A stretch of 40,920 nucleotides of DNA. Origin: Actinomycetes bacterium. GTDB lineage: Bacteria > Actinomycetota > Acidimicrobiia > Acidimicrobiales > Palsa-688. Positions 1 to 40,920 of the stretch are shown here, piece by piece. The position numbers and the translations under genes were made by a program. Under the pieces are notes generated by a model. That model had not been told where the DNA came from, did not search any database, and saw only the letters and a program-made list of their open reading frames with translations. The stretch is taken from contig JAJZMF010000021.1 of the NCBI GenBank assembly GCA_021850325.1, forward strand, positions 40,081 through 81,000, read 5' to 3'. Position 1 is the first letter of the stretch; the number at the start of each line of letters is the position of its first letter.

Positions 1-237
1 CGTGGTCGGCATGGCCGCCACCGCCGACGGCCAGGGCTACTGGCTGGTCGGCCGGGACGGCGGCGTCTTTGCCTTCGGTGACGCCAAGTTCTACGGCTCG
101 GCCACCGGCAAGGCGCTCAAGGGCGCCGTGGTCGGCATGGCCGCCACCGCCGACGGCCAGGGCTACTGGCTGGTCGGCCGGGACGGCGGCGTCTTTGCCT
201 TCGGTGACGCCAAGTTCTACGGCTCGGCCACCGGCAC
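1..237 (+). repeat. 126-bp tandem coding repeat
   Basis: The sequence starting at 1 is repeated starting at 127, a period of 126 bp or 42 codons. Bases 1-111 match 127-237 with no difference I can see, while the last 15 bases of each unit differ. The near-perfect DNA identity, including third codon positions, points to recent duplication or gene conversion. Confidence 0.9.
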
Positions 238-280
238 CAGCTCGGGCACGCCCATCGTGGGCATGGCCCCGAGCTGGTGA
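2..280 (+). CDS. C-terminal end of a secreted-type repeat protein (5' partial)
   Basis: Only the last 92 codons are in the window; the start lies to the left. The visible part is two nearly identical copies of a 42-residue unit containing GYWLVGRDGGVFAFGDAKFYGS, then a short end, IVGMAPSW. Aromatic- and glycine-rich units of this kind are common as tandem arrays at the ends of large secreted or cell-surface proteins of Acidimicrobiia and other actinobacteria, where they probably fold as a propeller or beta-solenoid. The catalytic or anchoring part, if any, is outside the window, so no activity can be assigned. The reading frame is open from the first base and ends at TGA 278-280. Confidence 0.8.
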   Translation: MVGMAATADGQGYWLVGRDGGVFAFGDAKFYGSATGKALKGAVVGMAATADGQGYWLVGRDGGVFAFGDAKFYGSATGTSSGTPIVGMAPSW

Positions 281-290
281 GACCGCAGTG

Positions 291-308
291 CCCGTGCACC
301 TGCACGGG
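291..308 (+). terminator. Hairpin after the repeat protein
   Basis: CCCGTGCA (291-298) pairs with TGCACGGG (301-308) eleven bases after the stop codon. There is no T-run, as is usual for actinobacterial intrinsic terminators. The role as a terminator is inferred from position. Confidence 0.45.
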
Positions 309-335
309 GCTCGTCGTGACGACCTGGGCCAGGGG

Positions 336-361
336 TTGGTGCCCCTGGTCCAGGGGACCAA
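336..361 (+). promoter_or_regulatory. Hairpin touching the ribosome binding site of the small ORF
   Basis: TTGGT-g-CCCCT (336-346) pairs with AGGGG-ACCAA (352-361) around a 5-base loop, leaving one G bulged. The 3' arm runs directly into the AGGAGAGG (361-368) that precedes the ATG at 372. It could end upstream transcription or limit access to that ribosome binding site. Confidence 0.35.
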
Positions 362-371
362 GGAGAGGACC

Positions 372-557
372 ATGCCTGTACTGATCGGGGACCTGCAGCC
401 ACCTCGGGCCGATGACCCGGAGAACGTCCTGTTGCCAGCCGTGCCTTGGCAGAACGGCGAGGCGGCACAGGGCCCCTCTCCCGCTCCCGGTGCCCTCCAG
501 AGCCCGAGGCCCCCGGTCGCAACGCCCCCGGTCGCAACGCTGGGCAGGATGGGCTGA
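372..557 (+). CDS. Possible small protein, 61 aa
   Basis: An ATG at 372 follows a strong Shine-Dalgarno sequence (AAGGAGAGG, 360-368) at correct spacing, and the frame runs 61 codons to TGA 555-557. The product starts MPVLIGDLQPP, has an acidic first third, and then becomes rich in Pro, Ala and Gly with a short PPVAT duplication. There is no signal peptide, membrane segment or recognised domain. The gene lies between the repeat protein and the end of the convergent GH13 gene, ending 20 bases before it. The ribosome binding site is the main support. The low-complexity end is what GC-rich noncoding DNA can also produce, so this is a tentative call. Confidence 0.4.
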   Translation: MPVLIGDLQPPRADDPENVLLPAVPWQNGEAAQGPSPAPGALQSPRPPVATPPVATLGRMG

Positions 558-576
558 CGGGCTGCGAGGCGAGGAG

Positions 577-2127
577 CTACGGCAACGGCGTCCCCCGCCC
601 CACCGGGGCCACGAGCCCGGAGAGCAGGGCATCGACGTCGAGCTCCCAGGCCGTTGTGCCCGACCTCCCCTGGGCCCGGAACGTCGGCCCGGCCAGGTCT
701 GCCTCCAAGCACACCTCCTCAGCCCCCGCCTGCCAGGACAGGCGGAGCACGCTACCCGAGCGCTCGAAGCTGAAGTTGCCGTCGAAGGCCGGGTGTTGCG
801 CCCGCAACCTCACCAGCTCGAGCTGCGCCCGCACGACAGGCCGGTGGAGCTGGTCGTCCACCTCTGCCAACGTGTAGTGGTGCCGGTTGACGTCCCGCCC
901 CGTCCCCGTGCGCTCGAAGAGCTCGACGTCGTTGCTGCCGGCGAGCAGGCCCACGTAGTACACCTGAGGGAGCCCGGGTAAGAAGAGCTGAAGCCCCCGG
1001 GCCACCAGGTAGCGGCGGTCGTCGCGGCCCACGGCATCGTAGAAGGTGCAGTTCACCTGGTAGAGGTCGAGATTGGACGCTGCCTCACCCGTGGAGCGCC
1101 GGGTGGAGTCGCCCCCGTTGGCCAAGACGTCGCGGTAGAGAGCACTGACCTGTGCATCGTCGAGGAGGCCAGGTTCGTCGGGCCGCAGCTCATTGCGCGC
1201 TGCGTCCATCAGGCCGATCCCGTCGTGGGTGTCGAGCACCGTCACGCAGTTCGCCGGGCGCACGGCCAGCCAATCGGCGAGGGGCCCGGGGTCGGCGTTG
1301 AAGATCGCGTGCAGTACCAGGGGTGGGAGGGCGAAGTCGTAGACGAGGTCGGCGGTGGCTGCGACCTCCGCGACCTGGGTGTGGTGCCCGTGCACTTCCA
1401 GCAGCGTCGTGGCTCCCCGGCTCCGGACGTAGCCGCGCAGCCTCTCGATCAGGGCCAAGGTGCCCGGGGTCAGGAAGCAGTCCGTGCCTGCGACCTTGCC
1501 GGCATAGCCGATCGCGTCGAGGCGCAGGACCGATACCCCGGCTGCGGTGAGCCGGTCGACCACCCTGCACAGGTAGGCCCAGGTGCCCTCATCCCGGACA
1601 TCGAGGTCCACCTGGCCGGGAGTGAACGTCGTCCAGACCAGCCTCTTGCGACCGCCGAGCCGCATCGCCGTGAAGGGCAGCCCGGGCCGCGGACGGTAGA
1701 TGCGCGTGAGGTCGGCCTCGACGGCTCCGGCCGGGAACACGCTGTCCATCGTGAGGAACATGCCGGCGTGGGGGGATGCCCCACCGTGGCGGACAACGTC
1801 CTGGAACTCTGCCGAGCGCGAAGAGATGTGGTTCACGATGAGGTCCGAGACAACGGCCATGTGCCCTGCCATGGACCGCAGGTCGTCCCATGTGCCGAGC
1901 CGTTCGTCCACTGCTGCATGGTCGATCGGGTCGAACCCGGCGTCCGCCCCGTCGAACGGTAGGTAGTAAGGCAGGACGTGCACGCCTGCGAAAATCCCGG
2001 AGAAGCGGGTCGCCAGCAGGTCGTGCAGACCGGCCAGGCTGCCTCCAAAGCGGTCGGCGTAGGCGATCAGGTGCGGACGGTTGCCCCTGGGGCGGAGGCG
2101 CCGGTCCGTCCCAGCGGTCATAGCCAC
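577..2127 (-). CDS. sucP: Sucrose phosphorylase (GH13 subfamily 18)
   Basis: Cytoplasmic enzyme that cleaves sucrose with phosphate to alpha-glucose 1-phosphate and fructose. The 516-residue protein is a GH13 (beta/alpha)8 enzyme; family members are about 490-510 residues. Seen motifs: GVHVLPYYLPFDGADAGFDP (residues 48-67), the nucleophile Asp204 in RLDAIGYAGK, acid/base Glu244 in LLEVHG, and transition-state Asp302 in LDTHDGIG. The segments MFLTMDSVFPAGA, YRPRPGLPFT and AASNLDLYQVN are also those of characterised sucrose phosphorylases. Close relatives act on sucrose 6-phosphate, glucosylglycerol or glucosylglycerate, so the exact acceptor is less certain than the reaction type. The start is GTG 2127, with an in-frame ATG at 2121 as alternative; AGAGGG lies upstream. 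The gene is divergent from the LacI/ABC-importer operon and probably shares its regulation. Confidence 0.88.
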   Translation of the reverse strand: MAMTAGTDRRLRPRGNRPHLIAYADRFGGSLAGLHDLLATRFSGIFAGVHVLPYYLPFDGADAGFDPIDHAAVDERLGTWDDLRSMAGHMAVVSDLIVNHISSRSAEFQDVVRHGGASPHAGMFLTMDSVFPAGAVEADLTRIYRPRPGLPFTAMRLGGRKRLVWTTFTPGQVDLDVRDEGTWAYLCRVVDRLTAAGVSVLRLDAIGYAGKVAGTDCFLTPGTLALIERLRGYVRSRGATTLLEVHGHHTQVAEVAATADLVYDFALPPLVLHAIFNADPGPLADWLAVRPANCVTVLDTHDGIGLMDAARNELRPDEPGLLDDAQVSALYRDVLANGGDSTRRSTGEAASNLDLYQVNCTFYDAVGRDDRRYLVARGLQLFLPGLPQVYYVGLLAGSNDVELFERTGTGRDVNRHHYTLAEVDDQLHRPVVRAQLELVRLRAQHPAFDGNFSFERSGSVLRLSWQAGAEEVCLEADLAGPTFRAQGRSGTTAWELDVDALLSGLVAPVGRGTPLP

Positions 2128-2316
2128 CCGACCACCCTCTGGCCCCCTTCGACCCGCGCCCGCCGGGGCGCACGCTCCTGCCCGGGCCTGCAGGGCCGCA
2201 CGGGCCTGTGGAGCCCGGGACCGGTCCCGATCGCCATATCCTTCTCCCTCCGCTCTCGCTCATGGACGGCCGGTCGGCCTGCCCGAGCCCACGACCAGGC
2301 AGCCCCTCCTGGCACA

Positions 2317-2330
2317 GCAAGCGCTTACGT
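2317..2330. promoter_or_regulatory. LacI-type operator A
   Basis: GCAAGCGCTTACGT contains the palindrome AAGCGCTT (2319-2326) with the central CG typical of LacI-family sites. The same 14 bases occur in inverse orientation at 2413-2426, 98 bp away centre to centre. A LacI-family gene starts 197 bp to the right. Two sites nearly ten helical turns apart would permit a repression loop. Confidence 0.65.
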
Positions 2331-2365
2331 CCAACGCTGCCTCACCTGGTAACCCTGCGATGGGG

Positions 2366-2405
2366 AGGCTAGTCATCTTCAAGCCTTGCCACAACTACGG
2401 CAAGG
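2366..2405 (-). promoter_or_regulatory. Candidate promoter for sucrose phosphorylase, with inverted repeat
   Basis: Read on the minus strand, TTGTGG (2394-2389) and TAGCCT (2371-2366) are separated by 17 bp, giving a plausible -35/-10 pair with a start near 2359. A palindrome, CCTTGCC-N8-GGCAAGG (2384-2405), covers the -35 box and may be a second protein-binding site. Operator A lies about 30-40 bases downstream of this start. Confidence 0.35.
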
Positions 2406-2412
2406 TGCCTGA

Positions 2413-2451
2413 ACGTAAGCGCTTGCGTCCAGTCATGGCTTCGTGTAACGT
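2413..2451 (+). promoter_or_regulatory. Promoter of the lacI/ABC operon with LacI-type operator B
   Basis: TTGCGT (2423-2428), a 17-bp spacer and TAACGT (2446-2451) form a good -35/-10 pair; transcription would start near 2458. The operator ACGTAAGCGCTTGC (2413-2426) overlaps the -35 box, where a bound repressor would block RNA polymerase. Both operators also share AAGCGCTTRCGTCCA in the same orientation. Confidence 0.65.
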
Positions 2452-2526
2452 GACGCCCAGGGGAAGGACGAGCGACGCCTACAAGGGCGGCGTCGGTCCA
2501 GTCGTGCAGCGGAGGGGGGGACAGGT

Positions 2527-3744
2527 TTGGACGCGACCATCGAGGAGGTAGCCCGTCGGGCCGGCGTGTCGATCGCGACGGTTTCGAGGTCCCTGCGGGG
2601 ACGAGAGGGTGTGTCACCGCGTACGGCGGAGCGCGTCCGCGCGATCGCCCACGAGCTCGGCTACAGCGCCTCACCGTCAGCGTCCCGGTTGGCGTCGGGG
2701 CGTGCTGGCACCGTGGCCGTCATCATGCCGTTCCTCGGCAGGTGGTTCTTCTCCGAGGTGCTCGACGCAGCCGAGCCCGTCTTCCGGGAGGCGGGGCTGG
2801 ACCTGCTCCTTTACCACGTCGGGGACCGGGAGTCGCGGCGCAAGTACTTCTCTGTCGACCTCCTGCGCAAGCGGGTGGAGGGCGTGCTCCTGGTGAGCCT
2901 CCCTTTGACCGACGCCGAGATAGAGGTCCTCCACAGCCTCGGGATCCCGGTGTGCACCGTCGGCGTCGCACTCGAAGGCTTTCGGAGCGTGACGATCGAC
3001 GACGTCTCCGCGGCCAGGCTGGCGGCCCAGCACCTCGTCAACCTGGGCCATGAGCGGGTGGCACTGATCGCGGGCGACACAGAGGACCCGACCCTCTGCG
3101 GGGCACCGAGAGACAGGCGCGCGGGCTATCGCTCCGTGTTGGAGGAGGCGGGGACCGGCCTCGACCCGGGGCTGGAGGCACGGGGTGACTTCACGGCAGC
3201 CGGGGGGGCCATGGCGGCCGGCGAGCTGTTCGCCCGCCAGCACCCGCCTACAGCGATCTTCGCCGAATCAGACGAGATGGCCATAGGTGCGCTCGGGACG
3301 TTGCGCCGCCTCGGCCTGCGGGTGCCCCAGGACGTCTCGGTCGTAGGGTTCGACGACCACCCACTGGCAGCGGCTCTGGAGCTGACGACGGTCTCCCAGG
3401 GCGTGGCGGACCAGGGCCGCCGGGTGGCCGAGCAGTTGGTTGCCAGCCTGACCGCCGGCTCTGGCCCCGGCGCCGGTGCCAGCGAGCAGGTCCAATTGCC
3501 TACCAGGCTCATCGTGCGGGGCACGACCGCGGTGGCCAAGCCGGCGGCGGGCCCGTCGGCCCTGGCTGGTGCCGGCGACGGCAAGCCCCGTCTCGGGCCG
3601 GCACCGGGCACGCGCCACGGGACGGCCCCCGGCACGGTGCCCCGGCGCAACAAGGAGGTCGCACCCACGCCGGGTGCGGTCGGGCTTGCATTGCCCATCA
3701 GAGCTCAAGTCACAACCCAGAAAGGAAGAGCGGTACAACAATGA
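2527..3744 (+). CDS. LacI-family transcriptional repressor
   Basis: DNA-binding regulator, probably of its own operon and of the divergent sucrose phosphorylase. It starts at TTG 2527 after GGAGG (2511-2515); this start gives the standard N-terminus, IEEVARRAGVSIATVSRSLR, the LacI helix-turn-helix and hinge (about residues 4-55). A periplasmic-binding-protein-like ligand domain follows (about 60-335), with VISVVGFDDHPLA-like text near residue 275. Family members are normally 330-350 residues; this one is 405 because of a Pro/Ala/Gly-rich tail after TRLIVRGTTA that resembles no domain. The stop overlaps the start of the solute-binding protein gene (ATGA at 3741-3744), so the two are transcribed together. 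The inducer is not visible from sequence; a sugar or sugar phosphate is expected. Confidence 0.9.
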   Translation: MDATIEEVARRAGVSIATVSRSLRGREGVSPRTAERVRAIAHELGYSASPSASRLASGRAGTVAVIMPFLGRWFFSEVLDAAEPVFREAGLDLLLYHVGDRESRRKYFSVDLLRKRVEGVLLVSLPLTDAEIEVLHSLGIPVCTVGVALEGFRSVTIDDVSAARLAAQHLVNLGHERVALIAGDTEDPTLCGAPRDRRAGYRSVLEEAGTGLDPGLEARGDFTAAGGAMAAGELFARQHPPTAIFAESDEMAIGALGTLRRLGLRVPQDVSVVGFDDHPLAAALELTTVSQGVADQGRRVAEQLVASLTAGSGPGAGASEQVQLPTRLIVRGTTAVAKPAAGPSALAGAGDGKPRLGPAPGTRHGTAPGTVPRRNKEVAPTPGAVGLALPIRAQVTTQKGRAVQQ

Positions 3745-5027
3745 AGACTCGCAGCAAGGCCACTACTTCGGTCGGCAAGGCAAAGCGCCTCGCCTCCGCA
3801 GCTGCCACCCTGGCTGCTGTGGCGGGCACCCTGGCCGTCGTGCCCGGGACGGCGTCAGCAAGCGGCAATGTCGTCACCATTGTCTACGCCACGCAAGGCC
3901 TCGGGGCGGAGGAGGCGGCGACCAACACCGCCATAGCAGGCTTCGAAAAAGCCAACCCAGGGATCAGGGTGAAGTACCTGCTCCTGTCCAGCAACACGAC
4001 TGATGCCCTACAGCAGCTCACCCAGGACTTCATCTCCGGCTCGAGCACCCCGGACGTCATCGAGTCCGACATCATCTACCCCGCCCAGTTCGCCAAGGCC
4101 GGCTGGCTTCTGCCCCTGACCAAGTTCCACCCGAACATGAACGCGTTCTTCCGTTCGATCGTCAACACGGTCACCTACAAGGGCCAGTACTACGGCATGC
4201 CCTGGTTCATCAATGCGCAAGGGCTCTTCTACCGCACGGACCTGGTGCCCACGCCTCCCAAGACGCCGCAGCAGGTTGTGGCGGACGCTCAGGCGGCAAT
4301 GAAGAAGGACCCCGCTCTCAAGGAGGGCCTGGCGTTCGAGGGAGCCAAGTACGAGGGAGCGATCTGCGTCTACCAGGACTTCCTGGGAGGCTTTGGCGGC
4401 TCGCTCAATGCCGCGAACCTGAACACGCCGGCCAACGTGGCGGCGCTCCAGTTCATGCACGACACGATCTACAAGTACAAGATCGCACCCGCCAGCGTGA
4501 CGAGCTGGACCGAGGCGAACGTGCAGGACGCCTTCGACTCCGGCCAAGCGGCGTTCGGCATCAACTGGCCCTATCTCTTCCCGCTGGTCAATGCCAAGGG
4601 TTCGCCCATCGCGGGCAAGGTTGCCTGGATACCGTTCCCGTCGGCGACGGGGCACCCCGCAGCATCTCTCGGTGGGGACGACCTGGTGATCAACAAGGCC
4701 AGCCAGCACCAGGCGGAGGACTGGAAGTTCATCCAGTACCTGGAGAGGCCCCAGGTCCAGGCAGCCAGGATGATCACAGCCGGGGACGCGCCGGCGGTGC
4801 GTGCTGCGTACACGCCCAGCCTGTCCAAGGCGGTACCGTACCTGGCTCAGGCCGAAAAGGTGTTCGCGGTCACTTCACCCCGGCCGGTGTCGCCCAATTA
4901 CCCGCAGATATCCCTGGACCTGCAGACCATGCTGTCCTCGGTACTGACCAACCAGGTGTCGGCACAGAAGGCACTGGCGCAGACCGCTCCTGTTGTGCAG
5001 AAGCTCTTCGCCTCAGGTAACAGCTAG
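3741..5027 (+). CDS. Extracellular sugar-binding protein of an ABC importer
   Basis: Captures sugar outside the membrane and delivers it to the permeases encoded next. The 428 residues begin with a basic stretch, a hydrophobic signal segment (about 17-35) and an AXA-type cleavage site near SASASG. No cysteine follows the signal, so it is not a typical lipoprotein, which is unusual for an actinobacterial binding protein. The mature part is a type 1 (MalE-like) domain: VTIVYATQGLGAEE near the start, a FEKANPGIRVKY segment and YYGMPWFINAQGLFYRTDL in the ligand region. The ATG 3741 has AAAGGAAGAG upstream. Substrate is inferred as sucrose or a related alpha-glucoside from the neighbouring phosphorylase. 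No ATPase is encoded here, so a shared MsiK-type ATPase elsewhere is likely. Confidence 0.9.
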   Translation: MKTRSKATTSVGKAKRLASAAATLAAVAGTLAVVPGTASASGNVVTIVYATQGLGAEEAATNTAIAGFEKANPGIRVKYLLLSSNTTDALQQLTQDFISGSSTPDVIESDIIYPAQFAKAGWLLPLTKFHPNMNAFFRSIVNTVTYKGQYYGMPWFINAQGLFYRTDLVPTPPKTPQQVVADAQAAMKKDPALKEGLAFEGAKYEGAICVYQDFLGGFGGSLNAANLNTPANVAALQFMHDTIYKYKIAPASVTSWTEANVQDAFDSGQAAFGINWPYLFPLVNAKGSPIAGKVAWIPFPSATGHPAASLGGDDLVINKASQHQAEDWKFIQYLERPQVQAARMITAGDAPAVRAAYTPSLSKAVPYLAQAEKVFAVTSPRPVSPNYPQISLDLQTMLSSVLTNQVSAQKALAQTAPVVQKLFASGNS

Positions 5028-5041
5028 ACAGAGGGCAGACG

Positions 5042-6043
5042 GTGAGAACTGGCCCCAACGCAGCAGCGGACGAGCAGAGCGCGGGCGGTGCTTCGGTGGC
5101 CGGTGTGGGCCGGGTAGCCCAGGCCGAGCCGTCGGTGGGAGGGCGTGGACCGCTCTCCCACCGACGCTCGGCGTCGGACCGGCGGGTCGGGTTGTTGCTC
5201 TTGGCCCCCGCCGTCCTGGCGTTGGCCGCAGTCACGTTGTTCCCCCTTGCGTACAACCTCTGGAACTCCTTCCATGTCGACCAGTTGGCGAACCCGTCGG
5301 CGGGCAACGGGTTCTCGGGGTTGCAGAACTACCGGGCGCTCTTCAACGAACCGGGGTTCAGTGCCGACCTGGCGCACACCCTGTTCTTCACCGCTGTGTC
5401 TGTGGGCATTGAGATGTGCCTCGGGCTCGCCATAGCGGTCGTGATCAGCAAGCCGTTCAAGGGCCGGGGCCTGGTGCGGGCCGCGATACTGGTGCCCTGG
5501 GCGGTGCCGACCGTGGTGTCGGCGATGCTGTGGAAGACGATGGTCGACCCGCAGAGCGGGTTCGTGAACTACCTGTTGGGCGTCCTGCACCTGCCCGGTG
5601 CGGGCATAGCCTGGTCGGCCCAGACGTGGACCTCTTGGGCGGTGGTCATCGTCGCCGACGCCTGGAAGACGACGCCGCTGGTCGCTGTGATCCTGTTGGC
5701 CGGCCTGCAGACGATCCCCGGCGACGTCTACGAGGCGGCACAGGTTGACGGAGCAGGGGCCTGGAGGCGGTTCCGGAGCGTCACCCTGCCCCTGCTCAAG
5801 CCTGCGTTGCTTGTGGCACTGATCTTCCGCACCTTGGCGGCGTTCCTTGTCTTTGACGTGGTCTACATCCTGACGGGCGGTGGTCCGGGCTCCTCCACGG
5901 AGACCCTGGGCTACCTCGATTGGAAGGCGTTCCTCGTGAACACCGACTTTGGCTACGGGGGCGCAGTCTCGGTGAGCCTCGTGGTCATGGCGCTCGTGAT
6001 CGCGTTCGGGTACACGCGCCTCGTCCGGCCGAGCACGAACTGA
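5042..6043 (+). CDS. ABC sugar permease, MalF type
   Basis: Inner-membrane subunit of the importer. It has 333 residues, with about 50 hydrophilic residues before the first helix (LLLLAPAVLALAAVTLFPLAY) and six predicted membrane segments overall. The EAA loop that docks the ATPase is clear: YEAAQVDGAGAWRRFRSVTL, from about residue 230. The GTG start at 5042 lies 14 bases after the binding-protein stop, with GAGGGCAG upstream. It pairs with the MalG-type subunit that follows 15 bases later. Confidence 0.9.
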   Translation: MRTGPNAAADEQSAGGASVAGVGRVAQAEPSVGGRGPLSHRRSASDRRVGLLLLAPAVLALAAVTLFPLAYNLWNSFHVDQLANPSAGNGFSGLQNYRALFNEPGFSADLAHTLFFTAVSVGIEMCLGLAIAVVISKPFKGRGLVRAAILVPWAVPTVVSAMLWKTMVDPQSGFVNYLLGVLHLPGAGIAWSAQTWTSWAVVIVADAWKTTPLVAVILLAGLQTIPGDVYEAAQVDGAGAWRRFRSVTLPLLKPALLVALIFRTLAAFLVFDVVYILTGGGPGSSTETLGYLDWKAFLVNTDFGYGGAVSVSLVVMALVIAFGYTRLVRPSTN

Positions 6044-6058
6044 GACGGGAGGCCGAAC

Positions 6059-6934
6059 ATGGCTGACGTGGTCCTATCCGGCAGCACCTGGCGCACGCAC
6101 CGCGGCACCAGGCAGGGCCTACGGCGGGCAGGGTTCATCGCGGTGAACGTGGGGTTCGTGGTGAGCGCCTTGTTCCCCTTCTACTGGATCCTGACGACGT
6201 CGATCAAGACGACCAACGAGCTGAACGCAGGGACCACAGGGCTGTTCCCGGCGCACCAGACCTTCGTGGCGTACCGTCAGATCTTCACAGAGTTCGACTT
6301 CCTGCGGTCGCTCGCCAACAGCGTCATAGTCGCCGTGGCAACCACGGTTGTGACCGTGGTACTGGCGACGATGGCGAGCTATGCGCTGGCCCGCCTGGAC
6401 ATCCCCGGGAAGGGCGTGGTGCTGGGGTTTGTGCTGTTGGCAGGGTTCTTCCCCATACTTTCGGTTGTCGGCCCCCTCTTCCTGGTCTACCGGCACATCG
6501 GCTTCTTGAACTCCTACCCTGGGCTGGTCCTGGCGTACCTGATCTACACGCTGCCGTTGTCGGTCTGGTTGCTCACGAACTTCTTCCGGCAGATACCCAA
6601 GGAGCTCGACGAGGCGGCGATGGTGGACGGGGCGTCACGGCTGCAGGCACTGCGCCGGGTCATCGTGCCCGTGGCGGTGCCGAGCATCATAACGGCAGGG
6701 ATAATCTCGTTCATCCTTGCATGGAACGACTTCACGTTTGCGCTGTCGTTCGAGAACGACCCGCGGTACTTCACGGCGCCGTTGGCGATCGTGGACCTGG
6801 GGCAGAGCCAGTACCAGGTGTTCTACAACCAGATCGACGCCGCCGTTGTGGTGATCACCCTGCCGGTGGCTCTGTTGGTGCTGCTGGCTCAGAGGCGGAT
6901 CATGTCCGGGCTGACGGCGGGGGCGGTGAAGTAG
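6059..6934 (+). CDS. ABC sugar permease, MalG type
   Basis: Second membrane subunit of the same importer, 291 residues and six predicted helices. The EAA loop is at about residues 183-205 (DEAAMVDGASRLQALRRVIV). The N-terminus keeps the usual first helix followed by WILTTSIKTTNEL, a MalG hallmark. The ATG at 6059 is preceded by GGGAGG (6047-6052). The gene is co-transcribed with the binding protein and the MalF-type subunit. Confidence 0.92.
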   Translation: MADVVLSGSTWRTHRGTRQGLRRAGFIAVNVGFVVSALFPFYWILTTSIKTTNELNAGTTGLFPAHQTFVAYRQIFTEFDFLRSLANSVIVAVATTVVTVVLATMASYALARLDIPGKGVVLGFVLLAGFFPILSVVGPLFLVYRHIGFLNSYPGLVLAYLIYTLPLSVWLLTNFFRQIPKELDEAAMVDGASRLQALRRVIVPVAVPSIITAGIISFILAWNDFTFALSFENDPRYFTAPLAIVDLGQSQYQVFYNQIDAAVVVITLPVALLVLLAQRRIMSGLTAGAVK

Positions 6935-7077
6935 GAGCAGGTAGGCCGCTGCGCGGAGAGTGCGGTGGCCCGCTACCGGGTTTGGCAGGTGTGCCCGGCA
7001 GTGAGGTTGCACGGAGGCTGTGCCCGCTGCCGGGTGCCGCAGGTCTGTCGGTCGTCGTCTCAGGAGAGGAGCATCTC

Positions 7078-8100
7078 ATGCAGTACAGGTCCTTGGGCTC
7101 GAGCGGGTGCGCGGTGTCAGCGTTCGCCCTGGGCACGATGACGTTCGGGTCGGAGAGCGATGAGGAGTGCAGCCATGCCCAGCTGGACCACTTCGTCGAC
7201 GCGGGTGGGACACTGGTCGATACGGCTGACGTCTACAGCGGGACGGCGGCGGAGACGATCATCGGGCGCTGGCTGAAGAAGCAGAGCGGTGATGTCCGCG
7301 AGAGGGTGGTGCTGGCGACCAAGGGCCGCTTCCCGACGGGCAGCGGCCCCAACGATGTCGGGCTGTCGCGGCGGCACTTGGCGCGGGCGATCGACGCCTC
7401 CCTGCAACGCCTCGGCACCGAGCAGGTCGACCTCTACCAGGTCCACGCCTGGGACCCTCTGACGCCGGTCGAGGAGACGTTGAGGGCCCTCGACGACGCC
7501 GTGCACGCGGGGAAGGTGGCATACGTGGGGCTCTCGAACTTCACCGGGTGGCAGGTCGAGAAGACGGTGTGCCTGGCGGAGGCGCGGGGCCTGAGCAGGC
7601 CCGTGACCCTGCAACCCCAGTACAGCCTGCTGGCCCGGGAGGTCGAGTGGGAGGTGGTGCCCGCCTGCCTCGAGGAGGGCTTGGGCCTGCTGCCGTGGTC
7701 ACCGCTGGCAGGCGGTTGGTTGACGGGCAAGTACCGGCGGGACGAAGCTCCGACGGGCCCGACGCGCCTGGGAGAAGACCCAGGCCGCGGGATGGAGTCC
7801 TACTACCGACGGAGCCCCCAGGAGCGGACCTGGGAGGTCCTGGCAGCCGTGGAGGCGGTCGCGAAGGACCGGGGCCTCACGATGGCGCAGGTCGCTCTCG
7901 CCTGGCTCAGGGACAGGCCCGCGGTCTGCTCGGTGATCCTCGGCTGCCGCAGTACCGAGCAGCTCGAGGCGAACCTGGCGGCGGCGGAGGTGGTGCTGAG
8001 CGACGAGGAAGTAGCGAAGCTCGACGCTGCCTCGGTGCCAGTGGTCGGCGACTACCCCTACGGGGAGCTCGGGCGCGAGCAGCGCAGCCGGTCGGTCTGA
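7078..8100 (+). CDS. Aldo/keto reductase
   Basis: NAD(P)H-dependent oxidoreductase of the AKR superfamily, 340 residues, probably cytosolic. The catalytic tetrad is visible: Asp48 (DTADVY), Tyr53, Lys82 (ATKGR) and His123 (QVHAWD). The first residues, MQYRSLGSSGCAVSAFALGT, and the end of the barrel, LRDRPAVCSVILGCRSTEQL, match the family of sugar-active and YajO/IolS-like reductases. The frame stays open upstream to 6721 inside malG, but ATG 7078 with AGGAGAGGAG (7062-7071) is the true start because homology begins exactly there. It lies 143 bp after malG on the same strand and may act on the imported sugar or a breakdown product. The substrate cannot be read from sequence. Confidence 0.88.
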   Translation: MQYRSLGSSGCAVSAFALGTMTFGSESDEECSHAQLDHFVDAGGTLVDTADVYSGTAAETIIGRWLKKQSGDVRERVVLATKGRFPTGSGPNDVGLSRRHLARAIDASLQRLGTEQVDLYQVHAWDPLTPVEETLRALDDAVHAGKVAYVGLSNFTGWQVEKTVCLAEARGLSRPVTLQPQYSLLAREVEWEVVPACLEEGLGLLPWSPLAGGWLTGKYRRDEAPTGPTRLGEDPGRGMESYYRRSPQERTWEVLAAVEAVAKDRGLTMAQVALAWLRDRPAVCSVILGCRSTEQLEANLAAAEVVLSDEEVAKLDAASVPVVGDYPYGELGREQRSRSV

Positions 8101-8150
8101 AGGACCGGCGGTCGCCGGTCCTACGGGCACGGTGGCCGGCCACCGTGCCC
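8101..8150 (+). terminator. Two tandem hairpins ending the sugar operon
   Basis: Directly after the TGA, AGGACCGGC (8101-8109) pairs with GCCGGTCCT (8114-8122), and then a perfect 26-bp palindrome, GGGCACGGTGGCC/GGCCACCGTGCCC, spans 8125-8150. No T-run follows. Two strong stems in a row right at a stop codon are best read as an actinobacterial terminator. Confidence 0.7.
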
Positions 8151-8530
8151 ATCTCCACCCCGGCTCCACCCGGGCTCCACCTCGGCGCCTCGGGCGCTGA
8201 GCTAAGCAATTGCGCCATCTGTACCCGGATGGACGACGAGGGAAGAGGTGGAGCTGGGCGCAGGTCGCCGGCGGCCAACGCCGTGCGCCGCGTGCGCACT
8301 ACGCCACCTGCGCATTACGGGGTGGCCGCGCCAAGCGGGGCGGTCCTGGGCCGAAGGGAGGGGGTGACAGGGCCCAATGGCCCTGGTGGTAAGGGGGCCT
8401 GCGGTGCAGGCGAGGGTGGAGAGCCCTTTTTGTTACACAAACGTTGCACACCTCTCGGTTCGTTCTCAGGCAAGGCACATAGCCTTCAAATGGCCGGCAG
8501 GTCGCCGACCGATAGTAGGAGGGGACAACG
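8151..8530. other. Noncoding stretch before the sulfotransferase
   Basis: No gene could be supported here. The left part holds CTCCACC-type short repeats (8154-8184). The right part (8428-8520) is less GC-rich and should contain the promoter of the sulfotransferase gene, but I could not fix a convincing -35/-10 pair. AGTAGGAGGGG (8515-8525) is the ribosome binding site for the next gene. Confidence 0.5.
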
Positions 8531-9229
8531 GTGAGCTTGAAGCTGATTGGTGCAGGGCTGCCCCGCACGGCCACGATGACCCAGAAGCTTGCATTGGAAA
8601 TGCTTGGCTTCGCGCCCTGCTACCACATGGCCAACGTGTGGGGCAACCTCGACTCAGTCCCTCGCTGGCACGAGGCGTACCTCGGTCGCAGGGACTGGGA
8701 CGACGTGTTCGATGGCTACCAGGCCGCGGTGGACTGGCCGGCTTCGTTCTACTACCGGGAGCTCATGGAGGCGTACCCCGAGGCCAAGGTCCTGCTGTCG
8801 GTGCGTAGCGGGGAGTCGTGGGAGCGCAGCATGGGCAACACGATCTGGGGGACCTTCTACGGCGACTTGCTCGTCAACGACCTGTCGACGGCCTGGGGCC
8901 GGGTGGACCGCAAGTGGGCCGACTACATCACGCTGATGAAGGCGATGTGGGAGAAGGCCGGCCTGCTCGCGTCGGAGATGGAGGGGCCGACGGGTGGGAC
9001 CATGGCGGCGGCGATGGAGCGCTACAACGAGGAGGTCAAAGCCACGGTGCCCGCAGACCGCCTGCTCGTCTGGTCGCCGGCCGACGGCTGGGGGCCGCTC
9101 TGCGAGTTCTTGGAGGTGCCCGTACCTGAGGCCCCGCTGCCCCACGTCAACGACAGCAAGGGTTACGAACTGGGGGTCATGGACATGGCCATGGCCGCGC
9201 TGAGGAACTGGAGGGAGAAGCAGGCATAG
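8531..9229 (+). CDS. PAPS-type sulfotransferase family protein
   Basis: Predicted cytosolic enzyme that would move a sulfuryl group from PAPS to a hydroxyl or amine of an unknown acceptor. The 232 residues match the bacterial and plant family with GAGLPRTATMT (residues 7-17) as the 5'-phosphosulfate-binding loop, FAPCYHM a little later, and LLSVRSGESWERSM (about 88-101) as the likely 3'-phosphate-binding segment. The GTG start at 8531 has AGGAGGGG at good spacing and places the loop at the normal distance from the N-terminus. The stop is 35 bases before the MFS/arylsulfotransferase fusion gene on the same strand, so the two probably form an operon. The usual GT in the loop is AT here, so activity should not be taken for granted. 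Confidence 0.8.
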   Translation: MSLKLIGAGLPRTATMTQKLALEMLGFAPCYHMANVWGNLDSVPRWHEAYLGRRDWDDVFDGYQAAVDWPASFYYRELMEAYPEAKVLLSVRSGESWERSMGNTIWGTFYGDLLVNDLSTAWGRVDRKWADYITLMKAMWEKAGLLASEMEGPTGGTMAAAMERYNEEVKATVPADRLLVWSPADGWGPLCEFLEVPVPEAPLPHVNDSKGYELGVMDMAMAALRNWREKQA

Positions 9230-9264
9230 GCGGCACGTCCCTAGGAGGAGAGCGGACGGCCGCC

Positions 9265-12255
9265 ATGGCAGGAGCAGCTGAGGTGAGCGCAGGCGTCGAG
9301 CTCGACGGTACGCCGCCGAGCGGCCGGGGGCGTGGGAGCGGGCAGGGCTGGTTGCTGACGGTCACGTCCCTGGCGCAGTTCATGGTGATCCTGGACCTCT
9401 CGATCGTCAACGTGGCTCTGCCCTCGGTCCAGTCGAGCCTCAACTTCTCGAGCACCGACCTGCAATGGGTGGTCGACGCCTATGCCATCGTTTTCGCCGG
9501 CTTCTTGATGCTGGCGGGACGGGCGACGGACTTCTTCGGGCAGCGGCGGACGTTCGTGGCAGCGCTGGGGCTCTTCTCGGCCACGTCACTGGTGGGCGGG
9601 CTCTCCACGAGCGACCAGATGCTCATGGCGGCACGCGGCTTCCAGGGCCTGTCCGGTGCCATGATGGCTGCAGCGTCGCTTGCGATCATTACCTCCTCGT
9701 TCGCCGAGGGGCCGGCCCGCCACCGGGCGATCGGGCTGTGGGGCGCCATGAACGGAGCAGGTGGAGCGGCCGGGACTCTGCTCGGAGGGGTCATCACCCA
9801 GGAGCTCACCTGGCGGTGGGTCCTGCTCATCAACCCGCCGATCGGGGTGGTGGCCGCGGTGGTCGCCTACAGGGTGGTGGCCGGGGGGCGTCCCGAGAGG
9901 CGTGGGACGCGCTTCGACATAAGCGGGGCGTTGACCCTGACCGCCGGACAGCTGGTGCTCGTCTACGGGATCGTGGCGACCGGCGTCCACGGCTGGTCCT
10001 CTCCCGACGCTCTGGTGCCCATGGGTGCCGGCGCTGCCCTGCTCGCCGCCTTCGGGGTCATCGAGACGCGTTTTGCCAGCTCGCCGCTCGTGCCGCTACG
10101 GGAACTGACCCGCCAGCTGCAGGTGGCCAACCTGATAGTGCTCCTCTTCAGCGCGTCGCTGTTCGCAATGTGGTACGTGAGCTCGCTCTACCTGCAGCAG
10201 GTGCTCGGCCTGTCCCCTCTCAGCACGGGGCTCGTCTTCCTTCCCATGACCCTCATGATCATGCTCGGGGCTTCGCAGGCGGGGCGGCTGGTGCGGCTGT
10301 TCGGGGTGAGGCCCGTGCTCGGGGGCGGCCTGTCGATGCTCTTCGCCGGCATGCTGCTCATGGCGCGTATCGGGCCGAGCGGGAGCGCTCTCGGCTACGT
10401 GGTGCTGCCGGGAGTGCTGACCGCGGCCGGTATCGGCCTGTCGGTGGTGCCGTCGACCATCTTCGCCACCCAGGGGGCGGGGCCCCGGCAGGCCGGGCTG
10501 GCCTCGGGGCTTGTCAACACCTCGCGTCAGGTGGGTGCCGGCGTGGGCCTGGCCCTGCTCGCCACGCTCGCTACGCAGGCCACCAGCCGTGCCGTCGGGC
10601 GCAACGTCGCCGTGCCCCGGGCGCTGACCGAGGGCTTCCGCCTCGCCCTGCTGGTGGGGGCCGGGTTCGTGGCGCTCGCCATCGTGGTCACAGTGGTGTT
10701 CGCCCGCAGCTACGCCCCCAGCCCGGCCGGGCACCGGTTACGGCTCCCGGTGGGCGCCCTCTCGGTGGTCGGGTGCTTCGTGGTCCTGGACTTCGGGCTG
10801 GCCGGTGGCCAGGGGGCGCTGATCGGTGCCTACAAGACCGCTGGTGCGTACAGCTTCGTCTCGGCGCCCGGCCTGTACCCTCCCGAGGTCAAGGCCGTCA
10901 CCCCCACGGCCGGTCCCGCCCTGGCGCCGGGCTACATCATGATGGCCAACTTCTACGACCTGAGCGACCCGCCCATGACGGGCCAGAGCGGCCCACTGAT
11001 CATGGACAACAAGCTGCAGCCGGTCTGGTTCCAGCCGCTGCCCAAGGACGTCGTGGCGTCCAACCTGGCCGTGCAGGCCTACGGGGGCAAGCCGGTCCTC
11101 ACCTGGTGGCAGGGCGTCGTGTCCAGCGCGGGCGAGACCGAGACGGGCGAGGACGTGGTCGTCAACCAGCACTACCAGACCGTGGCCACGCTGCAGGGCC
11201 AGGACGGCTGGGTGCTCACGATGCACGAGATGGTGATCAGCGGCAACGATGCCTGGGTCACGGCCAACAAGACCATGCGCATGGACCTGTCCCGTTACGG
11301 TGGCTCGGTCGACGGGGTGATCGACGATTCCGCTGTCCAGGAGTACGACCTCAGGACGGGGAAGCTCCTCTACACCTGGGACGCACTGGCCCACATCCCG
11401 CTGACGGCCTCCGAAGCGACGACGCCGGGCAACGGGTTCCCCTGGGACGCCTACCACGTCAACTCGGTCAGCCTGGTCGGCAACGGGCAGTTCCTGGTGT
11501 CCATGCGCAACACCTGGGCCGCGTACCTGGTGGACGCGAAGACGGGCTCGGTCGTGTGGCAGCTCGGGGGCAAGCACTCGAGCTTCACGGTCCCCGAGGC
11601 GGCATCGTTCCAGTGGCAGCACGACGTCCGCTGGGACGGCAAGTCGACCGTGACCATGTACGACGACAACTGCTGCCAGCTGACGAGCGGCGGGACCTAT
11701 GTCGCTCCGCAGGGCCCCTCCCGGGGACTGGAGCTGAAGCTGGACATGAGCACCCACAGCGTGTCCATGGTGGCGCAGTACGTGTACGCCAAGGGCTTCG
11801 ATGCCGCCTACATGGGGGACATGCAGGTGCTGCCAAACGGGAACGTCCTGGTGGGCTGGGGTTCGCAGCCCAGGTTCACGGAGTACTCCAAGTCGGGCAA
11901 GGTCCTCCTGGACGCCATACTGCCGGGGAGCGACCTGAGCTACCGGGTAGGGGTGGCCTCCTGGGTGGGGTTGCCCATATCCCCTCCGCAGGGTGCAGCC
12001 CGGGTGGCGGGTGGGTCGACCAGCGTTTACGCCAGCTGGAACGGGGCCACCGAGGTGGCTTCGTGGAGGGTGCTGGCGGGCAGTTCGGCGTCCCGGCTCG
12101 AGCCGGTGGCCAGTGGGGGGAAGCAGGGGTTCGAGTCGCGCCTTGCCGTGAAGGGCACGTTCAGTACCTTCGAGGTCCAGGCCCTCGACGCCAAGGGCCA
12201 GGTGATCGGTACCTCCCGACCGTTCAGCCCGCCTCACGCCGGAGCTCAGGGCTAG
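9265..12255 (+). CDS. MFS exporter fused to an arylsulfotransferase-like domain
   Basis: The 996-residue protein has two parts in one uninterrupted frame. Residues about 27-490 are a 14-helix DHA2 (EmrB/QacA-type) drug:proton antiporter, with LDLSIVNVALPSVQSSL in the first helix and RWVLLINPPIGV in the middle. Residues about 495-515 are one more hydrophobic helix. Residues about 530-985 are an arylsulfotransferase-family propeller with an FN3-like end (SVYASWNGATEVASWRVLAG). Candidate active-site histidines are His654 (MHEMVI), His731 (YHVNS) and His786 (QWQHD). With 14 helices both ends of the carrier are cytoplasmic; the fifteenth helix would place the enzyme domain outside, where this family normally works. 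The ATG at 9265 is 14 bases after AGGAGGAG, a little far. The stop overlaps the convergent gene by three bases. I regard the fusion as real from sequence; the function is inferred. Confidence 0.82.
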   Translation: MAGAAEVSAGVELDGTPPSGRGRGSGQGWLLTVTSLAQFMVILDLSIVNVALPSVQSSLNFSSTDLQWVVDAYAIVFAGFLMLAGRATDFFGQRRTFVAALGLFSATSLVGGLSTSDQMLMAARGFQGLSGAMMAAASLAIITSSFAEGPARHRAIGLWGAMNGAGGAAGTLLGGVITQELTWRWVLLINPPIGVVAAVVAYRVVAGGRPERRGTRFDISGALTLTAGQLVLVYGIVATGVHGWSSPDALVPMGAGAALLAAFGVIETRFASSPLVPLRELTRQLQVANLIVLLFSASLFAMWYVSSLYLQQVLGLSPLSTGLVFLPMTLMIMLGASQAGRLVRLFGVRPVLGGGLSMLFAGMLLMARIGPSGSALGYVVLPGVLTAAGIGLSVVPSTIFATQGAGPRQAGLASGLVNTSRQVGAGVGLALLATLATQATSRAVGRNVAVPRALTEGFRLALLVGAGFVALAIVVTVVFARSYAPSPAGHRLRLPVGALSVVGCFVVLDFGLAGGQGALIGAYKTAGAYSFVSAPGLYPPEVKAVTPTAGPALAPGYIMMANFYDLSDPPMTGQSGPLIMDNKLQPVWFQPLPKDVVASNLAVQAYGGKPVLTWWQGVVSSAGETETGEDVVVNQHYQTVATLQGQDGWVLTMHEMVISGNDAWVTANKTMRMDLSRYGGSVDGVIDDSAVQEYDLRTGKLLYTWDALAHIPLTASEATTPGNGFPWDAYHVNSVSLVGNGQFLVSMRNTWAAYLVDAKTGSVVWQLGGKHSSFTVPEAASFQWQHDVRWDGKSTVTMYDDNCCQLTSGGTYVAPQGPSRGLELKLDMSTHSVSMVAQYVYAKGFDAAYMGDMQVLPNGNVLVGWGSQPRFTEYSKSGKVLLDAILPGSDLSYRVGVASWVGLPISPPQGAARVAGGSTSVYASWNGATEVASWRVLAGSSASRLEPVASGGKQGFESRLAVKGTFSTFEVQALDAKGQVIGTSRPFSPPHAGAQG

Positions 12256-13322
12256 TACCCGCTGGGGCGGGGGGCGGGCGGCCGGTTGAGCCTGTGGGCC
12301 AGGGCCGCCCGGTCGGCCTGGAGCCGTGACGGGTTGCCCTGGCGCACGTCGGTCCCTGTAACCCCGCTCACCCGGCCCGACAGGACGGGCGGCCCGAGCG
12401 GCTCCGGCTCACCGAAGACATCGGCCAGCCACAGCGTGCGCTCGCTGCCCCAGTAGCGCAGCATGGTCACCCCTCCGCCGGGCAGGTCACTGACGAAACC
12501 CTCTGCGGTGAGGAAGCCGGCCCAGCTCAGGTGCACGCCGTCGTAGTCGCAGGCGACGGCGCGCCAGTCGGGCAGGACATGGCGGTCGACGGCCGTGCGG
12601 ACAGCGTGCTGACCGGGGGCCGACGCCAGGAGGGCGACATCCGAGGCGGACTGGTTGGGCCCGGGGAGCTCCCACCCGGCATGGCTGCGGGCCGCCGTCC
12701 TCGGGTACCTCTCGACCAGCGCCACCCAGTCGGCGGGGTGGTCGATGCCCCATACCCGGGCCCCGGGGCGGACCGGCAGCCGCCACCTGGTGACCTCGCC
12801 CTGGTACATCTCCCAGGTGGCCACGAGGTCGTCATGGACATCGTCGGGGGGAGGGCTCACGGTCCAGAGCCCGGAGAAGGTGAACTCTCCGTTGCCGTAG
12901 ACCGCGGCAAGGTCGGTGAACCCGGGCGGGGTGGGCCATGGCGGCTGTGCCAGGTCCGTCCAGTGCTCCTGGAGGCCGAGCTGGCGGCCTGCCACGAGAT
13001 CTTCACGGAAGCGCGCCCAGAGCAGCTCGGCCAGTGCGCGCCTCGCGGGCGCAAGCTCATAGGCCAGGGCGAGCGAGCCTGGCGCTCCCGAGCTCCAGGG
13101 CCCGGCGAGGTGATCGGCGGCCCCGAGGGCGACGTGCAGCAACCGGCCGGACGACAGCGCCCCGACTGCCCTGGTCGCCCGGTCGACCGCCGCCGGGTCG
13201 CTGTCGGCCAGGGCCCAAAAAGGCGGGGCCACCGGTCTCTCGGCAGCCTCCAGGCGGTCGAGGAGGACAACGCCGACCGGGGCCGCCAGCAGGTCGTCGA
13301 CCGTGGGCACCACGCGGCCCAT
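12252..13322 (-). CDS. Hypothetical protein, 356 aa
   Basis: I do not recognise a family. The protein is soluble, without signal peptide or membrane segment, and rich in Trp, Pro and Arg (for example HWTDLAQPPWPTPPGF and VWGIDHPADWVALVERYPR). The N-terminal third is helical, the rest mixed. The frame is open far upstream to 13787, but that part is low-complexity and antisense to the TRIC gene. ATG 13322 with AGGAGCTG before it is the supported start, and codon use changes to a normal pattern there. It is divergent from the TRIC channel gene (55-bp gap) and convergent with the MFS fusion gene, whose stop it overlaps. Confidence 0.72.
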   Translation of the reverse strand: MGRVVPTVDDLLAAPVGVVLLDRLEAAERPVAPPFWALADSDPAAVDRATRAVGALSSGRLLHVALGAADHLAGPWSSGAPGSLALAYELAPARRALAELLWARFREDLVAGRQLGLQEHWTDLAQPPWPTPPGFTDLAAVYGNGEFTFSGLWTVSPPPDDVHDDLVATWEMYQGEVTRWRLPVRPGARVWGIDHPADWVALVERYPRTAARSHAGWELPGPNQSASDVALLASAPGQHAVRTAVDRHVLPDWRAVACDYDGVHLSWAGFLTAEGFVSDLPGGGVTMLRYWGSERTLWLADVFGEPEPLGPPVLSGRVSGVTGTDVRQGNPSRLQADRAALAHRLNRPPAPRPSGY

Positions 13323-13377
13323 ACTGGCAGCTCCTGCCACGCTGCGTGCCCCGGCGGCCATCGACAAGGATTCAGGG

Positions 13378-14031
13378 ATGGTCAAGGGCTTCGACCCCGT
13401 GCTCATCCTCTGGTTGAACCTGGTCGGCACCTTTGTGTTCGGGCTCAGCGGCGGCCTGGCCGGGGCCCGGGCGCGGCTCGACCTGTTCGGGGTGCTCGTA
13501 CTGGCCCTGGTCGTGGCCCTGGCCGGCGGTGTGGTCCGGGACCTGCTGATCGGTACCCCGCCGGCCACCTTCCGGGACTGGCGGTACCTGGCGGCAGCGG
13601 GGGCCGCAGGGCTGGCGACGTTCGCGGCACGGTCCGTCCTCGAGCGGGCCTGGAACGTGGTCCAGGTCCTGGACGCAGGCGGGCTGGCATTGTTCTGTGT
13701 GACCGGCGCAGCCAAAGCGGTCGAGTTCCGCCTGGGGCCGGCCCCGGCCATCATCCTGGGCGCCGTGACGGGCATCGGTGGGGGCATGCTGCGTGACGTC
13801 CTGCTCCGCCAGGTCCCGACGGTGCTGCGCCAGGACCTCTACGCCGTCCCGGCCCTGGCGGGGGCGGCCGTGGTGGTCGCCGCCCACGGCGCCGGCTCCA
13901 CCAGCCTGGCCTTCCCGCTGGCCGGCTTCGTCGTGTGCTTCGCGGTGCGGTTGGCGGCCCTGCGCTTCAAGATCCAGCTGCCGGTGGCCCCAGGCTCGCG
14001 CCACTCGGACGAGACGGGGCGCACCCCGTAG
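13378..14031 (+). CDS. TRIC-family cation channel
   Basis: Predicted homotrimeric potassium-type channel of the inner membrane (formerly UPF0126). The 217 residues form seven predicted helices arranged as two repeats, each with a Gly-rich kink and an Arg-Asp pair: GGVVRD (residues 50-55) and GGGMLRD (134-140). Bacterial members are about 200-220 residues. The ATG 13378 has AAGGA seven bases before it and precedes the first helix directly; the frame is open further upstream but without homology. The 3' end overlaps the convergent ClC gene by 65 bp. Confidence 0.88.
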   Translation: MVKGFDPVLILWLNLVGTFVFGLSGGLAGARARLDLFGVLVLALVVALAGGVVRDLLIGTPPATFRDWRYLAAAGAAGLATFAARSVLERAWNVVQVLDAGGLALFCVTGAAKAVEFRLGPAPAIILGAVTGIGGGMLRDVLLRQVPTVLRQDLYAVPALAGAAVVVAAHGAGSTSLAFPLAGFVVCFAVRLAALRFKIQLPVAPGSRHSDETGRTP

Positions 14032-15907
14032 GGCCGGTGGCGGCCACAGGCGCCTGGCGGGCCCCGCCGGCCCTGTCGCCCGGGGGCCGGGTGCCCCGGA
14101 TGCGCCGCACGGTAAGTGCACGCTCGGCGCGGCGCTCCTCCTCGAGCAGCTTCTGGCGGGCTGCGAGCAGGTCGAAGAGGGTGATGAGCCCGCTCAGGCG
14201 GTGAGGGTCGTGGCGGTCGACGACGGGGAGCGCCCCCAGGCCGGAGGTGGCCATGCGGTCAGCGACGGCCCGCAGGACCTCGTCCGGGTAGGCGACGGCA
14301 GCCGGTGGGCTCATCACGTCGCCCACCTGGCAAGTGCCCGAGCGGGCCGCGAGCACGGCGGACCACGGCAGGACGCCGCACAGCCTGCCCTCCGCACTGA
14401 CGACGGGGTAGAGGCGCTGCCGGCGCCTGGTGGAGCCCTCGGGAAGGGACCGGTAGAGGTCGTCGAGGGCCATCGTGGGCACGACGGTGTGCACATCGCT
14501 GCCCATGACCTCTCTCACGAACGTGGCCTCCAGGGGGTCGACGGCGTACTCGCGCATGACATGGAAGCCCCGTCGGGCGACCTTCTCGGTCAGGACCGAC
14601 CGCTTGAGCGTGAGGACGCTGACGAGGTGGGCCGTGGTGGCGGTGACCAGGAGGGCGAGGAGGACGTTCTGGTCGTGGGTGAGCTCGAAGGCGAAGACGA
14701 TGGCGGTAAAAGGTGACCGGGTCACACCGGCCAGCGAGCCGGCCAGACCGAGCAGGGCAAAGGTGCCGACGGTGGAGCCGGGGAGCAGGTGGCCCAGTAC
14801 GGCTCCCACTGCAGCCCCCATCATCAGCACGGGCGCCAGGATGCCGCCGCTGGTCCCGCTGCCCAGCCCGACCGCCCAGATGACCATCTTGACGACGAAG
14901 AGGGTGACCAGAGCACCGGCGCCCAGCCGCCCCAGCAGTTCGGTGTGGATGGTGCCGTAACCGACGCCCAGGGCCCGTGGGTCGACCAGGCCCCCAAGAC
15001 CGATGACCGCCCCTCCGACCATCGGCCACCACATCCAGTGCAGGTGACCGTTGAGCTTCTTGAAGAGGTCCTCGCACCGGTAGACGGCCTGGGTCATGAC
15101 CCACGCGCCGAGGCCGGTGGCCAGGCCCACCACGACGGCGCCGGCCAGGGCGAGGCTGCCCGGTGCCGGGTGGGCAGGGACAGGGAACAGGGGTTGCGGG
15201 GAGAACAGGCCGGCGCCGGCCATGACAGTGCGCAGCGCGTCGGCGACCGCAGCGGCCAGGCCGATGAGCACCATGGAGCGCGGTCTCAGCTCGAACACCA
15301 GCAGCTCGACGCCGAACAGCGTGGCCGCCACTGGTGTGCCGAAGACGGCGCTCATGCCCGCTGCCGCCCCGGCCACGAGGAGCGCCCGTCTCTGCGCGCT
15401 CGTGAGGCGGAAGAGCTGGCCCACGATCGACCCCACCGCCCCCCCGGTCAGGATGATCGGCCCTTCGGCGCCGAAAGGCCCTCCCGTGCCGATGCTGACG
15501 GCGCTGGCGACCGGCTTGAGGAAGGCCAGGCGGGGTTGGGCCCTGCTCCCGTTGACAAGGATGTTCTCCATGGCCTCGGGGATACCGTGCCCCCGGATCT
15601 GCTCGGAGCCGTAGCGCGCCATGAGCCCGACGACGAGGCCTCCGAGCACGGGGACGACGAGAGCTGCCGCTCCCAGCGACGTGCCCCCGGGTGCGACGAG
15701 GGCCAGGCCCAGCCGCTGGTAATAGGCGAGGTTTGTCACCAGGCCGATCATGTCGAGGAGGGCGAGGGACACCCCGGCCGCCAGCGCCCCCACGCCGATG
15801 GCGAGAGGGACGAGCCGGAGGACCTCACGCCCGGTGGTGAAGTCGCCCAGGGCTTGTTCAGCCCCTGGTGCGGACGGTGCAGCCGGCCCGGGGTTCAATC
15901 GCTTCAC
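13967..15907 (-). CDS. ClC-family chloride/proton antiporter with CBS domains
   Basis: Membrane transporter of 646 residues: a ClC core (about 25-445) followed by a CBS pair (about 475-605) and a Pro/Ala-rich tail. The gating glutamate is Glu148 in GAEGP. Glu206 in FELRPR matches the internal proton glutamate of E. coli ClC-ec1, which favours antiport over channel activity. The third filter segment is GGILAP. The first selectivity segment is GHGIP (106-110), so the chloride-coordinating serine of GSGIP is His. This His variant is known among CBS-bearing bacterial ClCs, and ion preference is therefore open. CBS domains usually sense adenine nucleotides. The frame runs upstream to 16624, but GTG 15907 sits seven bases after a TACGAT -10 box, so translation from the first transcribed base (leaderless) is likely. 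Confidence 0.88.
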   Translation of the reverse strand: MKRLNPGPAAPSAPGAEQALGDFTTGREVLRLVPLAIGVGALAAGVSLALLDMIGLVTNLAYYQRLGLALVAPGGTSLGAAALVVPVLGGLVVGLMARYGSEQIRGHGIPEAMENILVNGSRAQPRLAFLKPVASAVSIGTGGPFGAEGPIILTGGAVGSIVGQLFRLTSAQRRALLVAGAAAGMSAVFGTPVAATLFGVELLVFELRPRSMVLIGLAAAVADALRTVMAGAGLFSPQPLFPVPAHPAPGSLALAGAVVVGLATGLGAWVMTQAVYRCEDLFKKLNGHLHWMWWPMVGGAVIGLGGLVDPRALGVGYGTIHTELLGRLGAGALVTLFVVKMVIWAVGLGSGTSGGILAPVLMMGAAVGAVLGHLLPGSTVGTFALLGLAGSLAGVTRSPFTAIVFAFELTHDQNVLLALLVTATTAHLVSVLTLKRSVLTEKVARRGFHVMREYAVDPLEATFVREVMGSDVHTVVPTMALDDLYRSLPEGSTRRRQRLYPVVSAEGRLCGVLPWSAVLAARSGTCQVGDVMSPPAAVAYPDEVLRAVADRMATSGLGALPVVDRHDPHRLSGLITLFDLLAARQKLLEEERRAERALTVRRIRGTRPPGDRAGGARQAPVAATGPTGCAPSRPSGASLGPPAAGS

Positions 15908-15919
15908 GATAGTATCGTA
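15906..15919 (-). promoter_or_regulatory. Leaderless promoter of the ClC gene with palindrome
   Basis: On the minus strand TACGAT (15919-15914) ends seven bases before the GTG start, the exact distance expected when transcription begins at the start codon. The palindrome ACGATA-G-TATCGT (15906-15918) covers both the -10 box and the start, a natural repressor site. No good -35 box was seen. Confidence 0.55.
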
Positions 15920-15950
15920 GCACGAGCTAAATAGCCGGGACCTAAGGCCC

Positions 15951-15980
15951 TTGCCGGGGCCGCGGGAGGCTCTGTACCCT
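15951..15980 (+). promoter_or_regulatory. Promoter of the secreted glycosidase gene
   Basis: TTGCCG (15951-15956), an 18-bp spacer and TACCCT (15975-15980) form a -35/-10 pair. Transcription would start about 15987-15989, at or next to the GTG start codon (15989), so this mRNA is probably leaderless too. No Shine-Dalgarno sequence lies before the GTG. Confidence 0.5.
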
Positions 15981-15988
15981 GCTCGTGC

Positions 15989-18046
15989 GTGCGCCGTACC
16001 ACCCCCCTTGCAGCGGTAGCCGCCACCTGCCTGCTCGCCTCCGTGGCGGCCTGGGCCCCGGCCACCGTGCCGGGTGCCTCGCTGGCCGAAGCCGTCGTGC
16101 CTGCCCCCGCTGCCGCACGGGTCGAGGTCCTGGGCAAGCCGCTCAACACCGTCAGCAGGGCCCTCTTCGGGGCCAACCTGCTGTGGCCCTACGCCAGTGC
16201 GGGCTCGTTCGACCTGCGCACTGACCGCTTCTACCCGGGCTTCGTGGCGGAGCTCGAGCGGCTCGGCGTCTCGTCGCTGCGCTACCCGGGGGGTACCACG
16301 GCGGACAGCTTCCACTGGGAGCGCGCCATCGGGCCTCGGGCCAGCCGGGGCGCCAACGAGCCCTACGGCATGCAGGGGGCCAACCTGGGACGGGTGTGCT
16401 GCGTGGTGAACGGGCCCACGGCGTCCACGGTGGGCCCGGACGAGTTCGGGCGCCTGCTCCAGCAGACCGGGGCCTCGGGTGATGTGGTCGTCAACTTTGC
16501 CACGGGCACGGTGGGGGAGGCCGCCGGCTTCGTCGCGTACATGACCGCCCCGCTGCCTCGCCACCCCTCGCGCAACCCGGCCGACCCCGGCTACTGGGCA
16601 GCCCTGCGGGCGCGCAACGGGCACCCGGCGCCCTACGACGTGCCCTATTGGGAGGTGGGCAACGAGCAGCTGTTCCCCGGGCAGTACGGCTGGCGGTCCG
16701 GCCAGTTGGTGTCACTGGCGCCGAACAGCCCCCGCTGCCCTGCCGGCGAGGTCGCAACCTGCCTGTACGCGTTCGGCGGCACCACGCGCTTCTCCCATCA
16801 GCGCGTCGGGTGGCTGGCCAGCACGATGCCCTCGGCATCAGTGTCGTCGGGCCGGCCGGCGCAGCGCTTCTACGTCTACTACCCACCGGTGGTGCCCCGG
16901 AGCCAAACGGTCATGGTGGACGGTCGCGTGTGGGCCCCGGTCAGGTCGTTCGCCTCGTACGGCCCGCATGCCCGCGTCTACACCTTTACGCCTGCTGACG
17001 GCAGGCTCACCTTCGGGGACGGCCACCACGGCGCCGTCCCGCCCAGGGGCGCGGTGGTGACGGCCTCCTACGAGTCGGGCCCTCACGGAGGTTTTGTCGA
17101 CTTCTACCGGGCCATGAAGCACATGGCGCCCCGTGCCCACATATGCGAGACCGAGGAGACGAACACGGCCTTCCTGCGCCTGATGGGCAGGAAGTACCGC
17201 TATGACTGCGTCGAGCTGCACGAGTACGCAGCACCCAAGGTGGTGAACGTCCCGCTCAGCACCTATGCGCAGGAGCTGATGTCGTACCCGGCCAAGGAGG
17301 CGGCGCAGCTCGCCCGCCTCCAGGCTGCCATAAGGCGCTACTCGGGCAGGGACGTGCCCGTGTACGTCACCGAGTACGGGCAGCTGGTGTGGCCGGTGCC
17401 CACCAAGGCACCGGAGTTCCTCCTGTCGTTGGGAGAGGCCCTGCTCAACGCGGCCCAGGTCCGCCAGTGGGCGCTTGCCGGGGTGCCGGTAGCGGAGAAG
17501 TACCTTGCCACGTCCTCCCCGTTCGTGGTCGGTGACCCACGCCGGTTGAGCGTCGACAGTGTGGTACGGGTGATACGCAGGGAGCGGGAAGGCCTTGCCG
17601 ATTGGGACCCGGCGCTCAGCATCGACAGTGCGATGGTGGCCGGGCCCGGCCCTCGCTTCGTGGCCGAAGCCAACGGTCTCGCCCTCGGGCTCATGTCCAG
17701 CCTGGGAGGTGAGCGCCTGGTCCGTTCGGTTGTCGTCGGTGGGCCGTCACTGGCCGGCGGGGCCCAACCCGCGCTCGTCTCGCTGGCTGCGCTGGGCAGG
17801 GCCGCTGGCCACCTGGTGGTCATCAACTCCAGCCCCTCCAGGGCGGTGCGGGCGACGGTGGCCGGGGGCCCTCTCCGTCGCGGGCCGACGCTGCAGGTCT
17901 CCGTGCTCAACGGCCCCGGGACCGGCGCCTACAACACGCTGGCCCACCCGCGCACGGTGCGGGTGGTCACCCGGAGCGTGAGGGTGGGCGACGGCCGGTT
18001 CGCCTGGACCTTCCCGGCGCACTCGGTGACCTTGTTCCGCTTCTGA
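15989..18046 (+). CDS. Secreted GH-A clan glycosidase, arabinofuranosidase-like
   Basis: Exported enzyme of 685 residues likely to hydrolyse a polysaccharide or glycoside outside the cell. A signal peptide (RRTTPLAAVAATCLLASVAA) opens the protein. LRYPGGTTADSFHWERAIGP (about 97-116) and YWEVGNE (220-226) are typical of GH51-like alpha-L-arabinofuranosidases; Glu226 is the acid/base candidate and Glu462 in YVTEYGQL the nucleophile candidate. Between them, about residues 290-365, is an inserted beta-rich segment with GDGHHGAVPP, not part of the catalytic barrel. The end (about 600-685) looks like the beta-sandwich usual in the family. GH51, GH39 and GH79 relatives share these features, so family and substrate are not settled. 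It is divergent from the ClC gene. Confidence 0.75.
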   Translation: MRRTTPLAAVAATCLLASVAAWAPATVPGASLAEAVVPAPAAARVEVLGKPLNTVSRALFGANLLWPYASAGSFDLRTDRFYPGFVAELERLGVSSLRYPGGTTADSFHWERAIGPRASRGANEPYGMQGANLGRVCCVVNGPTASTVGPDEFGRLLQQTGASGDVVVNFATGTVGEAAGFVAYMTAPLPRHPSRNPADPGYWAALRARNGHPAPYDVPYWEVGNEQLFPGQYGWRSGQLVSLAPNSPRCPAGEVATCLYAFGGTTRFSHQRVGWLASTMPSASVSSGRPAQRFYVYYPPVVPRSQTVMVDGRVWAPVRSFASYGPHARVYTFTPADGRLTFGDGHHGAVPPRGAVVTASYESGPHGGFVDFYRAMKHMAPRAHICETEETNTAFLRLMGRKYRYDCVELHEYAAPKVVNVPLSTYAQELMSYPAKEAAQLARLQAAIRRYSGRDVPVYVTEYGQLVWPVPTKAPEFLLSLGEALLNAAQVRQWALAGVPVAEKYLATSSPFVVGDPRRLSVDSVVRVIRREREGLADWDPALSIDSAMVAGPGPRFVAEANGLALGLMSSLGGERLVRSVVVGGPSLAGGAQPALVSLAALGRAAGHLVVINSSPSRAVRATVAGGPLRRGPTLQVSVLNGPGTGAYNTLAHPRTVRVVTRSVRVGDGRFAWTFPAHSVTLFRF

Positions 18047-18136
18047 CCCGGAGGTGCTCGGGCGGCCGTCGCCCACGCTACGCTGGCAGTGGCCCGGGCA
18101 TGTAGCCGGTCTGGTCAGCGGGGGAGGGGAGGCGCG

Positions 18137-18472
18137 TTGAGCGACCCGGGCAGGCGAGCGGAGCGGCTCACCCTCTACATGCCGGGCGAGGCCCATCGCC
18201 ACCACGCGGCGCCCGGCTATGTCGAGGTCATCCGGAAGGCGCACGAGCTCGGATTGGCCGGTGCGACGGCGTGGAGAGGCTCACAGGGCTTCGGGCCGTC
18301 GTCCAGGCTGGAGAGGGCTGTCGTCCACCACCCGCCTGTTGCGGTGACGATCGTGGACCAGCCCGACCGGCTTACCAGGCTGCTGGAAAAGCTGGGCGCA
18401 GTGCTGGAGGGCGCAGTGGTGGTGCGTCGGCCCGTGGAGATCGTGACGGGCCGGGCTGACGGTCCGGGCTGA
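18137..18472 (+). CDS. DUF190 family protein (first of two)
   Basis: Small soluble protein, 111 residues, with the DUF190 pattern: RLTLYMPGEAHRH, then a helix ending in LGLAGATAWRGSQGFG, then VVVRRPVEIV at the end. DUF190 proteins have a PII/ferredoxin-like fold and are often found next to CrcB fluoride channels, but their function is not established. No crcB is present here. The chosen TTG start at 18137 follows GGGGAGGGGAGG; the frame extends upstream to 18089 without homology. The stop lies inside a short tandem repeat. Confidence 0.78.
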   Translation: MSDPGRRAERLTLYMPGEAHRHHAAPGYVEVIRKAHELGLAGATAWRGSQGFGPSSRLERAVVHHPPVAVTIVDQPDRLTRLLEKLGAVLEGAVVVRRPVEIVTGRADGPG

Positions 18473-18488
18473 CGGTCCGGGCTGACAG
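18453..18488 (+). repeat. 13-bp short tandem repeat at a stop codon
   Basis: GGGCTGACGGTCC occurs at 18453-18465 and 18466-18478, and GGGCTGAC begins a third, partial copy at 18479. The stop codon of the first DUF190 gene is the TGA of the second copy, so changes in copy number would alter the last residues of that protein. Confidence 0.75.
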
Positions 18489-18546
18489 GGCGAGCGGCGT
18501 CCGGGGTACCGGTGGTTGCAGGCGAGCCTGAGCGGAGGAGGGCAGG

Positions 18547-18897
18547 GTGCGCCAACGGGGCAAGCTGGTCACGGTCTTCATCAAGGAAGGTGACCGCTAC
18601 CATCACAAGTCACTCGCTGACGCCATCGTCGAGATGGCGCACCAGCAGGGCCTGGCCAGCGCGACGGTCGTTCACGGGATCGAGGGTTTCGGACGGACCA
18701 GGCACCTGAGGTCGGACCGCTTGCTCTCCCTGTACGACTCGCTACCCCTCGTGGCCCAGGTCGTGGACGTGCCACAGAAGGTGGACGCGTTCCTTCCTCT
18801 GTTGCAGGAGATGGTGCAGGGGGCGTTGGTGGTCACAGAGGATGTCGAGATCGAGGTCTGGTCAGGAGAGACATCGCACCTTGTTGACGACGTTTGA
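18547..18897 (+). CDS. DUF190 family protein (second of two)
   Basis: 116 residues, clearly related to the preceding DUF190 protein: KLVTVFIKEGDRYHHKSLAD, QGLASATVVHGIEGFGRT and a closing ALVVTEDVEIEVWSG. It starts at GTG 18547 after GGAGGAGGG and lies 74 bp behind the first copy, so the two are probably co-transcribed. The copies differ enough that the duplication is old, and they may form a hetero-oligomer. Confidence 0.82.
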   Translation: MRQRGKLVTVFIKEGDRYHHKSLADAIVEMAHQQGLASATVVHGIEGFGRTRHLRSDRLLSLYDSLPLVAQVVDVPQKVDAFLPLLQEMVQGALVVTEDVEIEVWSGETSHLVDDV

Positions 18898-19195
18898 GAA
18901 GCGGCCTGTGTGCCCCGCCCGGTCGGCACGGTGAAGAGCCTCAACCCAAGCTCACCTGCGCGGTGGGGTCGGACAGGGGCCCAGGTCCGTCCGGCTCCAA
19001 GCAGGTAGGACGGCCCACCGGCGCCGGCTTGAGCCTGCGTGGGCACGGGCGGAGCGGGGCGGACTGCCCAGCGGGCACCGGAGGGCGGGCTGACGCTGAC
19101 CAGGGTAATGGTTCGGTGCTGACCGGGCCGGGTGCCGCGCACCGGGGCCCCATGGTGGTGGCGAACGCAGCGCGTAGCCCAGGACCGCGGCGCGC
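18898..19195. other. Noncoding stretch between DUF190 and the sugar-acid locus
   Basis: About 300 bp of GC-rich sequence in which I see no gene, tRNA or convincing terminator. Short open frames exist but lack ribosome binding sites and recognisable products. Confidence 0.5.
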
Positions 19196-19247
19196 TTGCC
19201 GATGGCGGGGTCGTTTGGTATAGTGAATGCCGTTCACTATACGGAAC
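19196..19247 (+). promoter_or_regulatory. Promoter and palindromic operator of the sugar-acid operon
   Basis: TTGCCG (19196-19201), a 17-bp spacer and TATAGT (19219-19224) form a near-consensus promoter with a start near 19231. A perfect inverted repeat, GTATAGTGAA-N5-TTCACTATAC (19218-19242), covers the -10 box and start site. A second, overlapping dyad, GTTC-N8-GAAC (19232-19247), resembles sites of IclR-family regulators, and such a regulator is encoded in this locus at 25300-26169. Binding would block transcription. Confidence 0.72.
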
Positions 19248-19263
19248 ACAGGGGGAGAGGGGT

Positions 19264-20274
19264 ATGCCAATCACCGGCGGCGCGACCACCCGGCCACGCC
19301 CACCGATAAAGGCTCCGGTGGTGGCGGTGAGCAGGCCCAGCCTGCCCGGCGGTGCGCTTTCCCGGCTCCCGGGGGACGTGACCCTGCGGCTGTGGCCCGA
19401 GCGGCGACCACCGAGCCCGGCTGAGCTGGTTGAGCTGGTTGCGGGCGCCAACGGGCTGGTCTGCCTGCACACGGAGCGGATCGATGCCGGTTTCCTCGAG
19501 GCCTGCCCGGACCTCGTGGCCGTGTCGACCCTGGGGGTGGGCGTGGACCACTTCGACCTGGATGCCCTGCGGGCAGCAGGTGTGGCTGCGGCCCACACGC
19601 CTGGGGTGTTGGAGCAGGCCACGGCAGATATGGCTTGGGCGCTCCTCCTCGCCGCCGCCCGCCAGGTCGTGCAGGCTGACCATTTTGTGCGCGACGGCAG
19701 TTGGGACTTCCTCGACCTCGACATCTTCGTGGGCCCGGACCTGAAGGGGGCCACGCTGGGGGTCGTGGGTTACGGGCGGGTCGGTAGAGCGATGGCGCGG
19801 CGTTCGGCCGGGTTCGACATGCGGGTCCTGTGCTACGACCCGACCTTCGTGCCCGACGGGCTGGCGACGGCCTGCAGCTTGGACGAACTGGCCGCCCGCT
19901 CCGACTTCGTCAGCGTGCACACCCCGCTGAACCACGCCACCCGTCACTTGGTGGACGAGAGGTTCCTGAAGGCGATGCAGCGTCATGCCGTGCTGGTCAA
20001 CACTTCGCGGGGCGGGGTGGTGGACCAGGAGGCACTGGTCCGGGCGCTGCGGGAGAGGTGGATATTCGCTGCCGCGCTCGACGTGCAGGCGGTCGAGCCC
20101 GTGCCTTCGGGTGACGTACTGCTGTCTCTCCCCAATTGTACGTTGACGCCCCACATCGGCTCGGCCTCCATCGGTGCGAGGCGCTCCATGGCAGAGCTCG
20201 CGGTCGACAACCTTGCCGCCGTGCTGGCGGGCAAGCCCATGCTCACCCCGCTGGTGCCCCTGCCCGAAGGGTGA
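19264..20274 (+). CDS. D-2-hydroxyacid dehydrogenase (2-ketoacid reductase)
   Basis: Cytosolic NAD(P)-dependent enzyme, 336 residues, interconverting a 2-keto acid and a D-2-hydroxy acid. The nucleotide-binding loop is GYGRVG (169-174), followed by Asp192 at the end of the second strand, which favours NAD. The catalytic triad is Arg249 (NTSRGG), Glu278 and His297 (TPHIGSAS). The family includes GhrB-type 2-ketogluconate reductases, glyoxylate reductases and phosphoglycerate dehydrogenases; the short length rules out a full SerA. Together with IdnO- and IdnD-like genes, reduction of a 2-keto sugar acid is the best fit but is inferred. ATG 19264 follows GGGGGAGAGG; it is the first gene after the regulated promoter. 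Confidence 0.85.
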   Translation: MPITGGATTRPRPPIKAPVVAVSRPSLPGGALSRLPGDVTLRLWPERRPPSPAELVELVAGANGLVCLHTERIDAGFLEACPDLVAVSTLGVGVDHFDLDALRAAGVAAAHTPGVLEQATADMAWALLLAAARQVVQADHFVRDGSWDFLDLDIFVGPDLKGATLGVVGYGRVGRAMARRSAGFDMRVLCYDPTFVPDGLATACSLDELAARSDFVSVHTPLNHATRHLVDERFLKAMQRHAVLVNTSRGGVVDQEALVRALRERWIFAAALDVQAVEPVPSGDVLLSLPNCTLTPHIGSASIGARRSMAELAVDNLAAVLAGKPMLTPLVPLPEG

Positions 20275-20311
20275 ACCCGTGCCTGCGCTTTCCACTTCGG
20301 AGGCCCCCGAC

Positions 20312-21844
20312 ATGAACGGCTCCTCGGTAACTACGGGGCGCCCGCAGCACTCGGCCGCCGCCGGCTACCTGCTCGAGGTACGCGACGTCGTCAAAAGCTT
20401 CGGTGGCACCATCGCCCTGGGTGGCGTGTCCTTTGGTGTGGCCGGAGGGCGCGTGCTGGCTCTCCTGGGCGAGAACGGGGCAGGCAAGTCCACGCTGGTG
20501 CGCATCCTGGCGGGCGTGGACCACCCTGACAGCGGTTCGGTCCACCTGCGCGGTGACCGGCCAGGCACCGGGGGCCGGGCCAGGATGTCTGTGCTGCACC
20601 AGGATCTGGCACTCGTGGAGACCATGACCGTTGCCGAGAACATCGCCCTGGGGCCGAACCTGGGTTACGGGCGGAACCGGGGCCTCATCAGTTGGCGGGC
20701 GACCAAAGAGCAAGCGCAGCGTCACCTCGCCACCCTGGGTACGGAACTTGCTCCCGAGGCTCTGGTGGGCGACCTGCCCCGGGCTGAGCGTTCGCTTGTC
20801 GCCTTGGCCCGCTGCCTGGCCGTCCAGCCGGACATAGTCGTGCTGGACGAGCCGACGGCGAGCCTGGAGAAGTCCGACGTGGACCGGCTGTTCGACGCGC
20901 TGCGCCACCTGCGCGCTCAGGGTGTGGCCCAGATCTTCGTGTCTCACCGTATCGACGAGGTCTTGGAGATATCGGACGAGTTCGTCGTGCTGCGCAACGG
21001 CTTGGTGGTCGGTGCCGGACAGATCGCTGGGGTCTCATCCGACGACCTCGTCGAGCAGATAACGGGGAAGCGCCCGGACCACGGCCGCCAGGCGGCAGCA
21101 GTGCCCGCCGAGCGGCCCGTGCTGGTGGTCAGCGATGCGGTGGTGGGGGAGGTCGGCCCTGTGAGCTTCACCCTGCACGAAGGGGAGATCCTGGGCATGG
21201 TCGGGCTACGTGGCGCCGGCCAGGAGCAGGTTGCCCGCTTCCTGTCCGGGCAGGCGCGCCTGGCCGCGGGTGCCATGACCCTGGAGGGGGCACCCTTTGG
21301 CCCCCGTAACCCACGTGCCGCGCTGCAGTCAGGGGCCGTCTTCGTCACCGGCAACCGGGAGACGGCTGGGGTGGCGCCGTCAATGACCGTACGGGAGAAC
21401 CTGCTGCTCAACCCCTGGGCACGCGGGCGACGGGTGTTCGAGCTGCGCAGCACCAGAGCCGAGCGGGGCGAGGCCCGGGCGCTGGTCGAGAGCTTTGGCG
21501 TACGCCCAGCGGCGCCCGAGATGCTGGTCTCGGAGCTCTCGGGTGGCAACCAGCAGAAGGTCGTACTGGCCCGCTCGCTCAGCCTGCACAAGCGGCTCAT
21601 CGTGCTCGAGGACCCGACCCTGGGCGTGGACGTCGGTGCCCGGGAGGCGATCTACGACCTCCTCCGGCAGGCTGTCGCCCAGGGGGCCTGCGTGGTCCTC
21701 GTGTCGAGTGATTTCGAGGAGGTCGCCAAAGCCTGCGACCGAGCCCTGGTCTTCAACCGGGGCCGGGTGACCGAGTCGCTGGCAGCCGGCACTCTGTCCA
21801 TAGCAAACCTGGTCAAGGCGGCGCAGTCCGCCGGGGAGGGGTGA
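20312..21844 (+). CDS. Sugar ABC importer ATPase, RbsA type
   Basis: Energises a ribose/xylose-type (CUT2) importer. The 510 residues contain two ATPase domains, as is normal. Domain 1 (about 20-250) has Walker A GENGAGKST (53-61) and Walker B VVLDEPTASLE, with a weak signature (LPRAERS in place of LSGGQ). Domain 2 (about 265-500) has the degenerate Walker A typical of the family (GLRGAGQEQ) and a good signature, LSGGNQQ. Its Walker B reads VLEDPTLGVD, with Glu-Asp in place of Asp-Glu, so the second site is probably weak. The ATG at 20312 with GGAGG eight bases upstream is preferred over GTG 20279. The stop overlaps the permease start by 4 bp. Confidence 0.9.
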   Translation: MNGSSVTTGRPQHSAAAGYLLEVRDVVKSFGGTIALGGVSFGVAGGRVLALLGENGAGKSTLVRILAGVDHPDSGSVHLRGDRPGTGGRARMSVLHQDLALVETMTVAENIALGPNLGYGRNRGLISWRATKEQAQRHLATLGTELAPEALVGDLPRAERSLVALARCLAVQPDIVVLDEPTASLEKSDVDRLFDALRHLRAQGVAQIFVSHRIDEVLEISDEFVVLRNGLVVGAGQIAGVSSDDLVEQITGKRPDHGRQAAAVPAERPVLVVSDAVVGEVGPVSFTLHEGEILGMVGLRGAGQEQVARFLSGQARLAAGAMTLEGAPFGPRNPRAALQSGAVFVTGNRETAGVAPSMTVRENLLLNPWARGRRVFELRSTRAERGEARALVESFGVRPAAPEMLVSELSGGNQQKVVLARSLSLHKRLIVLEDPTLGVDVGAREAIYDLLRQAVAQGACVVLVSSDFEEVAKACDRALVFNRGRVTESLAAGTLSIANLVKAAQSAGEG

Positions 21845-22992
21845 CGATGACGGCACTGCCCACGACGAACGAGAACCGGACGCCCGGCCAGGTGCCTCAG
21901 GGGGGCCAGGCAGCCGCTCGGACGGGACCGCGGGCTCGAGACTCCTTCGCCTCACGTTTCGGCTTGGTGATATTCACTGTGCTGTTGGTGGTCCTGTTCG
22001 TGGTGCTGCTCCCGCGCACATTCCCAACGCTGCTCAACCTGCGCTCCATCATCTCGAGCAACGGTGTGGACGCAATGCTGGCCCTGGCCTCGATGGTCCC
22101 CATCACCTTGGGCAAGTTCGACATATCCGTTGGTTACGGACTAGGCCTGGCTGAGGTCCTGGCTGTTTCGTTGCAGGCGCAGGCGCACCTGCCCTGGGGG
22201 CTGGCGGCGCTGATCGTGCTGCTGATCGGCGTCGTGGTCGGGACGGTGAACGGCTTTTTGGTTGAGTTCGCGCAGATCGACTCCTTCATCGCCACTCTCG
22301 GGACCGGTTACGTGCTCTATGGGTTGATGCTATGGGTGACCGGGGGCAACGAGGTGCTGGCCACGCTGCCCAACTTCTTCGTGGCTCTTGGCGACGGCGC
22401 AGTGGGGGATGTCCCCTACGTGCTGTTCTACGTGCTGGCGCTGGCCCTGGTGGCTTGGGTGGCTCTCGAGTACCTGCCCGTCGGCCGGTACCTGTACGCC
22501 GTCGGCTCCAACCGCCGGGCGGCCATGCTCAACGGTATCCCGGTGCACCGTTGTGTGGTGGGTGCGTTCATCACCTCGGGCGTGGTGACGGCGGCGGCGG
22601 GGGTAGTGCTGGCCGGTCAATTGGGTGTCGGGGAGCCGTCGATCGGCAACGACTACCTCCTGCCCGCCTTGGTGGGCGCCCTGCTGGGCACGACGGCCCT
22701 GCGGCCGGGCCGAGCCAACGCATGGGGCACGATCGTGGCTGTGGTGGCACTGGCGGTGGGCATCGCCGGGCTGGAGCAGGAGGGCATCCAGTTCTTCGTC
22801 GACCCGCTTTTCAACGGCTTCACCCTCCTCATCGCCGTCGGCATCGCCGGCGTGACGACCCGGCGACGCCAGCGTGGCCGTGCGGCCGTTGTGAAGCCGC
22901 CTCCCGCCGGCTCCGCCGGCCCAGTGCCCGCCGTGGTGGCCAACGGGCCTGGTGAGGCTACGGCCACCGGGGTCATGGGGCTCCAGCAGTAG
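21841..22992 (+). CDS. Sugar ABC importer permease, RbsC type
   Basis: Membrane subunit of the same CUT2 importer, 383 residues with 8-10 predicted helices between about residues 38 and 340. GKFDISVGYGLGLAEV is the counterpart of the conserved DLSVG segment of RbsC, and VGRYLYAVGSNRRAAMLNGI is the family's cytoplasmic loop (YAVGSN...A...GI). GTG 21841 overlaps the ATPase stop (GTGA). The last 40 residues are a hydrophilic Pro/Ala-rich tail. Confidence 0.9.
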   Translation: MTMTALPTTNENRTPGQVPQGGQAAARTGPRARDSFASRFGLVIFTVLLVVLFVVLLPRTFPTLLNLRSIISSNGVDAMLALASMVPITLGKFDISVGYGLGLAEVLAVSLQAQAHLPWGLAALIVLLIGVVVGTVNGFLVEFAQIDSFIATLGTGYVLYGLMLWVTGGNEVLATLPNFFVALGDGAVGDVPYVLFYVLALALVAWVALEYLPVGRYLYAVGSNRRAAMLNGIPVHRCVVGAFITSGVVTAAAGVVLAGQLGVGEPSIGNDYLLPALVGALLGTTALRPGRANAWGTIVAVVALAVGIAGLEQEGIQFFVDPLFNGFTLLIAVGIAGVTTRRRQRGRAAVVKPPPAGSAGPVPAVVANGPGEATATGVMGLQQ

Positions 22993-23110
22993 CAGGGGGC
23001 ACCAGGAGCAGTGCTGCACAGGCGGCACAGGTACCGAGCCTCCCGGCGCCCGTACCGAGGGGCCGGGGTGTGGGACAAGGACCAAACGACCAGAAGGGGA
23101 AAGAGCAACG

Positions 23111-24274
23111 ATGTCCAACAGCAGAAGGGCCCGGGCACGGGCCACCCGCAGCATCCTCACCACCTTGGCTGTCGCCGGTGCCACAACGGCGGGCGTGTCG
23201 GCTGCACTGGCCACTACGCCCGCCGCAGGCGCTGCCACCGACCCGGTGGTGGCCCAGGCCAAAGCCGTGGTCGCCGCTGCCACTGCCCGCAATGTCCCCT
23301 GGACCGGGCCCACGAGCGGCCCCAAGGCCCAGAAGGGCAAGTCGATCATCGTGGTGGCATCTGACCTCACGAACACGGGCGTGCTCACGGTGTCCAAGGC
23401 CATCCAGCAGGCAGCCAAGGCGATCGGTTGGAAGGTCCAGGTGCTCAACGGCCAAGGGACCACCTCGGGCTTGCAGTCGGCCCTCAACACGGCGATCGCA
23501 GCCAAGCCTTCGGGCATCGTCGACGACGGCGCCGACATGACCACGATCGCCAGCCTTCTCAAGGAGGCTGTCGGTGCCGGTGAGAAGGTGGTGGCGTGGA
23601 ACGGTGGCCCGACCCCGGGACCGGCTCCCGCCGACTCCGTCTTTTACAACGTGGCCGTGAACGCCAAACAGATCTCGCAGATCGCCGCCGACTACGCCAT
23701 AGCCACCTCCAACGGCAAAGCCAACGTCGTGATCTTCACCGACAACGAGTTCGCGGTGGCGCAAGCCAAGGCCAACGACATGCGCGCAGTCGTCAACACC
23801 TGCAAGGGCTGCAAGGTACTGGCCTACGAGAACACGCCGATCGCTGATGTCACCACAAGGGTCCCACCGCTAACCACGGCCCTGCGAGCGAAGTACGGTT
23901 CGAAGTGGACGTACTCACTTGCCATAAACGACAACTACTACCAGGCCATGGCCAGCGCTCTGGCGTCTTCAGGTATCTCCCCGGCCAACGCACCGGTCAA
24001 CATCTCCGCCGGTGACGGTAGCCCGGACGCCTTCCAGCGCATACGTACCGGCCACTTCCAGGCTGCCACCGTGGCCGCCCCCCTCGACCTGCAGGGCTGG
24101 CAGGTGGTGGACGAGATGAACCGAGCCTTTGCCGGTGCGAGGCCCGACAACTTTGTAGCCGCCCCCCGTCTGGTGACCAAAGCGGACATCGCTTACGACG
24201 GCGGGCCTCAGGACACCTACATCCCCAACAACCACTACCAGCAGCGTTACATGAAGATCTGGGGTGTCAAGTAA
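23111..24274 (+). CDS. Sugar-binding protein of the importer, RbsB type
   Basis: Extracytoplasmic receptor for the RbsA/RbsC importer, 387 residues. A signal peptide (basic RRARARATRS, hydrophobic stretch, Ala-rich cleavage zone near residue 42) is followed by a linker and a type 1 periplasmic-binding fold beginning at about residue 75 (KSIIVVASDLTNTGVLTVSK). No lipobox cysteine is present, as with the other binding protein in this window. ATG 23111 has AGAAGGGGAAAGAG upstream; the frame is open earlier but overlaps the permease. The ligand is inferred to be a sugar acid or pentose-like sugar from the neighbouring dehydrogenases. Confidence 0.9.
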   Translation: MSNSRRARARATRSILTTLAVAGATTAGVSAALATTPAAGAATDPVVAQAKAVVAAATARNVPWTGPTSGPKAQKGKSIIVVASDLTNTGVLTVSKAIQQAAKAIGWKVQVLNGQGTTSGLQSALNTAIAAKPSGIVDDGADMTTIASLLKEAVGAGEKVVAWNGGPTPGPAPADSVFYNVAVNAKQISQIAADYAIATSNGKANVVIFTDNEFAVAQAKANDMRAVVNTCKGCKVLAYENTPIADVTTRVPPLTTALRAKYGSKWTYSLAINDNYYQAMASALASSGISPANAPVNISAGDGSPDAFQRIRTGHFQAATVAAPLDLQGWQVVDEMNRAFAGARPDNFVAAPRLVTKADIAYDGGPQDTYIPNNHYQQRYMKIWGVK

Positions 24275-24289
24275 CGTGCTCCGACCTGC

Positions 24290-24332
24290 GGCCGTCCCGG
24301 CCGACCGGACGTTGGCCGGTACCGGGACGGCC
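24290..24332 (+). terminator. Hairpin after the binding-protein gene
   Basis: GGCCGTCCCGG (24290-24300) and CCGGGACGGCC (24322-24332) form an 11-bp perfect stem around a 21-base loop that can pair internally. It starts 16 bp after the stop. It may end or thin out transcription before the next gene, as binding-protein genes are often expressed more than their neighbours. Confidence 0.6.
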
Positions 24333-24403
24333 ACCATGGTGAGGCCCGTCCGGGCCCGGGCCTGCTGCCAACCGGCCGTGACCGGTTGGCGAGGGCCCCT
24401 GCG

Positions 24404-25351
24404 GTGAGGGGGCCGGTGGGGCCCGGCTTGCCTACGGGCCCGGTAGGGCTGGTCGGGGCGGGCCTGATGGGCAACCCCATGGCCCTGCGGCTCCTGGCCG
24501 CGGGATTCGAGGTAGTGGCCTTCGGCCGCCATCCTGAGCGGTTGGCGGGGCTGGTCTCCGCGGGCGCCGTGGCGGTGCCCGACCTCGCCCGTCTGGCAGG
24601 CCAGGCTGGGCTCGTCCTCTGCATGCTGCCAGCTGCGGAGCAGGTACAAGAGGTGCTGACGGGCCCGGGAGGGGTGCTGTCGGCAACTCGCCCAGGAACG
24701 CTGGTGGTGGACTGCTCCACCATCGGGCCCGCTCCTGCCAGGGCGATGGCCGTGCGCTGCGCCGAGCGGGGTGCCCGTTTCATCGACGCACCTGTCTCGG
24801 GGGGCGTGGTGGGTGCCGAGCGGGGCGAGCTGAGCGCCATGGTGGGAGGGGAAGACGAGGACCTGACGGCTGCTCGGCCAGTGCTCGAAGCGTTCTCGGC
24901 GCGCGTTGTGCACTGTGGGCCGGTCGGGGCGGGACAGGTGGCCAAGGCGGCGAACCAGTTGGTGGTGGCGGTCACGATCGAGGCCGTCGCCGAAGCCCTG
25001 GTGCTGGCGCGCTCAGCTGGGGCAGACCCTGCGCGCGTGCGCGAGGCACTGCTCGGAGGGTTCGCAGCTAGCCGGGTGCTGGAACTGCACGGCCGGCGCA
25101 TGCTCGAGGGCGATTACGTACCAGGTGGTCTGGCCCGCTTACAGCTGAAGGACTTGAGGATCGTGTCCGACATGGCGGCGGAGGCGGGCCTGGGACTACC
25201 CGAACTTGCAGTTGCACTGGACCGGTTTGCTCGGCTGGTGGCCGACGAGGGGCTCGGGGAAGCCGACCACTCCGCTCTGGCCCTGCTCTTCGAGCGTGAC
25301 TACGGCGTAGATGTTGCGGTGCGCGGCCGTCCCGGGGGGGAGGACGCCTGA
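24404..25351 (+). CDS. Beta-hydroxyacid dehydrogenase (3-hydroxyisobutyrate / tartronate semialdehyde reductase family)
   Basis: NAD(P)-dependent enzyme of about 315 residues. GLVGAGLMG (15-23) binds the nucleotide; DAPVSGG (128-134) is the substrate-binding signature; Lys181 in GQVAKAANQL is the catalytic lysine with Asn184 nearby. The family includes 3-hydroxyisobutyrate dehydrogenase, GarR tartronate semialdehyde reductase and 6-phosphogluconate dehydrogenase-like enzymes. In a sugar-acid locus a GarR-like role is more likely than valine breakdown, but sequence alone does not decide. Start choice is uncertain: GTG 24404 has GAGGG at good spacing, with TTG 24386 and GTG 24416 as alternatives. 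The 3' end overlaps the convergent iclR gene by 52 bp. Confidence 0.8.
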   Translation: MRGPVGPGLPTGPVGLVGAGLMGNPMALRLLAAGFEVVAFGRHPERLAGLVSAGAVAVPDLARLAGQAGLVLCMLPAAEQVQEVLTGPGGVLSATRPGTLVVDCSTIGPAPARAMAVRCAERGARFIDAPVSGGVVGAERGELSAMVGGEDEDLTAARPVLEAFSARVVHCGPVGAGQVAKAANQLVVAVTIEAVAEALVLARSAGADPARVREALLGGFAASRVLELHGRRMLEGDYVPGGLARLQLKDLRIVSDMAAEAGLGLPELAVALDRFARLVADEGLGEADHSALALLFERDYGVDVAVRGRPGGEDA

Positions 25352-26169
25352 TGGCCTGCCCGGGAGACGGAGCCGAGCGGATGGGCAACACTGGCCGCCA
25401 GGGTGCGCAGGTCCGCCACCAGTTGGGCCTGGTAGGCCTCGTCGAGGCGGGACTTGAGGATCGTCACGCTCACGCCGAAGGGCTCGTCGCCCGGAGCGGT
25501 GGGCACTACCAGGCCGATGCACACGATGCCCTCGTTGGCCTCCTCGTCGTCCATGGCGTAACCGCGCTGGCGTGCACGCTCGAGGTCAGCCAACAGCTCG
25601 TCCAGGTTGGCGATGGAGCGCGTTGTACGTCGGGGCATCTCGTACCCGGCGAACATGGACGCGATCTCCGCGTCGTCGAGCGTAGCCAGCATGGCTTTGC
25701 CGGTTGCCGTACAGGTGGCAGGGAAGCGCATCCCTACCTCGGTGCCCAGGCGCAGAGGCTGCATCCCGTCGTGGCGTGCCAGGTACACGACCTCGCGCCC
25801 GACCATGGTGGACAACTGAACTGTCTCGCGGGAAGCCACGGGAAGGTTGCGGGTCAGGGCTGCGAACTCCCCCACCTGGTCCACTCCGGCCAGGTACGCG
25901 CCCCCCAGTTCCACGAGCCGACGGCCCAGCACGAAGCCACCGCCTGCCCGCCGGACGAACCCGGCGTCCACCAGCGCGTCGAGCACATGGGAAAGGGACG
26001 CTTTGGCGGCCTGGAGCCGACGGGAAAGCTCGGCCAACGAGACTGCCGCGGGGGCATCGTGCTCGAGCGCGCCGAGCACCGCGGTGGCACGGAGCACGGC
26101 GGGCGCAGGTTGGCTGGCCCGGGTGGACCCGTTGAAGCCAACGGTGCCGTTGGCGGGCAGTGGAGGCAC
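25300..26169 (-). CDS. IclR-family transcriptional regulator
   Basis: 289 residues: an N-terminal winged helix (about 22-85; VSLAELSRRLQAAKASLSHVLDALVDAGFV) and an IclR effector domain (about 100-265) with GMRFPATCTATGKAMLA, the usual ligand-pocket segment. The start is GTG 26169 with AGGATG upstream. It lies inside the locus on the opposite strand, divergent from idnO with 85 bp between them, and is the likely regulator of both idnO-idnD and the operon starting at 19264, where a matching palindrome covers the promoter. The inducer is presumably the sugar acid or a breakdown product. Confidence 0.9.
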   Translation of the reverse strand: MPPLPANGTVGFNGSTRASQPAPAVLRATAVLGALEHDAPAAVSLAELSRRLQAAKASLSHVLDALVDAGFVRRAGGGFVLGRRLVELGGAYLAGVDQVGEFAALTRNLPVASRETVQLSTMVGREVVYLARHDGMQPLRLGTEVGMRFPATCTATGKAMLATLDDAEIASMFAGYEMPRRTTRSIANLDELLADLERARQRGYAMDDEEANEGIVCIGLVVPTAPGDEPFGVSVTILKSRLDEAYQAQLVADLRTLAASVAHPLGSVSRAGHQASSPPGRPRTATSTP

Positions 26170-26254
26170 GGCAGCATCCTATCGCTGCCGTTCCGTCCTG
26201 GTGACACTGGCAATTATGTGGGCCAAGGCCCACCGGTCGTTCCTGGAGGAGACC

Positions 26255-27025
26255 ATGAACCGTAACCTGTTCGACATCTCGGGGCGGGTGGCCCTGGTCA
26301 CGGGGGCCGGCCGGGGCATCGGCCGCGCCCTGGCCCAAGGCCTGCTGGAGGCGGGTGCCACCGTGGTCCTGAACGACATAAACGCTGACCGGCTGGCAGC
26401 CACCCGGGAGGAGCTGGAAGCAGGGACGGGCGGAAAGGTGCTCGCCGAGCTCTTCGACGTGACCGAGCCGGGTGCCGTGGCACGGGGGGTAGCGGCAGTT
26501 GAGGCGACGGCAGGGCCAATTGACATCCTGGTGAACAACGCCGGTATGCAGCACCGGCAGCCGCTCATGGAGTTCCCCGACGAGATGTGGGAGAAGTTGC
26601 TGAAGACCAACCTCACCAGTGCCTTCCTCGTCGGGCGCGAGGTGGCCCGGCGGATGGCCCCTCGCGGCCACGGCAAGATCGTCAACATTTGTTCACTGCA
26701 GAGCGAGCGGGTGCGGCCCGGGATCGCGGCCTATTCGGCCACGAAGGGCGGGGTCAAGTTATTGACTCAGGGGATGTGCGCTGACCTCGGGCCTTACGGC
26801 GTGCAGGTCAACGGTATCGGCCCCGGCTACTTTGAAACCGATCTCACGGCGCCATTGGTGGCCGACCCCGAGTTCAACGCCTGGATCCGCTCCAAGACAC
26901 CGCTCGGGCGGTGGGGCAAGGTGGAGGACCTCGTCGGCGCCCTGCTCTTCCTGTCCTCGGCGGCCTCCGATTTCGTCAGCGGCCAGGTCCTCTACGTCGA
27001 CGGCGGGATGCTGGCCGTGCTCTGA
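26255..27025 (+). CDS. idnO: Gluconate 5-dehydrogenase / 5-ketogluconate reductase
   Basis: Short-chain dehydrogenase, 256 residues, interconverting 5-keto-D-gluconate and D-gluconate with NAD(P)H. TGAGRGIG (16-23) binds the cofactor and LVNNAGMQ follows; the catalytic residues are Ser147, Tyr160 and Lys164 (YSATKGG). KIVNICSLQSERVRPG and VQVNGIGPGYFETDLT match E. coli IdnO closely. The ATG at 26255 follows GGAGGAG; a longer open frame starting antisense to iclR is rejected. A palindrome, GTGGGCC-AA-GGCCCAC (26218-26233), lies just upstream and may be regulatory. It is followed 97 bp later by the idonate dehydrogenase gene. Confidence 0.88.
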   Translation: MNRNLFDISGRVALVTGAGRGIGRALAQGLLEAGATVVLNDINADRLAATREELEAGTGGKVLAELFDVTEPGAVARGVAAVEATAGPIDILVNNAGMQHRQPLMEFPDEMWEKLLKTNLTSAFLVGREVARRMAPRGHGKIVNICSLQSERVRPGIAAYSATKGGVKLLTQGMCADLGPYGVQVNGIGPGYFETDLTAPLVADPEFNAWIRSKTPLGRWGKVEDLVGALLFLSSAASDFVSGQVLYVDGGMLAVL

Positions 27026-27122
27026 GGGCTGCCTGCATGCCGGCAGGTGTCAGGCCCGGGTGGTGCTCGGTGCCGGCGGGCTCTTGGCCCATGGGAAGTT
27101 CTCTAGCAAAGGAGTTGGTCAG

Positions 27123-28151
27123 ATGCGGGCTTGTGTGGTCCACGGGGCGAAGGACCTGAGAGTGGAGGACCGTCCGGCCAGGGACGCCGGTCCAGGGGAG
27201 GTCGCCATCGACGTGGCAGTAGGGGGTATCTGCGGTTCGGACCTGCACTACTACAACCACGGTGGGGTGGGCGAGTTCCGGCTGGCTGAGCCCATGGTGC
27301 TCGGCCATGAGATCGCGGGGCACGTGGCCGCGCTCGGGCCAGGTGTGGACGGGCCGTCGGTGGGGTCGGCGGTGGCCGTCCACCCGGCCACGCCCTGCGG
27401 TGAGTGCGCCGAGTGCAGGCAGGGCCGACGTAACGTCTGTACGAACGTGCGTTACCTGGGTAGCGCAGCGCGGTTCCCCCATGTGCAGGGCGGCATGTCC
27501 GAGCGCGTGGTCGTGCCTGCCCCGCAGGTGAGGGTGCTGCCGCCCGGGCTCGACCTGCACGGTGCTGTGCTGGCCGAGCCGCTGGCGGTGGCCCTGCATG
27601 CCGTCCATCGTGCGGGTGACCCGGCCGGGGCGCGGGTTCTGGTCACCGGCGCTGGGCCCATCGGGTGCCTCGTGGTTGCTGCGCTCCGTCACATCGGCGC
27701 GTCCGAGATCGTGGCGAGCGACCTGTTGGCAGAGCCGCTCTCGGTGGCCCGCAAGCTGGGGGCGACGGCTCTGGTGCGCCCTCAGGGCACGGCGAGCCTG
27801 GCTTGGCCCGAGCCGCTGGACGTCGCCATCGAGGCATCAGGCTCTCCTGCCGGGTTGCGCACCTGCTTGGAGCGCGTCCGTCCCGGTGGCACGGTCGTCC
27901 AGGTAGGCCTGCTGCCCCCTGGGGACGTGGGCGTGCCGGCGGTGCGCATGGTGACCCGCGAGGTCACCTTGCGGGGCTCGTTCCGCTTCGACGGTGAGTT
28001 CGACGAGGCGCTGGAGCTGTTGGCATCCGGCTTGGACGTGGGAGCCATGGTGACCGGGAGCTTCCCGCTCGCCGAAGCCGCCGCCGCGTTCGAGCTGGCA
28101 AGTGACCGGTCGCGAGCCTGTAAGGTCCTGCTCGAGGTGGGCCGGGACTGA
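27123..28151 (+). CDS. idnD: L-idonate 5-dehydrogenase
   Basis: Zinc-dependent medium-chain dehydrogenase, 342 residues, oxidising L-idonate to 5-keto-D-gluconate with NAD(P). Catalytic zinc ligands Cys37, His62 and Glu63 (GHE) are present, as are the structural zinc cysteines 92, 95, 98 and 106. GGICGSDLHYYNHGGVG and LRGSFRFDGEF match E. coli IdnD more closely than sorbitol or threonine dehydrogenases. The nucleotide loop is TGAGPIG. The ATG at 27123 has AAAGGAG eight bases upstream. With idnO before it, the pair converts L-idonate to gluconate. Confidence 0.88.
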   Translation: MRACVVHGAKDLRVEDRPARDAGPGEVAIDVAVGGICGSDLHYYNHGGVGEFRLAEPMVLGHEIAGHVAALGPGVDGPSVGSAVAVHPATPCGECAECRQGRRNVCTNVRYLGSAARFPHVQGGMSERVVVPAPQVRVLPPGLDLHGAVLAEPLAVALHAVHRAGDPAGARVLVTGAGPIGCLVVAALRHIGASEIVASDLLAEPLSVARKLGATALVRPQGTASLAWPEPLDVAIEASGSPAGLRTCLERVRPGGTVVQVGLLPPGDVGVPAVRMVTREVTLRGSFRFDGEFDEALELLASGLDVGAMVTGSFPLAEAAAAFELASDRSRACKVLLEVGRD

Positions 28152-28181
28152 GGCTGGACGTGGGCTCGCGGCCAAGCGTCG

Positions 28182-28226
28182 GGTGCACCGCCGCAGCGGC
28201 GCGCTATGGGGTACGGCGGTTGCACC
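28182..28226 (+). terminator. Hairpin after idnD
   Basis: GGTGCA-CCGCCG (28182-28193) pairs with CGGCGG-TTGCACC (28214-28226), a 12-bp stem with one bulged base, 30 bp after the stop. A smaller inner stem, GCCGC/GCGGC, overlaps it. There is no T-run. Confidence 0.5.
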
Positions 28227-28261
28227 TGCTCGGGTGGCCCTAACGTACCGGTGCTCAGTAG

Positions 28262-28287
28262 GGTTAACGTCTGGTTACGGTTAGCTT
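28262..28287 (+). promoter_or_regulatory. GGTTA direct repeats in front of the Tat-exported arylsulfotransferase gene
   Basis: GGTTA occurs at 28262, 28273 and 28279, the first two 11 bp apart, followed by a possible -10 box, TAGCTT (28282-28287). Direct repeats 11 bp apart upstream of a -10 box without a clear -35 are typical of activators of the OmpR/PhoP class. The match to any named consensus is weak. Confidence 0.3.
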
Positions 28288-28307
28288 TACAACAGGGCTG
28301 GTGAGAG

Positions 28308-29966
28308 ATGGGCGACGGTGTCGGTACCGATGGAGCCGAGGCGGGCAGCGGCGAGCAGGCCACCGGCGGTGGCCGGGGCCTGAGCCGCCGCCACTTCCTG
28401 CTCGGCTTGGGCGGCCTGGCGACCCTCGGCGTGGGCGGGGTGGCCGGTTACGAGTGGCCCCACGGCACGAGCCGGCCGGTCGCCCGCCTGGGCGGGAGGG
28501 CGGCGGCAGCGCCGCTGGCGCGCACAGCGGCGGCCGGGAGTGCTCTGCCCTCCGAGGTGGTCGCCTTTGTCAGCCGGCCCGACCTGCGGCCGCCCCTGGT
28601 CCGCGTCGCCCACAGCCATGCCCGCCTGAGCCCCGCGGGCACGCGACTGGCTGCCCCCGCCTCCCCCGAGTACATCTTCCTGGCCGTGAAGGGCTACAGA
28701 GGCCCCGTGCCCAGCCAGGCGGGCCTGCTGGTGGTCGACCGGCGCGGCCAGGTGGTCTGGTTCAAGCCGGTTTCCCCCGCTGAACCGTTCGATTTCAACG
28801 TCCAGTCCTATCGGGGCGAGCGGGTGCTCACCTGGTGGCAGGGGACCGTCGACAAGGGAGTGGGTTACGGCCAGGGCAAGCTTGCCGACAGCTCCTACGG
28901 GCTGGTGCGGACCATCGGTGGCCACGACGGGCTGGTGCCCGACCTCCACGAGCTCAACCTGACCTCGTCGGGTACGGCCCTGGTCACCGCGTACCACACC
29001 GTCGACGCCGACCTGTCCCGCTACGGCGGCCACAGCCGGGCCCCCGTGCTGGCCAGCCACGCCCTGGAGATAGACCTGGCCACGGGGAAGGTGCTGATGA
29101 ACTGGGACAGCCTGGAGCACGTGGGTTTTGGGGAGTCCTACGCACCGGCGCCCAAGGCCAAGGGCGCCCCCTGGGACTACTTCCACATCAACTCCATCGC
29201 CGAGATGCCCAACGGCAACCTCTTGATATCGGCGCGCAACACCTGGGCGCTGTACGAGGTCGAGCGCACGACGGGCAAGGTGCTCTGGCGCGTCAACGGC
29301 AAGAAGTCCGACTTCACCATGGCCAGCGATGCCCACTTCTACTGGCAGCACCATGCCAGGCCGCACCCGGGCAACCGGCTCACGGTCTTCGACGACGGCG
29401 GTACGCCGGCCGAGGAGCGCCAGTCCCGGGGCCTGCTCCTCAACCTGGACACCAAGGCCAGGCATGTGAGCCTCGAGCATGCCTACCTGCACCCGGCGGG
29501 CTTCCTGGCCGCCAACCAGGGCAGCGTGCAACTGCTGGCGGACGGCCGGGTGTTCATCGGCTGGGGCAACCAGCCCTACTTCTCGGAGTTCAGCGCCGAC
29601 GGCACCATGTTGCTGGACGGCGAGCTGCCTCCCAACGTCCAGTCCTACCGGGCCTTCACCCACGACTGGGCCGGGCACCCGACCGAGCCACCTGCCGTGG
29701 TGGCGCGCACCAACCCTGCCGGTGGGGCCACAGTGTTCGCCAGCTGGAACGGCGCCACGGCACTGGACAGCTGGAAGGTGCTGGCCGGGGCGAGCGCCAC
29801 CTCCCTGCAGCCGGTGGGGAGCCAGGAGCGTACGGCCTTTGAGACCGCGGTGGCCGTCAACTCCGAGGGGCCGTACTTCAGGGCCGTGGCGCTCGACGCC
29901 CACGGTAGGGAGCTGGGCCGCTCACCGGTCGTCAAGCTGACCGGGGCCACGCCCAAGGGGGCCTGA
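28308..29966 (+). CDS. Tat-exported arylsulfotransferase-like protein
   Basis: Predicted secreted or membrane-tethered enzyme, 552 residues, of the PAPS-independent arylsulfotransferase family, which moves sulfate from an aryl sulfate to another phenol. The signal has twin arginines (LSRRHFLLGLGG, Arg27-Arg28). The propeller domain spans about 115-480 and ends in an FN3-like module (VFASWNGATALDSWKVLAG). Candidate active-site residues are His214 (LHELNL), His293 (FHINS), Arg310 and His348/His349 (WQHHARPH). It is co-linear with the C-terminal half of the MFS fusion protein at 9265, sharing LTWWQG, DLSRYGG, NTWA and the SWNGAT end. Some members of this broad family have no proven sulfotransferase activity, so substrate and reaction are inferred. 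ATG 28308 is preferred; GAGAG is the only nearby purine stretch. Confidence 0.8.
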   Translation: MGDGVGTDGAEAGSGEQATGGGRGLSRRHFLLGLGGLATLGVGGVAGYEWPHGTSRPVARLGGRAAAAPLARTAAAGSALPSEVVAFVSRPDLRPPLVRVAHSHARLSPAGTRLAAPASPEYIFLAVKGYRGPVPSQAGLLVVDRRGQVVWFKPVSPAEPFDFNVQSYRGERVLTWWQGTVDKGVGYGQGKLADSSYGLVRTIGGHDGLVPDLHELNLTSSGTALVTAYHTVDADLSRYGGHSRAPVLASHALEIDLATGKVLMNWDSLEHVGFGESYAPAPKAKGAPWDYFHINSIAEMPNGNLLISARNTWALYEVERTTGKVLWRVNGKKSDFTMASDAHFYWQHHARPHPGNRLTVFDDGGTPAEERQSRGLLLNLDTKARHVSLEHAYLHPAGFLAANQGSVQLLADGRVFIGWGNQPYFSEFSADGTMLLDGELPPNVQSYRAFTHDWAGHPTEPPAVVARTNPAGGATVFASWNGATALDSWKVLAGASATSLQPVGSQERTAFETAVAVNSEGPYFRAVALDAHGRELGRSPVVKLTGATPKGA

Positions 29967-30020
29967 GCGCCGGTGCCCCCCGGGCGCCGCACCGGCGCTC
30001 CGGGCGAGCACCTCGCCCGG
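29965..30020 (+). terminator. Two tandem hairpins after the arylsulfotransferase gene
   Basis: GAGCGCCGGTGC (29965-29976) pairs with GCACCGGCGCTC (29989-30000), and CCGGGCGAG (30000-30008) pairs with CTCGCCCGG (30012-30020). The first stem begins within the stop codon. The layout copies that at 8101-8150. Confidence 0.7.
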
Positions 30021-30082
30021 CGTGCCGATGGGGTAGACAATGGGGGGGCCGCCGTCCGGGCGGGCCCGGAGAGGGGGGCCCG

Positions 30083-30514
30083 ATGGCGCGGGTGAACACG
30101 TACCTGAACTTCCAAGGCCAGGCCGAGGAGGCGCTGACCTTCTACGCCGGGGTCTTCGGCACGGCGGTGAGCGCGCTCACCCGGTTCTCGGACATGCCTG
30201 CCATAGGCCCGGCCGGGCTACCGGCCGAGGAGCAGGGCCTGGTGATGCACGCCGAGCTGCCCATCCTGGCGGGCCACCTGCTGATGGCGACCGACATGCT
30301 GCGCTCCCGGGGCCAGGCGACGCGGGTGGGCAACAACACGACGATCTGCCTGGACCTGGAGGACAGGCAGGAGGCCGACCGCATCTACGGGGCGCTCTCG
30401 GAGGGGGGCTCGGAAGGCTCGCCCATGGCGGACATGCCCTGGGGGGCCTATTGGGGCGTCGTCCTTGACCGTTACGGCGTCCGTTGGATGGTCAACTGCC
30501 CCCAGACGCCCTAA
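30083..30514 (+). CDS. VOC-family protein, PhnB-like
   Basis: 143 residues with the glyoxalase/bleomycin-resistance fold: NTYLNFQGQAEEALTFYAGV at the start and WGVVLDRYGVRWMVNC at the end, both typical of PhnB/3-demethylubiquinone methyltransferase-like members. These bind small molecules, and their reactions are mostly unknown. GAGAGGGGGG precedes ATG 30083. The stop TAA overlaps the stop of the convergent kinase gene. Confidence 0.82.
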   Translation: MARVNTYLNFQGQAEEALTFYAGVFGTAVSALTRFSDMPAIGPAGLPAEEQGLVMHAELPILAGHLLMATDMLRSRGQATRVGNNTTICLDLEDRQEADRIYGALSEGGSEGSPMADMPWGAYWGVVLDRYGVRWMVNCPQTP

Positions 30515-33500
30515 CTAACGGCCGGGGTGGTGCCGGCCCCAGGCGCGGGGCCCCGTTCCCCGGCCGGGGAGGGGGGAGCCACAGGTAGGCGGAGGGTGAA
30601 GCATGTGCCCTCCCCGGGCTGGGAGGTGAAGCTGATCTCGCCCCGGTGGCGTTCCACCACGGCGGCCCGGACCACGCTCAGGCCCTGGCCCGTACCTCGG
30701 CCGACCTCCTTGGTGGTGAAGAAGGGCTCGAAGATCCTGGCTGCGACCTTGTCCTCGATGCCACAGCCCGTGTCGGCGACCCTGACGACGACCTTGTCGC
30801 CCTGGTGACCGGTGCTGACGGTGATGACCCCCCGGGCCCCGCTCGTGCCCACTACGTCCCGGATGGCGTCGGCGGCGTTGACGACCAGGTTCAAGAAGGC
30901 TTGTTTGAGGTCCCCCGGGTAGCAGGTGACCAGGGGCAGCTCTGCGAAGTCCGTCACCAGGTCCGCCACGTACTTGTACTCGTTGCGGGCCACCACCAGG
31001 GTGTTGCGCAGGGCCTCGTTGATGTCCGACGGCACGGGTGCGCCCTGGTCCGGGTGGCCGAAGGCCTTCAGCGCCTTGACGATCGACGTCACCCGGTCGA
31101 CCCCTTCGCTGGCCTCGGAGATGGCCAGGGGTATCTCGGTCGTCAGCTCGTCCAACGGCTGGGAGGTCGCGCCTGGCGCGGAGCCGCCTGCCCCGGCCGG
31201 TGAGGCCCGGAGGCCCAAGGCCCGGCTGAGGTCCTCGAACGCCTCGCGCAGGTAGCTGAGGTTGCTCCCGATGAACTGGGCGGGGGTGTTGATCTCGTGG
31301 GCGATGCCGCCGGCCAGGCGCCCGATGGCTTCGAGCTCCTGTGACCGGCGCAGCTGCTCGGTCAGCTCGCGACGTTCGGTGACGTCCTCCACGGTGGCGA
31401 TGACCAGGGGCGGCCTGTCGTCGTCGAAGCGGACAAGGCAAGCCGCGACGTTGGCGTAGCGCACCGTGCCGTCGGGCCGGGTAAAGCGCTGCTCGGTCAG
31501 CTGGGCTGTCCCACCTGCCAGGAGGAGCTCGTGCAGTTGCGACCAGGTGGCTGCCGCCCCGTCAGCCGGCCAGGCCAGGCTGAGAGCAGCCCCTTGGATC
31601 TCCTCTCTCTGCCGTCCGAGGATCCCGGCCAGGGCCTGGTTGGCTTCGAGCACCCGGCCCGAGGCGTCCAGGCGGGCTATGCCGATGGGGGCGCTCTCGA
31701 AGGTCGCCCGCGCCTGCACCTCGCTCACCCGCAGGGCCTCCTCTGCTTCGCGGCGGGCGGTGGTGTCCAGGCGCATGATCACCGCCCCGCCCCCGGCCAG
31801 CGGTGCCGGGGTGACGACCATGTTGAGCCAGCGCTCCCCGTAGCGGTACTCGATCTCGAAGCTGTCCCGCTCCCCGGCCAGGACCTGGCGCAGGCCGTGG
31901 GCCGCGGCGCGGGCCAGGCCGGCCGCGGCACTGGTGACGGCGTCGCAGGCCTCGAGGTAGTTGGCGCCCACCCCGGCGGCGCCCGGGTGGGCGCTGTCCG
32001 GCCCGGGAGCGAACTGCTTCCATCCCAGGTTGGTGGCCACCACCGTGCCCAGGTGGTCGACCAGGGCGGTGGCGAAGGGCAGCGAGTCGAGGACGGCTCG
32101 GGGCAGTGCCACGGGCTCGAAGGAGGGCGGCGGCCCGTGCCGCAACCCCCCGGGCCGGGCAGCGGGCGAGAGCGGCAGGGCCAGGGCCCGGGCCAGCTCC
32201 GGGGCGGGCACGGGACGGCTGAAGAGGAAACCCTGGGCGTACCGGCAGTTGACCCCCTGCAGGGCGGCGACCTGGGCCGGCCGCTCCACTCCCTCTGCGA
32301 TGACGGTCAGGCCCAGGGTGTGGGCCAGGTTCACCACGGCGTCGACGATGACGGTGTCGTTGGCGTCCCGGCCCAGGCCGTCCACGAAACCGCGGTCCAC
32401 CTTCAAGATGTCGACCGGGAACTGCTTGAGCGAGGACAGCGACGAATAGCCGGTGCCGAAGTCGTCGACCGCAATGCGCGCTCCCAGCGAGCGCAAGCCC
32501 TGTAGCGCCCGACCTGCGGCAACGGCGTCGTCGCACAACGCCGTCTCGGTGACCTCGAAGATGAGCAGGTGCGGGTCCAGGCCCGACTCGGCCAGGATGG
32601 TGGCCACCCGGTCCCCGAGCCCGGGCTCGGAAAGCTGGTGGGCCGAGAGGTTGACCGACACGGGCAGGCGCACCCCGGCCGTGGCCATGATCTCGGGCAG
32701 CTCTTGGCAGACACGGCGCAGCACCCAGTCGCCGAGCTCACCGATGATCCCCGACTGCTCGGCCAAGCCGATGAACTCGGCCGGCGGGACGTCTCCGCGT
32801 TGGGGGTCGTGCCAGCGCAGTAGTGCCTCGGCCGCCACGGCGGCTCCCGTGTTCACCTCGACCACCGGTTGGTAGGCGAGGCTGAGCTCGCCGTGGTGCA
32901 GTGCCCGCTTGAGGGCGGCCTTGGCTCGCAGCAGCTCGCCACCCGGCCGGTCCAGCGCAGGCTCGAACACCTCGACCAGGCCGGGGCCACGCTGCTTGGC
33001 GCGGTACATCGCCGAACTGACCTCGCGCAGCGCCTCGTCGACCTCGGTACCCGGGCCCGCCACGGCCACGCCGATGCTCGCGCTCAGCTCGTGCTCCTCC
33101 CCGCACAGCTTGAACGGCTCCAGTAGCAGCCTGCTCAGGTCGTCGGCCTGACGACGGGCGTGGTGGGCATCGGGGACGTCCCAGTAAAGGACCAGGAACT
33201 CGTCCCCGTCCAGGCGCCCGACGGTGCCCCGGTTGCCCAGAGCGCCCCTCAGGCGGCCTGCCATCTCCACCAGGACTGCGTCCCCGGCCGGGTACCCGAA
33301 GCTCTCGTTCACCTGGCTCAGGCCGTCGATGTCGACCATCATGAGCGCCACAAGGGCCCGGCGCCGCTCGGCCTGGCCCAGGGCGTGCTCGAGCCGGTCG
33401 GTCAGCAGGGTGCGGGCCGGGAGGCCGGTCAGGGCGTCGTGGAGAGCCTGGCGCTCCAGTGCGGCCTCGAACTGCTTGCGTTCGGAGATGTCCTGGACCT

Positions 33501-33930
33501 GGGAGAAGAAGTAGGGCGCTGCGCCGTCAGCGGGCTGCACGAGCATGCTGTCGATGTGGACGGGCACGACCGTGCCGTCGGGGTGGATGTACCGCTTGTC
33601 TGCGCTGGTCAGCCCCCCACTGGTCGCCATGTGCACCAGGGCCGAGGTGAGGGCCACGTCGTCGGGGTGGGTGAACTCGTCGGCGAAGTGGCCGACGACG
33701 TCGCCGGCCGCCCGTCCCAGGATCCGGCACATGGCCGGGTTGGCCATCCTGATCCGGCCTTCCAGGCTGGTCATCGCGATGCCGACCGTCACCTTCTCGA
33801 ACACGAGCTGGAAGAGCTCCCCGGTGCCCTCGCAGCACCGGAGGGCGTACGCGCCGCCGTCCGCTCCCGGTACGCACCCACCCACCTCGACCACAGGGCT
33901 CCGCCCGTGGACAGCCGCCGCCTGTTCCAC
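30511..33930 (-). CDS. PAS-GGDEF-EAL-PAS-PAS-histidine kinase hybrid
   Basis: Cytosolic signalling protein of 1139 residues without membrane segments. Order of domains: PAS (about 38-150), GGDEF (160-320), EAL (335-575), PAS (610-725), PAS (735-855), then histidine kinase with His878 in AHEINTPAQ and an ATPase domain (about 965-1117; Asn1018, DTGCGI 1053-1058, GTGQGLS). The GGDEF motif reads DGDEF (241-245), so cyclase activity is doubtful and GTP sensing possible. The EAL half keeps EALLRW (368-373), DDFGTGYSS (489-497) and AEGVE (545-549), as in active cyclic di-GMP phosphodiesterases. Joining a full EAL module to a kinase in one chain is uncommon. It starts at GTG 33930, 178 bp from the divergent REC-HDOD gene, a likely partner. 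Confidence 0.88.
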   Translation of the reverse strand: MEQAAAVHGRSPVVEVGGCVPGADGGAYALRCCEGTGELFQLVFEKVTVGIAMTSLEGRIRMANPAMCRILGRAAGDVVGHFADEFTHPDDVALTSALVHMATSGGLTSADKRYIHPDGTVVPVHIDSMLVQPADGAAPYFFSQVQDISERKQFEAALERQALHDALTGLPARTLLTDRLEHALGQAERRRALVALMMVDIDGLSQVNESFGYPAGDAVLVEMAGRLRGALGNRGTVGRLDGDEFLVLYWDVPDAHHARRQADDLSRLLLEPFKLCGEEHELSASIGVAVAGPGTEVDEALREVSSAMYRAKQRGPGLVEVFEPALDRPGGELLRAKAALKRALHHGELSLAYQPVVEVNTGAAVAAEALLRWHDPQRGDVPPAEFIGLAEQSGIIGELGDWVLRRVCQELPEIMATAGVRLPVSVNLSAHQLSEPGLGDRVATILAESGLDPHLLIFEVTETALCDDAVAAGRALQGLRSLGARIAVDDFGTGYSSLSSLKQFPVDILKVDRGFVDGLGRDANDTVIVDAVVNLAHTLGLTVIAEGVERPAQVAALQGVNCRYAQGFLFSRPVPAPELARALALPLSPAARPGGLRHGPPPSFEPVALPRAVLDSLPFATALVDHLGTVVATNLGWKQFAPGPDSAHPGAAGVGANYLEACDAVTSAAAGLARAAAHGLRQVLAGERDSFEIEYRYGERWLNMVVTPAPLAGGGAVIMRLDTTARREAEEALRVSEVQARATFESAPIGIARLDASGRVLEANQALAGILGRQREEIQGAALSLAWPADGAAATWSQLHELLLAGGTAQLTEQRFTRPDGTVRYANVAACLVRFDDDRPPLVIATVEDVTERRELTEQLRRSQELEAIGRLAGGIAHEINTPAQFIGSNLSYLREAFEDLSRALGLRASPAGAGGSAPGATSQPLDELTTEIPLAISEASEGVDRVTSIVKALKAFGHPDQGAPVPSDINEALRNTLVVARNEYKYVADLVTDFAELPLVTCYPGDLKQAFLNLVVNAADAIRDVVGTSGARGVITVSTGHQGDKVVVRVADTGCGIEDKVAARIFEPFFTTKEVGRGTGQGLSVVRAAVVERHRGEISFTSQPGEGTCFTLRLPVAPPSPAGERGPAPGAGTTPAVS

Positions 33931-34034
33931 GGATCTCAGATCGGCCGCACAAGGCCCCGGCGTCAGGACCGGGGGCCCTATTGGTGGGGTTCTTCGGCAT
34001 TTGCGGGCGGGGCCCTTGGTCCCGTCCGGTGCGT

Positions 34035-34112
34035 TATGTTGCCCTCATGCCCAGGGCGGGGCGGGGACGATGCCGAGCTGCGCACACTGGCGGGGCGGGT
34101 AGGGCCTGGTGA
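34035..34112 (+). promoter_or_regulatory. Candidate leaderless promoter and 21-residue leader frame
   Basis: TATGTT (34035-34040) ends seven bases before ATG 34047, the spacing for a leaderless start. The frame from that ATG encodes 21 residues (MPRAGRGRCR...) and its TGA (34110-34112) overlaps the GTG of the REC-HDOD gene as GTGA. That arrangement would couple translation of the two. No -35 box was seen, and such a short frame can arise by chance. Confidence 0.35.
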
Positions 34113-35269
34113 CCCGGGTCCTCTTCGTCGACGACGAGCCGCGGGTGGTGGCGGGCCTGGCCCGCATGGTGCGTACCCGGCACGACTGGGAGGTGCGCCT
34201 GGCCCACAACGGCACCCAGGCCCTGGAGGCAGCGGCGTCCGCCCCCTTGGACGCCATCGTCTCCGACGTGCGGATGCCCGGGCTGGACGGGGTGGCACTG
34301 CTGTCGGAGATGAGGCGCCTGCACCCGGCCGTAGCCAGGATAGTCCTGACCGGTCATACCGAACGGGGGGCCGCCCTGCGCTCGGTCGGGGTGGCCCACC
34401 AGTGGCTGGCCAAACCCTGTGGGCTGGCCGAGCTGGTGGGCGCCGTTCAGGCTGCCTGCGCCCTGCAGAGCCGGCTGCACAACCGCGAGGTGCGAGAGGC
34501 ACTGGGCCGGGTCGGCTCCCTGCCCAGCCCTCCGGCTGTGGTGCTCGAGCTCAATGCCCTGGTCGAGAAGGAGGACGCCGACCTCGACCAGGTGGCCCGG
34601 CTGATATCGAGCGAGCAGGCGATGACGGCCAAGGTCCTCCAACTGGTGAACTCGGCCTTCTTCGGGCTGGCCCAGCCCATGCTCAGCATCAGGCAGGCCC
34701 TCGGTTACCTGGGCCTGGACCTGGTGCGCGAGCTGACCGTGACCACGGGGGTCTTCGCCACAGCCGAGGGAGCCTGCCCCTTGGCCGGTGGCTTCGTCGA
34801 GCGGCTCCGGGCGCACTCCAATGCGGTGGCCATGGTGGCGGCGGAGCTGACCGGGCAGGGCCCGTTGCGCCAGGCCGCCTACATGGCGGGCCTCCTGCAC
34901 GACATCGGGTGGCTGGTGCTGCTGGCCCAGTCCCCGTCCAAGCTGCGGCAGCTGGTCCAGGCCCGCGAACGCCTCGGCCTGCAGGGCGATGCGGCCGAAC
35001 GGGAGGTGCTGGGGGCGGGCCACGCCGATGTGGGGGCGTACCTGCTTTCGCTGTGGGGCCTGCCCAGCGTCGTGGTCGAGGCCGTCGCCTACCACCACGA
35101 CCTGCCCGTCACGGCGGCCCCCGGTGACGGCCTGGCCGCAGTGGTCCACCGGGCGGACCTGCTGGCTCAGGTGGACGGCTCGGGCTTGGACGTCGTGGAG
35201 CACCTTGCCGACCACGGGGTGGGGCGGGCCGACCACGGGGCGGGGCGGGCCGGCCAGGCGGGCCTTTAG
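34109..35269 (+). CDS. Response regulator with HDOD output domain
   Basis: 386 residues: a receiver domain (about 3-120; acidic pocket VDDEP, phospho-acceptor Asp53 in VSDVRMPG, Lys102) and an HDOD domain (about 130-330; LPSPPAVVLELNALV, NSAFFGL, GLLHDIG). HDOD proteins act in signalling, often together with cyclic di-GMP proteins, and usually lack phosphodiesterase activity. It is divergent from the GGDEF-EAL-kinase hybrid, which probably phosphorylates it. GTG 34109 has GGGCGGGTAGGG upstream. The last residues form a small DHGxGRA duplication. Confidence 0.85.
   Translation: MTRVLFVDDEPRVVAGLARMVRTRHDWEVRLAHNGTQALEAAASAPLDAIVSDVRMPGLDGVALLSEMRRLHPAVARIVLTGHTERGAALRSVGVAHQWLAKPCGLAELVGAVQAACALQSRLHNREVREALGRVGSLPSPPAVVLELNALVEKEDADLDQVARLISSEQAMTAKVLQLVNSAFFGLAQPMLSIRQALGYLGLDLVRELTVTTGVFATAEGACPLAGGFVERLRAHSNAVAMVAAELTGQGPLRQAAYMAGLLHDIGWLVLLAQSPSKLRQLVQARERLGLQGDAAEREVLGAGHADVGAYLLSLWGLPSVVVEAVAYHHDLPVTAAPGDGLAAVVHRADLLAQVDGSGLDVVEHLADHGVGRADHGAGRAGQAGL
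35210..35251 (+). repeat. 21-bp tandem repeat at the end of the REC-HDOD gene
   Basis: Two copies of GACCACGGGG(T/C)GGGGCGGGCC at 35210-35230 and 35231-35251, with one difference, encode DHGVGRA and DHGAGRA. It lies after the folded domain and probably has no effect on it. Confidence 0.8.
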
Positions 35270-35288
35270 GTGCCGCCGCCCCGCCGGG

Positions 35289-36482
35289 TCACTGGTAGAC
35301 CAGGACCGGGCCGGGGGCCCGCTTCCGCCAGGCCGGGTCGCCCAGCCGGTGCACCAAGGCCTCGGTGACCGTCGTCCCCCTGCCCACGACCAGGACGCCG
35401 GCCACGTCGACCAGGTCCCCGGCGAGCACCATCCCCACGGCCAGCTCGCCCACGCGCACGGCCAGGACGTCGTGCTCAGGGCCGCTGGAGAGCCCCTCGG
35501 CCGCGTCGAGCACGGCGGGGTCGTAGCGGCCGGCCCGTTTGCGCATCACCACCAGGGCGTCCGCCACGCCGAGTCCGGCGCTCTCCAGGTGGTCGAGGTC
35601 CTCGGCCACCCGGACCAGGCGAGCGCCCAGGGGGATGGCCTCACCTGCGACACCATCGGCGGGGACGCCGCCTCCTGCGAAGTCCTTGCGGTGGTAGCGG
35701 ACGATGCTGCGGACCAGTTCGAGGCGGGGTATGTGGCTCAGCACCCCCTCGGCCAGGCGGGGGAGCTGGTCCAGCTCGCGCTCGTCGTCCTCCGACAGAG
35801 GGGTGCCGGCGGCCAGCTTCTCGGAGACCCGTTCGGGCAGGCCGACCGCACCGATCCGGGACAGCATCGAGGCCAGTTCGACTGCCCACGGCTCCTCTTC
35901 GCCCATGGCACGGGCCAGGCGCCCGGCCAGTTCCTTCACCCTGGAGGCCCGGGCAAAGGTGGTGGGGCTGGCGATGGCCAGGGCGCTGACCAGTGCCTCC
36001 ACACTGCCCCTCAGGGTCTGCTCGAGGAGCTCACGCTCGGCCGTGCGCAGACGGTGCTGCTCGACGGCTGCGTCCAGGGTGGCGGTCAGCTCGGCCTGGC
36101 TGGCGGGCTTGAAGAGCAGCCTGAAGACGTGGCCCTCGTTGATGGCCGCTGTGGCGTGCTCCAGGTCGGCATAGCCGGTGAGCAGGACCCTGACCGTGCC
36201 GGGGTGACTGGCGCGGACGCGCTGCAGGAGCTCGATGCCGTCCATCCCCGGCATGCGCAGGTCTGCCATGAGCACGGCGTAGGGCTCGTCGGCCTCCTCC
36301 AGCGCCTGCAGCGCCTCCTTGGCGCCGAGCGCGGTGGTCAGCTCGTAGCGTGAGCGCAGGGAGCGGGCCAGGGCGTTGAGGACTGCCTGCTCGTCGTCCG
36401 TGCACAGGACGCGGGGCCGGCCGGCCCGACGCCTCTGCTCCGTCGGGCCAGGGCCGTCCCAGATCGGGCGGGTCGCGCTCAT
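35289..36482 (-). CDS. Response regulator with degenerate HD-GYP domain
   Basis: 397 residues. A receiver domain (about 22-140) has phospho-acceptor Asp74 (MADLRMPG) and the RLLFKPAS lysine loop. The second part (about 150-330) follows the HD-GYP layout, but the HD pair is missing: the usual LLHDIGKIGIP reads MLSRIGAVGLP, and the GYP segment reads FAGGGVPADG. Without the metal-binding His-Asp it is unlikely to cleave cyclic di-GMP and may act by binding. The final 70 residues hold another small beta-rich region. The start is ATG 36482. It is convergent with the REC-HDOD gene (19 bp between stops) and likely part of the same signalling set. Confidence 0.82.
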   Translation of the reverse strand: MSATRPIWDGPGPTEQRRRAGRPRVLCTDDEQAVLNALARSLRSRYELTTALGAKEALQALEEADEPYAVLMADLRMPGMDGIELLQRVRASHPGTVRVLLTGYADLEHATAAINEGHVFRLLFKPASQAELTATLDAAVEQHRLRTAERELLEQTLRGSVEALVSALAIASPTTFARASRVKELAGRLARAMGEEEPWAVELASMLSRIGAVGLPERVSEKLAAGTPLSEDDERELDQLPRLAEGVLSHIPRLELVRSIVRYHRKDFAGGGVPADGVAGEAIPLGARLVRVAEDLDHLESAGLGVADALVVMRKRAGRYDPAVLDAAEGLSSGPEHDVLAVRVGELAVGMVLAGDLVDVAGVLVVGRGTTVTEALVHRLGDPAWRKRAPGPVLVYQ

Positions 36483-36543
36483 CCCATGGTCATCTCGGCA
36501 CGGTGGCGGCCCGCTTGAGCCCGCAGGGCAGGCCCGGCTGCCC

Positions 36544-37224
36544 CTACTGGTGGGCGGGCGGGTGGACCAGGCCCACCTGGTAGGCCCAGACCACTGCCTG
36601 CACCCGGTCGCGCAGCTCCAGCTTGGCCAGGACGCGCCCCAGGTGGCTCTTGACGGTGGCCTCGCTGACGAAGAGCACTGCTGCCACCTCGGCGTTGGAG
36701 AGGCCCTCGGCCACCCGCACCAGCACCTCGCGTTCGCGCACCGTCAGCTGCTCGAGCTCAGGGACTGCCGGCGCCTCCCTGCCCCCACGCAGGTCGGGCA
36801 GCTGCTGGGCAAAATTGTCCAGCAGCCGTCGGGTCACGCTGGGCGCCACGACGGCGTCCCCACTGGCCACGGCACGGATGGCGTCGGCCAGCTCGGCGGG
36901 GCGGGCGTCCTTGAGCAGGAAGCCGCTGGCGCCGTAACGCAGGGCGCTGAAGGCGTACTCGTCCAGGTCGAAGGTGGTGAGCACGAGGACCCGGGAACGT
37001 GGCACCTCCTGGACGATGCGGCGGGTGGCCTCGATGCCGTCCACACCGGGCATGCGGACGTCCATCAACACGACGTCGGGACGCAGCTGGCGGGTGAGCC
37101 GGACCGCCTCTTCACCGCCGGACGCCTCACCGATGACCTCGATGTCCCCCTGCTCCTCCAGGACCATCCGGAAGCCGCTCCGGATCAGAGGTTGGTCGTC
37201 GGCCAGGAGGACCCGGACCGTCAT
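36544..37224 (-). CDS. NarL/FixJ-type response regulator
   Basis: 226 residues: receiver domain (1-120; ADDQPLIRSG, phospho-acceptor Asp55, Lys in LLKDA) and a LuxR-type helix-turn-helix (about 155-215; LTVREREVLVRVAEGLSNAE, SEATVKSHLGRVLAKL). Its ATG at 37224 overlaps the kinase stop by 4 bp, so it is the cognate regulator of that kinase. It probably controls the ABC exporter genes of its own operon. Confidence 0.93.
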   Translation of the reverse strand: MTVRVLLADDQPLIRSGFRMVLEEQGDIEVIGEASGGEEAVRLTRQLRPDVVLMDVRMPGVDGIEATRRIVQEVPRSRVLVLTTFDLDEYAFSALRYGASGFLLKDARPAELADAIRAVASGDAVVAPSVTRRLLDNFAQQLPDLRGGREAPAVPELEQLTVREREVLVRVAEGLSNAEVAAVLFVSEATVKSHLGRVLAKLELRDRVQAVVWAYQVGLVHPPAHQ

Positions 37225-38561
37225 CTCGTCCCTGCGCCGGCCGAGCCGAGGTCGAGGACGGCCTGCACGGCCCATCCCCGCCCGGGCCGGGGCCCGGCGG
37301 TCAGCCTGCCCTGGTAGAGGGCGGCCCTCTCCCGCATCCCCACCAGGCCGTGCCCGGGCGGGGGTGGGTGCCCGACCGCCGGAGGCCGCCCGTCGTCGTA
37401 GACCTCCACCTCGACCAGCGGCCGGGCGTAGTGCAGGCAGGCGCGTACCCGGGAGGCGCCCTCAGCGTGCTTCATGGTGTTGGTGAGAGCTTCCTGGACG
37501 ATCCGGTAGACCGTGAGCTGGGCGCCCTCGGGCAGCTCGAAGGGTTGCCCCGACACGCTCAGTTCCGCCGCCAGGCCTGTTGCCCGCACCTTCGCCACCA
37601 GCTCGTCCAGCTGGGCCAGCCCCGGCTGGGGGTTGTGGCCCGGGGCGGCCCCGTCGGTGCGGAGGACCTCGAGGAGCCGCCGGGTCTCGCCCAGGGCCTG
37701 GCGGCCGATCTCGGACACCTGTCCCATGGTGAGCGCGGCCTTCTCGGGGTCGGACCGGCGCTTGGCCACGGCGGCATCGGCCATGGTGATGATGACGGCC
37801 AGGCTGTGGGCCACGATGTCGTGCATCTCACGGGCGATCGAGGCCCGCTCGGCGGCCACGGCGATGGTGGCCTGCTGGTCGCGCTGGAGCTCCAGGCGCT
37901 GGGCCCGCTCCACCAGGGCGGCCGTGTAGGCGCGCCGGGCGCGGACGCTGGCCCCGAGGAAGAAGGCCGCGGCCACCATCCCGGTGAGCACGACCACGCC
38001 ACGCGCCCAGTCCAGGCCCAGGATGCGCTGCTCGGCTGCCAGCACCACCCCGAGCTCCACCGTGGCGGCGGCCAGGACGGCCAGCCGCCGGGGGGCGCGG
38101 CTGGTGACGGTGTAGAGGGCGACCAGGATGGCGGCATCGGCCAGGAAGCGCTGCCCGTAGGACCATTGGGCGAAGGCCACCGCACAGATGAGGGCGAAGA
38201 CCCCCAGGGGCTCCCGGCGCCGCCAGACCAGGGGCAGGCTGAGGGCGACCTGGAGCGCCCAGGCGACGGCGGTGGTGGCCGGGCCTCCGCGTACCAGGGA
38301 GTTGGCGCTGCTCAGGCCGAGCACGACCACCGCCAGCAAGGCGTCGACGGCGGTGGTGTGGGCACGGGCCCTGGAGTACCAGGCGGAGAGCGGGCGAGGC
38401 CTGGTACCGGGCCCCGGCTCGGCCTCGCTCCCCAGCCAGGCCCAGGCCCGCTGGAGTGCCTTGGCGGGAGCGGTCGGGAGCTGCGCCGCCCCCTCGCTGA
38501 CGCGCCCGGGCCCCGGGCGGGTGTGCCCGGGGCCACTGGTCGCTCCCAACGGCAGGCTCAT
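37221..38561 (-). CDS. NarL-partner sensor histidine kinase
   Basis: Membrane kinase of 446 residues with four to six predicted helices (about 70-205), then a HisKA_3 dimerisation domain with phospho-acceptor His247 (AREMHDIVAHSLAVII) and an ATPase domain (ALTNTMKHA, GHGLVGMRERAAL). There is almost no extracellular loop, as in kinases that sense membrane stress through a neighbouring transporter. The frame is open far upstream to 39287, but ATG 38561, overlapping the permease stop by 4 bp, is the start. Confidence 0.92.
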   Translation of the reverse strand: MSLPLGATSGPGHTRPGPGRVSEGAAQLPTAPAKALQRAWAWLGSEAEPGPGTRPRPLSAWYSRARAHTTAVDALLAVVVLGLSSANSLVRGGPATTAVAWALQVALSLPLVWRRREPLGVFALICAVAFAQWSYGQRFLADAAILVALYTVTSRAPRRLAVLAAATVELGVVLAAEQRILGLDWARGVVVLTGMVAAAFFLGASVRARRAYTAALVERAQRLELQRDQQATIAVAAERASIAREMHDIVAHSLAVIITMADAAVAKRRSDPEKAALTMGQVSEIGRQALGETRRLLEVLRTDGAAPGHNPQPGLAQLDELVAKVRATGLAAELSVSGQPFELPEGAQLTVYRIVQEALTNTMKHAEGASRVRACLHYARPLVEVEVYDDGRPPAVGHPPPPGHGLVGMRERAALYQGRLTAGPRPGRGWAVQAVLDLGSAGAGTR

Positions 38562-39400
38562 GCGTCCCGGTGCTCCAGGGTGTAGGCGCCGGCGAGCACG
38601 GTCAATGCCGCGTAGGCACAGAAGAGGGCGAAGCCGGGCCAGGGTGCCAGCAGGGTGGTGTCCGGCCGGATGGTGAACACCGCTTCGCCCGCCTGCAGGG
38701 GGAGGTAGGGCACCACCGAGTGCTGCCAACTGGCGGGCAGGGCGGCACCGATGGCTTGGAGCACGAAGGTCAGTCCTACCACGCTGGTTATCCCGCCTGC
38801 GGTTGACCTGGTCAAAAAGCCGAGCCCGGTCCCCATGATGCCCATCACGGTGAGGAAGAGGGCGACACCGACCACGGCCCGCAAGGCCCCCGGTGAGGAC
38901 AGTGAAGCCCCGTGGGGAGCGATCAGTGCCTGGCTGACAAGGAATGCCACCAGGGCGGAGACCAGGCTGACCACGAAGGTGACGGGGGCGAAGACGGCCA
39001 CTTTGGCCCACACCACGGGCAGGCGCCGGGGCACGGCTGACAGCGTGGAGCGGATCATGCCCGTCGTGTACTCGCCGGTGATGACGAGCACGCCGAGCAC
39101 CCCTACGGTGAGCATGGCCAGGTGGGCCCCGGACAGGCTGCGGTCGATGGCATCGAAGCGGGCCCGGGCGAAGGCGTTGCTGCCGTGCCAGGAGAAGTAG
39201 GTGATGAGCATCCCCAGGGCCACCATCAGGACCGCGGTGAGGCCCAGCACGATGCCGGTAGAACGCAGCGAACGGAGCTTGACCCACTCGGAGCGCACGA
39301 CGCGGGCCAGGGTGACAGGTTGGGCGTCGGCGCTTTGTGGGCCTGCGGCCAGGTCCGCCGTGCCGGTGGGGTGGGAGGGCGCGCTGAGGACGGAGGTCAT
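38558..39400 (-). CDS. ABC-2-type permease
   Basis: 280 residues with six predicted membrane segments; after a soluble start it has RSEWVKLRSLRST, the typical lead-in of ABC-2 permeases of antibiotic or lipid export systems. YTTGMIRSTLSAVPRR is the conserved cytoplasmic loop after helix two. The ATG at 39400 overlaps the ATPase stop by 4 bp. It works with that ATPase as an exporter. Confidence 0.9.
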   Translation of the reverse strand: MTSVLSAPSHPTGTADLAAGPQSADAQPVTLARVVRSEWVKLRSLRSTGIVLGLTAVLMVALGMLITYFSWHGSNAFARARFDAIDRSLSGAHLAMLTVGVLGVLVITGEYTTGMIRSTLSAVPRRLPVVWAKVAVFAPVTFVVSLVSALVAFLVSQALIAPHGASLSSPGALRAVVGVALFLTVMGIMGTGLGFLTRSTAGGITSVVGLTFVLQAIGAALPASWQHSVVPYLPLQAGEAVFTIRPDTTLLAPWPGFALFCAYAALTVLAGAYTLEHRDA

Positions 39401-40332
39401 GCTGCGCTCCTCTGGCCTTCCCAGGCGACGCCGTGGCTCTTGAACTCGACAGATCCGGAGGTGAGCTCCATGAAGGCCTCTTCGAGCGAGGCGCTCTCCG
39501 CCACCAGCTCGTAGAGAGCGATCCCGTGCTCGCGGGCCAGCTCGCCGACCTGCTCGGAGCTGACGCCCTCCACCCTGAGCAGGCCGGGCTCGCTGCTGGT
39601 GACGGTCACGCCCGGGCCGGCCAACAGGTCCCGCAGGCGCGCCGCCTCGGGTGAGCGGGCCCGCACCGTGTTGCCGGCCGCCGTGCGCACCAGCTCTTCC
39701 ATGCTCACGTCTGCGATGAGCCTGCCTCGGCCTACCACGATGACGTGGTCGGCGGTGACCGCCATCTCGTTCAGCAGGTGGCTCGAGACGAGCACCGTCC
39801 GGCCCTGGGCGGCCAGGTCCCGCAGCAGGCCCCGGATCCACAGGATGCCCTCGGGGTCCAGGCCGTTCACCGGCTCGTCGAGGATGATGGTGGCCGGGTC
39901 CCCGAGGAGGGCGGCGGCGATACCGAGCCGTTGGCCCATGCCGAGCGAGAAGGCCCCGGCCCGCCGGCGGGCGACCTCCTCCAGGCCGACCAGGCCGATC
40001 ACCTCGTCCACCCGGCGCCGCGGGATGCCGTGGGTGGCCGCCAGGGCGAGCAGGTGGTTGAGGGCGGAGCGGCCGGTGTGGGCGGCACGTGCCTCGAGGT
40101 GGGTGCCGACCTCGTGCAAGGGGGCGGCATGGTCGCGGTAAGGCTTGCCGTTGACGGTCACCGTCCCCGAGCTGGGCCGGTCGAGCCCGACGACCATACG
40201 CATGGTCGTGGACTTGCCGGCGCCGTTGGGGCCCAGGAACCCGGTCACCACACCGGGGGCCACGGCGAAGGAGAGGTCGTCGACCGCTGTCTTGGGGCCG
40301 TACCTCTTGGTCAGGTGCTGAGCTTGGATCAT
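39397..40332 (-). CDS. ABC exporter ATPase, BcrA type
   Basis: 311 residues: Walker A GPNGAGKST, Walker B TIILDEPVNGLD and signature SLGMGQRLGIA, the form usual in BcrA/CcmA-like exporter ATPases. A C-terminal region (about 220-300) with VTSSEPGLLRVEGV is typical of drug-resistance ATPases. It is the first gene of the four-gene operon ATPase, permease, kinase, regulator. In other Gram-positive bacteria, this order serves resistance to peptide antibiotics or membrane stress; the substrate here is unknown. The ATG is at 40332. Confidence 0.92.
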   Translation of the reverse strand: MIQAQHLTKRYGPKTAVDDLSFAVAPGVVTGFLGPNGAGKSTTMRMVVGLDRPSSGTVTVNGKPYRDHAAPLHEVGTHLEARAAHTGRSALNHLLALAATHGIPRRRVDEVIGLVGLEEVARRRAGAFSLGMGQRLGIAAALLGDPATIILDEPVNGLDPEGILWIRGLLRDLAAQGRTVLVSSHLLNEMAVTADHVIVVGRGRLIADVSMEELVRTAAGNTVRARSPEAARLRDLLAGPGVTVTSSEPGLLRVEGVSSEQVGELAREHGIALYELVAESASLEEAFMELTSGSVEFKSHGVAWEGQRSAA

Positions 40333-40493
40333 GTCGACGAAGCTAACGGCCGGTCCCTGTACCGCCTACAGCCCCCAGTCGGGATCCCGGGCCATGGCGC
40401 CTCATCCTCAGGTATGAGGGGTTGCGCCCCGGGTGGGTGGCACCGGTGGCGGACGGCTCCCTGGCCGGCCCACTTCGAGCTAGTCACTTACGC

Positions 40494-40602
40494 CCATTTA
40501 CCAGGCCAAGGTTTGGCCAAATGAGCGGGGAGCCGTTGTGGCCACCCTGCGGTGGCGCTTGTCTCGTGGGCGGACCGCCAGGGCACCTGGACCGTGGGAG
40601 AC
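40494..40602 (+). ncRNA. Structured leader upstream of a secreted-protein gene
   Basis: The 335 bp between the ABC operon (40332) and the secreted-protein gene (40668) has no gene. Within it are nested stems: CATTT/AAATG around GGCCAA/TTGGCC (40496-40523), GCCACC-N4-GGTGGC (40541-40556), and a three-way element with closing stem GTCTC/GAGAC (40561-40565 with 40598-40602) enclosing GGCG/CGCC and CAGG/CCTG stems. This density suggests a regulatory RNA or terminator set. I could not match it to a known riboswitch. Confidence 0.35.
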
Positions 40603-40667
40603 GAAGAGCAGTTCCCCGGGGCCAAGCGTGGCGCTCCTCGACGATGTCCGATACGAGGAGGAGCAAA

Positions 40668-40920
40668 GTGGACCTGAGAGCATCACACCCGGGGTGGCGT
40701 AGAGGCGCAAGGTCGTTCGTCGCCGCTGCCACGCTCGGCGGCCTGGCGCTCGGAGCCGGCATCAGCCCGGCCTCGGCGCTCACGAAGCCCGGCCCGAGCC
40801 CGAACATCCCCGTCAGTGCACAGATAACGAGCAGCAGCACCGGGCCCAACATCGAGTGCACCTGGCTGGTGGCGGACAACAACCGCGCCGGCGGGGCCGA
40901 GACCAGCAACACCAGCACCA
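40668..40920 (+). CDS. Secreted protein, N-terminal part (3' partial)
   Basis: A GTG at 40668 with GAGGAGGAG (40655-40663) upstream opens a frame that continues past the window edge (84 codons seen). The product has basic residues (WRRGARS), a hydrophobic segment (FVAAATLGGLALGAG) and a likely cleavage site at ASA-L (about residue 38), so it is exported. The mature start is rich in Ser, Thr, Asn and Pro (SAQITSSSTGPNIECTWLVA), with one cysteine. I do not recognise the family. Confidence 0.7.
   Translation, partial: MDLRASHPGWRRGARSFVAAATLGGLALGAGISPASALTKPGPSPNIPVSAQITSSSTGPNIECTWLVADNNRAGGAETSNTST

What the first reader, a model, noticed from the sequence alone, without database searches (positions are those of the whole stretch)
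8531..12255. Possible sulfate relay: sulfotransferase next to an exporter fused to an outward-facing arylsulfotransferase domain
A PAPS-type sulfotransferase gene is followed after 35 bp by one frame encoding a 14-helix MFS exporter, a fifteenth helix and an arylsulfotransferase-like domain. Helix count puts that domain outside the membrane, where such enzymes use aryl sulfates and not PAPS as donor. The simplest joint function is that the first enzyme makes a sulfated small molecule, the carrier exports it, and the tethered domain hands the sulfate to an outside acceptor. The gene order and topology are read from sequence; the relay is inference. I know of no described system with this architecture.
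Basis: partly seen in the sequence, partly recalled or inferred. Interest (0 to 1): 0.8.

Follow-up and report, generated by a model that had tools for sequence, protein, structure and literature searches.

The report
Exporter fused to outward-facing sulfate-transfer enzyme
Uncultured soil and peat actinobacteria carry a gene pair that resembles a known two-step sulfate relay, but with the second enzyme welded to the outside of an export pump, which suggests a way to add sulfate to molecules outside the cell without the usual sulfate donor being there.

Summary
A PF17784 sulfotransferase gene (8531-9229) is followed after 35 bp by one intact frame (9265-12255) encoding a 14-helix DHA2-type MFS carrier, a fifteenth helix and a PF14269 arylsulfotransferase (ASST) domain. 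It is no artefact: the genome holds a second copy of the pair (fusion 64% identical), and 46 distinct loci carry the fusion in one frame. Charge distribution, an AlphaFold model and two unfused relatives with signal peptides place the ASST outside. Catalytic residues are invariant (39 of 39 aligned). The closest solved structures of the two proteins are Cpz8 and Cpz4, the enzymes of caprazamycin's established two-step sulfation (PAPS to phenolic sulfate to acceptor). What is exported, and what accepts the sulfate, is unknown: the genome shows no type III polyketide synthase (maker of caprazamycin's shuttle phenol), and 26 of 46 loci have no sulfotransferase in the stretch read (22 of those 26 genomes hold one elsewhere). 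New variant of a known kind.

The parts
8531..9229 (+). PAPS-type sulfotransferase, PF17784, Cpz8-like (232 aa); 5'-phosphosulfate-loop-like stretch GAGLPRTATMTQK (role recalled)
   Evidence: Pfam 205 bits; closest PDB chain by sequence 9kf1, titled Cpz8; 17-sequence alignment A3
9230..9264 (+). 35-base gap with AGGAGG at 9243-9248, 16 bases before the ATG
   Evidence: sequence
9265..12255 (+). MFS-ASST fusion protein (996 aa)
9265..10701 (+). 14-helix DHA2-type MFS carrier (residues 1-479); closest folds EfpA, QacA, EmrAB
10744..10800 (+). Fifteenth transmembrane helix (residues 494-512), preceded by basic residues
10843..12252 (+). Outward ASST domain: strands of a propeller (about residues 558-885) and a C-terminal beta-sandwich (909-983); closest solved relative Cpz4
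11224..11226 (+). His654, invariant (39 of 39)
11455..11463 (+). His731 and Asn733 (HVN), invariant (39 of 39)
11506..11508 (+). Arg748, invariant (39 of 39)
11620..11622 (+). His786, invariant (39 of 39), the presumed sulfated histidine by analogy with E. coli AST His436
   Evidence: analogy from PMC13426309 passage, motif mapping recalled
11671..11676 (+). Adjacent Cys803-Cys804, in 39 of 39 aligned fusions; the only cysteines of the outer domain in 38 of 39
28308..29966 (+). Stand-alone ASST (552 aa) with a Tat-type signal (LSRRHFLLGLGG), 16 kb downstream; companion type

Best explanation
A two-step sulfate relay that crosses the membrane. In the cytoplasm the Cpz8-like sulfotransferase moves sulfate from PAPS to a phenolic small molecule; the DHA2-type carrier exports the aryl sulfate; the tethered Cpz4-like domain outside takes the sulfuryl group onto a histidine (His786) and passes it to an external acceptor, freeing the phenol. 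Stand-alone exported ASSTs encoded nearby in many relatives may use the same exported donor. Shown here: both gene families, the fusion, its outward topology by several independent lines, invariant catalytic residues, recurrent linkage. Inferred: that the carrier moves the aryl sulfate, that the phenol is made by the cell, and the nature of the acceptor (a sugar hydroxyl is a fair guess, since Cpz4 is reported to prefer sugar hydroxyls).
For: Nearest solved relatives are the two relay enzymes Cpz8 and Cpz4; the relay is established in caprazamycin (passages of PMC4257720, and PMC6731281). Fusion in one frame in 46 distinct loci. Sulfotransferase directly upstream on the same strand in 16 of 46, nearby in 4 more. 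In a sample of 61 relatives, 12 of 13 intact fusion genes (10 genomes) have it just upstream, and all 10 genomes hold PF17784 above its cut-off against 12 of the 51 others (Fisher p 7e-6, not corrected for kinship); one of those 12 proved to hold a cut, frame-broken fusion with the sulfotransferase upstream, which would make it 11 of 11 against 11 of 50. Of the 26 loci without a local one, 22 of 26 genomes hold one elsewhere. Positive-inside pattern over all 15 helices. Two relatives of the fusion's ASST type lack the carrier and begin with what reads by eye as a Sec signal peptide (L125; L081, partial). 27 of 63 distinct stand-alone ASST frames match a strict Tat motif. APS kinase is in the genome, so PAPS can be made. 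Catalytic residues 39 of 39.
Against: No substrate is known. No type III polyketide synthase hit in the genome, so caprazamycin's shuttle phenol is not evidently made. 26 of 46 loci have no sulfotransferase in the stretch read, and 4 of those 26 genomes none at all (assemblies may be incomplete). Of 20 stretches fetched around unlinked sulfotransferases (of 45 listed matches), 19 show no ASST (several are short contigs). The carrier lacks the proline recalled for antiporter motif C (0 of 38 readable), so transport activity and direction are uncertain. The closest carrier folds are multidrug and lipid-bound pumps, which says nothing for aryl sulfates.
Confidence: 0.55

Rival explanations
1. The carrier exports the acceptor, not the donor: a glycosylated or lipid-like metabolite is pumped out and sulfated by the tethered domain as it emerges, while the aryl sulfate donor crosses by another route or comes from the surroundings.
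For: Closest carrier folds are EfpA structures, one of them with bound lipids, and multidrug pumps. Cpz4 is reported to sulfate caprazamycin derivatives, preferring sugar hydroxyls (PMC13426309 passage). 26 of 46 loci show no local sulfotransferase. One unfused relative lies in a stretch with a sugar aminotransferase and a polysaccharide-synthesis gene (L125).
Against: Direct linkage with the sulfotransferase in 16 of 46 loci, including both copies in this genome; among the window frames scanned, no evident biosynthetic cluster beside the pair (not every frame was scanned).
Confidence: 0.2
2. Phenol detoxification: the sulfotransferase conjugates toxic phenols, the carrier expels the conjugates, and the outer domain only recovers or dumps the sulfate; the point is disposal, not modification of an acceptor.
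For: 13 of 45 record titles name bog, palsa, fen or Chersky isolates (that such soils are rich in phenolics, and Chersky a permafrost site, is recalled). A sulfatase-family cluster beside the cassette in 4 loci (L067, L077, L085, L097; Pfam run on the L067 member only). Carrier is of the drug-export kind.
Against: Plain disposal does not need a transferase domain tethered outside; catalytic residues are invariant and further ASSTs lie in 32 of 46 fusion loci.
Confidence: 0.12
3. The outer domain is a non-catalytic propeller that serves as a sensor or binding module for the carrier.
For: Function untested; propellers often bind ligands (recalled).
Against: His654, His731, Asn733, Arg748 and His786 invariant in 39 of 39 and aligned with the same residues of Cpz4 (alignment, read by eye).
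Confidence: 0.05
4. Assembly or sequencing artefact joining two genes.
For: The 45 loci come from metagenome-assembled records or similar.
Against: 46 distinct loci from many studies keep one frame; second copy in this genome; fusion-type ASST domains plus the two secreted ones separate from companions with ultrafast bootstrap 100.
Confidence: 0.01

Closest known systems
Caprazamycin two-step sulfation: Cpz8 (PAPS-dependent) and Cpz4 (PAPS-independent)
   Same: Closest solved relatives of both proteins (9kf1/9kf2 and 9kf4/9kf6); same two enzyme families, same catalytic residues, Cpz4 homology over propeller and C-terminal part
   Different: Cpz4's solved chain (472 residues) has no carrier; here the second enzyme is fused to an MFS pump and held outside. 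No type III PKS hit in this genome. No antibiotic cluster seen among the window frames scanned.
E. coli periplasmic arylsulfate sulfotransferase (EcAST)
   Same: Works outside the cytoplasm; ping-pong through a sulfated histidine (PMC13426309 passages); equivalent His/Asn/Arg positions by motif (mapping recalled, not computed)
   Different: Periplasmic with no carrier domain mentioned; operon with DsbL/DsbI; no EcAST chain among PDB sequence hits of this domain
DHA2 (14-helix) MFS drug exporters: EfpA, QacA, EmrAB
   Same: Carrier fold and length (VIA Z 37.8-42.7); EmrB-subfamily NCBIfam match 198 bits, below that model's cut-off 230
   Different: A fifteenth helix and outer enzyme domain follow here; recalled motif C proline absent in 38 of 38 readable
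Dual Sec-Tat membrane proteins (actinobacterial Rieske, Sco3746)
   Same: Even number of helices, then basic residues and a last helix holding an outer domain (PMC5449189 passages); RR before helix 15 in 27 of 39
   Different: Helix 15 is the most hydrophobic of the fifteen by my measure (mean 2.67 against 1.57 for companion Tat signals) and followed by little net charge (mean +0.41, range -1 to +3), unlike what that paper describes

Membership tests
Caprazamycin-type two-step sulfation relay | PAPS-dependent sulfotransferase of the Cpz8 family | tested here: met
   PF17784 205 bits; best PDB sequence and fold match is Cpz8
Caprazamycin-type two-step sulfation relay | PAPS-independent ASST of the Cpz4 family with conserved catalytic residues | tested here: met
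   Match to Cpz4 E 5.8e-88 over query residues 27-483 of the domain, fold match E 2.4e-27, residues 39 of 39
Caprazamycin-type two-step sulfation relay | Type III polyketide synthase making the shuttle phenol | tested here: not met
   No PF00195 match in the genome, 95% complete
Caprazamycin-type two-step sulfation relay | Sulfate passes from phenolic sulfate made by the first enzyme to an acceptor by the second | not testable with these tools
   Needs biochemistry
PF14269 arylsulfotransferase | Score above the family cut-off | tested here: met
   154.4 bits against 27
DHA2 MFS exporter | 14 helices, both ends of the carrier part inside | tested here: met
   (prediction)
DHA2 MFS exporter | Antiporter motif C with proline (recalled) | tested here: not met
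   0 of 38 readable with proline at position 171; motif recalled
DHA2 MFS exporter | Proton-coupled export activity | not testable with these tools
   Needs transport assays
Dual Sec-Tat membrane protein | Weakly hydrophobic last helix followed by positive charges | tested here: not met
   against the criteria in PMC5449189 passages

The most novel reading that the evidence does not exclude
A general bacterial mechanism for sulfation outside the cell: PAPS stays in the cytoplasm, an aryl sulfate acts as an exported sulfate carrier, and the exporter itself holds the second transferase so that the donor is used as it leaves. The linked exported ASSTs would form a small surface-sulfation system fed by one exporter, which would explain what such ASSTs use as donor.
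Probability: 0.4. Interest if true: 0.82.

Novelty: new variant of a known kind. Interest (0 to 1): 0.66.

Why it matters
[quoted passage not shown] Here gene linkage and fusion name a concrete source of donor (the linked sulfotransferase), a route (the fused carrier) and a site (outside the membrane). If true, it shows how a cell can sulfate molecules outside although PAPS is a cytoplasmic cofactor (recalled).

Tried and rejected
Sequencing error or chimeric fusion: rejected by 46 distinct loci and a second copy in the same genome. 'Fusion absent in relatives': rejected. Cytoplasmic ASST: rejected by charge pattern, two unfused relatives with signal peptides and export signals of companions.

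Tat insertion of helix 15 (dual Sec-Tat, as in Rieske proteins): considered because RR precedes helix 15 in 27 of 39 members; rejected because the helix is the most hydrophobic of the fifteen and followed by little net charge.

Type III PKS donor source as in caprazamycin: searched, no match in this genome. A conserved neighbouring pathway that would name the acceptor: clustering of 388 called genes in 48 loci gave, besides ASST/fusion/MFS and sulfotransferase, no cluster in more than 7 loci; a sulfatase cluster in 4, TauE in 2. The gene caller was a rough GC-position script that missed genes, and single-linkage clusters can join unrelated parts: the first sulfotransferase HMM contained two neighbours that do not match a clean HMM (L066:143-1357, L100:1-462); the clean HMM confirmed a sulfotransferase in each of the 4 'nearby' loci. 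No E. coli AST chain appeared among PDB sequence hits of the ASST domain; VIA-align rows were mostly carriers, so absence there means nothing. Alignment A2 used 39 of 46 fusions: L006, L043 and the cut L076, L080, L092, L096, L099 were left out. For the trees two cut loci (L091, L101) were first counted with the companions (48) and then dropped (46); they carry the Cys pair of the fusions.

Print search, in an open-licence library only: for the fusion (0, 2 off-topic, 0 papers); for the relay (listings; passages of five papers read: PMC13426309, PMC4257720, PMC11208132, PMC6731281, PMC9814697); for the 9kf entries (one off-topic paper); for dual Sec-Tat proteins (PMC5449189 passages read). The primary caprazamycin papers were not read: Kaysser 2010 is not held, Tang 2013 was seen only as a citation.
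Full report
OBSERVATION. The window holds two + strand frames, 8531-9229 (232 aa) and 9265-12255 (996 aa), 35 bases apart. Pfam names the first Sulfotransfer_4 (PF17784, 205 bits) and the second MFS_1 plus Arylsulfotran_2 (PF07690, PF14269; 162 and 154 bits). Hydropathy shows 14 helices, a fifteenth at residues 494-512, then about 480 residues without such helices. An AlphaFold2 model of the whole protein, from an alignment of 39 fusions with the window first (mean pLDDT 77.6, pTM 0.73), gives the helices, then a beta-rich domain with a C-terminal beta-sandwich.

IT IS REAL. The same genome holds a second sulfotransferase plus MFS-ASST pair on another contig (L006), the fusion 64% identical over 983 residues, beside a divergent ASST with a Tat-type signal. 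A scan of named genomes gave 45 loci; with the window, L006 and L043 that makes 48, of which 46 show the fusion in one frame; the other two (L091, L101) hold only the ASST part at a contig end. By record title the hosts are Acidimicrobiaceae/Acidimicrobiales, Solirubrobacterales, 'Actinomycetes', one Streptosporangiales and others; L091 is titled Chlamydiae, perhaps a binning error. That the window's own family is Acidimicrobiaceae is inferred from titles of loci that match its relatives. The fusion is rare: in 296 genomes drawn from the phylum, 16 (our own included) had an ASST relative at E <= 1e-20 and only the two fusions of our own genome lay in frames over 900 aa; in 299 genomes of the class of one Solirubrobacterales host, 10 had a match at E <= 1e-100, 9 of them as the fusion (one cut by its contig) and one unfused.

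ORIENTATION. Averaged over 39 fusions, the eight loops on the N-terminal (cytoplasmic) side carry 1.7 to 3.8 basic residues and the seven on the other side 0 to 1.4; the ASST follows helix 15 on the outside. Independent support comes from relatives. In L125 a protein of the fusion's ASST type has no carrier and begins instead with what reads as a Sec signal peptide; L081 holds another, cut by its contig. In the tree these two lie inside the fusion clade, as sister to the window's own group (12 tips, ultrafast bootstrap 100), and fusions plus these two separate from the 46 companion ASSTs with bootstrap 100. Of 63 distinct stand-alone ASST frames in the loci held then, 27 match a strict Tat motif; many Solirubrobacterales ones start with lipoprotein-like or hydrophobic N-termini (read by eye, not counted). 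I tested whether helix 15 itself might be Tat-inserted, since RR precedes it in 27 of 39; its high hydrophobicity and the small charge after it speak against this by the criteria of PMC5449189 (passages only; numbers).

CATALYSIS. His654, His731, Asn733, Arg748 and His786 are invariant in 39 of 39 fusions and align with the same residues in Cpz4 (alignment, read by eye). In the 48 companions they are kept in 45 to 48. By analogy with E. coli AST, whose His436 is sulfated (PMC13426309 passage), His786 is the likely nucleophile; the one-to-one mapping is by motif and partly recalled. An adjacent Cys803-Cys804 pair is in 39 of 39 fusions, in the unfused L125 and in the two cut loci, and in none of the other 46 companions.

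CLOSEST KNOWN. The best solved relative of the ASST domain is Cpz4 (9kf4, 9kf6) and of the sulfotransferase Cpz8 (9kf1, 9kf2), by sequence and by fold (sulfotransferase model pLDDT 91.4). These are the two enzymes of caprazamycin's two-step sulfation: Cpz8 makes a phenolic sulfate from PAPS, Cpz4 passes the sulfate on (passages of PMC4257720, and PMC6731281). Searches of an open-licence library found no description of the MFS-ASST fusion.

LINKAGE. The sulfotransferase stands directly upstream on the same strand in 16 of 46 loci and elsewhere in the fetched stretch in 4; 26 have none there. In the sample of 61 relatives, 13 fusion genes in 10 genomes were confirmed, 12 with the sulfotransferase just upstream; the exception (G026) has one on another contig. 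A fourteenth (G028, L127) has the sulfotransferase upstream but a frame break inside the carrier and is cut by the contig end. Of the 26 genomes without local linkage, 22 hold a PF17784 gene elsewhere. I fetched 20 stretches, in 19 of those 22 genomes: 19 of 20 hold a strong match to the HMM of linked sulfotransferases (302 bits or more) and one a weaker one (183); one of 20 has an ASST nearby. In Solirubrobacterales a companion ASST often stands upstream of the fusion; 32 of 46 loci hold at least one further ASST (the window's own, 16 kb away, not counted).

MECHANISM. I take the membrane-spanning relay as most likely (0.55). PAPS can be made (APS kinase). The weak point is the cargo: the carrier may export the donor or the acceptor. 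No type III PKS was found, so the phenol is probably not caprazamycin's. A sulfatase cluster in 4 loci and TauE-type transporters in 2 hint at sulfur chemistry but do not name the acceptor; the unfused relative L125 shares its stretch with a sugar aminotransferase and a polysaccharide gene, one case only.

VERDICT. Real, conserved, rare, and mechanistically readable: a new, exporter-tethered variant of a known two-step sulfation.

Noticed in passing
window 28308-29966: A second, stand-alone ASST with a clear Tat-type signal lies in the window 16 kb downstream of the fusion.
   Followed up: partly
window 11671-11676: Adjacent cysteine pair in all 39 aligned fusions and in none of 46 companion ASSTs; possible vicinal disulfide in the outer domain.
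   Followed up: partly
window 15989-18046: 685-aa protein with only a weak arabinofuranosidase match (NCBIfam, far below cut-off); a homologue also lies beside the fusion in L063 (7773-9878).
   Followed up: no
window 12252-13787: 511-aa minus-strand frame directly after the fusion with no Pfam or NCBIfam match.
   Followed up: no
L060:7641-8726 and L064:2117-3229: TauE/SafE-type transporter genes next to the fusion cassette in two loci.
   Followed up: no
L067:9349-11277, same cluster in L077, L085, L097: Sulfatase-family gene (PF00884 in the L067 member) at the end of ASST cassettes in four loci.
   Followed up: no
L074:7983-10580, also L105 to L108: Divergent pair of genes matching the sulfotransferase HMM, one of them a 560-670 aa open frame with extra sequence.
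   Followed up: no
L125:6897-8534: Fusion-type ASST without the carrier, with a Sec-like signal peptide in its place: a natural unfused version.
   Followed up: yes
L127:1-2409: A relative's fusion gene whose carrier part is split over two frames (natural break or assembly error) and which is cut by the contig end; sulfotransferase intact upstream.
   Followed up: partly
window 9265-10701: The fused carriers lack the proline of antiporter motif C (recalled motif) in 38 of 38 readable members.
   Followed up: partly
L052:6655-10011: A 1119-aa open frame with an ASST match but no carrier in another family of the order.
   Followed up: no
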